Source: a virus. Taken from it: 38,206 bases of DNA. Below, one piece after another: positions 1 through 38,206 of the stretch. Below the pieces are notes generated by a model. The model was not told the DNA's origin. It saw only the letters and a list, made by a program, of their open reading frames with translations, and searched no databases. Both the position numbers and the translations under genes were made by a program. Position 1 is the stretch's first letter, and each line of letters opens with the position of its first letter. The stretch is taken from positions 1-38,206 of the IMG/VR virus record IMGVR_UViG_3300042890_003757; one strand, written 5' to 3'.

Positions 1-197
1 TCTATAGATATTTCAAGATTATCTCTGGTAAAACCAGGTACGTCAAAGGACACATAAGCACCATCTTTTGTTTCATCAATAGTGTAGTCAGTTTCTAAAT
101 AATTACCTAAATAATTATCAAAAGCACTTGTACTTGATGATGATGTGATAAATGGGTACCCATTAAAGAATAAATTAATTAAATCTTTCTCTCTCAT
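1..197 (-). CDS. Small heat-shock protein Hsp20 (alpha-crystallin family), 3' end outside window
   Basis: The reverse strand reads an open frame from ATG at 195-197 to the window edge, giving 65 residues without a stop. Residues 38-65 contain YTIDETKDGAYVSFDVPGFT followed by RDNLEISI, which matches the start of an alpha-crystallin domain (the D-V-P-G-F segment followed by a charged turn and the next strand). Hsp20 proteins are ATP-independent holdases that keep unfolding proteins soluble, and T4-like phages and cyanophages are known to carry them. The gene is divergent from the ClpC-like gene at 396 and shares its control region, so the two may be co-regulated. The first 35 residues are Ser/Asn rich and specific to this protein. 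The C-terminal I-x-I tail cannot be seen. Confidence 0.85.
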   Translation of the reverse strand, partial: MREKDLINLFFNGYPFITSSSSTSAFDNYLGNYLETDYTIDETKDGAYVSFDVPGFTRDNLEISI

Positions 198-268
198 AAT
201 TTTGATTTTTTATAAATGTTTATTTTTTTTATGAAAAAGTCAAATTTAATGCCAATATATTTTTATAT

Positions 269-341
269 GACAAAATGGCAGTTATATATATAGCAATAAG
301 ACAATTTGTCATAATACAATGAAATTATAAGACAATTTGTC
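269..341. promoter_or_regulatory. Three operator-like inverted repeats at 31-bp spacing
   Basis: GACAATTTGTC occurs at 300-310 and again at 331-341. A one-mismatch version, GACAAAATGGC, lies at 269-279. Start-to-start distance is exactly 31 bp in both intervals, about three helical turns. All three fit GACA-NNN-TGTC, a pattern typical of dimeric repressor sites. They lie between the divergent hsp20-like and clpC-like genes. A fourth copy precedes the small gene at 22281. The binding protein is unknown. Confidence 0.6.
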
Positions 342-372
342 AAAACTATTTGATTAGTATAAAATTTGTAGC

Positions 373-382
373 ATATTTATAA
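373..382 (+). promoter_or_regulatory. Late-type promoter box upstream of the clpC-like gene
   Basis: ATATTTATAA ends 13 bases before the ATG at 396. The same box precedes many other genes in this window (for example 26773, 28699, 36770). Its use as a -10 element is inferred from recurrence and position. Confidence 0.45.
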
Positions 383-395
383 AAAAACATAAGAT

Positions 396-2396
396 ATGAA
401 CGTTGATTTCTTTGATGATGAAAAAACAACCAGAGGTAAGAAAAATACTACTGGTTCAAAAACACCTGTTTTAGATAATTTCAGCAGAGATTTATCTAAA
501 TTGGCTGAGATGGGAAAGTTGGATATGTCAATTGGTAGAGAAAAAGAGGTTAAGCGATTGGCTCAAATCTTATCAAGGCGTAAGAAGAATAATCCCCTAA
601 TACTAGGTGATCCTGGTTGTGGTAAAACTAACCTAATTGAAGGCGTTGCTTTAATGATTTCAAAAGGTGAAGGACCGCAAAATTTATTGAGCAAAAGAAT
701 TGTTAATTTGGATTTAACATCTGTTGTTGCTGGAACCAAATATAGGGGTCAGTTTGAAGAAAGAATGAAAGTTATTATTGATGAATTAACATCAAATCCA
801 AATGTGGTTGTTTTTATTGATGAAATTCACACATTAATTGGTTCTGGAAATTCTTCAAATTCTATGGATGGTGCAAATATATTTAAACCAGCATTAGCAT
901 CTGGGGATATTCAATGCATTGGTGCAACAACATTTGATGAATACAAAAAATCAATTGAGAAAGATGGTGCTTTGGCAAGAAGATTCCAAAAAATTAAATT
1001 AGACCAACCATCAATTAGCGAAACAATAACAATCATTAAACAATCTATTGATAAATATGAATCATTTCATAAATCAATATATAGTGATGACATAATTGAA
1101 TTATGTGTTAGGTTGGCTGATAGATATATCACAGACAGAGCATTCCCAGATAAAGCATTTGATGTAATTGATGAAGTTGGTGCAAGGCAACAAGTTGAAG
1201 TTAAAATTCCAGAATCAATCAAAAAATTAAAAGAAAAAATTTCTGAACTAAAACAAGAAAAAACAAGAGTTGTTATCAACCAAGAATATGAATTAGCTGC
1301 CGAAATTAGGGATAAGGAATTAAAACTATTGACCAAACTTGATGCTGAAACAAAAAAGTTTGAAGAAGATAATATTAAAAACAAAAGAAAAATTGATGAA
1401 GAGGATGTTTATTCTGTTGTATCAATTATGACAAACATCCCAATGGAACAATTAAATCTTGATGAAAAGCAAAAACTTATCAATATTGATAAAAAGATTA
1501 AAGATAATGTTATTGGGCAAGACCAAGCAGTTGATTCAATTGTTAAAGCAATTAAGAGAAATAGATTAAACATAAAAGACCCCAACCGACCAATTGGTAG
1601 TTTTATTTGTTTGGGATCCACAGGTGTTGGTAAGACGCATCTTGCAAAACAACTTGCAAAACAATTGTTTGGGAATGAAAAATCACTAATTCGTGTTGAT
1701 ATGAGTGAATACCAAGAAAAGCATACCATATCAAGATTAATTGGTTCACCTCCAGGATATGTTTCACATGATGAAGGTGGTCAATTAACTGAAAAAGTTA
1801 AAAACAATCCTTATTCTGTTATCTTATTTGATGAGATAGAAAAAGCACATAAAGATGTATTCCATTTATTGTTGCAAATTCTGGATGATGGTCATCTTAC
1901 TGATGCTATGGGAAAAACAATTAATTTTAAAAATACCATAATCATTTTAACATCAAACTTGGGTATTAAGAAATTCTCTGACTTTGGTACAGGTATTAGT
2001 TTCACTAGTTCAAAATATGGCAATGAAGAAGCAAAAAAATCTATGCTAATGGCTGAACTTAAAAAGTTTTTCTCACCAGAATTCTTAAATCGTATTGATG
2101 ATACAGTTGTATTCAATACATTAAATGATGATAATGTTAAGAAAATCACAAGAATTGAACTTAACAAGTTGATTGATAGACTAAAAGAATCAAAATACAA
2201 TTTCACTTATGATGATAGTGTTGTTGATTTAATATCAAAAATTGGGTTTGATGAAACTTATGGTGCAAGACCAATAAAACGAGCAATTCAAGATAAAATT
2301 GAAGATTTAATTTCTGATGAAGTATTAAATGATGTGGTTAAAGAAGGGGGTAAATACCAATTAACTGCAAAAGATGAAAATGTTATTTTAAACTAA
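396..2396 (+). CDS. clpC: ClpC/ClpA-type AAA+ protease unfoldase lacking the N-domain
   Basis: This two-ring Hsp100 ATPase would unfold substrates and feed them into ClpP. Ring 1 has Walker A GDPGCGKT at residues 71-78 and Walker B VVFIDEIH near 138-145. A short middle segment near 275-320 contains YELAAEIRDKE, the UVR-type coiled motif typical of ClpC rather than the long ClpB middle domain. Ring 2 has Walker A GSTGVGKT near 407-414 and Walker B VILFDEIEKAH near 475, followed by TSNLG and SPEFLNRID. Between the last two, FGTGISF (near 529-535) sits where ClpA has IGL and ClpC has VGF, the ClpP-docking loop. At 666 residues it lacks the roughly 150-residue Clp_N adaptor and substrate domain. 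ClpP is encoded at 15052 and tmRNA at 6434, so it is likely part of a phage degradation pathway. A ClpB-type disaggregase is less likely given the short middle domain. Confidence 0.92.
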   Translation: MNVDFFDDEKTTRGKKNTTGSKTPVLDNFSRDLSKLAEMGKLDMSIGREKEVKRLAQILSRRKKNNPLILGDPGCGKTNLIEGVALMISKGEGPQNLLSKRIVNLDLTSVVAGTKYRGQFEERMKVIIDELTSNPNVVVFIDEIHTLIGSGNSSNSMDGANIFKPALASGDIQCIGATTFDEYKKSIEKDGALARRFQKIKLDQPSISETITIIKQSIDKYESFHKSIYSDDIIELCVRLADRYITDRAFPDKAFDVIDEVGARQQVEVKIPESIKKLKEKISELKQEKTRVVINQEYELAAEIRDKELKLLTKLDAETKKFEEDNIKNKRKIDEEDVYSVVSIMTNIPMEQLNLDEKQKLINIDKKIKDNVIGQDQAVDSIVKAIKRNRLNIKDPNRPIGSFICLGSTGVGKTHLAKQLAKQLFGNEKSLIRVDMSEYQEKHTISRLIGSPPGYVSHDEGGQLTEKVKNNPYSVILFDEIEKAHKDVFHLLLQILDDGHLTDAMGKTINFKNTIIILTSNLGIKKFSDFGTGISFTSSKYGNEEAKKSMLMAELKKFFSPEFLNRIDDTVVFNTLNDDNVKKITRIELNKLIDRLKESKYNFTYDDSVVDLISKIGFDETYGARPIKRAIQDKIEDLISDEVLNDVVKEGGKYQLTAKDENVILN

Positions 2397-2398
2397 AC

Positions 2399-2426
2399 AA
2401 AAATGGGGGCTAACAACCCCCATTTT
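2399..2426. terminator. Bidirectional hairpin terminator
   Basis: AAATGGGGG and CCCCCATTT form a nine-pair stem around a short CTAACAA loop, with T-rich sequence on the plus side and A-rich sequence (T-rich for the minus strand) on the other. It lies between the convergent clpC-like and peptidase genes. Confidence 0.8.
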
Positions 2427-2430
2427 CTTT

Positions 2431-3228
2431 TTATCCTAATATTCTTAATGGTTTATATTTTTTGTAATATTTTTCACATCCCAAACTTTCTATCATTTCT
2501 CTGCCCATTTTAATTCCTTTCTCCACATCTTCTAAAACAACATATTCATCCTTTGTGTGATAATCATAATATCCTATTGATATATTAACACAACTAAAAT
2601 CAAATAATTTCTTTAAGGCAAATATATCAGTATATGGATGTGATTGATATTGGGGATTTGTGTTTTCAGTTAATACCTTATCTATCTTTGTGAAGAAATC
2701 AGTATCTCTGTCAAATAATCTAACCCCAGAAGATATTTCACTTACCATCCAATCAAAGGGGGCATCAAATTGAATTGCATAACCCACATCTATGAAAAAA
2801 TTTGCATCGGCATTTAATGATCCCACACAACCAATTTCTTCTGAAACAAAAAAGGCCGCTTTTATTACAGGTAATTCCTTTAATAAGGTAAGACAAGCAA
2901 ATACTCCAGCCTTGTCATCACCACCAATTCCTGTTGGTTTCCCTTTTGCATCATAACCCTTATAAGCCTCTTTTAAGGCTCTTTTGGAGTTTGGTTTAAG
3001 TTCAGTTCTAACATCTATAAAAGTGTTGTTATGGACAGTATCTGTGTGTGCTACGACACAAGGATAATACTCCGCTTCACCTTTTACACAATAAATGTTT
3101 TTCATTTCATCTAATGTGTATTTGATATCGTTAGCATCTAAATAACTGGTAATAAAATTAACCAACTTTGTTTCTTTACCTGAATAGGAGGGGATTGATA
3201 ATATTTCTTTTAAAAGTTCTTTGTCCAT
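2431..3228 (-). CDS. M20-family-like metallopeptidase (PepT/aminoacylase type)
   Basis: The protein has the metal-binding signatures of the M20 clan. AHTDTVH at 60-66 supplies His61 and Asp63, GIGGDDKAG at 100-108 carries the bridging Asp, and FFVSEEIGCVGS near 126-137 carries the general-base Glu pair E130-E131. A late His occurs in YYDYHTKDEY near 220. Members are di-zinc hydrolases that cleave small peptides or acyl-amino acids in the cytoplasm. At 265 residues it is shorter than the usual 370-410, and the lid/dimerisation domain seems reduced or missing. It could finish breakdown of Clp-generated peptides, but that is inference from its neighbours. A TATATTTACA box lies 10 bases upstream of the ATG. 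Exact substrate class is unknown. Confidence 0.8.
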   Translation of the reverse strand: MDKELLKEILSIPSYSGKETKLVNFITSYLDANDIKYTLDEMKNIYCVKGEAEYYPCVVAHTDTVHNNTFIDVRTELKPNSKRALKEAYKGYDAKGKPTGIGGDDKAGVFACLTLLKELPVIKAAFFVSEEIGCVGSLNADANFFIDVGYAIQFDAPFDWMVSEISSGVRLFDRDTDFFTKIDKVLTENTNPQYQSHPYTDIFALKKLFDFSCVNISIGYYDYHTKDEYVVLEDVEKGIKMGREMIESLGCEKYYKKYKPLRILG

Positions 3229-3237
3229 GTTTTTTTG

Positions 3238-3247
3238 TGTAAATATA
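3238..3247 (-). promoter_or_regulatory. Host-type promoter box for the peptidase gene
   Basis: Read on the minus strand, TATATTTACA lies just before the ATG at 3228. It differs by one base from the Bacteroidetes -7 consensus TAnnTTTG. The same sequence family precedes genes starting at 13172, 20160, 21362, 31099 and 34108. Confidence 0.45.
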
Positions 3248-3252
3248 GTAAA

Positions 3253-3732
3253 TTATCTATAATATTCTCTAATTATTTTCCCTTTAATATACCCAGGTTC
3301 AATCATTTTTCTTATTTCTTTATCTGAATATTTTAATAATTCACTCTCAATTATAATCAAAATACTCCCAACTTTCAAGCCTTTTGGTAGTGAGGTTATG
3401 TATGTATATGCTAAATCCAATTCATCCCCAACTTCCAATCCTTCTGGTAAACTTTCTATATATGAATTTCTTAAATCTAAATCACCCCCAACCTTCAAGC
3501 CTTCTGGTAAGGAGATTATTTCTGATTCATATAAACTTAAACCACCTTTAACTTCCAAACCTTTTGGTAGTGAGGTTATGTTTGAACTAGATAAATCCAA
3601 ACTACCTTTAACAATCAAATCATCTTTTTCTGTTATTGGTATATTGTTTTTTAATTTCCACATAAGTGGTTTTCTTTTATTATCATTTTCTTCAAGAAAA
3701 TCAAATATCTTTTTTAGTGTTTCTTTTTCCAT
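3253..3732 (-). CDS. LRR-like repeat protein, paralog A of the tandem array
   Basis: The 159-residue protein has three parts shared by the whole family. These are a head beginning MEKETLKKIFDFLEEN and ending with an N-N-I-P-I-T-E-K segment, four copies of a 20-residue repeat of the form L-x-L-x-x-S-x-I-x-S-L-P-x-G-L-x-V-x-G, and a tail with YSDKEIRKMIEPGYIKGKI. The repeat resembles bacterial leucine-rich repeats, which form curved binding surfaces. No signal peptide or membrane segment is visible, so it is probably cytoplasmic or packaged in virions. It is the last gene of a six-gene minus-strand array. The ligand is unknown. Confidence 0.75.
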   Translation of the reverse strand: MEKETLKKIFDFLEENDNKRKPLMWKLKNNIPITEKDDLIVKGSLDLSSSNITSLPKGLEVKGGLSLYESEIISLPEGLKVGGDLDLRNSYIESLPEGLEVGDELDLAYTYITSLPKGLKVGSILIIIESELLKYSDKEIRKMIEPGYIKGKIIREYYR

Positions 3733-3749
3733 TATATATTTAATTTAAA

Positions 3750-4244
3750 TCAATCATCATAGTCATCAAAAATTACATTACCTTTAATAAAACCAGGTTC
3801 AACCATTTTTTTTACAATATCCCTTAATTCATTAAGGGATGTGACCTTATACAAATAACTATCATTCAAATATAAATCACCACCAACTTGTAAGCCTCTT
3901 GGTAATGATTTTATGTAAGTGGCTTCAATACTCAAATCCCCACCAACCTTCAAGTCCTTTGGTAATGATTTTATAAAACTGTGATCCAAATATAAATTAC
4001 CAGCAACTTCCAATCTTTCTGGTAATGATTCCATATCTGTTTCAGTTAAATTCAAATCCCCAGCAACTTTCAATCCATCTGGTAATGATTTAATATCTGT
4101 GTTTGTTAAATCCAATTCACCTTCAATATTTAAATCTTTTTCTGTTAATGGTATATTATTTACCCATTTCCACATAAATGGAGTTTGATGTCTTTCATTT
4201 TCTTCAAGGAATGTAAATATCTTTTTTAGTGTTTCTTTTTCCAT
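3750..4244 (-). CDS. LRR-like repeat protein, paralog B of the tandem array
   Basis: 164 residues with the family head (MEKETLKKIFTFLEENERHQ) and four SLP-type repeats with cores IKSLPDGLKV, MESLPERLEV, IKSLPKDLKV and IKSLPRGLQV. The tail IVKKMVEPGFIKGNVI and the repeat before it are almost identical, also at DNA level, to those of the next gene (4244-4774), which suggests recent duplication or gene conversion. Its ATG overlaps the stop of the upstream paralog by one base (TAATG), so the two are translationally coupled. It ends in a short acidic DDYDD. Function unknown. Confidence 0.75.
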   Translation of the reverse strand: MEKETLKKIFTFLEENERHQTPFMWKWVNNIPLTEKDLNIEGELDLTNTDIKSLPDGLKVAGDLNLTETDMESLPERLEVAGNLYLDHSFIKSLPKDLKVGGDLSIEATYIKSLPRGLQVGGDLYLNDSYLYKVTSLNELRDIVKKMVEPGFIKGNVIFDDYDD

Positions 4245-4774
4245 TATATGTATATGTCTGATTTAAGCCAATTATAACCTTCTTGATTAAAAATTACATT
4301 ACCTTTAATAAAACCAGGTTCAACCATTTTTTTTACAATATCCCTTAATTCATTACTACCATTATAATCTATATTATTAAGTAATTTACTATCATTCAAA
4401 TATAAATCACCACCAACTTGTAAGCCTCTTGGTAATGAGGCTATGTAAGTGGCTTCAATACTCAAATCACCACCAACCTTCAAGCCCTTTGGTAATGAGT
4501 CTATTTTTGAAGCATATAAATCCAAATGGCCACCAACTAATAGTCCTTCTGGTAAGAATCTCATATCTGTTTCAGTTAAAATCAAATTCCCAGCAATTTT
4601 CAATCCATTTGGTAATGATTTAATATTTGTGTCTGTTAAATCCAAATTACCTTCAATATTTAAATCTTTTTCTGTTAATGGTATATTGTTTTGTAATTTC
4701 CACATAAGTGGTGCATTATGCTCACCATTTTCTTCAAGAAATTCAAATATCTTTTTTAATGTTTCTTTTTCCAT
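4244..4774 (-). CDS. LRR-like repeat protein, paralog C of the tandem array
   Basis: 176 residues with the family head and four repeats (cores IKSLPNGLKI, MRFLPEGLLV, IDSLPKGLKV, IASLPRGLQV). The tail is NELRDIVKKMVEPGFIKGN, as in paralog B, with an extra 10-residue C-terminal extension. An insertion of a few residues before the tail distinguishes it from B. Start and stop overlap the neighbours closely, so the array is probably one transcript. No catalytic motif is visible. Confidence 0.75.
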   Translation of the reverse strand: MEKETLKKIFEFLEENGEHNAPLMWKLQNNIPLTEKDLNIEGNLDLTDTNIKSLPNGLKIAGNLILTETDMRFLPEGLLVGGHLDLYASKIDSLPKGLKVGGDLSIEATYIASLPRGLQVGGDLYLNDSKLLNNIDYNGSNELRDIVKKMVEPGFIKGNVIFNQEGYNWLKSDIYI

Positions 4775-4777
4775 AAT

Positions 4778-5128
4778 TTACCAACTTCTATCTATTTTAC
4801 CTTGAATATATCCAGGCGCAATCATTTTTATTATTTCATAATCTGAATATTTAGTTAATGGGCTGTTTTTAATATATAAATTTTCACCAACTTTTAATCC
4901 TTTTGGTAATGAGGTTATTTTTGTGTGAGATAAATCCAAATCATCTTTAATATTTAAATATTCTGGTAAGGATTTTATAGTTGAACCTTTTAAATCCAAA
5001 TCACGATCAATAGTTAATTCCTTTTCTGTTAATGGTTCATTATTTATTAATTTCCAAGCAATTGGAATATTTCTATTCTCATTCTGTTTAAGAAAATCAA
5101 GTATTTTTTTTAGTGTTTCTTTTTCCAT
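4778..5128 (-). CDS. LRR-like repeat protein, short paralog D of the tandem array
   Basis: At 116 residues this is the shortest member. It keeps the head (MEKETLKKILDFLKQNENRN) and the tail (YSDYEIIKMIAPGYIQGKI) but has only two full repeats (IKSLPEYLNI, ITSLPKGLKV). Head and tail are conserved while repeat number varies, as expected if copies gain and lose 60-bp units by recombination. It lies 3 bases downstream of paralog E. Confidence 0.73.
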   Translation of the reverse strand: MEKETLKKILDFLKQNENRNIPIAWKLINNEPLTEKELTIDRDLDLKGSTIKSLPEYLNIKDDLDLSHTKITSLPKGLKVGENLYIKNSPLTKYSDYEIIKMIAPGYIQGKIDRSW

Positions 5129-5131
5129 TAA

Positions 5132-5665
5132 CTAAACTTTAATTATTCTTCCTTTTATATATCCAGGTTTAATCATTTTTCTTAATTCATCATCTGTGTA
5201 TTCTGTTAATTTTGTACCATTCAAATCTATAAAACCCTCAACTTTTAACCCTCTTGGTAATGAGATTATTTTTGTAAAACCTAAATCTAAATTACGCCCA
5301 ACCTTCAAGCCTTCTGGTAGTGAAGTTATATTTGCACAATCAAATAAAGATAAACTCCCACCAACTTTCAACCCTTTTGGTAATGATGTTATATTTGAAT
5401 ATCCCAAATCCAAATGCCCCCCAACTTCTAATCCTTCTGGTAATGATTGTATATTTTTACAACCATATAAACTTAAATTATTCTCAACTTTCAATCCATC
5501 TGGTAATGATTCAATATCTGTTTTTGTTAAATTCAAATCACCATTAACAATCAAATCATCTTCTGTTATTGGTATATTGTTTTGTAATTTCCACATAAGT
5601 GGTGCATTATGCTCACCATTTTCTTCAAGGAATTTAAATATCTTTTTTAGTGTTTCTTTTTTCAT
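5132..5665 (-). CDS. LRR-like repeat protein, paralog E of the tandem array
   Basis: 177 residues with five repeats (cores IESLPDGLKV, IQSLPEGLEV, ITSLPKGLKV, ITSLPEGLKV, IISLPRGLKV). Two repeats contain an extra residue in the strand-turn (GCKNIQSLP, DCANITSLP), the one-residue insertion also seen in paralog F. The tail is YTDDELRKMIKPGYIKGRI. Its head differs at the second codon (MKKETL instead of MEKETL). Confidence 0.75.
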   Translation of the reverse strand: MKKETLKKIFKFLEENGEHNAPLMWKLQNNIPITEDDLIVNGDLNLTKTDIESLPDGLKVENNLSLYGCKNIQSLPEGLEVGGHLDLGYSNITSLPKGLKVGGSLSLFDCANITSLPEGLKVGRNLDLGFTKIISLPRGLKVEGFIDLNGTKLTEYTDDELRKMIKPGYIKGRIIKV

Positions 5666-5682
5666 TATATATTTAATTTAAA

Positions 5683-6273
5683 TCAATCATCATCATCTTC
5701 TTCATCATAATCATCATCATCACTATCAGCATCCTCATTATTATAAAATATCTTACCTTTTATAAACCCAGGTTGAATCATTTTTCTTAACTTTTTATCA
5801 CTATATTCCTCTAATGCTGAATTAGTAACAATTAAATCCCCACCAATCTCTAATCCTTTTGGTAATTCATAAACATCACTATTATCTAAATGCAATTCAC
5901 CACCAACTTTCAATCCTTCTGGTAGGGAATCTAAACTTTCACAACCAGATAAAATTAAATCACCACCAACTACTAAACCATTAGGTAATGAGTCTAAATG
6001 TAATGAATATGATAAATCCAAACTACCTCCAACTTTCAATCCTTTTGGTAGAGAACGTAAACTTTCACATTCGGATAAAATTAAATCACCACTAACTACC
6101 AAACCATTAGGTAATGACTCTATGGGTGTTTCTGATAAATTTAAATCACCTTTAATATTTAATTCTTCTTCTGTGAATGGTTCATTATTTAATAATTTCC
6201 AAATAAATGGTACATTTCTGTTATCATTCTTTTCAAGAAAATTGAATATCTTTTTTAATGTTTCTTTTTCCAT
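5683..6273 (-). CDS. LRR-like repeat protein, paralog F with acidic tail, first gene of the array
   Basis: 196 residues with five repeats, including alternating cores with inserted residues (ECESLRSLPKGLKV, GCESLDSLPEGLKV). After the family tail MIQPGFIKGKIFYN it has a unique C-terminus made almost only of Asp, Glu, Ser and Tyr (about 18 residues), which no other copy has. Such a tail might bind a basic partner or cations, but this is a guess. It is promoter-proximal: an ATATTTATAT box lies at 6289-6298. Confidence 0.75.
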   Translation of the reverse strand: MEKETLKKIFNFLEKNDNRNVPFIWKLLNNEPFTEEELNIKGDLNLSETPIESLPNGLVVSGDLILSECESLRSLPKGLKVGGSLDLSYSLHLDSLPNGLVVGGDLILSGCESLDSLPEGLKVGGELHLDNSDVYELPKGLEIGGDLIVTNSALEEYSDKKLRKMIQPGFIKGKIFYNNEDADSDDDDYDEEDDDD

Positions 6274-6288
6274 AATTCATATTTTAAT

Positions 6289-6298
6289 ATATAAATAT
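6289..6298 (-). promoter_or_regulatory. Late-type promoter box for the LRR array
   Basis: Minus-strand ATATTTATAT lies 15 bases before the ATG at 6273. This is the same spacing as for other genes with the ATATTTATA box. Confidence 0.45.
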
Positions 6299-6390
6299 AA
6301 CTAAATATTATTATTCCATCCACAAAACAGCAAATCAAATTATTTTAAAAGAAAATGAAAAAACCATTTGGAAAATCAAAAAAAGGGATC

Positions 6391-6428
6391 TATATTTGTG
6401 TCATCAACAGAAATGATGATATTTATAA
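6391..6428 (+). promoter_or_regulatory. Candidate tandem promoters for tmRNA
   Basis: TATATTTG at 6391-6398 fits the Bacteroidetes -7 consensus. ATATTTATAA at 6419-6428 fits the phage late-type box and ends 5 bases before the tmRNA 5' end at 6434, which is a normal -10 to start distance. tmRNA might therefore be made both early and late. Confidence 0.4.
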
Positions 6429-6433
6429 GACAA

Positions 6434-6855
6434 GGGGGCGAAAGGGATCGATTGGCGTGGATTGGGTAAGAAGGCATGTTGGGGCTGAATTAACCTCATT
6501 AACAACTGGTTCAAGCCTTTAACTGGCAACACTTTAGAAACTTTAGCAACTTTAGGTCTAGTACGTGAAGATGCTGTTGTTGCGGCTTAGTAGTCATAAC
6601 AACCCCGGGTCGGTGGGCATATAACCCAGGAACAGAAGCCTCATAGTGTGATACTACTTATTGTGTCAAAGGTTTTGGTTTGGGGTGCTACCTGTAAGTC
6701 TATGCAAATAGTGGAAGTGAACCCCCCACAGTTGTCAGGTCAAATGGAAAAATATGAACTGTCTTATGTGTCCATACAGAATCTATGGAATAAGCATGTA
6801 GTCTTTTTACTAAATTACGAGCAAGACCAGGGTTCAATTCCCTGCGTCTCCACCA
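6434..6855 (+). ncRNA. ssrA: tmRNA (transfer-messenger RNA)
   Basis: The 422-base gene has both ends of a tRNA-like domain. The 5' GGGGGCG pairs with 3' CGTCTCC to make a seven-pair acceptor stem, followed by an encoded ACCA (6852-6855). The third pair is G-U, the alanyl-tRNA synthetase identity element. The T-arm is CAGGG, loop TTCAATT, CCCTG. The tag reading frame most likely starts at GGC 6525, because TTAACT before it supplies the U and A at -5 and -4 seen before resume codons. It encodes 21 residues beginning G-N-T-L-E and ending R-E-D-A-V-V-A-A, then two consecutive TAG stops (6588-6593). tmRNA rescues stalled ribosomes and adds a degradation tag. GC-rich segments after the stops probably form pseudoknots. 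An alternative resume codon is GCA 6546 (14 residues). SmpB is not seen here, so host SmpB may serve. Confidence 0.95.
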
Positions 6856-6857
6856 AG

Positions 6858-6884
6858 GAAAGTGCCACGTTTTGTGGCACTTTC
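6858..6884 (+). terminator. tmRNA terminator hairpin
   Basis: GAAAGTGCCAC and GTGGCACTTTC form an 11-pair stem with a GTTTT loop right after the tmRNA, followed by TATTTGTTTT. Confidence 0.85.
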
Positions 6885-6949
6885 TATTTGTTTTAAACAA
6901 AAAAATGACTATTATTGGTATTTATTGATATAATCTAATTGGTTTGCAT

Positions 6950-6957
6950 TATCTTTG
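6950..6957 (+). promoter_or_regulatory. Bacteroidetes-type promoter (-7 box)
   Basis: TATCTTTG matches TAnnTTTG and a TTG lies 22 bases upstream at 6925-6927 as a possible -33 element. It precedes the glucosaminidase gene at 6992. Confidence 0.5.
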
Positions 6958-6991
6958 CACCAAATTATTTACATAACAAAAATAAAAATTT

Positions 6992-7597
6992 ATGAAAAAA
7001 TTAATATATGCATCAATTGCATTAATTGCAATTAGTTTAATTATTTTAACAGAAAATGTTAAAATTCAAAAGAATGAAATCAATGATATAAAAATCAATG
7101 AACAACAACTTTTTAATGAGGATAATTCAAAATTATTATTTTTATATTTTGAAATATTGGATAATGATATAAAATATCCAGACATAGTTTTTGCTCAAGC
7201 ATTATTGGAAAGTGGATATATGACCAGTTATATTTTTACAGAAAATAAAAATTTATTTGGTATGAGATATCCAGAAAGAAGAGAAACAAAGGCTATTGAT
7301 GAAAATAGAGGATATTCAAGGTACAATTGCTGGACTGATAGTGTAAAAGATTATAAACTATTTCAAGACTTTTTACTTAGAAAAAAAGAAAAATCAAGAG
7401 AAGAATATTTTAGTTTTTTAAGTAGAATATATGCAGAGGATTCAAATTATGTTTTTTTTGTTAAGAAAATTATAAATGAAAATGAATCTATAATAAATAA
7501 AAATTATGATTCATATAAAAAATACAAAAAAAGTATTGACATATATGAGTATAATGAAAAATTATGTGAAATAATCAAATTAAAAAGAATAGTTTAA
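6992..7597 (+). CDS. Glucosaminidase-type peptidoglycan hydrolase with N-terminal membrane anchor
   Basis: Residues 4-23 (LIYASIALIAISLIILTENV) form a single hydrophobic helix preceded by Lys residues, a signal anchor or uncleaved signal. The body contains PDIVFAQALLESGYMTS followed by ENKNLFGMR, the core of the FlgJ/Bax-type N-acetylglucosaminidase fold. Glu in A-L-L-E-S-G is the expected catalytic acid. YNCWTDSVKDYKLFQDFL matches the family's later aromatic helix. It would cleave the glycan backbone from the periplasmic side. It directly precedes an M23 peptidase gene and a small membrane protein, so it probably belongs to a lysis or entry block. 201 residues is a normal length. Confidence 0.8.
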   Translation: MKKLIYASIALIAISLIILTENVKIQKNEINDIKINEQQLFNEDNSKLLFLYFEILDNDIKYPDIVFAQALLESGYMTSYIFTENKNLFGMRYPERRETKAIDENRGYSRYNCWTDSVKDYKLFQDFLLRKKEKSREEYFSFLSRIYAEDSNYVFFVKKIINENESIINKNYDSYKKYKKSIDIYEYNEKLCEIIKLKRIV

Positions 7598-7608
7598 TTA
7601 TATTATGG

Positions 7609-7616
7609 TATTTATA
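7609..7616 (+). promoter_or_regulatory. Late-type promoter box
   Basis: TATTTATA lies 16 bases before the ATG at 7633, in the same place as other boxes of this class. Confidence 0.4.
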
Positions 7617-7632
7617 TATAAAATAATATAAT

Positions 7633-8901
7633 ATGATTATTGAGAATAAGTTATATGCCCCTTTTAAAAACTATAGTCCAAATTTAATATCATCTAAATA
7701 TAACGATGTAAGTGCAATAAGAGGAAATAAAGCCCATAAAGGAACTGATTTTGCTATACCTTCTGGCACTGAAATTTTATCCCCAGCCGATGGGGTAATT
7801 AAAACAAGCCAAATAACCGCTGGTAATTGTGGGGGGTTAATAGAAATTATCCATCCAAATAACATTATAACAAGATATTGCCATTTAAAAAAACTTAATG
7901 TTTATCCAAATGATAAAGTAGCCGCTGGACAAGTAATAGCGCTAAGTGGTGGTGCTAAAAACGATATTGGTAGTGGTAGATCAACTGGTGCTCATCTACA
8001 TTTTGAAGTTTTAATGAATAACCAATTTGTTAATCCAGAAAGTTATTTATCTGGGGGCGTGGCAATATACACTGGAAGTACAACAGGTAATACAACTGGG
8101 AGTACTAGTAGTTACGAATTTGGAAATACCACAGATAAATCAAGTAAAAGTTATAATTTAAGTAATGATGGCAGTACTGAAAAGTCAAATAAGTCATATA
8201 ATATGTCACAATCAAAAGAAAAAGAAGAACTACCTGAATCTATTCAAAGAGATATTAATAATATTAATAAATTAATAAAAGAATCATACATATATGAATC
8301 AGATGACTTAACAGATTTTGGTGAAAAATTAGTAAATTCATTTGCTGATAGAAAAAATTCTGAATTTTCAGATCAATATACATATGAACCTATTGGTAAA
8401 AAATTATATTGTCGATTTGAATTTTGTGAAATATCTGATAATAAAAAAGTTGATTGCTATGAGATGGTAGTACATGAAAAAGGTGATAAATATACTATAA
8501 TTATTTGCACGGATAAAATTAATATAGAAAGACAAAGAACTAGATTTGGTGAAAAAATTGGTACAATAGATTCTAATAATAATAATTATAGTGTGTCGGC
8601 AACATTAGGGTTTGGTGGGAAAGTTAAATTAACTGGTGGAACTAAAAAAGATAAGAAACCTTATGAATTTAAAAGAGGTGGTACAGAAAAATCAAACACT
8701 ACCTATAAATTAGGTGTTGGTGGTACAGAAAAATCAAAAACGCCCTATGACTTAGGTGTCGGTGGTACAGAAAAATCAAACACTACCTATAAATTAGGTG
8801 TTGGTGGTACAGAAAAATCAGATAATTCTTATGAATTTAGAAAAATGTCCATAACAAAAGAAGCGATTGATGAAATAAATAGAATATTAGAAATATTATA
8901 A
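7633..8901 (+). CDS. M23 (LytM-type) endopeptidase with C-terminal GGTEKS repeats
   Basis: Residues 1-138 form an M23 zinc endopeptidase. HKGTD at 35-39 gives His35 and Asp39, YCH at 82-84 gives a further His, and HLHFE at 121-125 gives His121 and His123. These enzymes cut peptide cross-links in peptidoglycan. There is no signal peptide, as in tail-associated or holin-dependent phage enzymes. Residues about 140-205 are a Ser/Thr/Gly-rich linker. Residues about 345-405 contain four 14-residue repeats of the form GGTEKSNTTYKLGV, with degenerate copies already in the linker (GSTEKSNKSYNM). The domain between them (about 205-340) is unrecognised. The next gene starts after 1 base, so the two are co-transcribed. 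Confidence 0.85.
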   Translation: MIIENKLYAPFKNYSPNLISSKYNDVSAIRGNKAHKGTDFAIPSGTEILSPADGVIKTSQITAGNCGGLIEIIHPNNIITRYCHLKKLNVYPNDKVAAGQVIALSGGAKNDIGSGRSTGAHLHFEVLMNNQFVNPESYLSGGVAIYTGSTTGNTTGSTSSYEFGNTTDKSSKSYNLSNDGSTEKSNKSYNMSQSKEKEELPESIQRDINNINKLIKESYIYESDDLTDFGEKLVNSFADRKNSEFSDQYTYEPIGKKLYCRFEFCEISDNKKVDCYEMVVHEKGDKYTIIICTDKINIERQRTRFGEKIGTIDSNNNNYSVSATLGFGGKVKLTGGTKKDKKPYEFKRGGTEKSNTTYKLGVGGTEKSKTPYDLGVGGTEKSNTTYKLGVGGTEKSDNSYEFRKMSITKEAIDEINRILEIL

Positions 8902-8902
8902 T

Positions 8903-9139
8903 ATGGGAAAGTTTTTTAAATCATTATTAAGTGCAAATGGTGAAATATCAAGTAAACGTTCTATTGGTATTTCTGCATCACTAACAATAATATTTGCGTC
9001 AATTGTTGATTTGTTTTCAAACTACACCATAACAGATTATGTATTTGAAGGATTAGTCTGGCTAGCAATTGCTGGACTTGGGTTTATTGCTAGTGAAAAA
9101 TTTGCAGATTTCATTAGTAATAAAAACACCAAACCTTAA
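8903..9139 (+). CDS. Small two-helix membrane protein, holin-like
   Basis: 78 residues with two hydrophobic stretches (IGISASLTIIFASIVDLF and FEGLVWLAIAGLGFIASE) and a charged C-terminus. Size, topology and position directly after the M23 peptidase gene are typical of holins, which permeabilise the inner membrane at lysis. No sequence signature proves this. Its end overlaps the convergent gene at 9136 by 4 bases. Confidence 0.55.
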   Translation: MGKFFKSLLSANGEISSKRSIGISASLTIIFASIVDLFSNYTITDYVFEGLVWLAIAGLGFIASEKFADFISNKNTKP

Positions 9140-10809
9140 TCTCTTATACAAAATTGTCTAGTTTCATAACTATACTCTATATCATATGCTTTGTAGTTGT
9201 CAGGTAATTTTAGTTTAATTCCAACACCTTCACCTCTTTGTAGTCCCTTTCCTTTGTATATATCATAAACCCACTTACCATTATTTGGTATATATTTTGG
9301 TCCTGCTATAATTAATCCAGAAGTTGGTCTTGAAAATTTTTCAATATCTTTTTTAAATTCAATGACTTTATCCTCAACAACTTTTATCACCGAATTCATT
9401 ATTAAATTAAAAAAAGTATTAAATTCTTTTGATTTTTTATTAAATTTAGATAAACCAACCGTATTATTAAATATATAGTTTTTATCAGGTTCTAGTATTC
9501 TTGTAATGTGTAAATTATTATGTTCTGCTGTAATTTCTGCAATAGTAAAAAATTTCAGTTCAATTTTAGCGTTTGGTTTTATTACTACATTTGAAGGGTC
9601 TCCACAACTATAAACTGGTTTAATTGCTTTAATATCACCTTTTGCTTTCTTATCATTATCTTCTTTAAGTAAAAGACCTATTTCCTCTGATAACTTATCT
9701 TCTAATATTTCTTTTATAGTTTCCTCTGGATAAGAAAAAGTAATACCTGATGATGGTAACTCATCAAGTTTTAAAGAATTATTAAATAAATCTATCATAT
9801 CTTTATCTGTAAAAATTATATTAAATAAATCAACATATAATTTTTTTATAGTAAAATCTAATTTAATCTTATTATCCTCTCCTTCATTTTCATTTTTCCT
9901 CATTTGATCCCTCAAAGTCTTTGTCGTTATAGTAAATGCTACGTTACCTTTATATGGTTTAAATTGTATTGAATGTTCAAATGTTTTTTCAAAAGCAAAA
10001 GATGCTTTAAATTCCCTATTATGAGTTAAAACGCATAATAATTTATCTATTGGTTCAGTCTTTAGAGTACAATCAAATAAATAACCTGCATTCTTTTCAG
10101 CCTCACCCCCACTTAACACATAGTTATATAAATTGTAAGTGTAATTAGGTTCTATATTTTCTATTTCCATTATATAAAGGGATTTTGTAGTCACATTTTC
10201 TGGGTTATTATTTGGTATTTCAAATTTTCTAAATGGTTTATCCATATAAACATCAACTAATTGTCTATATAATAAATTTCTTGGCAATTCTTTTGATTGG
10301 TCTCTATGTCTATTTTCAAAAAAGTTTACAAAAACATCAATATGCAATGAAATAAATTCATTAATTCTACTTTTATCTTTAATAGAATTAATAATATTAT
10401 TAATATTATTAAATAATAATGGGACTAATTCATTCATAAATTTAGGTACTAATTCACATGAAAATTGCACATCTTCTTCATATTCATTTTTCTTTTTTTC
10501 TTTTTCTCCTTTTATATAATTTTTCCTTCTTTTATCCCCCCCTGCTGATGCTATGTTTTTTTCTCTAGCGTGGTCACAATCTCTATAATATTTAAAGTCT
10601 TCTGTAAATTCGATATTAACGTCTAAATAATTTATAATTCTGTTTATTAATTTATTTTTATCTTTTGATGAAACCCAAGTAGAATACTTTCCATTTGTAT
10701 CAACACAATCATAAATAAATTGAAATTCATTTGCTGTTATAAATCTAAATTGCTTGGCAGTTCTACCCTCATTTAATAAAAAAAAATCAAACATATTCAC
10801 TCTCTCCAT
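9136..10809 (-). CDS. Unknown 557-residue protein with capsid-targeting-like N-terminus
   Basis: I do not recognise the fold. From the second Met (residue 6) the sequence reads MFDFFLLNEGR, a short hydrophobic leader ending L-N-E before G, as in T4-type prohead protease sites. That makes an internal-head or virion role plausible, with the start at 10794 as the alternative. Residues 95-115 are very Lys/Glu rich (GGDKRRKNYIKGEKEKKKNE). The remainder is mixed alpha/beta with no catalytic signature. It is a single gene convergent with the M23/holin pair, behind a palindromic late-type promoter that it shares with the divergent holin gene. Confidence 0.65.
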   Translation of the reverse strand: MERVNMFDFFLLNEGRTAKQFRFITANEFQFIYDCVDTNGKYSTWVSSKDKNKLINRIINYLDVNIEFTEDFKYYRDCDHAREKNIASAGGDKRRKNYIKGEKEKKKNEYEEDVQFSCELVPKFMNELVPLLFNNINNIINSIKDKSRINEFISLHIDVFVNFFENRHRDQSKELPRNLLYRQLVDVYMDKPFRKFEIPNNNPENVTTKSLYIMEIENIEPNYTYNLYNYVLSGGEAEKNAGYLFDCTLKTEPIDKLLCVLTHNREFKASFAFEKTFEHSIQFKPYKGNVAFTITTKTLRDQMRKNENEGEDNKIKLDFTIKKLYVDLFNIIFTDKDMIDLFNNSLKLDELPSSGITFSYPEETIKEILEDKLSEEIGLLLKEDNDKKAKGDIKAIKPVYSCGDPSNVVIKPNAKIELKFFTIAEITAEHNNLHITRILEPDKNYIFNNTVGLSKFNKKSKEFNTFFNLIMNSVIKVVEDKVIEFKKDIEKFSRPTSGLIIAGPKYIPNNGKWVYDIYKGKGLQRGEGVGIKLKLPDNYKAYDIEYSYETRQFCIRD

Positions 10810-10829
10810 AAATTTTTATACTTTTATAT

Positions 10830-10843
10830 ATATTTATAAATAT
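10830..10843. promoter_or_regulatory. Palindromic late-type promoter shared by divergent genes
   Basis: TATTTATAAATA at 10831-10842 is a perfect palindrome and presents the ATATTTATAA box in both directions, towards the gene at 10809 (minus) and the holin-like gene at 10887 (plus). Confidence 0.4.
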
Positions 10844-10886
10844 AGCATTATTGCAATATATAAACATTTTTTTTAAAAAAATTAAA

Positions 10887-11099
10887 ATGAATAAAGAACA
10901 AATTTTAGGTATCGTTAGACACGTACTTACATTCGTTGGTGGCTTCTTAATTACAAAAGGTCTTGTTGACGAAACTTTTGTTACTGAAATAGTTGGTGCA
11001 TTATCAACTATAATCGGTTCTGTATGGTCTTTCTTTGCTAAAGTACCAGCAGTTGTAACTCCTGTTGAAAATCCAGTTGCAGCAAAAAAAGGTAAATAA
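10887..11099 (+). CDS. Pam3-gp28-like putative holin
   Basis: 70 residues from the internal ATG at 10887: MNKEQILGIVRHVLTFVGGF, then LITKGLVDETFVTEIVGALS and TIIGSVWSFFAKVP. The pattern of an amphipathic start, a Gly-rich helix, a short charged turn with L-V-D-E and a second helix is that of the short Pam3-gp28 holin family. I chose this start because the upstream in-frame ATG (10851) would add a non-conserved F/K-rich leader. A strong terminator follows. It would be a second small membrane protein for lysis besides 8903-9139. Confidence 0.7.
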   Translation: MNKEQILGIVRHVLTFVGGFLITKGLVDETFVTEIVGALSTIIGSVWSFFAKVPAVVTPVENPVAAKKGK

Positions 11100-11116
11100 T
11101 TAAACTTACCAAAATA

Positions 11117-11155
11117 GAAAAGGGCTTGTAAAACAAATTACAAGCCCTTTTTTTT
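11117..11155 (+). terminator. Hairpin terminator after the holin gene
   Basis: AAAGGGCTTGTAA and TTACAAGCCCTTT pair perfectly and are followed by a T run. It probably also ends the convergent thyX transcript. Confidence 0.85.
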
Positions 11156-11867
11156 ATACACCAAATGCTTTTAATGAATCCTTAAATGGGTTATCTGGTA
11201 TTGATTTTATCTCATTTAACATTTGTTCCAGAACATCTCCAATTTCTTTTTGGGAGGGGGATAACAAATTTCTTTTCTTGTATATTTGCATAAATCCATC
11301 AAAAGACATTATCTTATTGCTGTTCAATTGTGAATTATACATCTTAAAAAATCTTGCGGATTCTTTTGCTCTTGCTTTTGGCATTCCAGCTTGTATTAAA
11401 TCATTTAAGCAATTGTGATACATTTTATTTAATTTCTCACTTTGTGCTTTTAATTCGTTATGCCAAAATTCACCTTTTTCACCATATTCAAGCCAATCAT
11501 TTGGTAAGTAGAATTTATCTTCTTTTAATTCTTTGTATCTGGCTGACTCTGCATTTTCTGCACCCAACGCCACTGAATGCTTCAAAAATTGAATGTGAGT
11601 AGCTATTTCTGTTGTTGTGACAAAGTGTAAGGTACTAAATCTAAAAGGCGATGTGTGTCCTTCTGATGCCAAAAATTCCAATAACTGCTCAATGTTTCTG
11701 ATTCTTTTTGAATTTGCTAAAATGTAATTGATAATTACATCAACCCTATCTTCTATTTGTTTTGGCATTTCCAGATTTAATTCAAGGAATGTTGAACTCC
11801 AAGCGGCTAAACAATGCGTCTTGTCACCACCATAATGACCTATTAATATTGCTTTGTTGTCTGTCAT
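11154..11867 (-). CDS. thyX: Flavin-dependent thymidylate synthase (ThyX) with altered signature
   Basis: ThyX makes dTMP from dUMP using FAD and methylenetetrahydrofolate. The family order is visible: GHTSPFRFSTLHFVTTTEIA followed by THIQFLKH, then ENAESARYKELKEDKFYLP, then the later helix SARFFKMYNSQ. The signature normally reads R-H-R-x(4)-N-x-x-S-x-R-Y. Here it is K-H-S with two extra residues before N-A-E-S-A-R-Y, so the last Arg of RHR is missing. 237 residues is normal. The box upstream (TATATTTG, 11894-11901) is the host type, fitting an early nucleotide-metabolism gene. Activity is likely but the altered motif leaves doubt. Confidence 0.85.
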   Translation of the reverse strand: MTDNKAILIGHYGGDKTHCLAAWSSTFLELNLEMPKQIEDRVDVIINYILANSKRIRNIEQLLEFLASEGHTSPFRFSTLHFVTTTEIATHIQFLKHSVALGAENAESARYKELKEDKFYLPNDWLEYGEKGEFWHNELKAQSEKLNKMYHNCLNDLIQAGMPKARAKESARFFKMYNSQLNSNKIMSFDGFMQIYKKRNLLSPSQKEIGDVLEQMLNEIKSIPDNPFKDSLKAFGV

Positions 11868-11893
11868 ATAATTTGTTTTGATTAGTTTAATAA

Positions 11894-11901
11894 CAAATAT
11901 A
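11894..11901 (-). promoter_or_regulatory. Bacteroidetes-type promoter for thyX
   Basis: On the minus strand TATATTTG matches TAnnTTTG and lies 26 bases before the ATG at 11867. Confidence 0.5.
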
Positions 11902-11925
11902 ATAAATTTAGTAACACAATCAAAC

Positions 11926-12819
11926 TTAGTTTGTATATTTTACATTAGGTTGATTTGGATTGACTTTTGGCTTATAGTATATGGGATTTGTTGTATCTTG
12001 TGTAGTAGCGTTTAATTGATTGTAATTTGTTGCTGGTGTAGTAGTGTTATAGTTTGGATTTAAAAAATTACTTGTTTTGTCATAATATGAACTAGCCCTG
12101 TCCTTGGAAACATCATCTACTTTTTGTTTATAATACGAAATAAGGGGTTTTTTAATATTTTTTGGAGTATAAATACTTATTGCTCTAATTGTGACTTTTG
12201 CCCAATTTAAAATTGCAGCAACTGCAATTTTAATTTTTGATAATATTTTATACAAAGAATCTAAATTATTTTTTTGTAAAAAAATTAATATATCATCAAT
12301 ATATTTAACAGCTTTATCAATATAAAGTGGTATTTTATCTAACCAAGGTTTAAACCAATTAATGATATCATCTAACCAATCTAGTGTTTTTGAATTTTTT
12401 ATTTTAGTTACCCAAGGAGTTAAACTACTAATAGATACTTCTTTAACCCCAGGCAACGCCATAAGTAACTCAAAAACACCTAAGAAAAAAGATTTAAATT
12501 TACCAACTTCATCATCTATATAAATTTTTACTCCCTCATAAAAATAATATAATCCATGAAATATACCTATAACACCATCAGCAGAACCAGCACTTGCAAA
12601 TCCAGCAATTAATTCAGAACTATCTAATAAATTATGAATACCATCAGAAGTTCTAATATCGTATTTTTCAATAATTTTATTCCAATCAATTTGTAGATTT
12701 TTAGGTGCTGGTTGCACATATGAGCCAGTAATATTCTGATTATATCCTTGTTCATTAATAACTTTGGTATAATACAATGATTTTATGTGTTTTTTTTCAT
12801 TTTCATTTATATATAACAT
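11926..12819 (-). CDS. Unknown hydrophobic protein with capsid-targeting-like leader
   Basis: Residues 1-24 (MLYINENEKKHIKSLYYTK then VINEQ) match the leader type seen in several other genes here, with a predicted cut after E23. Residues about 55-130 are unusually rich in Gly, Ala, Leu and aromatic residues (LIAGFASAGSADGVIGIFHG and FFLGVFELLMALPGVKEV), followed by Trp-rich amphipathic helices (LDWLDDIINWFKPWLDKIP). The LIAGFASAG...ALPGV layout recalls pre-toxin or membrane-insertion segments of exported toxins, but the similarity is weak. The last 50 residues are Asn/Tyr/Pro/Thr rich. A head-packaged, membrane-active ejection protein is one possibility. Confidence 0.65.
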   Translation of the reverse strand: MLYINENEKKHIKSLYYTKVINEQGYNQNITGSYVQPAPKNLQIDWNKIIEKYDIRTSDGIHNLLDSSELIAGFASAGSADGVIGIFHGLYYFYEGVKIYIDDEVGKFKSFFLGVFELLMALPGVKEVSISSLTPWVTKIKNSKTLDWLDDIINWFKPWLDKIPLYIDKAVKYIDDILIFLQKNNLDSLYKILSKIKIAVAAILNWAKVTIRAISIYTPKNIKKPLISYYKQKVDDVSKDRASSYYDKTSNFLNPNYNTTTPATNYNQLNATTQDTTNPIYYKPKVNPNQPNVKYTN

Positions 12820-12833
12820 ATTTTATATTTTAT

Positions 12834-12843
12834 ATATAAATAT
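12834..12843 (-). promoter_or_regulatory. Late-type promoter box
   Basis: Minus-strand ATATTTATAT lies 14 bases before the ATG at 12819. Confidence 0.4.
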
Positions 12844-12851
12844 AAATAAAA

Positions 12852-13172
12852 TTATTTTAAATCTAAAACCAAAGCATTTAGTTCACTTAAACTTGGTAAT
12901 CCAACAATTGTTTCTTTAGCTATAGATGAAGCATAACTTTTAATTGTTGGCACGCCCCTAACTCCAGCAACATTCACAGCATATTCTGCATCATTATACA
13001 CATTAAATGTATATAAAGAAACATCAGAATTTTGTTCTTTTAATTCATTTGCCAACTTTTCATACATTGGCTTTAGCATCCTACATGGTCCACAAGTGGT
13101 GGAATAGAAATCTACCACCATTTTTTCCCCACTATTTATTTTTTCCACAAGTTGTTCTTTTGTTAGTTCCAT
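12852..13172 (-). CDS. trxA: Thioredoxin
   Basis: 106 residues, the normal thioredoxin length. VVDFYSTTCGPCRMLKPMYE holds the redox motif C-G-P-C, and VRGVPTIKSY supplies the cis-Pro loop (G-V-P-T). It reduces disulfides, for example in ribonucleotide reductase or a phage DNA polymerase. It is a single gene. The upstream TATATTTTACA box (13184-13194) is close to the host type, and it has no capsid-targeting leader. Confidence 0.93.
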   Translation of the reverse strand: MELTKEQLVEKINSGEKMVVDFYSTTCGPCRMLKPMYEKLANELKEQNSDVSLYTFNVYNDAEYAVNVAGVRGVPTIKSYASSIAKETIVGLPSLSELNALVLDLK

Positions 13173-13183
13173 ATTGTTTTTTT

Positions 13184-13194
13184 TGTAAAATATA
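13184..13194 (-). promoter_or_regulatory. Host-like promoter box for the thioredoxin gene
   Basis: Minus-strand TATATTTTACA lies 11 bases before the ATG at 13172. It resembles the box before the peptidase gene (TATATTTACA), with one extra T. Confidence 0.35.
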
Positions 13195-13222
13195 GTATAA
13201 TATTAAGCAATGTCAAATTAAC

Positions 13223-14263
13223 TTATGCTTTTGCAGTTGTATTACAGAATGATGGTTTAATTGCTCCACTTAATTGTGTTAAAACGACCATAGAACCTTT
13301 TGGTAAATTTAAAGCACCATAATTTCTATAAAAATTATTTTTACTTAAACTATTACAATTTGTATAGAGTATGGTTGCACCTTTTTCATTTTTTATGTAT
13401 ATTGAATTAGTTGATGTGTCTTTTACTGCTCTAAAAGATTGCCCTGTAAATCTATTATTATCTGTTGGTAATGCTTTCAACTCACTAATTACTAAGTTAG
13501 TAACATTAACATTTGTTGTACTTTTTGAACAAAAATTATAATTAAGTATGTTGTATAATTTATCAGGAATAGTTATTGGTATTTGTTTAGTACCATCTCT
13601 TGTAAACTGATACCTAATCCCTTTTTTATTTTTTAATGATTCACAACTTGTTGTTATTTTAACATTACCAGTTCTATCTGTCAATTGTATATAACCACCC
13701 TTCATAAATGATTTATTAATATAACCAAGACCACCCCCATAATCAGCAGCTATATTAACAACAACACCAGCATTATTTTGCATTGGTTGTTGTGTTTGTG
13801 CATTTGTTGCACCTACTGCATCTGGAGTAGATTGTTTAATGTAAGTATTAATTTCATCATCTGTTATCTGTGTTTTTTTTGGATTTTGCAACATTTCTCT
13901 AATATATTGTAATGTGGTTGGTCCAAGTTTACCATCTTGGGTTATGTTAAATTGTTTTTGCAATCTTTGTATTGCTGTTGATTGATCACACAAAACATAT
14001 GGACCTTTTTCTTTCTGCCTATACCCAGCTGCACAAGCAACTTGTCTCTGTGCTGCTGGTTGCGCTGCTGGTTGTGCTGCTGGTTGCGCTACTGGTTGTG
14101 CTGCTGGTTGTGCTGCTGGTTGCCCTGTTGCATAATCTGGCAATAAATTAAGATTTACATCTCTTCCATATTGTGCAGCCATCTCTTCTGCTGATTGTTC
14201 CAATAACATATTCTTTATTACCCGAATTAATTTACTCTCATTAATTTGCATTAATTTTCTCAT
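13223..14263 (-). CDS. Virion-type protein with targeting leader, Pro/Ala/Gln linker and peptidoglycan-binding domain
   Basis: Residues 1-23 (MRKLMQINESKLIRVIKNML then LEQ) form an amphipathic helix ending L-L-E before Q. Residues about 50-72 are repeated PAAQ units, a flexible linker. Residues about 88-115 (QSTAIQRLQKQFNITQDGKL, then GPTTLQYIREML) match a PG_binding_1 fold: a paired helix, D-G-K-L-G-P-T, then a second helix. The C-terminal half (about 170-346) contains two internally similar segments (GNVKITTSCESLKNKKGIRY and GATILYTNCNSLSKNNFYRN), suggesting a duplicated domain of unknown function. Peptidoglycan binding in a packaged protein would fit a role during genome entry. Confidence 0.7.
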   Translation of the reverse strand: MRKLMQINESKLIRVIKNMLLEQSAEEMAAQYGRDVNLNLLPDYATGQPAAQPAAQPVAQPAAQPAAQPAAQRQVACAAGYRQKEKGPYVLCDQSTAIQRLQKQFNITQDGKLGPTTLQYIREMLQNPKKTQITDDEINTYIKQSTPDAVGATNAQTQQPMQNNAGVVVNIAADYGGGLGYINKSFMKGGYIQLTDRTGNVKITTSCESLKNKKGIRYQFTRDGTKQIPITIPDKLYNILNYNFCSKSTTNVNVTNLVISELKALPTDNNRFTGQSFRAVKDTSTNSIYIKNEKGATILYTNCNSLSKNNFYRNYGALNLPKGSMVVLTQLSGAIKPSFCNTTAKA

Positions 14264-14275
14264 ATTAAATTTTTA

Positions 14276-14285
14276 TTATAAATAT
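14276..14285 (-). promoter_or_regulatory. Late-type promoter box
   Basis: Minus-strand ATATTTATAA at this site continues as TAAAAA and ends 12 bases before the ATG at 14263. Confidence 0.45.
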
Positions 14286-14348
14286 CAAAAGGAATGAAAA
14301 AATATATTTTTTATGTATTAAAATATTAACCCACTTTTTTATCTGATA

Positions 14349-14359
14349 ATATTTATAAT
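14349..14359 (+). promoter_or_regulatory. Late-type promoter box
   Basis: ATATTTATAAT lies 17 bases before the short open frame at 14377. It is divergent from the box at 14276. Confidence 0.45.
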
Positions 14360-14376
14360 ATATAACAATAAATAAT

Positions 14377-14457
14377 ATGAAAATATCAAACCTTCTACGT
14401 CTCTTTAAAAGAAATCGGATAAATTTGTTAAAAAAACGACCAAGCGTCATAAACTAA
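14377..14457 (+). CDS. Possible 26-residue peptide
   Basis: A short frame starts at ATG 14377, encodes MKISNLLRLFKRNRI followed by NLLKKRPSVIN, and ends at TAA 14455-14457. It has a well-placed late-type box and a strong terminator 10 bases after the stop, so this is a compact transcription unit of about 110 bases. The product is strongly basic and amphipathic. The 26-base segment coding for its centre recurs at 34173-34198. It may instead be a small RNA whose open frame is incidental. Confidence 0.4.
   Translation: MKISNLLRLFKRNRINLLKKRPSVIN
14396..14421 (+). repeat. 26-base element, copy 1
   Basis: The segment runs from TACGTCTCTTT to GAAATCGGATA and matches 34173-34198 at 24 of 26 bases. 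It contains the small inverted repeat TCTTT-N-AAAGA. Both mismatches would change an amino acid in the shared L-x-L-F-x-R-N-R-I reading frame. Confidence 0.6.
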
Positions 14458-14466
14458 TATAAGATT

Positions 14467-14497
14467 GGGTTGCAGAAATACTTGCAACCCTTTTTTT
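14467..14497 (+). terminator. Hairpin terminator
   Basis: GGGTTGCA and TGCAACCC form an eight-pair stem followed by seven T residues. It ends the short unit at 14377. Confidence 0.8.
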
Positions 14498-14524
14498 ATT
14501 TTATTATATTTTTATAAAAAAAAT

Positions 14525-15013
14525 ATGGAATCAATCTTAGTGCTAAATTCAGATTATACCCCCTTAAATATAACCACATTTAAAAGAGCCATAATTCTTG
14601 TAATAAAAGGAAAAGCAGAAATCATAAAAAATGATGATAATATCGTTAGAAGTGAAAATATAAATTACTCAAAACCATTAATAATTAGACTTTTAAATTA
14701 TATTTCACACAAAATGAAGAATTTAAGGGTGAATAGAAGTAGATTATATAAAAGAGATAATAACGAATGCGTATATTGTGGTTCAAAGAAAGATTTAACC
14801 ATTGACCATATAATGCCAAAATCAAGAGGGGGTAAGAATACTTGGAATAATCTCATAACTTGTTGCCTAACTTGTAATTTAAAGAAGGGCGATAAAACTC
14901 CAGAGGAAGCAAGAATGCCTCTAAGATTCCAACCAAGAACCCCAACATTATTTGCAAATGAATCATCTGTTGCAAAAGTATGGGAAGATTATAAATCATC
15001 ATTTGTTTCTTAA
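14525..15013 (+). CDS. HNH endonuclease
   Basis: From ATG 14525 the protein has 162 residues. The start is MESILVLNSDYTPLNITTFK, a conserved N-terminus of a common phage and bacterial HNH family. I prefer it over the upstream ATG at 14465, which lies in the terminator. The nuclease core is NECVYCGSKKDLTIDHIMPK, then GGKNTWNNLITCCLTCNLKK: two CxxC zinc ligand pairs, D-H as the metal-binding/catalytic pair and N-N-L as the HNH Asn. Members cut or nick DNA. This could be a packaging helper, a homing enzyme or a host-DNA nuclease; the position between structural and clpP genes does not decide. Confidence 0.88.
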   Translation: MESILVLNSDYTPLNITTFKRAIILVIKGKAEIIKNDDNIVRSENINYSKPLIIRLLNYISHKMKNLRVNRSRLYKRDNNECVYCGSKKDLTIDHIMPKSRGGKNTWNNLITCCLTCNLKKGDKTPEEARMPLRFQPRTPTLFANESSVAKVWEDYKSSFVS

Positions 15014-15051
15014 CAAAAAAAGTATTATACTTATAAAAAAACCAAAATAAT

Positions 15052-15708
15052 ATGAAAAACGAATTCAAGTCCTATTATGTTAACCATTTAGGAAAACCAT
15101 CATCAAATTTGGATTATTTTGAAAACTCTATGACCCCCTATATTCTTGAAGAAAGGGAAATGAGGGCAACACAAATTGATATCTTTTCAAGATTAATGAG
15201 AGATAGATTAATATGGATTGCTGGCCCAGTAGAGGATCGAATGGCAACCATAATTCAAGCACAATTAATGTTTCTTGATTCCACAGAAAAGTCTGACGTT
15301 ACATTGCACGTAGATAGCCCTGGGGGTTCTGTAAAGGCTGGTTTATCAATTGTTGATGTTATGGACTATATTGCTTGTGATGTGCGTACAGTGAACACAG
15401 GAATGGCTGCATCAATGGGATCCATTATCCTTGGTGCTGGAACAAAAGGGAAAAGAACTTCTCTTAGATTTTCAAAAACAATGTTACACCAAAGTTCTGG
15501 AGGCGCTTATGGTAACATCCAAGATGCCGAAATAACAATGAAAGAATGGCAAAAGACAAATGAAATTCTTTTTAAGTTGTTGGGGGGTTATTGTGGTAAA
15601 ACAGCAGAACAAGTTAAACTAGATGCTAGTAGAGATTTATGGCTTGACGCTAATGAATCATTAACCTATGGTATAATTGATGAGATTATTGTTTCTAAAA
15701 AGAAATAA
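15052..15708 (+). CDS. clpP: ClpP-type ATP-dependent protease proteolytic subunit
   Basis: 218 residues with the ClpP fold and all three catalytic residues: Ser121 in GMAASMGS, His146 in TMLHQ, and Asp191 in LDASRDLWLDANE (the D-x-x-R-D motif). VDSPGGSVKAG at 87-97 gives the oxyanion Gly-Gly-Ser loop. The N-terminal 35 residues are longer than in mature E. coli ClpP and could be a propeptide or axial loop. ClpP forms a barrel of two seven-subunit rings and needs an AAA+ unfoldase; the ClpC-like protein at 396 is the obvious partner. The phage tmRNA tag would supply substrates. It is separated from its partners by 13 kb, so this is not an operon. Confidence 0.93.
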   Translation: MKNEFKSYYVNHLGKPSSNLDYFENSMTPYILEEREMRATQIDIFSRLMRDRLIWIAGPVEDRMATIIQAQLMFLDSTEKSDVTLHVDSPGGSVKAGLSIVDVMDYIACDVRTVNTGMAASMGSIILGAGTKGKRTSLRFSKTMLHQSSGGAYGNIQDAEITMKEWQKTNEILFKLLGGYCGKTAEQVKLDASRDLWLDANESLTYGIIDEIIVSKKK

Positions 15709-15714
15709 CAAAAG

Positions 15715-15741
15715 AAGGGGTTGGCATAATACCAACCCCTT
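15715..15741 (+). terminator. Hairpin after clpP
   Basis: AAGGGGTTGG and CCAACCCCTT pair perfectly over a 7-base loop. No T run follows directly, but a CTCTTTTTTTT tract lies about 20 bases further, so termination is likely but not certain. Confidence 0.6.
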
Positions 15742-15816
15742 ACCTAAAATTTGAATACCTCCTCTTTTTTTTAAACCCGATTTATAATCAACAGATGCTA
15801 TCTGTAAGATTCGTTA

Positions 15817-16437
15817 TTATCCAAAATATTTAGTTTTTACATCATTTATAAATTTACAAGCAATAGGTGTAATTGTTTTCATCAAATTCTTTTTAAATTC
15901 ATTATTCTGTATAAATTCCATAGTTGTGTTTCTTAAAGCATCACCAATAAAACCACCAAACCCCTTATCTTTAAAAAGGTTTTTTTGTAGTTTTGTCTGA
16001 ACAAATGTTTCAACACCAGCATCAATAAGTTTTTCTGTAAAAACATTACAATCAGTAAATGATTTAATTAACATTGCAGGATCATCTAATAAAAAGTTAA
16101 CAATTGTTTTAAGAAACCAACCATCTGGGATACCTAAATATTTCTGTAATCCCCAACCTATTATTTTCTCTAACATAGCTTGACCTACACCAGAACCTAA
16201 TGAACTTGAAGTAAAAAAATTAGCAACGGTTCCAGGATTAATGTATTTACCAACATCAAACTCATTCAATAAAATATTATTATGTATTTTATTTACTTCA
16301 TTAATATATTTAAGAGAAATATGTAATTTTTTGTTTTCAGATAATGAATTGAAATATTCAACACTAATATTTGAAAATTTTTTATTCAAATTATTCTTTA
16401 ATATAATTGATTCAATTATAACTTTCTTATTTATCAT
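15817..16437 (-). CDS. Unknown protein, last gene of the 20095-15817 late operon
   Basis: 206 residues, not recognised. The first 65 residues are helical and charged, with Y-I-N-E and L-L-N-E sites (KYINEVN, ILLNEFD) that could be late prohead-protease cuts, but the leader is longer and less clear than in its neighbours. Residues 70-130 are Gly/Phe/Leu rich (FFTSSSLGSGVGQAMLEKII then GWGLQKYLGIPDGWFLKTIV) and look membrane-active. The start overlaps the stop of the upstream gene by 4 bases (ATGA), so translation is coupled. Confidence 0.65.
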   Translation of the reverse strand: MINKKVIIESIILKNNLNKKFSNISVEYFNSLSENKKLHISLKYINEVNKIHNNILLNEFDVGKYINPGTVANFFTSSSLGSGVGQAMLEKIIGWGLQKYLGIPDGWFLKTIVNFLLDDPAMLIKSFTDCNVFTEKLIDAGVETFVQTKLQKNLFKDKGFGGFIGDALRNTTMEFIQNNEFKKNLMKTITPIACKFINDVKTKYFG

Positions 16438-17543
16438 ATTTCTTCTATTTTAAATGCTGGGTTTATTTGACTATATTGCCCCCCAACTACACCTAAATCT
16501 CTAAGTTTTTTACCAAAATTTTTATTACTAAAAGTATTATAACAAATTTGAATTTTATCTTTATAAGTTAAAATATTTGGTGGTATTTGATTAATTGGTG
16601 TGGATCTATAATTTGCATATGCATTTGTAAATGTTTCTAAATTTTTCAAACATTGTGTATGCTTCTGTTCAGTAACATTTAATGCACCAGGATTCATATC
16701 TTTTGCTTTTTCATTGAATGCTCTTGGTTGATACATAATAAATGATGTATTGAATATGCTTGGATATACGGTTTTTAAATCAATAGGTATATAATTACCT
16801 ATTTGTGAATAATCCATAGTTGCTTCTCCTTTCCATCCAGTTTTTTCTAAATTACCAATTAGTTCTGTTTGTTGAGGAGTCACAGGTTTAGCACCAGATT
16901 TAACCTTTGGTCTATAAAAAAACTTATCTTTTGTAGTTGGATATAATTTTGGATTAAAATTAGGATCTTGTTCTAATATTTTAAAAATGTCACTTACAGA
17001 CATTTTATCATAAATTTCAGGATTATTTAGTTGCGATTGCTCACTTGTGTTAAATGAAGAAAATGGTTTAAACCCTTGACTTGAAACAGTATCATTAATT
17101 CTTTGTATTACTTCAGCAACTTTAATTTTCAACCCACCACAAGTAAATGACTGTTGAATTTCAGTTACAGTATTTTGCCCATTATCGTTTTTTATAATAT
17201 ATTGATTTAATGTTCCATCTTCACCAATATTTGATAAATCAAAAAAAACAGCATCATTTGGATTATAATATGTTGTTTGTGCTATTGCAAGACCTAATAT
17301 ACCAACTCTATTTCTAAAAAGCCAAGGCGTTGGTTTGTCTATTATCTGTTTAGTATTTTTATTATAACCTTTAAAATTGCTAAAGTCACAAAGTTTGTTA
17401 CTCACAATTTGATTTGCTAACAATTTACCATGATTAGGATTAATGTCAGTTGTTTGTGGTTGGACAGCTTGTTCTTTTAGAACATTATGCATATTTAATA
17501 TCCTACTCTTTTCAGAATTTTCAATATTTAAATTTATTTTCAT
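16434..17543 (-). CDS. Unknown 369-residue protein with capsid-targeting-like leader
   Basis: The leader MKINLNIENSEKSRILNMHN, then VLKEQ, ends L-K-E before Q (predicted cut after residue 24). It is of the S/D-E/D-K-x-R-I-L-N-x-H type, shared with the products at 19520 and 30408. The rest has no recognised motif; it is Asn/Gln/Pro rich with two Cys-containing segments (TCGGLKIK, HTQCLKNL). It sits between two other leader-bearing or membrane-active genes in one operon, which supports a shared packaged or ejected function. Confidence 0.68.
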   Translation of the reverse strand: MKINLNIENSEKSRILNMHNVLKEQAVQPQTTDINPNHGKLLANQIVSNKLCDFSNFKGYNKNTKQIIDKPTPWLFRNRVGILGLAIAQTTYYNPNDAVFFDLSNIGEDGTLNQYIIKNDNGQNTVTEIQQSFTCGGLKIKVAEVIQRINDTVSSQGFKPFSSFNTSEQSQLNNPEIYDKMSVSDIFKILEQDPNFNPKLYPTTKDKFFYRPKVKSGAKPVTPQQTELIGNLEKTGWKGEATMDYSQIGNYIPIDLKTVYPSIFNTSFIMYQPRAFNEKAKDMNPGALNVTEQKHTQCLKNLETFTNAYANYRSTPINQIPPNILTYKDKIQICYNTFSNKNFGKKLRDLGVVGGQYSQINPAFKIEEI

Positions 17544-17553
17544 AGTTTTTTTT

Positions 17554-18972
17554 TTAAAATTCTTGTATAGTTAAATCTTCACCTTCTAACCAATCAAAAT
17601 CACTTTTCTTTGGTATAATAGGATTATTATTATTACATAATGATGCAACATCTTGTGCTTTAAATTCGGTAATACGTTTTTGTGTACTAAGTGCATTTAA
17701 TGTACTTGTGCCAAATTTTCCATCAGGATTAAGACTTAAACATTTTTGCACTTCAACAACAGGTTGCCCGCTTGTACATAATTTATAAATACCATCTAAT
17801 GGTGGTTGATAACCATTAGGACAAGACCTATCTGGAGTTGGTATTATTCTTCCTGCTCTATAACACTGATCAATTAAATATACCTTATTTGTTGCCTTAT
17901 CTACAAATTCAACACAACCATTTTGTGCACATCTAGTGAATCCTTTTATGGTACTATCATTTGTACGCCAATTTAACCCTTCGGCATTTGGTACTAATGA
18001 AAATATTTTTATACCACCTTTCCTAATTAATACTGGATTTTTTAAATTAGTATCATTACCAGGTATATTAAACCCACCAGAAGGAATTGGTGTTGTAATT
18101 GTGAAAGAAGGATTAAATCTTCTTTTTATTAAATTTATTAAGCAATTAGTTATAGGTATAATTTGTTCTCTAACTCTACGTTCAAACAATGGGGTTATTA
18201 TATTTAATATCTTCATTAATTCAACAGTCCTCCAATGCTCATTTTTGATATAATCATATAATCTCTTATTATAATTACTTTCAAAAACTTTAACTAATCC
18301 ACAGAATTCATCCCATGATGAAAGTTTACCAAAAGCAGCATATGCACCCTCTTCGTCTGTACCAATTCCTGAACCTAAAAATCCTTTTGCTGCATATGCA
18401 GTATATAAATCATTTGCAATTTTTCTTACTTTACTAGCATCATAACCAGTTGGGTTTGCATGTTCTTTACAAAAACTACAATAGAAACTAATTCTTTCTT
18501 TTGGACCTTTTCTACCCCAACCTTGTACAAAGTTAGCAATTAAAAATATACCTGCAATACCCCCCAAACCTGCTGCACCAATAGCTGCAATAGTAGCAGT
18601 AGTAAGCCCACCAGCAGCAGTAGCAGCGACACCACCAGCAGCGGCCTCTGCTCCAGTAACACCAACAGCAGCAGTTGTGGCAGCCGCATTAGTAGCAGCG
18701 GCACCAGTAGCAGCAGTTGTAGCAGCCGCATTAGTAGCAGCAGTTGTAGCAGCCGCATTAGTAGCAGCACGAGCAGCAGCACGAGCAGCGCCTCTCTTTA
18801 ATGCTTGTTTAACAGCATAACTACCAGCAGCACCAACAATTTTATTAGATAAATTTCTGGGTTCTGCCTCATTTAATTGTTCATAATTTTCATTTAGATT
18901 AAGTTCAGGCTTATAACCCATCAAAAGTTTTTGCCTTAATATTATATCTATTTTTTCATCAATACTTTTCAT
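17554..18972 (-). CDS. Virion-type protein with Ala-rich and hydrophobic segments and a C-terminal peptidoglycan-binding motif
   Basis: 472 residues. The leader ends YEQLNEAEPR, giving an L-N-E/A site at residue 35. Residues about 58-140 are very rich in Ala, Thr and Gly, with periodic T-N-A-A-A-T-T-A-A units, and lead into a hydrophobic helix (GAAGLGGIAGIFLIANF). This looks like a membrane-inserting segment. A C-x-x-C follows in SFYCSFCKEH. Near residues 390-430 is a PG_binding_1-like unit (VVEVQKCLSLNPDGKFGTST), as in the protein at 13223. The combination would suit an ejected protein that reaches the cell wall and membrane, but this is inference. The Ala tract is also a local GC peak (repeated GCA/GCT codons). 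Confidence 0.68.
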   Translation of the reverse strand: MKSIDEKIDIILRQKLLMGYKPELNLNENYEQLNEAEPRNLSNKIVGAAGSYAVKQALKRGAARAAARAATNAAATTAATNAAATTAATGAAATNAAATTAAVGVTGAEAAAGGVAATAAGGLTTATIAAIGAAGLGGIAGIFLIANFVQGWGRKGPKERISFYCSFCKEHANPTGYDASKVRKIANDLYTAYAAKGFLGSGIGTDEEGAYAAFGKLSSWDEFCGLVKVFESNYNKRLYDYIKNEHWRTVELMKILNIITPLFERRVREQIIPITNCLINLIKRRFNPSFTITTPIPSGGFNIPGNDTNLKNPVLIRKGGIKIFSLVPNAEGLNWRTNDSTIKGFTRCAQNGCVEFVDKATNKVYLIDQCYRAGRIIPTPDRSCPNGYQPPLDGIYKLCTSGQPVVEVQKCLSLNPDGKFGTSTLNALSTQKRITEFKAQDVASLCNNNNPIIPKKSDFDWLEGEDLTIQEF

Positions 18973-18989
18973 GTGTTAAAATATTTTAA

Positions 18990-19211
18990 TTAAAGTGGAT
19001 TAGCTTTACCCCTAGACGCACCAGATTCCCATTTAGACTTACTATCAATAGGATTTGCTTTACCCCTAGTTGCACCAGATTCCCATTTAGTTTTGCTATC
19101 AATTGGGTTGGCTTTACCTCTTGTTGCACCTGATTCCCATTTTGATGCTGGTGTTCCTCCATTGGATGCTGGTGCATCTTCTTGTTCACCAAATTGTTTT
19201 TTATTTTTCAT
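18990..19211 (-). CDS. Small protein with three tandem WESG-RGKANP repeats
   Basis: 73 residues. After a 22-residue Gly/Ala/Pro-rich start come three 17-residue units, SKWESGATRGKANPID, TKWESGATRGKANPID and SKWESGASRGKANPL. The repeats are also clear in the DNA. Such short W-x-S-G-x-x-R-G-x-x-N-P units look like linear binding motifs rather than a folded domain. The gene lies within the late operon, 1 base from the upstream gene and 17 from the next. Function unknown; a structural linker or decoration peptide is possible. Confidence 0.65.
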   Translation of the reverse strand: MKNKKQFGEQEDAPASNGGTPASKWESGATRGKANPIDSKTKWESGATRGKANPIDSKSKWESGASRGKANPL

Positions 19212-19212
19212 T

Positions 19213-19515
19213 TTAATAGTTTTGTGGTTTTGGCAATAAATTTGGATTAACCGTATAATATTCAGTTAAAAAATTTATCAATTCTATTTTATCAACATCA
19301 ACATCCTCAAATTCATCAATATCAGTTTCGATTAATTCATCATCAGGTATTGTTAAATGATTTGGGACAATTGAATACCCGTATTCTTCGGCCAAATCAT
19401 AATCAATTTGATCTTGCCTAATAATATCGTCAGAATCATCAATCAACCTGAATGTCACATCAAGAATGTTTGTTTCTTTATCAACAAAAAAAGCATTTAG
19501 TTCTTTAATCTCCAT
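19213..19515 (-). CDS. Unknown acidic 100-residue protein
   Basis: Taking ATG at 19513-19515, which follows the upstream stop by 4 bases, the protein starts MEIKELNAFFVDKETNILDV and is strongly acidic in the second half (ELIETDIDEFEDVDVDKIE). The longer frame to 19560 lies inside the upstream gene and is less likely. No motif recognised. It shares the operon with leader-bearing genes but has no leader itself. Confidence 0.6.
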   Translation of the reverse strand: MEIKELNAFFVDKETNILDVTFRLIDDSDDIIRQDQIDYDLAEEYGYSIVPNHLTIPDDELIETDIDEFEDVDVDKIELINFLTEYYTVNPNLLPKPQNY

Positions 19516-19519
19516 TATT

Positions 19520-20095
19520 TTAGTATTTTGCAATCCTATGCATAAAGTTTTTAATCTCAATTAATTTTTCATTAACACCGTTATTTAAATTATTATTTTC
19601 ATTAATTTTTTTCTTGATTGGTGTTTTCGAATTTTTGGTTTCACTTAAAATCAATTTTTTGGCTTCCCTAACAAAAGTTTCAGTCATTGAACTCATATCA
19701 TATTCATCATATTCTAATTCATAGATAGTTTCTTCATCATCATACATTTCTTCCATTTCACCATCATCATACATTTCTTCCATTTCAATGAAATCCATAT
19801 TTGTTTCTGTATCAATGTCGTCAGTATTCCAATTTTCATTTATTGCACCACATTCCATACATTCACCTTCTGACATACTGCCCCCACATTGCTCACAGGC
19901 TCTTTCTCTGCCTTCTTTTACTAGGTCAGCATTTGTTAATGTGAAGCCTTTTTTATCAGAAATATCATCATATGTTGATAATCTTGTTGGTTTTACTTTT
20001 TCTTGAACTGAAAGATATCCATTATATAAATCTTTATGTTTATTTAGGATATTTGTTTTTTCTTCATCTGTTATTTTAAAAAAATAAGAATTCAT
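19520..20095 (-). CDS. Unknown protein with leader, Cys4 zinc-ribbon motif and acidic region; first gene of late operon
   Basis: 191 residues. The start MNSYFFKITDEEKTNILNKH resembles the leaders at 16434 and 30408 and continues to an S-V-Q-E site at residue 32, a weaker prohead-protease match. ACEQCGGSMSEGECMECGAI near 70-90 has two C-x-x-C pairs, likely a zinc ribbon. Then come two acidic repeats (EEMYDDGE, EEMYDDEE). The C-terminal region contains a second helix ending LILSE. A late-type box lies at 20109-20118. The acidic stretch resembles charged scaffold or core proteins, but this is only suggestive. Confidence 0.65.
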   Translation of the reverse strand: MNSYFFKITDEEKTNILNKHKDLYNGYLSVQEKVKPTRLSTYDDISDKKGFTLTNADLVKEGRERACEQCGGSMSEGECMECGAINENWNTDDIDTETNMDFIEMEEMYDDGEMEEMYDDEETIYELEYDEYDMSSMTETFVREAKKLILSETKNSKTPIKKKINENNNLNNGVNEKLIEIKNFMHRIAKY

Positions 20096-20108
20096 AGTTT
20101 TAATTTTA

Positions 20109-20118
20109 TTATAAATAT
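20109..20118 (-). promoter_or_regulatory. Late-type promoter box for the six-gene operon 20095-15817
   Basis: Minus-strand ATATTTATAA, continuing as TAAAA, ends 13 bases before the ATG at 20095. Confidence 0.45.
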
Positions 20119-20140
20119 TACCAACTATTCAAAATTTTTG

Positions 20141-20148
20141 TATATTTG
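20141..20148 (+). promoter_or_regulatory. Bacteroidetes-type promoter box
   Basis: TTTTTGTATATTTGCA contains TATATTTG (TAnnTTTG) 11 bases before ATG 20160. The same 16 bases occur on the minus strand before the gene at 34108. Confidence 0.5.
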
Positions 20149-20159
20149 CAAAAAAAAAC

Positions 20160-20624
20160 ATGAACATATTCTTATTGGATGAAAATCCCCAAATAAACGC
20201 TCAATATCATTGTGATAAACATGTTGTTAAGATGATATTAGAAACTGCACAATTACTATGTTCAGCAAACCATTTATGTGGAAATGGTGAACCCCCATAT
20301 AAGTTAGCACATAAAAATCATCCTTGCACTATCTGGTGTAGAGCATCTTTAACAAATTATTTATATTTGTGTGAACTAGGATTGGAATTATCAAAAGAAT
20401 ACACCTTTAGATATGGAAAACACCACAAATCAACTGATGTGATTCAATGGTGTTTGAATAATTTGCCAAATATCCCAGATATTGGATTTACCCCTCCAGC
20501 ATTAGCAATGCCAGACCAATATAAAGTTGATGATTTTGTGCAATCATATAGAAACTACTATATTGGTGAAAAAAAAGGTTTTGCAACCTGGAAAAACAGA
20601 GAAATTCCTTATTGGTTTAAGTGA
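20160..20624 (+). CDS. Conserved phage-type protein of unknown function, His/Cys/Trp rich
   Basis: 154 residues. The sequence MNIFLLDENPQINAQYHCDK, HVVKMILETAQLLCSANH, HKNHPCTIWCRASL, ALAMPDQYK, YRNYYIGEKKGFATWKNR has the strong motif density (conserved His, Cys, Trp and Arg) of an enzyme. I recall similar proteins in other tailed phages but know no proven activity. Two His-x-x-x-His-type clusters could bind metal. It is a single gene with a host-type promoter, so probably expressed early. Confidence 0.7.
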   Translation: MNIFLLDENPQINAQYHCDKHVVKMILETAQLLCSANHLCGNGEPPYKLAHKNHPCTIWCRASLTNYLYLCELGLELSKEYTFRYGKHHKSTDVIQWCLNNLPNIPDIGFTPPALAMPDQYKVDDFVQSYRNYYIGEKKGFATWKNREIPYWFK

Positions 20625-20626
20625 AT

Positions 20627-20944
20627 TTAATTTAGGTATTTATCTTCCAATTCTTTCTTTGACATTGATGTTTCAAAGTGCATATAAAATGACAAAGTTC
20701 TATTTTCAGATTCTACTGCTAATTCACTAGTTGGCTTACCTTTTGGTAATGAATTTATGAATTTTTTAATTTTGGAATCAATTTTTAATATTTCAGATAT
20801 TGTAATATCATCTTTGCTTTGGTATGTTATAACCTTTTTATTGTCCCACATTGAAAATTGCATACTTTTTGGTAATTTTTGTTCTACAATAACTCTATGA
20901 ACCAATCTTTTTAAATCTGTTTCTGTTAATCTTAATGTTCTCAT
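20627..20944 (-). CDS. Leader-bearing small protein, tandem paralog 2
   Basis: 105 residues, starting MRTLRLTETDLKRLVHRVIV then EQ, with an I-V-E/Q site at residue 21. The first 22 residues are nearly identical to the paralog upstream (20965-21282). The mature parts share L-P-K-x-M-Q-F, K-K-x-I, a helix with K-K-F-I-N-S-L-P-x-G, and a C-terminal FETSMSKKELEDKY. The two genes therefore arose by tandem duplication. Mature function unknown. Confidence 0.7.
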   Translation of the reverse strand: MRTLRLTETDLKRLVHRVIVEQKLPKSMQFSMWDNKKVITYQSKDDITISEILKIDSKIKKFINSLPKGKPTSELAVESENRTLSFYMHFETSMSKKELEDKYLN

Positions 20945-20964
20945 AATTAGTTTAATTGAATTAA

Positions 20965-21282
20965 TTATTTATACTTTTCTTCCAACTCCTCAACGGATAA
21001 TGACGTTTCAAACTCTTGGGAGAAAAATATAGAACTGTAATCAGGCTCTAATATCAATTCACCAACAACTCTTCCATTAGGGAGAGAGTTTATGAATTTT
21101 TTCATATCTTCATGTATTTCTGTTATTTCAGATAATTTAATATTACCGCCATCTACACCTGAAGAAATCATTTTTTTACCTTTGTAAGTATCAAACTGCA
21201 TATCCTTTGGTAATGATTGTTCTGAAATAACTTTACGAACCAATCTTTTTAAATCTGTTTCTGTTAATCTTAATGTTCTCAT
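20965..21282 (-). CDS. Leader-bearing small protein, tandem paralog 1
   Basis: 105 residues, starting MRTLRLTETDLKRLVRKVIS then EQ, with an I-S-E/Q site at residue 21. The mature part is about 84 residues, acidic, ending FETSLSVEELEEKYK. It is co-transcribed with its paralog at 20627 from the ATATTTATATA box at 21299-21309. The leader is far better conserved between the two copies than the rest, as expected if it is a targeting signal. Confidence 0.7.
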   Translation of the reverse strand: MRTLRLTETDLKRLVRKVISEQSLPKDMQFDTYKGKKMISSGVDGGNIKLSEITEIHEDMKKFINSLPNGRVVGELILEPDYSSIFFSQEFETSLSVEELEEKYK

Positions 21283-21298
21283 AATTTTTTTATTTTTT

Positions 21299-21309
21299 TA
21301 TATAAATAT
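21299..21309 (-). promoter_or_regulatory. Late-type promoter box
   Basis: Minus-strand ATATTTATATA ends 16 bases before the ATG at 21282. Confidence 0.45.
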
Positions 21310-21330
21310 ACCAATATTTCTTTTTTTTTG

Positions 21331-21338
21331 TATCTTTG
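21331..21338 (+). promoter_or_regulatory. Bacteroidetes-type promoter box
   Basis: TATCTTTG (TAnnTTTG) preceded by TTTTTG, 23 bases before ATG 21362. Confidence 0.5.
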
Positions 21339-21361
21339 TATCACATTAAAACCAACACAGT

Positions 21362-21556
21362 ATGATACCACAGATTGACCACAAGAATTACCCCAAAAAA
21401 CTGAAATCTATTGATATTAATGCCTTACATTATATAATTAAAGATTGTCAAGAGGCAATTAACGCTATGCCAGATAACCCCAAGAATGGTTATTATGCTG
21501 ATGAAATAAATTACATAACAATGGAATTATCCAACAGAAAAAACAAAAGAAAATGA
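21362..21556 (+). CDS. Small unknown protein upstream of phosphoesterase
   Basis: 64 residues: a helical protein with ALHYIIKDCQEAINAMPDNP and KNGYYADEINYITMEL. I recall small proteins with this kind of I-x-D-C-Q-E-A-I and G-Y-Y-A-D-E pattern from other phages, without known role. Its stop overlaps the start of the next gene by 4 bases (ATGA), so the two are translationally coupled. Confidence 0.65.
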   Translation: MIPQIDHKNYPKKLKSIDINALHYIIKDCQEAINAMPDNPKNGYYADEINYITMELSNRKNKRK

Positions 21557-22206
21557 AGTTAAAAATTAAAAAAGAAAGACAAATTTGGTTTTTTAGTGAC
21601 CCCCACTATAACCACAATAACATATGTAGGGGAACAACCAATTGGCGAACAAAAGATGGACAAGTCCCAACAGAGAACACAAGGGATTTTGAATCAATTG
21701 AAAAAATGAATGCCGCTATTGTTAACAACATAAATGCAGTTGTAAATCAAGATGATATATTAATATGCTTGGGTGACTGGTCATTTGGTGGGTTTGATAG
21801 CATAGCAGAATTTCACAATCGACTAGTTTGCAAGAATATCCACCTTGTTCTTGGAAATCACGATGACCACATTGAGAAAAACAAAGGTGATATACAGAGA
21901 TTATTTCTAACTGTTAACTCCTATGTTGAACTTGAATTTGATAATAATAAATTTGTCCTTTGTCACTACCCCATAGCATCTTGGAATGGCTTAAATAAGG
22001 GTGTTATACACTTGCATGGGCACTGCCACCTTCCAACCAATAAAAGGCTGGGAAATGGCAAAAGAATGGATGTGGGGATGGATGGACACCCAGAGTTTAG
22101 GCCATATAATTTGAAAGAGGTTATTTCTATTCTAAATAAACAACCTATTGCATCAGATATGGGTTTTGACCACCACACTGAAGAATTATTAAATGTTGTA
22201 GGTTAA
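21553..22206 (+). CDS. Calcineurin-type metallophosphoesterase
   Basis: 217 residues with the ordered metal-binding motifs of the family: FFSDPHYNH (D-x-H) near residue 13, CLGDWSF (G-D-x-x) near 73, LVLGNHDDH (G-N-H-D) near 98, CHYPIASW with His near 139, and HLHGHCHLP (G-H-x-H) near 153. These enzymes use two metals to hydrolyse phosphoesters, from nucleotides to nucleic acids. Phage versions of this size often act on small phosphorylated molecules, but the substrate cannot be told. It is coupled to the small gene before it and has a host-type promoter. Confidence 0.88.
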   Translation: MKLKIKKERQIWFFSDPHYNHNNICRGTTNWRTKDGQVPTENTRDFESIEKMNAAIVNNINAVVNQDDILICLGDWSFGGFDSIAEFHNRLVCKNIHLVLGNHDDHIEKNKGDIQRLFLTVNSYVELEFDNNKFVLCHYPIASWNGLNKGVIHLHGHCHLPTNKRLGNGKRMDVGMDGHPEFRPYNLKEVISILNKQPIASDMGFDHHTEELLNVVG

Positions 22207-22246
22207 ATATTGATTTAATTGTAAATTATGTTATACTTAACCAATA

Positions 22247-22257
22247 GACAAAATGTC
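22247..22257. promoter_or_regulatory. Operator-like inverted repeat, fourth copy
   Basis: GACAAAATGTC fits GACA-NNN-TGTC, as in the triplet at 269-341, and lies 23 bases before the ATG at 22281. This hints at a shared regulator for the Hsp20/ClpC pair and this gene. Confidence 0.45.
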
Positions 22258-22280
22258 TTATAAAACTTAAAAACAAAACA

Positions 22281-22493
22281 ATGCAAACATTACTATTTAA
22301 CACAACAGAGAAGACTGTTAGAGTTTATGAAGGCCACAAATCAGTTGGTACAATCATATGCACATTTAATTCTGTGCCAACAGTTAAGATTTATGATGGA
22401 TATTATGAAGTTAAACAAAAGGATGAAGATGAAAAGACATATCCTGTTGCCAGATTTCCAGTAAACCAAACAAATATGTTTATTGAGAAGTAA
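22281..22493 (+). CDS. Small unknown 70-residue protein
   Basis: The sequence MQTLLFNTTEKTVRVYEGHK followed by IICTFNSVPTVKIYDGYYEV suggests a small beta-rich fold of alternating strands. No motif is recognised and there is no leader or membrane segment. It is a single gene between an operator-like site and a strong terminator, so probably an independently controlled early gene. Confidence 0.65.
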   Translation: MQTLLFNTTEKTVRVYEGHKSVGTIICTFNSVPTVKIYDGYYEVKQKDEDEKTYPVARFPVNQTNMFIEK

Positions 22494-22499
22494 AATAAA

Positions 22500-22531
22500 A
22501 ACCCCCAAGCATAATTTGTCTGGGGGTTTTT
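22500..22531. terminator. Bidirectional hairpin terminator
   Basis: AACCCCCA and TGGGGGTT pair around a 13-base loop, followed by a T run. It separates the convergent genes at 22281 and 22535. Confidence 0.8.
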
Positions 22532-22534
22532 CAT

Positions 22535-24457
22535 TTAGGATTCCTCAATGTCAGTATTATTCAAAAATAAGTCTAATTTATAATTAAACATAGTATTATA
22601 TAATTCATCAATAGGCATATTTCCAGTATATTCATTTTTTGTTTTCTTATCAATCAAGATTATTTTAACAGTTGAATCATCAAAATCAATTTGTGGATTT
22701 AAGTATATCTTTACAAGTGTTCCATCAAAAATATTGGGATATTCCCTATATTTCCAATCATACCCCTTATTATCCTTAAAATATTTTTCAATTATTTCCA
22801 CTAATTTCATTCTAATTTTTAGAGTTTCTGGATTTGGGTCATCCACAGATCCAAATTCTTCTATAATGACATCTTCTAATACATCTGCAATAACTGGATA
22901 CATATCTTCAGATGAGGGATATACTCTATCAAAATCAACATACCATTCATCAGTTACAATATCAGCATAATCAATATAATCTTCAAAAAGTTGGCAGATA
23001 TCAGTTATTTGGTCAATTCTTTGCCTATTAACATATTGGATAAACTCATAAGAATTCACACTCAAAACTTGTGTATGTGAATAATATCCTGATTCGCTTA
23101 TAAATGCATATTTTTTTATAGAATCTAAATCATTTTCTATAGCGCCATTATAACTTGATATGGTTGCATCATATGTTTTATCTGACCATTTATCAAATAT
23201 TTTATCAAAATAACTTGACTTTCTATTACTAATAATAGTTAAAAAATATTGTTTAAATCTATCTAATGTTGGGAAATTGTAATTCCTATACTTTATATCC
23301 AAACTATTTTTTTCAAAATAATCATCCACATAGTCTTTTATAATATCACCAAAATCATATCTTTCTTCATATATCTCATCAGATAAATTATTATTTCTTT
23401 TTAATCCTTCTAGGTAATCAATATGATTTTTTAAATTTCCAATTGAAGAATAATTTCCAACCTTTGAGCAGGGACTTCTAAGTTCAAAATCAATGTTTGA
23501 CCCATCATATGTTATATCATCAAGAATTCTATCACTAATAAGTGGTATTATTCCTTCCTCTTCATCATCCTCTGTTAATTGGGCATAAGTGTCATTTTTG
23601 GCAAACGCCAAAGCAATTGGATTGCTTATACCAGATTCAACCAATCTTTCAATTCTAACCTCATTTAATTTACTTGCAAACTTATCTGATAGAGCATTTA
23701 TTCTATCAAATTGTTCTTCCTCACTAAAAATACCTTCTTTATTTACTAATAATGGAAAATAAAACTCTCTTAATTCTTCATGTTTAATAAAAAATCCTTT
23801 AACATTTATCATACCATCTCTAACATCTCTAAATTCATCCTTTTTAAATTGAAATTGGTATTTGTGTTTTTCATCACTCTTATCAATCATAATATATATT
23901 GGTGCATAATTGTATGTTGTAAATAAGTTGCTTCTACTCTTGTATGTTGGGTCTAAACTATATTTACCCCAAGTTGTACACCAAGATGAACCAACGCCAA
24001 GCCAGGCTGCTGCCTTCTCTGTTAAAGGTCTAAAAACAACCCATTTTTCTCCATTATGCAGAAGTTTATATGAATCTTTTGGTAATTCTTTTAAAATTTC
24101 TTTTATTGGTGTTTCAATAGATACAATATAATTTTTTACAATATCATATAAATCTGATATTTGCTTGATATTCTTAATATCAATACTCAAATTTTTATTA
24201 TAAACAATAGCCAAGTATCTGGTGGCTTCAACCAAGTTTTCAAGATTTGGCATATTACCAATCTTATAAATGTTCAGTAATATTTTGGCATATTTACCGA
24301 CTTTTACTATTTTATCATTTTTAACAACCGTTTTGGGGTCTGCCTTTATAATTCTATTAAATATTTGCAAAGGTATATCACTATAATACTGGGTATAAAT
24401 TTCTTCCAAAGACTTTGCTTCAGAAATTATGGATTTTAAAGAGTTTAATAGTTTCAT
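22535..24457 (-). CDS. Large unknown protein with capsid-targeting-like leader and W-C-T motif domain
   Basis: 640 residues. The leader MKLLNSLKSIISEAKS has an I-S-E/A site at residue 13, nearly the same as the next gene's leader. Residues about 135-225 hold a compact conserved-looking block: KWVVFRPLTEKAAAWLGVGS, SWCTTWG, LFTTYNYAPIYIMIDKSDEK and KYQFQFKKDEFRDVRDG. The order W-x-x-x-L-G-x-G-x-x-W-C-T, then Y, then a strand and Y-Q-F-x-F with D-x-R-D looks enzymatic. The second half is acidic and helical. No known family can be assigned with confidence. It shares an operon with 24464 and 25992. Confidence 0.7.
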   Translation of the reverse strand: MKLLNSLKSIISEAKSLEEIYTQYYSDIPLQIFNRIIKADPKTVVKNDKIVKVGKYAKILLNIYKIGNMPNLENLVEATRYLAIVYNKNLSIDIKNIKQISDLYDIVKNYIVSIETPIKEILKELPKDSYKLLHNGEKWVVFRPLTEKAAAWLGVGSSWCTTWGKYSLDPTYKSRSNLFTTYNYAPIYIMIDKSDEKHKYQFQFKKDEFRDVRDGMINVKGFFIKHEELREFYFPLLVNKEGIFSEEEQFDRINALSDKFASKLNEVRIERLVESGISNPIALAFAKNDTYAQLTEDDEEEGIIPLISDRILDDITYDGSNIDFELRSPCSKVGNYSSIGNLKNHIDYLEGLKRNNNLSDEIYEERYDFGDIIKDYVDDYFEKNSLDIKYRNYNFPTLDRFKQYFLTIISNRKSSYFDKIFDKWSDKTYDATISSYNGAIENDLDSIKKYAFISESGYYSHTQVLSVNSYEFIQYVNRQRIDQITDICQLFEDYIDYADIVTDEWYVDFDRVYPSSEDMYPVIADVLEDVIIEEFGSVDDPNPETLKIRMKLVEIIEKYFKDNKGYDWKYREYPNIFDGTLVKIYLNPQIDFDDSTVKIILIDKKTKNEYTGNMPIDELYNTMFNYKLDLFLNNTDIEES

Positions 24458-24463
24458 ATTTTT

Positions 24464-25990
24464 TTATTTTTTAATTGGTATATCATTTTCAGAACATAGT
24501 TCATAAAAATTATCTGCAAATTCCTCGTCATTTGGATAGGGGTCATTTATTCTATTAGTATTAACTCTAGGTTTATCTATTTGATCCTCAGTAGCCGCAT
24601 CAAAAAATAAATCTTCCAACTTAGTATATGTTGCCAAATCAGGATAATTTTTAAGTTCATAAAAATTTAATATATCAATACGAATTTTAACATATTCATC
24701 ATTAAAGTCCAATACATCACCATATTCTTCAAATAAACCTCTATAATATTTATAATATGCATCATATACTGCTGTCTCGTATGCTCTATCTAATGATTGT
24801 CTTAATACTGATTGTAAATCATCATCATCTATTTCTTTTATTTTATTACTTAATTCCATATCATAAAATTCATCTTGATTATTTTCAGAATCATCTGTAC
24901 TCCATTTTTTTGAACGATAGATGTTATCAACATAATCTTCTATTTTTTGTTCTAAATTGTTATCTGTATAATGCACAAAATCTTCCCAAGAATAACCAGA
25001 GTCATTATATAAATCACCACTAAACACTTTTTCTAAAAACTTCTCCTCTGAATTACCAAAATTGTCCAAGAAATATTTATAGTGATGATTTTTAATGGTA
25101 ATATCAAAAATAGTCTTTGGTTTTTCTTTAATTAAACCTTTTTTGTATGCCTCAACTCTTAAAAATATATCTAATAATTCTGGTTTTTCTTCAATTATCA
25201 CTTTTAGTGATTCATCACCTAAATCTGTTATTTTAAAATCACTTGCAGAATCATATTCAGAGCCAAATCCAATAATATCAATTTTATCAGTTATTAACAA
25301 TTCAACAATATATTTATGATATTTTTCTGCTGGTTTTGAGTTTTTTTGACCTTTTAATTGTAAAATTTTATCACCATACTTCCCCCCCCATTGAATTGCA
25401 GCAGTTAAATGACTTTTACTTAATGTAAATTTATCATTTATTCTTTTTGTTTCTCTTAATGAATATAAAGTATCCCCCCTAGTTGAAGCACAATGACCCA
25501 TTCTTTTTTGCTCTTCTGTGCACCTTGATGTGGCTAAATCTACCCAATAAAAACCCATTCCATCACTATCTCTAAAATCTAATATAACGTCATTTTCTTC
25601 ATTATAATTATATTCACCATCACCCACACCTAATTCATCATGCCATTTTACTGATTCATTAAATAATGTTTCAAAATTATCATTTTTATGTTCACCTAAA
25701 TTACCATTTAATCCAATTTTAATCCAGTCCATAATGGAGGCCAACTTTGTATAATATCTTCGGTAAGTTTTGTTTAATGATTCAGCTGATGTAAATACAT
25801 CATTCATATCTAATGTATCCAAGGTTTCTTTTTCGCTTTTAATGATTTTATTAACCATTATAACAGCCAATTTGCCACATCTTTCAACAAAGAAATCAGC
25901 AGCTTCATCACTTAATTTTAACTTATTAACCAAAACATCCTTTGCAGATGCCTCTAAGATTAAACTTTTTGCAACATTAATTAATTTCAT
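24464..25990 (-). CDS. Large unknown protein with capsid-targeting-like leader and M-G-H-C motif domain
   Basis: 508 residues. The leader MKLINVAKSLILEASA has an I-L-E/A site at residue 13. Residues about 155-240 contain GMGFYWVDLATSRCTEEQKR, MGHCASTRGDTLYSLRE, HLTAAIQWGGKYGDKILQLK and KYHKYIVELL. The His-Cys followed by a Ser-Leu-Arg strand and an Ile-Gln-Trp/Gly strand recalls PcfJ-like proteins, but the match is too thin to name. Its layout parallels the W-C-T block of the neighbouring product at 22535. It is 6 bases upstream of that gene and 1 base downstream of the glycosyltransferase. Confidence 0.7.
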   Translation of the reverse strand: MKLINVAKSLILEASAKDVLVNKLKLSDEAADFFVERCGKLAVIMVNKIIKSEKETLDTLDMNDVFTSAESLNKTYRRYYTKLASIMDWIKIGLNGNLGEHKNDNFETLFNESVKWHDELGVGDGEYNYNEENDVILDFRDSDGMGFYWVDLATSRCTEEQKRMGHCASTRGDTLYSLRETKRINDKFTLSKSHLTAAIQWGGKYGDKILQLKGQKNSKPAEKYHKYIVELLITDKIDIIGFGSEYDSASDFKITDLGDESLKVIIEEKPELLDIFLRVEAYKKGLIKEKPKTIFDITIKNHHYKYFLDNFGNSEEKFLEKVFSGDLYNDSGYSWEDFVHYTDNNLEQKIEDYVDNIYRSKKWSTDDSENNQDEFYDMELSNKIKEIDDDDLQSVLRQSLDRAYETAVYDAYYKYYRGLFEEYGDVLDFNDEYVKIRIDILNFYELKNYPDLATYTKLEDLFFDAATEDQIDKPRVNTNRINDPYPNDEEFADNFYELCSENDIPIKK

Positions 25991-25991
25991 A

Positions 25992-26699
25992 TTAATCCCA
26001 ATATTTATGCGATTGTTTAAAGAATTCTGGATTATTCCTATTTATAAAAGACTTAAAAAGCATTTTACCCATATAATAAATACCTTTGGATTCAAATCTT
26101 CTATTTAATGTATAAGCGTATTGCTTACTAACTTTAAATTTCTTTGGTTCAACTCTTTTGCTTAACTCATAATCTTCAGCAAAAACACAGTCATTATTAA
26201 ATCCACCCAATTCACGCAATTTTAATGTTCTGAAAAACATAAATCCCCCTAGACAAAATGGGGATATCCTTGAAACCATTTTCCTTAAAAAATCAAGCAT
26301 AATATAAACAAAATCATATTTACCATTTAATGTTTTAAATTTAACGGTAAGCAAATCTAAGTAATTATCTAATGAATCATTCACACAATTTAATAATAAA
26401 TTTTTATCTTTCAAAAAAACATCAGCATCCAGAAATAATGTATAAATTGTATTTGAACGTTTAAAACCTATGTTTCTAGCCTTTGCAGGTAAGCCCCCAG
26501 ACAGCATTTCAATATTCAAATTATTAAATTCATTTAATTTTATCAAACTTTTTGTAATTCTATCATTAGATGAGTCACAAATATAAACATTTGTTCCTGA
26601 AATATTAGTTTGTTTATCCAAATAAGTTAAACAGTCTATTATTACATTTTTTTCATTTTTACATGGGATAACAATTGTTAAATAATCACTTATTTTCAT
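25992..26699 (-). CDS. Family 2 glycosyltransferase (GT-A fold)
   Basis: 235 residues. The start LTIVIPCKNEKNVIIDCLTY is the nucleotide-sugar binding strand of GT2 enzymes. GLPAKARNIGFKRSNTIYTL followed by FLDADVF carries the D-A-D metal motif, and FCLGGFMFFRTLKLRELGGF, then FAEDYELSKRV, supply the acceptor-side G-G-F and E-D-Y motifs. The mid-region (VYIMLDFLRKMVSRI) is hydrophobic and may associate with the membrane. It is the first gene of an operon with two leader-bearing genes, so it may modify virion proteins or the host surface; the acceptor is unknown. Confidence 0.87.
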   Translation of the reverse strand: MKISDYLTIVIPCKNEKNVIIDCLTYLDKQTNISGTNVYICDSSNDRITKSLIKLNEFNNLNIEMLSGGLPAKARNIGFKRSNTIYTLFLDADVFLKDKNLLLNCVNDSLDNYLDLLTVKFKTLNGKYDFVYIMLDFLRKMVSRISPFCLGGFMFFRTLKLRELGGFNNDCVFAEDYELSKRVEPKKFKVSKQYAYTLNRRFESKGIYYMGKMLFKSFINRNNPEFFKQSHKYWD

Positions 26700-26705
26700 C
26701 TTTTT

Positions 26706-26720
26706 TATAAAATAAATATC
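26706..26720 (-). promoter_or_regulatory. Degenerate late-type promoter box
   Basis: Minus-strand GATATTTATTTTATA begins about 21 bases before the ATG at 26699. It keeps ATATTTAT but has extra T residues afterwards. Confidence 0.35.
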
Positions 26721-26772
26721 TTACAAATATTAATATTGTGAAAATTAATTTATTTTATTGCTTTAATTACTC

Positions 26773-26783
26773 ATATTTATAAT
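26773..26783 (+). promoter_or_regulatory. Late-type promoter box
   Basis: ATATTTATAAT ends 10 bases before ATG 26794. Confidence 0.45.
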
Positions 26784-26793
26784 AAAACTACAT

Positions 26794-27570
26794 ATGAAAA
26801 ATTTAATACTCTTATTATTATTTCCAATAATGGTTATTGGACAAAATAATTCCAAACAAAAGACAGAAATGTCAAAAAGTGAAGAATTGAGGGAAAAACA
26901 AAGCATTAGGAATGAAAAATTTGCACCTAAAACGCCAAATGTTGTTATAATTCAAGAAAATCCAAGATTTATGGATAACGGATTTTATAATGTCAACCCA
27001 TATTATAATCCAAATCAAATTACCAGATATATTGGTAGAGATACTAGGAGATATCACCAATATTCCCCAACATATACAGGATTACCATATGCTCCACTTA
27101 AACCATTCAATGGAACTATTGGTTTATCCAAATCAACAAGACTTTATGGGCTATTTACCACAATTGGTGAAAATAAATTCTTTATTGTGGATGTTATGTT
27201 TAGACCAAACCTAGATAATAGTGAATTTTATTCCAATATTAACATACAGAATGCCATCCAGTGGAATGATGAGCGATTAAAGGATATAGAGAAGGGTTAT
27301 AGGATTTATGCTGGCTATGGCCAACGTATAGGCTTTATTTCACCGTTTATTTCAGTTGGTTTTGGTAGTAGAGTTGTTAATTATCAGTTTATTGATGACT
27401 TGGCAGTTTTAAATGGCAGCAAATCATATTCATTTCCAAAATTTGGTAAGAGTTTTGTTGGAATTAAATTTGGGGGGTTATTTGACTTTAAGAAAATTGT
27501 TATTAAGTTTGACATAGACCCAATAAACCCAGACTTTTCGATTGGCGCTGGACTTCGTATAACAAAGTAA
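26794..27570 (+). CDS. Secreted or outer-membrane-type protein with Sec signal peptide
   Basis: 258 residues. MKNLILLLLFPIMVIGQNNS is a Sec signal peptide of the form common in Flavobacteria, with cleavage expected near I-G/Q-N. The next 60 residues are charged and disordered. The remainder is a series of amphipathic strands with many Tyr, Phe and Gly (YRIYAGYGQRIGFISPFISV, GKSFVGIKFGGLF, FSIGAGLRITK), ending in a strand. This suggests an outer-membrane beta-barrel-like protein. It could be a phage-encoded surface factor such as a receptor mask, but nothing shows that directly. It overlaps the next gene by 1 base. Confidence 0.7.
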   Translation: MKNLILLLLFPIMVIGQNNSKQKTEMSKSEELREKQSIRNEKFAPKTPNVVIIQENPRFMDNGFYNVNPYYNPNQITRYIGRDTRRYHQYSPTYTGLPYAPLKPFNGTIGLSKSTRLYGLFTTIGENKFFIVDVMFRPNLDNSEFYSNINIQNAIQWNDERLKDIEKGYRIYAGYGQRIGFISPFISVGFGSRVVNYQFIDDLAVLNGSKSYSFPKFGKSFVGIKFGGLFDFKKIVIKFDIDPINPDFSIGAGLRITK

Positions 27571-27842
27571 TGATTTTTGAATATATTTTAATTTTTATAT
27601 TTCAAATTGTTTTTAATATTTTTAAAACATTGGAAATAAAATACACCTATGAAAATAAGTTAAACCGACTATTGATTAATTCTGTTTGGATTAACTTGAC
27701 ATCATTGTGTACGGCATATTATTCATTGGATAACCTATTTAACCATAACTATGCTGTAGTCCCCGTATATATTGTTGGGAGTATCATTGGGAAGTGGATT
27801 AGTATGGAGGGGTATAAATTAAAAAAGGAAACCATTGATTAA
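27570..27842 (+). CDS. Small inner-membrane protein
   Basis: 90 residues with three likely membrane helices (IFEYILIFIFQIVFNIFKTL, LLINSVWINLTSLCTAYYSL, AVVPVYIVGSIIGKWISM). Start and stop with the upstream secreted-protein gene overlap as TAATG, so the pair is translationally coupled and may act together at the envelope. Similar small three-helix proteins are found in other phages, function unknown. Confidence 0.7.
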   Translation: MIFEYILIFIFQIVFNIFKTLEIKYTYENKLNRLLINSVWINLTSLCTAYYSLDNLFNHNYAVVPVYIVGSIIGKWISMEGYKLKKETID

Positions 27843-27858
27843 TGATTTCCTTTTTTTT
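27821..27858. terminator. Bidirectional hairpin terminator
   Basis: AAAAAAGGAAA and TTTCCTTTTTT pair, with CATT/AATG pairing inside, followed by T residues. It overlaps the end of the gene at 27570 and lies between convergent genes. Confidence 0.75.
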
Positions 27859-27880
27859 AATTAAGTTATTTTTAAATACC

Positions 27881-28627
27881 TTAAAATATTTGTTGGTCTC
27901 TTCTATCCATAAATTGATTTGACTCATAATGGAATTGATAAGGAGCCATAGGATCACCCAAATTAAATATGAAATAATATGCTGAACCAGGGTAGTCTTT
28001 TAAATATCTGCTATAATGCCCGTGTCCAAAAGTACAGAATTTAATTTCTGCGCCTTTTTGAGCTTTAAATAAAATATCACAATATACCTTATGCGTTTCT
28101 TTTGAAATGTCAGATATTTTAAATATTTGATAACCATCAACAAGACCTAATAACTTAATTCCAGCAGCATCTAATTTCAATAAATCATTTTTTGAAACTA
28201 AATTCTCACTACTACCAAGGTCATCATCCATACCAAATTCAATACCTTTTTCTTTGAAAGCAATTGCTGCTTTTTCAAATTCTCTAATATCACGACTAGA
28301 TTTAATCTGATTAATATCTAATATAGAGAAAAACGCTTTACCTGCATTTGACCTTTTGGCTTCCTCAAAGGATTTAAAATAATCCTCATATTTGTAGATA
28401 TCTTCTTCAAGAACTTTCTTTTCAGCAACTCTTGCAGATAACCATTTAATATAAGCACCTTTACCGCCAGCAGCTGACACAATCTCGTCATAAACTTCTT
28501 CGCTAATCTTACCTGAATCAACAAATATTTGTTTATATTGAGCAATAGTTGCTTGATTTTGTTCAGAAATAATTCTTCTAATGATTAATTGTAAATCATT
28601 CTCTGTTAATCTTATTGTTTTTGCCAT
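27881..28627 (-). CDS. Unknown protein with capsid-targeting-like leader
   Basis: 248 residues, starting MAKTIRLTENDLQLIIRRII then SEQ, an I-S-E/Q site at residue 22. The leader is the same R-L-T-E-x-D-L type as at 20627 and 20965, although the mature proteins are unrelated. The mature part is helical in the first half and ends with FGHGHYSRYLKDYPGSAYYF followed by QFHYESNQFMDRRDQQ. That last part has a Y/F-Q-F/L-x-F/Y...F-M-D-x-x-D pattern similar to the Y-Q-F-Q-F...D-V-R-D block of the protein at 22535, so the two may share a domain. Confidence 0.68.
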   Translation of the reverse strand: MAKTIRLTENDLQLIIRRIISEQNQATIAQYKQIFVDSGKISEEVYDEIVSAAGGKGAYIKWLSARVAEKKVLEEDIYKYEDYFKSFEEAKRSNAGKAFFSILDINQIKSSRDIREFEKAAIAFKEKGIEFGMDDDLGSSENLVSKNDLLKLDAAGIKLLGLVDGYQIFKISDISKETHKVYCDILFKAQKGAEIKFCTFGHGHYSRYLKDYPGSAYYFIFNLGDPMAPYQFHYESNQFMDRRDQQIF

Positions 28628-28642
28628 TATTTTGTTTTTTAA

Positions 28643-28652
28643 TTATAAATAT
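28643..28652 (-). promoter_or_regulatory. Late-type promoter box
   Basis: Minus-strand ATATTTATAA ends 15 bases before the ATG at 28627. Confidence 0.45.
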
Positions 28653-28698
28653 CAATATTAGTAAAAAAAAATTATAAATCAAAATTTTTTATTTCATA

Positions 28699-28709
28699 AT
28701 ATTTATAAT
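28699..28709 (+). promoter_or_regulatory. Late-type promoter box
   Basis: ATATTTATAAT ends 13 bases before ATG 28723. It is divergent from the box at 28643. Confidence 0.45.
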
Positions 28710-28722
28710 AAATATATATAAA

Positions 28723-29256
28723 ATGAAAATTAATGAAAATTTTATCCCCGAACGCCCAAAAAAACCATTAAAGAAATTAAAGGGTATTATAGTTCATTGG
28801 ACTGCTAATACTAGAAATGGTGCTGGGGCTGCCTCTCATTTGAATTATTTTAAAAATAATTGGAAAATAGGTTGTACTCATTATGTTGTTGATGATAAAG
28901 AAACAATTTATTTAATACCAGATAATGAAGTTGCCTACCACGTTGGTGATAGAGAAAGAAAAAGCAATCTACCAGTTAGAAAAGCATTAGTACCCCAAGG
29001 CGGAAGTCCTAATGATTATTTCATTGGCATTGAAATGTGTGTAAATATAGACAATGATTGGGGAAAAACCATAAATAATGTGAAAGAATTATTACATCAT
29101 TTATTTGAAAAGCATAACCTAACAGTGGATGATGTTCATCGCCATTTTGATATTTCTGGAAAGGATTGTCCTTTTATGTATCAACCGCAATATGTGAATG
29201 AAAGATATTTTGATTGGGGCTGGATAACTTTTAAAGAATTTATAAAAGCCAAATAA
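28723..29256 (+). CDS. N-acetylmuramoyl-L-alanine amidase (Amidase_2, endolysin type)
   Basis: 177 residues, a single amidase domain like T7 lysozyme. GIIVHWTAN gives zinc ligand His25. CTHYVVDD and VAYHVGDR are the next conserved strands, and IGIEMCVNID is the substrate-cleft strand. VHRHFDISGKDCP gives His141, Lys147 and Cys149, matching H122, K128 and C130 of the T7 enzyme. It cuts between muramic acid and the stem peptide. No signal peptide is present, so release would need a holin. The late-type promoter fits a lysis gene. Confidence 0.9.
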   Translation: MKINENFIPERPKKPLKKLKGIIVHWTANTRNGAGAASHLNYFKNNWKIGCTHYVVDDKETIYLIPDNEVAYHVGDRERKSNLPVRKALVPQGGSPNDYFIGIEMCVNIDNDWGKTINNVKELLHHLFEKHNLTVDDVHRHFDISGKDCPFMYQPQYVNERYFDWGWITFKEFIKAK

Positions 29257-29272
29257 CCCCAACCAAAACTTA

Positions 29273-30322
29273 TTACTTAAATAATTTATCGAATTTTGGA
29301 TACCCATAACCATACCAATCATCTCTACCAGGTTTACCACCATCAGTTAGATTGTTTACCAAGTATTCTTTTAAATCATTCTGATTCTTAATATCTGGAT
29401 TGTATTTTAATAATAATCCAACTGCTGCTGTTCCGTGGGGTGTTGCCATTGATGTACCATCCCAACTAACATAAGAATTATTATCTTTAAAACATGACCA
29501 AATTTGCACACCAGGGGCAATACCGACCAGCGTGTTGCCATATTGTGAGAAAGATGCCTTGTTACCCCTACTATCGTGTGCACCCCAAGAAATGACATTC
29601 TGCAAGCCCCCCGGAAATGATAATAAACCAGTTCCATTATTACCAGCAGCAGCATTAACAAATGCTCCATTATTTATTGCTTCATTTATAGCTTTTGTTA
29701 TTGCATTATTTTCAGTGGTTGCACCCCAAGAGAAATTAAACACCAATAAATAATCTTTAAAATTATCTTTCCAAACATTTAATCCGTGATTTATAGCATT
29801 AATTAAACTTTGTGTTGATCCACCGCCATTAGAACCCAATCCTTTTTGTGCCATAATTAAATCCCCGTGATTAACACCATTAACATAGCCAACACCAAGT
29901 TTATATTGCGGATGTTTACCTAATATAATACCTGCAACATGGTGGCCGTGTCCGTGTCCATCATCTTGAGTAGTATCAGTTGTAAAGTCTTTACAAAACT
30001 TCTTATCAACAAATTGATTATCTGACGTTAATGCAGTATGTGTCGGATAAGCCATAGTATCAACAACACAATAAAGAATTTTTCTTTTAAACTTACTACC
30101 AGATTTCAATTTTTCATCAAGAATCTGACTTTGTAGGAAATTCCAACCCCAACTTGGTTGATTATTTAATGCAGTCGCTTTTGATAAAGCCTGTATTTGG
30201 GTTGGGGGCAAATCCAGAATAATGTCATTACCCTCTTCTAAGGCTTTGAAGTATTTAGCAATCAAATCAAAATTGATTTTTTTAGCTAATGCCACATCTG
30301 CTGAACTGAAATTTAAATTCAT
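29273..30322 (-). CDS. Subtilisin-like serine protease (S8)
   Basis: 349 residues with the complete triad: Asp88 in YCVVDTM, His125 in DGHGHGHHVAG, Ser291 in WDGTSMATPHG. The oxyanion Asn lies in NAAAGNNG (about 228). Residues 1-80 have no signal peptide and may be a small prodomain or folding segment. Without a signal it acts in the cytoplasm or inside the virion. Intracellular subtilisins process other proteins; head maturation or digestion of host proteins are both possible, but canonical T4-type prohead proteases are of a different (S77) family. It has no L-x-E type leader. Confidence 0.9.
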   Translation of the reverse strand: MNLNFSSADVALAKKINFDLIAKYFKALEEGNDIILDLPPTQIQALSKATALNNQPSWGWNFLQSQILDEKLKSGSKFKRKILYCVVDTMAYPTHTALTSDNQFVDKKFCKDFTTDTTQDDGHGHGHHVAGIILGKHPQYKLGVGYVNGVNHGDLIMAQKGLGSNGGGSTQSLINAINHGLNVWKDNFKDYLLVFNFSWGATTENNAITKAINEAINNGAFVNAAAGNNGTGLLSFPGGLQNVISWGAHDSRGNKASFSQYGNTLVGIAPGVQIWSCFKDNNSYVSWDGTSMATPHGTAAVGLLLKYNPDIKNQNDLKEYLVNNLTDGGKPGRDDWYGYGYPKFDKLFK

Positions 30323-30377
30323 ATTAGTATATTTTTTTAGATAAATAGTTTTTTATTTATTTTTTTTGAATAAATAT

Positions 30378-30388
30378 ATATTTATAGT
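30378..30388 (+). promoter_or_regulatory. Late-type promoter box deciding the start of the next gene
   Basis: ATATTTATAGT lies 19 bases before ATG 30408 and inside the longer open frame from 30366, so 30408 is the better start. Confidence 0.45.
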
Positions 30389-30407
30389 AATAATAAAAAA
30401 TAACAAC

Positions 30408-30905
30408 ATGAGTATAAAATTTAGCATAAGTAATGATGATAAGATTAGAATACAGAATCTTTATCTTAATGAAAAATCAAAGGAAGAAAATAGAAAATTC
30501 TGCCACAAAAATAATGTGAAGAGTTTGGAAGAAATTGTTGGTGAAGATGACCAAGAAGATTATATTGAAGGAATTAAAATTAGAAAATCTGGTATTAATT
30601 CACTAACAGATATGATTGAAACTTTGAAAACAATGAGAACAAGGCCAAACCTAAATGATAGGGGTGAAGACTTATGCTTTAAAGTATCTAAAACAATAAA
30701 TCAATATAAACCATACAATTACTTTGATGAAACAAGTAATCAATGTGTTTCTGCTATGGATAAAATAATTGAATTATATAAAGAAAATAAGCACGGGGAA
30801 GAATTAGTTAAAGACTTAGAAAAAGTCTATAATGATGAAAGCGTTTCACCAAGGGGGAGAGAATACATTAAGCATTGCTTGGGTGTTATAAAAGGCAAGA
30901 ACTAA
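30408..30905 (+). CDS. Unknown protein with capsid-targeting-like leader
   Basis: 165 residues from ATG 30408. MSIKFSISNDDKIRIQNLYL then NEK ends L-N-E at residue 22; the leader is of the D-K-x-R-I-x-N type, as in the proteins at 16434 and 19520. The mature part is about 143 residues, helical and highly charged (KSLEEIVGEDDQEDYIEGIK). No motif recognised. Its stop overlaps the convergent small gene by 4 bases and lies within a shared terminator. Confidence 0.67.
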   Translation: MSIKFSISNDDKIRIQNLYLNEKSKEENRKFCHKNNVKSLEEIVGEDDQEDYIEGIKIRKSGINSLTDMIETLKTMRTRPNLNDRGEDLCFKVSKTINQYKPYNYFDETSNQCVSAMDKIIELYKENKHGEELVKDLEKVYNDESVSPRGREYIKHCLGVIKGKN

Positions 30906-30918
30906 GTCATTGCCTTTT
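30890..30918. terminator. Bidirectional terminator in the overlap of convergent genes
   Basis: AAAAGGCAA and TTGCCTTTT pair around an 11-base loop that contains both stop codons. Confidence 0.65.
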
Positions 30919-31099
30919 TAACCGTTTTACTTATCCCTTTATTTAAATTGGCTTCGTAAACTCTATTGTACTTTATTGCTACCTCAACAGGTCCTTTCGT
31001 TGTTATGGCTTCATCATAAAACCAAGTGGTTGTTGAATTTTCATCAGTAAACACTCTGGTGTATTTCTTTGGCGTGTTGGTTGGGGTTTCTTTTTTCAT
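30902..31099 (-). CDS. Small unknown basic protein
   Basis: 65 residues: MKKETPTNTPKKYTRVFTDE then STTTWFYDEAITTKGPVEVA. It starts Pro/Thr/Lys rich, followed by a short strand-rich part. No known motif. The upstream TATCTTTACA box (31108-31117) is close to the host type, so it is likely an early gene. The first residues resemble the MKKET start of the repeat proteins by chance only. Confidence 0.55.
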   Translation of the reverse strand: MKKETPTNTPKKYTRVFTDENSTTTWFYDEAITTKGPVEVAIKYNRVYEANLNKGISKTVKKAMT

Positions 31100-31107
31100 C
31101 TTTTTTT

Positions 31108-31117
31108 TGTAAAGATA
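31108..31117 (-). promoter_or_regulatory. Host-like promoter box
   Basis: Minus-strand TATCTTTACA lies 8 bases before the ATG at 31099, one base from TAnnTTTG. Confidence 0.4.
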
Positions 31118-31136
31118 ATGAAAAATATTTAAATTT

Positions 31137-31616
31137 TTACTGTCTATGTATTTTTCCTAATATAAATCCAGGTATAATCATTTTAGATAATTCTTCATCA
31201 GAAAATCTTGATAATTTTGAAGAATCAATATTCAAATCACCATATACTTTTAAACCTTTTGGTAATGATGAAATAAATGAATATTGTATGTTCAAATCAC
31301 GCCCAACTTTTAACCCTTCTGGTAATTTATCTATATCTGAACCATATAAATCCAAATCTCCCCCAATTTTCAAGCCCTTTGGTAATTCTTGTATGGGGGA
31401 AGAGTATAAATTCAAATCTCCATCAACTTGTAATCCTTCTGGTAATCCTGATATATCTAAATTCTCTAAATACAAATCACCTTTAAAAACTAAATCTTCT
31501 TTTGTTAATGACTCATTAAAAACATCTTTCCAAATAAATGTATTTTTGTATTTATGTTTTTTTTCTTCATTCTCTTCAAGAAAATTAAGTATATTTTTTA
31601 GTGTTTGTTTTTCCAT
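31137..31616 (-). CDS. LRR-like repeat protein, paralog G (dispersed copy)
   Basis: 159 residues with the family head (MEKQTLKNILNFLEENEEKK), four repeats (cores ISGLPEGLQV, IQELPKGLKI, IDKLPEGLKV, ISSLPKGLKV) and the tail FSDEELSKMIIPGFILGKI. It lies 25 kb from the six-gene array and is the last gene of an operon with a leader-bearing protein and a membrane/coiled-coil protein. The TAATG overlap with the gene upstream shows translational coupling. This places the family in late transcription units. Confidence 0.75.
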   Translation of the reverse strand: MEKQTLKNILNFLEENEEKKHKYKNTFIWKDVFNESLTKEDLVFKGDLYLENLDISGLPEGLQVDGDLNLYSSPIQELPKGLKIGGDLDLYGSDIDKLPEGLKVGRDLNIQYSFISSLPKGLKVYGDLNIDSSKLSRFSDEELSKMIIPGFILGKIHRQ

Positions 31617-32665
31617 TATCTAACATTTATTGGATTTCCTGAAAGACAATATTTAATACTCTTTTTTAATTCAGTATTTGATGATTTTTCTGCTGCTTTT
31701 TTAGCTAAATCAGTAAATTTATATCCAATATTTTCAAAATATGAAACTAATGAAGCATCATATATTGCAGGATTATTTTTCAAGAAAACTGAACAAGACA
31801 AGCTGTGTGAATGGAATATCTTATGATTTTCACCATCTCCATCTGGTATATTAAAAACATTACTACTGTTTTCATCCCTAGAAGCTAAATCAAATATATC
31901 TGCTAACTTTGATACAAAATAAGATTCCTTAGTATCAAGACCTGTTAGTCTTTTATTAATATTCCTTTTTAATTTACTAAACCCAGATAACCCTTCATCA
32001 CTAAAATTGTCTGGCTTCATACTATGTAAGTCTAAATCCTTCAAATTTTTCAATCCAGTTTTTTGTAGTATTTCACTAGTTACCGCTTCATGGATAAACT
32101 TGTCAAACCATTCAGATAATGGATGTATACTTCGTCTATTTTTTTCATAAGCACTATAATATCCTTTAATACCAAATATGAATGAATCTTTAGTTATCAA
32201 CTCTTCATCAATTAATACATCTATAATATTATATTTTAGGGCATATTCTATATCTTTTCTGTTATATTTTGAAGATAATTTATTAAAAACTAATTTATTA
32301 AAATAAATAATATTCCTTTCAAAACCATTTTGTCCATTAGGTTTAAGATATAATGCAATTTCCCTTCTATTATCTTTGAACACTACATTCTCTGGTCTTA
32401 ATGATGGAATTTGTTGGAACACATAAAAAATACCCCCTTCATATTCGAATTTTTCACATGAATCTAAAATCCTTTTTATATCCCTTTTCATATCTTCTGA
32501 CTCAAGAGTTTTTAATTCATCAACACTAGTAATCCCTACTGATGTTTTATTAGCAGCTCGTTTTTGCATTTGAGCAATCATTTCATCAGCACTTATATCT
32601 TCTTTTATTTGAATAGATTCATTCAGAATATGAGATAGTTGTTGCTCAGTTATTAATATTTTCAT
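31616..32665 (-). CDS. Unknown 349-residue protein with capsid-targeting-like leader
   Basis: The start MKILITEQQLSHILNESIQI has an L-N-E/S site at residue 16 and a further I-K-E at 21. The mature part contains NEKNRRSIHPLSEWFDKFIH-like helices (sequence YEKNRRSIHPLSEWFDKFI) and a C-terminal His-rich segment (GENHKIFHSHSLSCSVF). No catalytic family recognised. It is the middle gene of the operon 32964-31137, 2 bases after the upstream stop. Confidence 0.68.
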   Translation of the reverse strand: MKILITEQQLSHILNESIQIKEDISADEMIAQMQKRAANKTSVGITSVDELKTLESEDMKRDIKRILDSCEKFEYEGGIFYVFQQIPSLRPENVVFKDNRREIALYLKPNGQNGFERNIIYFNKLVFNKLSSKYNRKDIEYALKYNIIDVLIDEELITKDSFIFGIKGYYSAYEKNRRSIHPLSEWFDKFIHEAVTSEILQKTGLKNLKDLDLHSMKPDNFSDEGLSGFSKLKRNINKRLTGLDTKESYFVSKLADIFDLASRDENSSNVFNIPDGDGENHKIFHSHSLSCSVFLKNNPAIYDASLVSYFENIGYKFTDLAKKAAEKSSNTELKKSIKYCLSGNPINVR

Positions 32666-32667
32666 AA

Positions 32668-32964
32668 TTAATGTTGTACCATTTTTAACATTTTATTTTC
32701 TTCTTCCAAAAATTGAACTTTTACAGTTAATGCTGAAACTTGCTCAACCAATTTCAAAATGGTTTCCCTCATCTGGTCTTTTTCTTCTGAACTTTTTAAT
32801 AATAAGACTTCTAGTTTAGCAATTCTATCCCTACAATCTTCTCTGATAAAATTATCTTCTTCTCTACGTCTTTCAGCCCTTTTTTCATAGAATCTCCAAG
32901 CACTTGCAGAACCCAAGACAGTTATTGCTGTAACAAATACTGTTGCTATTGTATTTTCATCCAT
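32668..32964 (-). CDS. Small membrane protein with coiled coil
   Basis: 98 residues: one N-terminal membrane helix (TIATVFVTAITVLGSASAWR), a basic-acidic stretch (EKRAERRREEDNFIREDC), then a long coiled coil (LEVLLLKSSEEKDQMRETIL, LKLVEQVSALTVKVQFLEEE). Short anchor-plus-coil proteins in phages are often structural or spanin-like (Rz i-spanins have the same plan), but its neighbours are not lysis genes. It is the first gene of its operon. Confidence 0.65.
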   Translation of the reverse strand: MDENTIATVFVTAITVLGSASAWRFYEKRAERRREEDNFIREDCRDRIAKLEVLLLKSSEEKDQMRETILKLVEQVSALTVKVQFLEEENKMLKMVQH

Positions 32965-32979
32965 ATCTATTTTCTTTTA

Positions 32980-32989
32980 TTATAAATAT
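32980..32989 (-). promoter_or_regulatory. Late-type promoter box
   Basis: Minus-strand ATATTTATAA ends 15 bases before the ATG at 32964. Confidence 0.45.
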
Positions 32990-33007
32990 GCTAAATATCC
33001 CAAATAA

Positions 33008-33040
33008 GAAAAGTTTGGGGTAAAAAACCCCAAACTTTTT
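33008..33040. terminator. Hairpin terminator
   Basis: AAAAGTTTGGGGT and ACCCCAAACTTTT pair over a short A loop with T runs at both ends. It ends the phosphoesterase transcript read on the minus strand. Confidence 0.8.
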
Positions 33041-33059
33041 CATAATAAATGTTTACATT

Positions 33060-33725
33060 TTAAATAAAGACAATTTCCTTTGATTCTATATTATATTCTA
33101 TATTAATTGGATTATTTGTTAACTTATAATTCTCCCCCAAGACAGCGGCATTGAAAAATTGAACACCATCAACATATTTCTCTCCATAACCAGAATGGAT
33201 ATGACCAAAGCAATGTATTTTTGGTTTAACAATCCCAATACGCTTTGCTAATTCCTCACATCCAACATTGACTCCAGTAGGTAAAACATCTAAGGTGTAC
33301 TTTGGTGGACCATGTGTGATAAGGACATCCAGATTATCAGGTATTTTATCCCAATAATATTTTAAGTCCTTACTTGTGTGTAAATTAAATGCCCAGTTAA
33401 AGAATGCTGGTTGCCAAGGTGATCCGTAGATATTCAAACCATCTATATTAACAAAATGGTCAAATAAATAAACAACACCTTTGTCTTTATATTTTTTATC
33501 AATATCAAAGGCTTTCTCAAACCAGAAATCATGATTACCAGCAATAAATATCTTATGAGTGTAGTCCAAATCTTGAAACCAATCCAAAAAACTAGTTACC
33601 TCATTCTCATAACCACGACCTGAAATATCACCACTATGAATAATGACATCACCACCAATTAACAAATTGTTATCTGTTAATTCTTTGTGCTTATTGTGAG
33701 TGTCTGAAATAAATGTTATTTTCAT
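33060..33725 (-). CDS. Second calcineurin-type metallophosphoesterase
   Basis: From ATG 33723-33725 the protein has 221 residues. MKITFISDTHNKH (D-x-H) begins the fold at once, as usual. Then come HSGDISGRG (G-D), FIAGNHDFWF (G-N-H-D), LITHGPPKYTLD with the fourth motif, and CFGHIHSGYG (G-H-x-H). The alternative ATG at 33749 overlaps the previous gene. This architecture resembles bacterial YfcE-like and eukaryotic MPPED-like phosphodiesterases, suggesting a small phosphodiester substrate. It is unrelated in detail to the enzyme at 21553. It is 11 bases downstream of the small gene at 33737. Confidence 0.88.
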   Translation of the reverse strand: MKITFISDTHNKHKELTDNNLLIGGDVIIHSGDISGRGYENEVTSFLDWFQDLDYTHKIFIAGNHDFWFEKAFDIDKKYKDKGVVYLFDHFVNIDGLNIYGSPWQPAFFNWAFNLHTSKDLKYYWDKIPDNLDVLITHGPPKYTLDVLPTGVNVGCEELAKRIGIVKPKIHCFGHIHSGYGEKYVDGVQFFNAAVLGENYKLTNNPINIEYNIESKEIVFI

Positions 33726-33736
33726 TGTTTTTGTTT

Positions 33737-34108
33737 TTATACCCACCAAGATTTTATTCCTTCTAATCCTTCTGAATTTCCTTTTAATCTTTTAAATAAT
33801 TCCTCCCAATCTCTTTCCTCTTTTTTAATCATTTCCTTAATATTACGAGCATATGCGTCAGAATTAGCAAAATCACTCGAATTACTTAAATAATACACAT
33901 CATTTATTGCATTATCTAACAAGTAAATAATTCTTTTTAGATTTTTTGTCTCTTCATTTTCTATTTCATTTTTAATATATGAATCCAGCATTAATTCTGT
34001 TGAATTTTTCATATTTTTTAACATAAAAGTATAATCCCAATATGGATAATTCCAAAATGTGGGAGCAAATTTCCAGAGGCATTTAATAAAGTTAATTAAT
34101 TTATTCAT
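33737..34108 (-). CDS. Unknown 123-residue protein
   Basis: The sequence CLWKFAPTFWNYPYWDYTFM then LKNMKNSTELMLDSYI gives an aromatic N-terminus followed by long charged helices (RNIKEMIKKEERDWEELFKR). I recall phage proteins with a W-D-Y-x-x-x-L start followed by helices, without known function. It is the first gene of a two-gene early-type unit with the phosphoesterase, with TATATTTGCA upstream. Confidence 0.62.
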   Translation of the reverse strand: MNKLINFIKCLWKFAPTFWNYPYWDYTFMLKNMKNSTELMLDSYIKNEIENEETKNLKRIIYLLDNAINDVYYLSNSSDFANSDAYARNIKEMIKKEERDWEELFKRLKGNSEGLEGIKSWWV

Positions 34109-34134
34109 TTGTGTTATTTTATTTGTTTAATATG

Positions 34135-34142
34135 CAAATATA
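34135..34142 (-). promoter_or_regulatory. Bacteroidetes-type promoter box
   Basis: Minus-strand TATATTTG within TTTTTGTATATTTGCA, 26 bases before the ATG at 34108. It begins directly after the T run of the upstream terminator. Confidence 0.5.
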
Positions 34143-34143
34143 C

Positions 34144-34179
34144 AAAAAAAAATAGACCCAACAAATATTTGTTAGGTCT
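34144..34179 (-). terminator. Terminator of the GH19/metalloprotease operon
   Basis: Read on the minus strand, AGACC-T-AACAAAT pairs with ATTTGTT-G-GGTCT and is followed by a run of nine T. The loop is minimal, and one T/G pair lies inside the stem. Confidence 0.7.
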
Positions 34180-34198
34180 CTTTGAAAGAAATCGGATA
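34173..34198 (+). repeat. 26-base element, copy 2
   Basis: Matches 14396-14421 at 24 of 26 bases and overlaps the terminator stem. The same reading frame (L-F-E-R-N-R-I) is open here and runs to TAA near 34257, but it has no ATG. Confidence 0.6.
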
Positions 34199-34272
34199 TA
34201 TAAAAAATTCCAAAGAAGAGGAATGATTTTTAAAATAATACATAAATATCCTTAAATACCTAAAAAGTCAAA

Positions 34273-36078
34273 TTATTGCTCTTTTTTTATAAATATTTTT
34301 TTATAAAAAACCCCATCTATTGTTAAGATATACAATCCTGTTTCAAATCTATTCTCCTCATTGTTTAATTTGAATTCTCCAACTCCTTTTGATGCTTCAA
34401 CACCCAATATATTATATAGAATCCATTTATTATCTTTTGATAAATTAAAATCATTGTTATTATGAATATTGCTAATATTATAATTTGGTAAAATAGCATT
34501 TGTGTCTTTGTCATTTGGGCAAATTGTTATTGTGTTATTTATAATATAAACATTACTTACTTGAAATAAAGTATCAAACCCACTCAATATTCTAAAATTA
34601 ATTTTATTTTTAAAGGGTGCTTTTGCATTATGTTTTAAAGTTAGAGTAAAACAAGAATCTTTTTTTAAACATATTGTTGTATCATTTGATAATTTTTTTA
34701 TGTTTTTATTATAATCAACAATTGTAACCCCATCTTGTTTTATGTTGTAATAAAAATCTTCAAAAAATCCATTTTTATCTATTTCTATTTTTATTTTTGA
34801 ATATGTTGAATCTTCTTTGCTGCAATCATTAGGAATACTTACAAGTGGTAAACAAATAGCCTCGTCAATATTTTTCCTTATCTTATTTCCTGGTTGCTCA
34901 CCAAATCCCCACTTATAATTTATACCTACATTTTGATTCAAATGACAATATGACATTATTGTTCCCTTTGTTTCTGGTGTAACACCCAACTCTGGACATT
35001 TTACTGGTCCTGATTGCTCAACAAACCAACAACCATCCAATGCTGTTCCATTTCCGTTCCACCAACAAGCGTGTGTGTGGGGTGAGCCAAGTAAATGCCC
35101 AATTTCATGGGTCATTACTGTTGTATTCCAAGAATAATTTGGGAATATACCTGTTTCCATATCCAGACCAGCATAACTTGTTCTCCATTTTGCAATATCA
35201 CAAAGAGAACTAAGAAAAGCGACACCCAATCCATCTCTTAACGATACCAACTGCCCAAATGTTTCAGGTAATTGATCCTCTGATTTAAATTGATTTGCAA
35301 ATGCATATAACATATTAATACCATCATAATTATAACCACTTGGTCTATCCCATAATTTAAACCTTGCAATTTTAATATTAACTCCCTCCTTTAAATAAAT
35401 TAAATGAGTTTGTGCAAATATGTTTTCAATAAATTTAATAACTTCTTTTCCTGAACCAAGTTTTTCAATCATATCATAATCAGCCTCAAAATACATTGTT
35501 ATAATTTTGATTTTATTTGATTTTTCTTGGCTATATTCAAACATTGGAGTTTCTTTAAAAAACTCCTCCTCATTTGGTAAAACACATTTGAACTCTTTTG
35601 TCTGCTTCACATCCAATTCATGCCAAACACCGTGAAATCCCTTCTCTACAGGACCAAAAATCCAACCTTCACCATCACCCATAATATAGGTCTGGAAGCT
35701 ATTGTCGTTGATTACAACAGACGCAAATGCACTATCATTACCTTGAACCTTCCCAGAATAAATAAGTGATTGTGGCTCATATATGGCGTTACATTCAGAA
35801 TATATCTTGGGGTTATCCACATATATTTCCATTCTGGTTAATTGAAGGATTTTAATACCTTCTGGTGTTGGTAATTCTATTGTTAGGGAATCCAAATTAT
35901 TATTTATAATTTCCCTAATATTATTTTTATTTAATATGAGGGGGGTCGCATAGTTGTGCGATGTTGACCTTAACTCCTTTGAATTTGTTTCAAAGAAAAT
36001 AGATATTGGTTTATTCTTTTGAGAAAATAATGCAAATGATAATATTGAAAACATCAATATTAAACTTAATTTTTTCAT
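34273..36078 (-). CDS. Secreted M12B-like zinc metalloprotease with T9SS C-terminal sorting domain
   Basis: 601 residues. MKKLSLILMFSILSFALFSQ is a Sec signal peptide of Flavobacterium type. Residues about 322-332 read HEIGHLLGSPH, the full H-E-x-x-H-x-x-G-x-x-H metzincin zinc site, and GTIMSYCH about 50 residues later is the Met-turn; this is the reprolysin-like (M12B) class. The last 75 residues end WILYNILGVEASKGVGEFKL, then NRFETGLYILTIDG and KKIFIKK. This matches the type A sorting domain of the Bacteroidetes type IX secretion system (an N-I-L-G strand, a T-G-L-Y-I-L strand and a basic end). The protein would thus pass Sec, then T9SS, to the host surface. It is coupled with a GH19 lysozyme gene (2-base gap). 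Role unknown; proteolysis at the cell surface is the simplest reading. Confidence 0.87.
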   Translation of the reverse strand: MKKLSLILMFSILSFALFSQKNKPISIFFETNSKELRSTSHNYATPLILNKNNIREIINNNLDSLTIELPTPEGIKILQLTRMEIYVDNPKIYSECNAIYEPQSLIYSGKVQGNDSAFASVVINDNSFQTYIMGDGEGWIFGPVEKGFHGVWHELDVKQTKEFKCVLPNEEEFFKETPMFEYSQEKSNKIKIITMYFEADYDMIEKLGSGKEVIKFIENIFAQTHLIYLKEGVNIKIARFKLWDRPSGYNYDGINMLYAFANQFKSEDQLPETFGQLVSLRDGLGVAFLSSLCDIAKWRTSYAGLDMETGIFPNYSWNTTVMTHEIGHLLGSPHTHACWWNGNGTALDGCWFVEQSGPVKCPELGVTPETKGTIMSYCHLNQNVGINYKWGFGEQPGNKIRKNIDEAICLPLVSIPNDCSKEDSTYSKIKIEIDKNGFFEDFYYNIKQDGVTIVDYNKNIKKLSNDTTICLKKDSCFTLTLKHNAKAPFKNKINFRILSGFDTLFQVSNVYIINNTITICPNDKDTNAILPNYNISNIHNNNDFNLSKDNKWILYNILGVEASKGVGEFKLNNEENRFETGLYILTIDGVFYKKIFIKKEQ

Positions 36079-36080
36079 TT

Positions 36081-36707
36081 TTAATTTAGTTTTTTATAAA
36101 ATTTATTGAAATAAGAAATCCTTGATTCTAGTCCATGCGTTCCGCCATTTACTTTCTTTGTAACTCTTGTAATTATCTCTTTTGTTCCCCCAAGATCAGC
36201 AATCTCATTCAAATTATTTTTGTTAAAAAACCAAGCAGCAGAAATCAATGGATATGTTGTAGCAACCAAATCAGGATTACCAATGATATCAACCTCCAAA
36301 CCAGTTTCATTTAATGATTTGTCAAACAATAAATAATTATTCTTTCCTGTTAATTGTATGTAACCCCTACCTCGATATTTGTATCCTTCAATGCTTTGTT
36401 CATCACCATTTCCCATTCTATTACCATATACCAGACTTGCAATTTTCACTGGTTTTCTTTCATATAACAATGCTTTTGCGTGTGTTGTAAAATATTTCCC
36501 AAATACTTCTTGCAATCTTTTGGCTGAGTAGTTTAAATTTTCTTGTTTTACAGAAAAATTTCCAGATTCATGGGCACATTGTGCCAAAAAGTGGGAAATT
36601 CGTAAAATTGTGTTAATTTCATATTTATCAAATATAATATCTAATTCATTAATAACTTGATTTGGGATTACTCCTAATAATTTTTCTTTGACAGTTGACA
36701 GTTCCAT
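36081..36707 (-). CDS. GH19 chitinase-like lysozyme
   Basis: 208 residues. SHFLAQCAHESGNFSVKQEN has the GH19 catalytic Glu in H-E-S-G-N-F, and KYRGRGYIQLTGKNNYLLF is the highly conserved substrate-cleft block. ATTYPLISAAWFFNKNNLNE and TRVTKKVNGGTHG complete the pattern. Phage GH19 enzymes hydrolyse the peptidoglycan glycan chain. There is no signal peptide. It is the first gene of a two-gene unit with the T9SS metalloprotease. Confidence 0.88.
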   Translation of the reverse strand: MELSTVKEKLLGVIPNQVINELDIIFDKYEINTILRISHFLAQCAHESGNFSVKQENLNYSAKRLQEVFGKYFTTHAKALLYERKPVKIASLVYGNRMGNGDEQSIEGYKYRGRGYIQLTGKNNYLLFDKSLNETGLEVDIIGNPDLVATTYPLISAAWFFNKNNLNEIADLGGTKEIITRVTKKVNGGTHGLESRISYFNKFYKKLN

Positions 36708-36769
36708 TTTTTATGATTAATATTATTAATAACTATATTAGTTATAACTATAATTATTATAATATGGAT

Positions 36770-36780
36770 ATATTTATAAT
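36770..36780 (+). promoter_or_regulatory. Late-type promoter box
   Basis: ATATTTATAAT ends 15 bases before ATG 36796. Confidence 0.45.
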
Positions 36781-36795
36781 AAAAATATAATAATT

Positions 36796-37383
36796 ATGTC
36801 TAATTTAACTAAAATAATTAAAGAAAATTTAATTAAAGAACTAAATAAAACATTAGTTCTATTAGAAGATACAAAAATATCTGAAGAATTACAATACCAT
36901 ATTGAAAATGGTTTTACTCTATCAAATAATGTTTTTAAGGTTTATTCTGAAAAATATTTTGATTTGATAAATGAAGTTAGAGATTTATGGATGCATAATT
37001 TAATCCAATTAAATGAAGAAGATGAACAAATAGTTTTATCTGATATTGGCAGAATTGGCTTGTATGAGGGTAAAATGGTTTATCTGGATGCTCCAATTGA
37101 AGATGAGTCTGAAAATCTAAATGAAGCAAAATACAAAGGAAGAACTGTCACTTTAAATAAACCTATGCAGGGGGATGTGAAAAAATTTAAAGTTTTTGTT
37201 AAAAATGAAAAAGGTAATGTAATAAAAGTTAATTTTGGATTTGGTGGAACATCTGCAAAAGGTAAAGTGATGAGAATTAAAAAATCAAACCCAGAAAGAA
37301 GAAAAAATTTTAGAGCAAGACACAATTGTGATAATCCTGGACCAAAAACCAAAGCAAGATATTGGAGTTGTAGAGCGTGGTAA
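36796..37383 (+). CDS. Virion-type protein with two predicted L-x-E sites and a conserved basic C-terminal domain
   Basis: 195 residues. An N-terminal helix ends V-L-L-E at residue 24, and a second site N-L-N-E/A lies at 110. After that site the C-terminal 85 residues are very basic: YKGRTVTLNKPMQGDVKKFK, then VFVKNEKGNVIKVNFG, then NPERRKNFRARHNCDNPGPK and TKARYWSCRAW. I recall this last block from many large phages as a conserved but uncharacterised domain; the two Cys and one His could bind a metal. If the second site is cut, the basic domain would be freed inside the head, where it could bind DNA. That step is inference. A repeat gene follows after 18 bases. Confidence 0.78.
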   Translation: MSNLTKIIKENLIKELNKTLVLLEDTKISEELQYHIENGFTLSNNVFKVYSEKYFDLINEVRDLWMHNLIQLNEEDEQIVLSDIGRIGLYEGKMVYLDAPIEDESENLNEAKYKGRTVTLNKPMQGDVKKFKVFVKNEKGNVIKVNFGFGGTSAKGKVMRIKKSNPERRKNFRARHNCDNPGPKTKARYWSCRAW

Positions 37384-37401
37384 AATTATTTTGAATAAAT
37401 A

Positions 37402-37992
37402 ATGGAAAAAGAAACATTAAAGAATATATTTTCTTTTCTTGAAAAGAATGAAAAAATAAAAACACCGTTTTTGTGGAAATGGGAAAATAATATACCATTA
37501 ACAGAAGATGATTTACATATTAAAGGTGATTTGGATTTAGAAAACTCAAATATAACCTCCTTACCAGAGGGATTGAAAGTTGGAGGTTATTTGGATTTGT
37601 ATCGTTGCAAACAATTAACTTCTTTACCAGAAGGCTTGGAAGTTGGCGGTATGTTGAATCTTGAAGGGTTACAAATGACCTCATTACCAAAAGGTATGAA
37701 AGTTGGTGGTATATTGGTTTTAAATTTTTCAGAAATAACATCATTGCCCAATGATTTGGATGTCAAGGGTAGTATTTTTTTAGATCATTGTCATAAATTA
37801 AAATCATTACCACAAGGATTTGAAGTTAGAGGTAATTTAACGTTATATAATTCAGCAATATAATCAATACCAGAAGGTTTGGAAGTTGATGGGACTTTGA
37901 ATATAAGATATACAAATTTAGAAAAATACACAGATGATGAATTACGAGAAATGGTTAAACCTGGATTTATAAAAGGAGAAATACTTAGATAA
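37402..37992 (+). pseudogene. LRR-like repeat protein, paralog H, interrupted by an in-frame stop
   Basis: The first 153 codons encode the family head (MEKETLKNIFSFLEKNEKIK) and five repeats (ITSLPEGLKV, LTSLPEGLEV, MTSLPKGMKV, ITSLPNDLDV, LKSLPQGFEV). A TAA at 37861-37863 falls inside the sixth repeat, in N-S-A-I-stop-S-I-P-E-G-L. The frame then continues unbroken through the normal tail (YTDDELREMVKPGFIKGEIL) to TAA 37990-37992. A single base change from AAA, GAA or CAA would explain it. It may be a truncated protein, a fresh pseudogene or a sequence error. Confidence 0.7.
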
Positions 37993-38206
37993 TGGAAAAA
38001 GAAACATTAAAGAATATATTTTCTTTTCTTGAAAAGAATGAAGAGCATAAAACACCATTTTTATGGAAATGGGAAAATAATATACCATTAACAGAAGATG
38101 ATTTGCATATTAAAGGTGATTTGGATTTAACACAATCAGAAATAAAATCATTACCAGAAGGATTAAGAGTTGATGGTGAATTGGATTTATCATATTCAGA
38201 AATAGA
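37992..38206 (+). CDS. LRR-like repeat protein, paralog I, truncated by the window end
   Basis: The gene starts at ATG 37992, overlapping the upstream stop as TAATG. It encodes the family head (MEKETLKNIFSFLEKNEEHK, then TPFLWKWENNIPLTEDD) and the first repeats (IKSLPEGLRV). The first 140 bases differ from those of paralog H at only about eight positions, so the two copies arose by very recent duplication. The rest lies outside the window. Confidence 0.78.
   Translation, partial: MEKETLKNIFSFLEKNEEHKTPFLWKWENNIPLTEDDLHIKGDLDLTQSEIKSLPEGLRVDGELDLSYSEI

Follow-up and report, generated by a model that had tools for sequence, protein, structure and literature searches.

The stretch of DNA analysed here, called the window, is a virus record of 38,206 bases with a GC content of 28.5%. 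Between an hsp20-like gene and a divergent clpC-like gene it carries three operator sites and a putative promoter, and these features are given below.

3-197, minus strand: hsp20-like gene, truncated by the contig edge to a 65-residue fragment
240-255, minus strand: putative sigma-54-type -24/-12 promoter of hsp20, TTGGCATTAAATTTGA, with GG at 253-252 and G at 241, 13 bp from operator 1
269-279, no strand assigned: operator 1, GACAAAATGGC, an imperfect copy nearest hsp20, which fits GNCANNNTGNC
300-310, no strand assigned: operator 2, exact GACAATTTGTC
331-341, no strand assigned: operator 3, exact GACAATTTGTC, nearest clpC
342-395, plus strand: clpC promoter region, with TTTG at 349-352 and 365-368
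396-2396, plus strand: clpC/clpA-like ATPase of 666 aa, with AAA_2, AAA_lid_9, ClpB_D2-small and UVR domains

The two flanking genes are as described in the first-pass annotation, the hsp20 gene being cut by the contig edge. The 65-residue hsp20 fragment gave no Pfam match; its full-length copy in the relative L005, near-identical as judged by eye, matched HSP20 (PF00011, E 1.1e-12). The window holding the clpC-like ATPase has also a ClpP-type protease gene (15052-15708, plus strand; PF00574, E 6e-56), and with both genes the virus may possess a complete Clp protease. A complete tmRNA gene lies at 6434-6855 on the plus strand, with a tag peptide given by ARAGORN and a match to Rfam RF00023 of 80.6 bits. 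A family of paralogues at 3253-6273 (minus), 31137-31616 (minus) and 37402 to the window end (plus) shares the start MEKETLKKI... and leucine-rich-like repeats; the three scanned gave no Pfam match. Several otherwise unlike proteins start with similar stretches of some 20 residues, such as RLTETDLKRLVHRVIVEQ, whose last two residues are EQ.

13223-14263, 20627-20944, 20965-21282 and 27881-28627, minus strand: proteins with the similar N-terminus
11926-12819 and 16434-17543, minus strand: proteins in which the similar N-terminus is less clear

The internal proteins of phage T4 bear a capsid-targeting sequence, a possible parallel, and by this analogy the EQ segment may be a targeting or propeptide signal.

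The occurrence of the operator in the window was analysed. Three GACA-NNN-TGTC operators had been annotated between the divergent genes; this holds for the sites at 300 and 331, which are exact, but the copy at 269, GACAAAATGGC, carries one mismatch from the exact operator. The same imperfect operator 1 is present in L005 and L044, the two closest relatives, and the looser form GNCANNNTGNC fits within 198-395 the sites 269, 300 and 331 and nothing else. The window has three exact copies of GACANNNTGTC (300, 331 and 22247) where dinucleotide shuffles predict 0.27, and 1 of 100 shuffles reached this number. With up to one mismatch allowed, no enrichment over the whole window was found (12 matches against 7.89 expected; 12 or more in 18 of 100 shuffles). 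The annotated 31-bp spacing of 269, 300 and 331 is correct, and two exact copies within 60 bp of each other appeared in 0 of 300 Markov simulations of the window. As the one-mismatch count is not enriched while the exact copies are clustered, the unusual feature is the cluster and not the count. CIRCE, the operator of HrcA, is TTAGCACTC-N9-GAGTGCTAA, and it was not seen when 198-395 was read by eye. The Bacteroidetes LexA operator was considered and rejected, GACANNNTGTC fitting neither GGA-N5-TCC nor CTAA-N5-TTAG, the motifs given in the accessible part of PMC8565304.

For the clpC-like gene 597 viral relatives were found, of which 80 were kept and 78 had at least 200 bp upstream. An exact operator within 200 bp upstream of the clpC match start was present in 55 of the 78 (0.08 expected; maximum 1 in 200 simulations), and 23 were without an exact site upstream of clpC. 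Neighbouring exact pairs in the relatives (n=24) were 30-32 bp apart in 16 cases, 41-43 bp in five, and 13, 29 and 51 bp once each. Eleven large relatives of 73-321 kb contain 30 exact copies, 2-4 per record, and 18 of these lie just upstream of clpC, with at least one in each of the 11 records. Lack of conservation in related phages and random scatter of the motif had been named by the first-pass annotation as findings which would speak against its reading; the sites proved to be conserved upstream of clpC and were not scattered at random. Repeats arisen by chance in AT-rich DNA, or structural ones having no regulatory role, would agree with the unenriched one-mismatch count and with the site at 22247, which is compatible with chance at the above expectation. 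This explanation is opposed by the conservation across relatives, the link to particular genes and the sharpness of the gap described below; for 269-341 it is refuted by the conservation, and overall it is given almost no credence. The operators at 269-341 are real.

The remaining 12 exact copies of the large relatives, those away from clpC, could be expected if a regulator encoded by the phage binds the sites, as phage regulators often control their own gene. However, the backward control gave 17 matches in the same 11 records, a frequency about equal, which places the motif away from clpC at chance level.

The operator goes with the divergent gene, hsp20 or UVR-domain. Where the divergent gene was of either class (n=61 relatives), an operator within 260 bp of clpC was exact in 54, loose in five and absent in two, while for other divergent genes (n=17) it was exact in one and absent in 16. 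These classes were assigned with HMMs made for this analysis from the relatives, and examples were checked against Pfam (HSP20 in L005; UVR in L009, L432 and L451). Small UVR-domain proteins such as those of L009, L432 and L451, each with two UVR stretches, have genes that in many relatives diverge from clpC, or that lie downstream of the operator module, and they are possible ClpC adaptors. McsA of Firmicutes is a UVR-domain partner of ClpC, and a UVR-domain gene stands likewise beside clpC in many viral relatives; the likeness lies in the UVR motif, whereas the UVR gene of the relatives is divergent and has a sigma-54-type promoter. Host clpC was rejected as the source of the operator, since 80 cellular clpC relatives, some on contigs that end earlier, had no exact site in the 690 bp before the match start. 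At cellular clpC one exact site, at -692 (L281), and a few one-mismatch sites were found. A scan of viral contigs for the operator pair only (at least 120 loci) revealed spacing peaks at 21-23 and 31 bp among the loci listed, with 15 of the 53 listed 21-23-bp pairs in contigs below 40% GC and, where the contig had a GC content not above 42%, 16 of 72 listed pairs beside a clpC-like gene.

The fourth site, annotated ahead of the small gene at 22281, is present at 22247 as an exact copy but is not a conserved member of the system. Homologues of the gene at 22281 were found in seven of 12 relatives, and none of the exact operator sites of the large relatives lies near that homologue in any of the seven. 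In the four relatives with the gene start located, the 150 bp upstream had no site within one mismatch, and no -24/-12 element was seen beside 22247 on reading by eye. The site was rejected as part of the operator system for want of conservation in relatives, and is probably a chance occurrence.

The region facing hsp20 was then considered as a promoter. The order toward hsp20 is operator, 13 bp, TTGGCATTAAATTTGA, a putative promoter which the annotation did not mention and which, by its fixed distance, identifies the system. The sigma-54 promoter consensus has GG and GC elements at -24/-12 spacing; TTGGCATTAAATTTGA agrees with a TTGGNA-N6-TTG-type spacing, but GA replaces the usual GC. Transcription of hsp20 is expected to start near 228. 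In the relatives, on the side toward hsp20, the operator is separated by about 12 bp from an element similar to YGGYAY-N5-TTGA or a close variant of it; in 63 sequences, TTGGYA starts 11-14 bp past the operator in 23 cases. Strict TTGGNA-N6-TTG was found in the hsp20 direction of 11 of the 55 operator-bearing relatives, compared to 0.24 expected. As far as sequence can tell, the operators are the upstream sites of this putative sigma-54-type (-24/-12) heat-shock promoter. The clpC direction carries the strict promoter in 3 of 55 relatives (0.36 expected), equal to the simulation maximum of 3, and the clpC side of the window, 342-395, has no -24/-12 element at the right spacing, which is a point against the reading favoured below. 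The Bacteroidota housekeeping promoter consists of -33 TTTG and -7 TAnnTTTG, and a promoter of this kind is possible for clpC in part of the relatives.

Viral contigs, many of them near-duplicates, were scanned blindly for an exact operator, a gap and TTGGNA-N6-TTG. With a gap of 10-14 bp at least 118 matches were obtained, and the control with a gap of 15-19 bp gave 14 in all. Among the 118 matches listed the gap was 10 bp in two, 11 in 23, 12 in 75, 13 in 18 and 14 in none, so that 116 fall at 11-13 bp. The next gene in these listed matches was hsp20 in 65, UVR-type in 12, clpC in 11, dnaK in eight, another gene in 13, and none was found in nine; the full module thus stands before clpC itself in other phages in 11 of the 118. 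Seven of the 13 other genes listed come from two repeated contig sets: three are a DNA polymerase B gene and four an unnamed gene of 105 residues. A heat-shock-type next gene was seen in 96 of the 118 matches and 81 of the 94 distinct promoters listed, against 0 of 14 in the 15-19-bp control. The result is in accordance with the annotated idea of an in-phase operator array tied to heat shock. A scan with gaps of 20-50 bp (at least 120 matches) had a gap of 43-44 bp in 47 of the 120 listed, which is 31-32 bp beyond a gap of 12 and so the place of the distal operator; a loose proximal operator was present in 30 of the 120 listed. In one viral contig (L449) a sigma-70-type factor gene (349-1167, plus strand) lies downstream of an operator and -24/-12 module with a gap of 13 bp, its start being about 210 bp away.

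The same arrangement was sought in bacteria. A set of 26 Bacteroidota genomes yielded a single tandem pair; it precedes hsp20 in Aquimarina algicola and stands 12 bp from TTGGAACTCTATTTG. When 395 genomes of Bacteroidota were searched for pairs at a spacing of 29-32 bp, this pair and one other were obtained, both ahead of hsp20, and the backward control gave one match. The 32 bacterial hsp20 upstream regions examined, nearly all from the family of Aquimarina, contained TGACA/TGTCA in 28 (12.2 expected) and the strict -24/-12 pattern in 19 (0.32 expected); these 19 strict promoters had a loose operator in 12, with gaps of 0-96 and two at 12. Promoter and loose operator together gave 35 matches in 33 of the 395 genomes, compared to three in the backward control. 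The locus was read for 30 of these, five being without a locus: grpE is downstream in 24, all with a gap of 12, and hsp20 in two, with gaps of 11 and 22, the other four having gaps of 22-28. The grpE promoters have a single site and no second, and Pfam confirmed both GrpE and DnaJ in L402. The operator-promoter distance is 11-13 bp in viruses (matches listed) and at grpE, but 0-96 bp at bacterial hsp20. The operators belong, as a conserved control element, to a heat-shock module of the sigma-54 type which phages and Bacteroidota have in common.

The accessible part of PMC12316311 predicts sigma-54 control for Bacteroidota chaperone genes and states, on a cited reference, that grpE depends on sigma-54 in B. 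thetaiotaomicron and F. psychrophilum. The promoters reported there are likewise -24/-12 elements before grpE, groES and small heat-shock genes, with Flavobacteriia most enriched; the accessible part differs in naming no operator or activator for them. The main text of PMC12316311 does not contain 'uas', and its one use of 'phage' is in 'phage shock protein'. Searches of the open-licence literature listed no paper on this operator or on phage chaperones controlled by sigma-54.

The presence of the module before bacterial grpE and hsp20 also bears on the phage-encoded regulator, for it argues against it, as do searches of the phage records with PF04552 and PF00158. None of 16 phage records matched sigma-54 (PF04552) and none of 25 had a genuine sigma-54 activator (PF00158); these records may be fragments. 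PF00158 gave one weak match per record, in 14 of 14 inside clpC by coordinates, and in further records weak matches (17-40 bits) in eight of 11, which is what Clp-type ATPases should give; the true bEBPs of six bacteria scored above 200 bits. A phage-encoded regulator is considered improbable, and the regulator, which the annotation had left as of phage or host origin, probably comes from the host.

Two host candidates were noted. Candidate A, of 387 residues with receiver and AAA+ domains, follows grpE-dnaJ in L402-L404 and is close to dnaJ in L405. Receiver-AAA+ activators of 384-387 residues are encoded in L402 (4769-5932, minus), L405 (5680-6843, plus) and L406 (5522-6676, minus), and in these three no HTH or other DNA-binding domain match was found. 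Candidate B combines AAA+ with an HTH of Fis type, the latter identified by Pfam in its L407 homologue, and lies in L408-L410 between a miaB-like gene and lptE-secG-groES-groEL, where MiaB, LptE, SecG, GroES and GroEL were named by eye. The HTH-bearing candidate B would be the preferred activator.

Candidate A suits a different explanation, in which the protein on the sites, a heat-shock repressor or a co-factor for recruitment, is placed against the sigma-54 polymerase and a different activator opens the promoter. A receiver-AAA+ bEBP near grpE-dnaJ in several Flavobacteriaceae might act from solution with a DNA-bound partner, and the 384-387-aa protein near dnaJ in L402-L405, having no HTH match, speaks for this explanation. 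The single site at grpE and the rigid gap, 11-13 bp in the listed viral matches and 12 bp in 24 of 24 grpE promoters, would likewise fit direct contact with the polymerase. Against it stand the bEBP with a Fis-type HTH beside groES-groEL, and the tandem sites on one face 31-32 bp apart, which are typical of bEBP enhancers such as the NtrC sites. On balance we regard the repressor or co-factor as rather unlikely.

The reading favoured, with moderate confidence, is that a host bEBP of the Bacteroidota sigma-54 heat-shock regulon binds the sites and switches on the phage hsp20. From the computed results, namely the conservation, the near-exclusive heat-shock link, the fixed gap, the module at bacterial grpE and hsp20, and the searches that found no phage sigma-54 or bEBP, we infer use of the sigma-54 polymerase, activation rather than repression, the host origin and the identity of the factor. 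The same switch, distance and promoter kind at heat-shock genes of other viruses and of bacteria make it probable that phage chaperones are under host heat-shock control. Points against the reading are the scarcity of the strict promoter in the clpC direction, the closeness of the nearest site to the -24 element, the variable gap at bacterial hsp20, the single site at grpE, the 23 relatives lacking an exact operator and the one backward match against two tandem pairs. Protein misfolding in the infected cell would activate the host factor, most likely a DNA-binding sigma-54 activator (bEBP), which would bind the tandem sites, spaced 31 bp on a single DNA face, with the closest of them held about 12 bp from the -24 element. 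The bound factor would then drive phage hsp20 from the -24/-12 promoter, and clpC, dnaK and the UVR-domain gene too in other phages. The host factor may also act on the clpC of the window, as suggested by the shared operators.

Enhancers of sigma-54 activators (NtrC at glnA, PspF) are tandem palindromes on one helix face about three turns apart. The window sites, in tandem, palindromic, 31 bp apart and upstream of a -24/-12 promoter, have the same bEBP-enhancer arrangement; the difference is that the nearest site here is about 12 bp from -24, a distance fixed in viruses and at grpE, and that the activator is putative. As a rule sigma-54 enhancers lie farther upstream of -24 and tolerate changes of distance, so a distance of about 12 bp is out of the ordinary for such an enhancer, and we know of no description of this contact geometry for sigma-54 activation.

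According to the accessible parts of PMC12619734 and PMC9723584, moraphages and bS21 phages, respectively, have predicted Bacteroidota hosts and carry DnaK, DnaJ, Hsp20, ClpA-type or Clp protease genes. Their likeness to the window is this chaperone and Clp gene content, and the promoters of their chaperone genes are not discussed in those parts. More tentatively than for hsp20 itself, large Bacteroidota phages may have their own hsp20/UVR/clpC/dnaK regulon wired to the host sigma-54 stress activator, infection stress switching the chaperones on. If true, this would link large phages, in a way open to test, to heat-shock control in Bacteroidota, a subject little studied. The operator would mark out a regulon in phages and Bacteroidota alike and could serve to find its regulator, and the fixed short distance offers a test case for close-range control of a sigma-54 promoter. 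The finding suggests that phages may read the stress state of the host by borrowing a host promoter rather than encoding a regulator.
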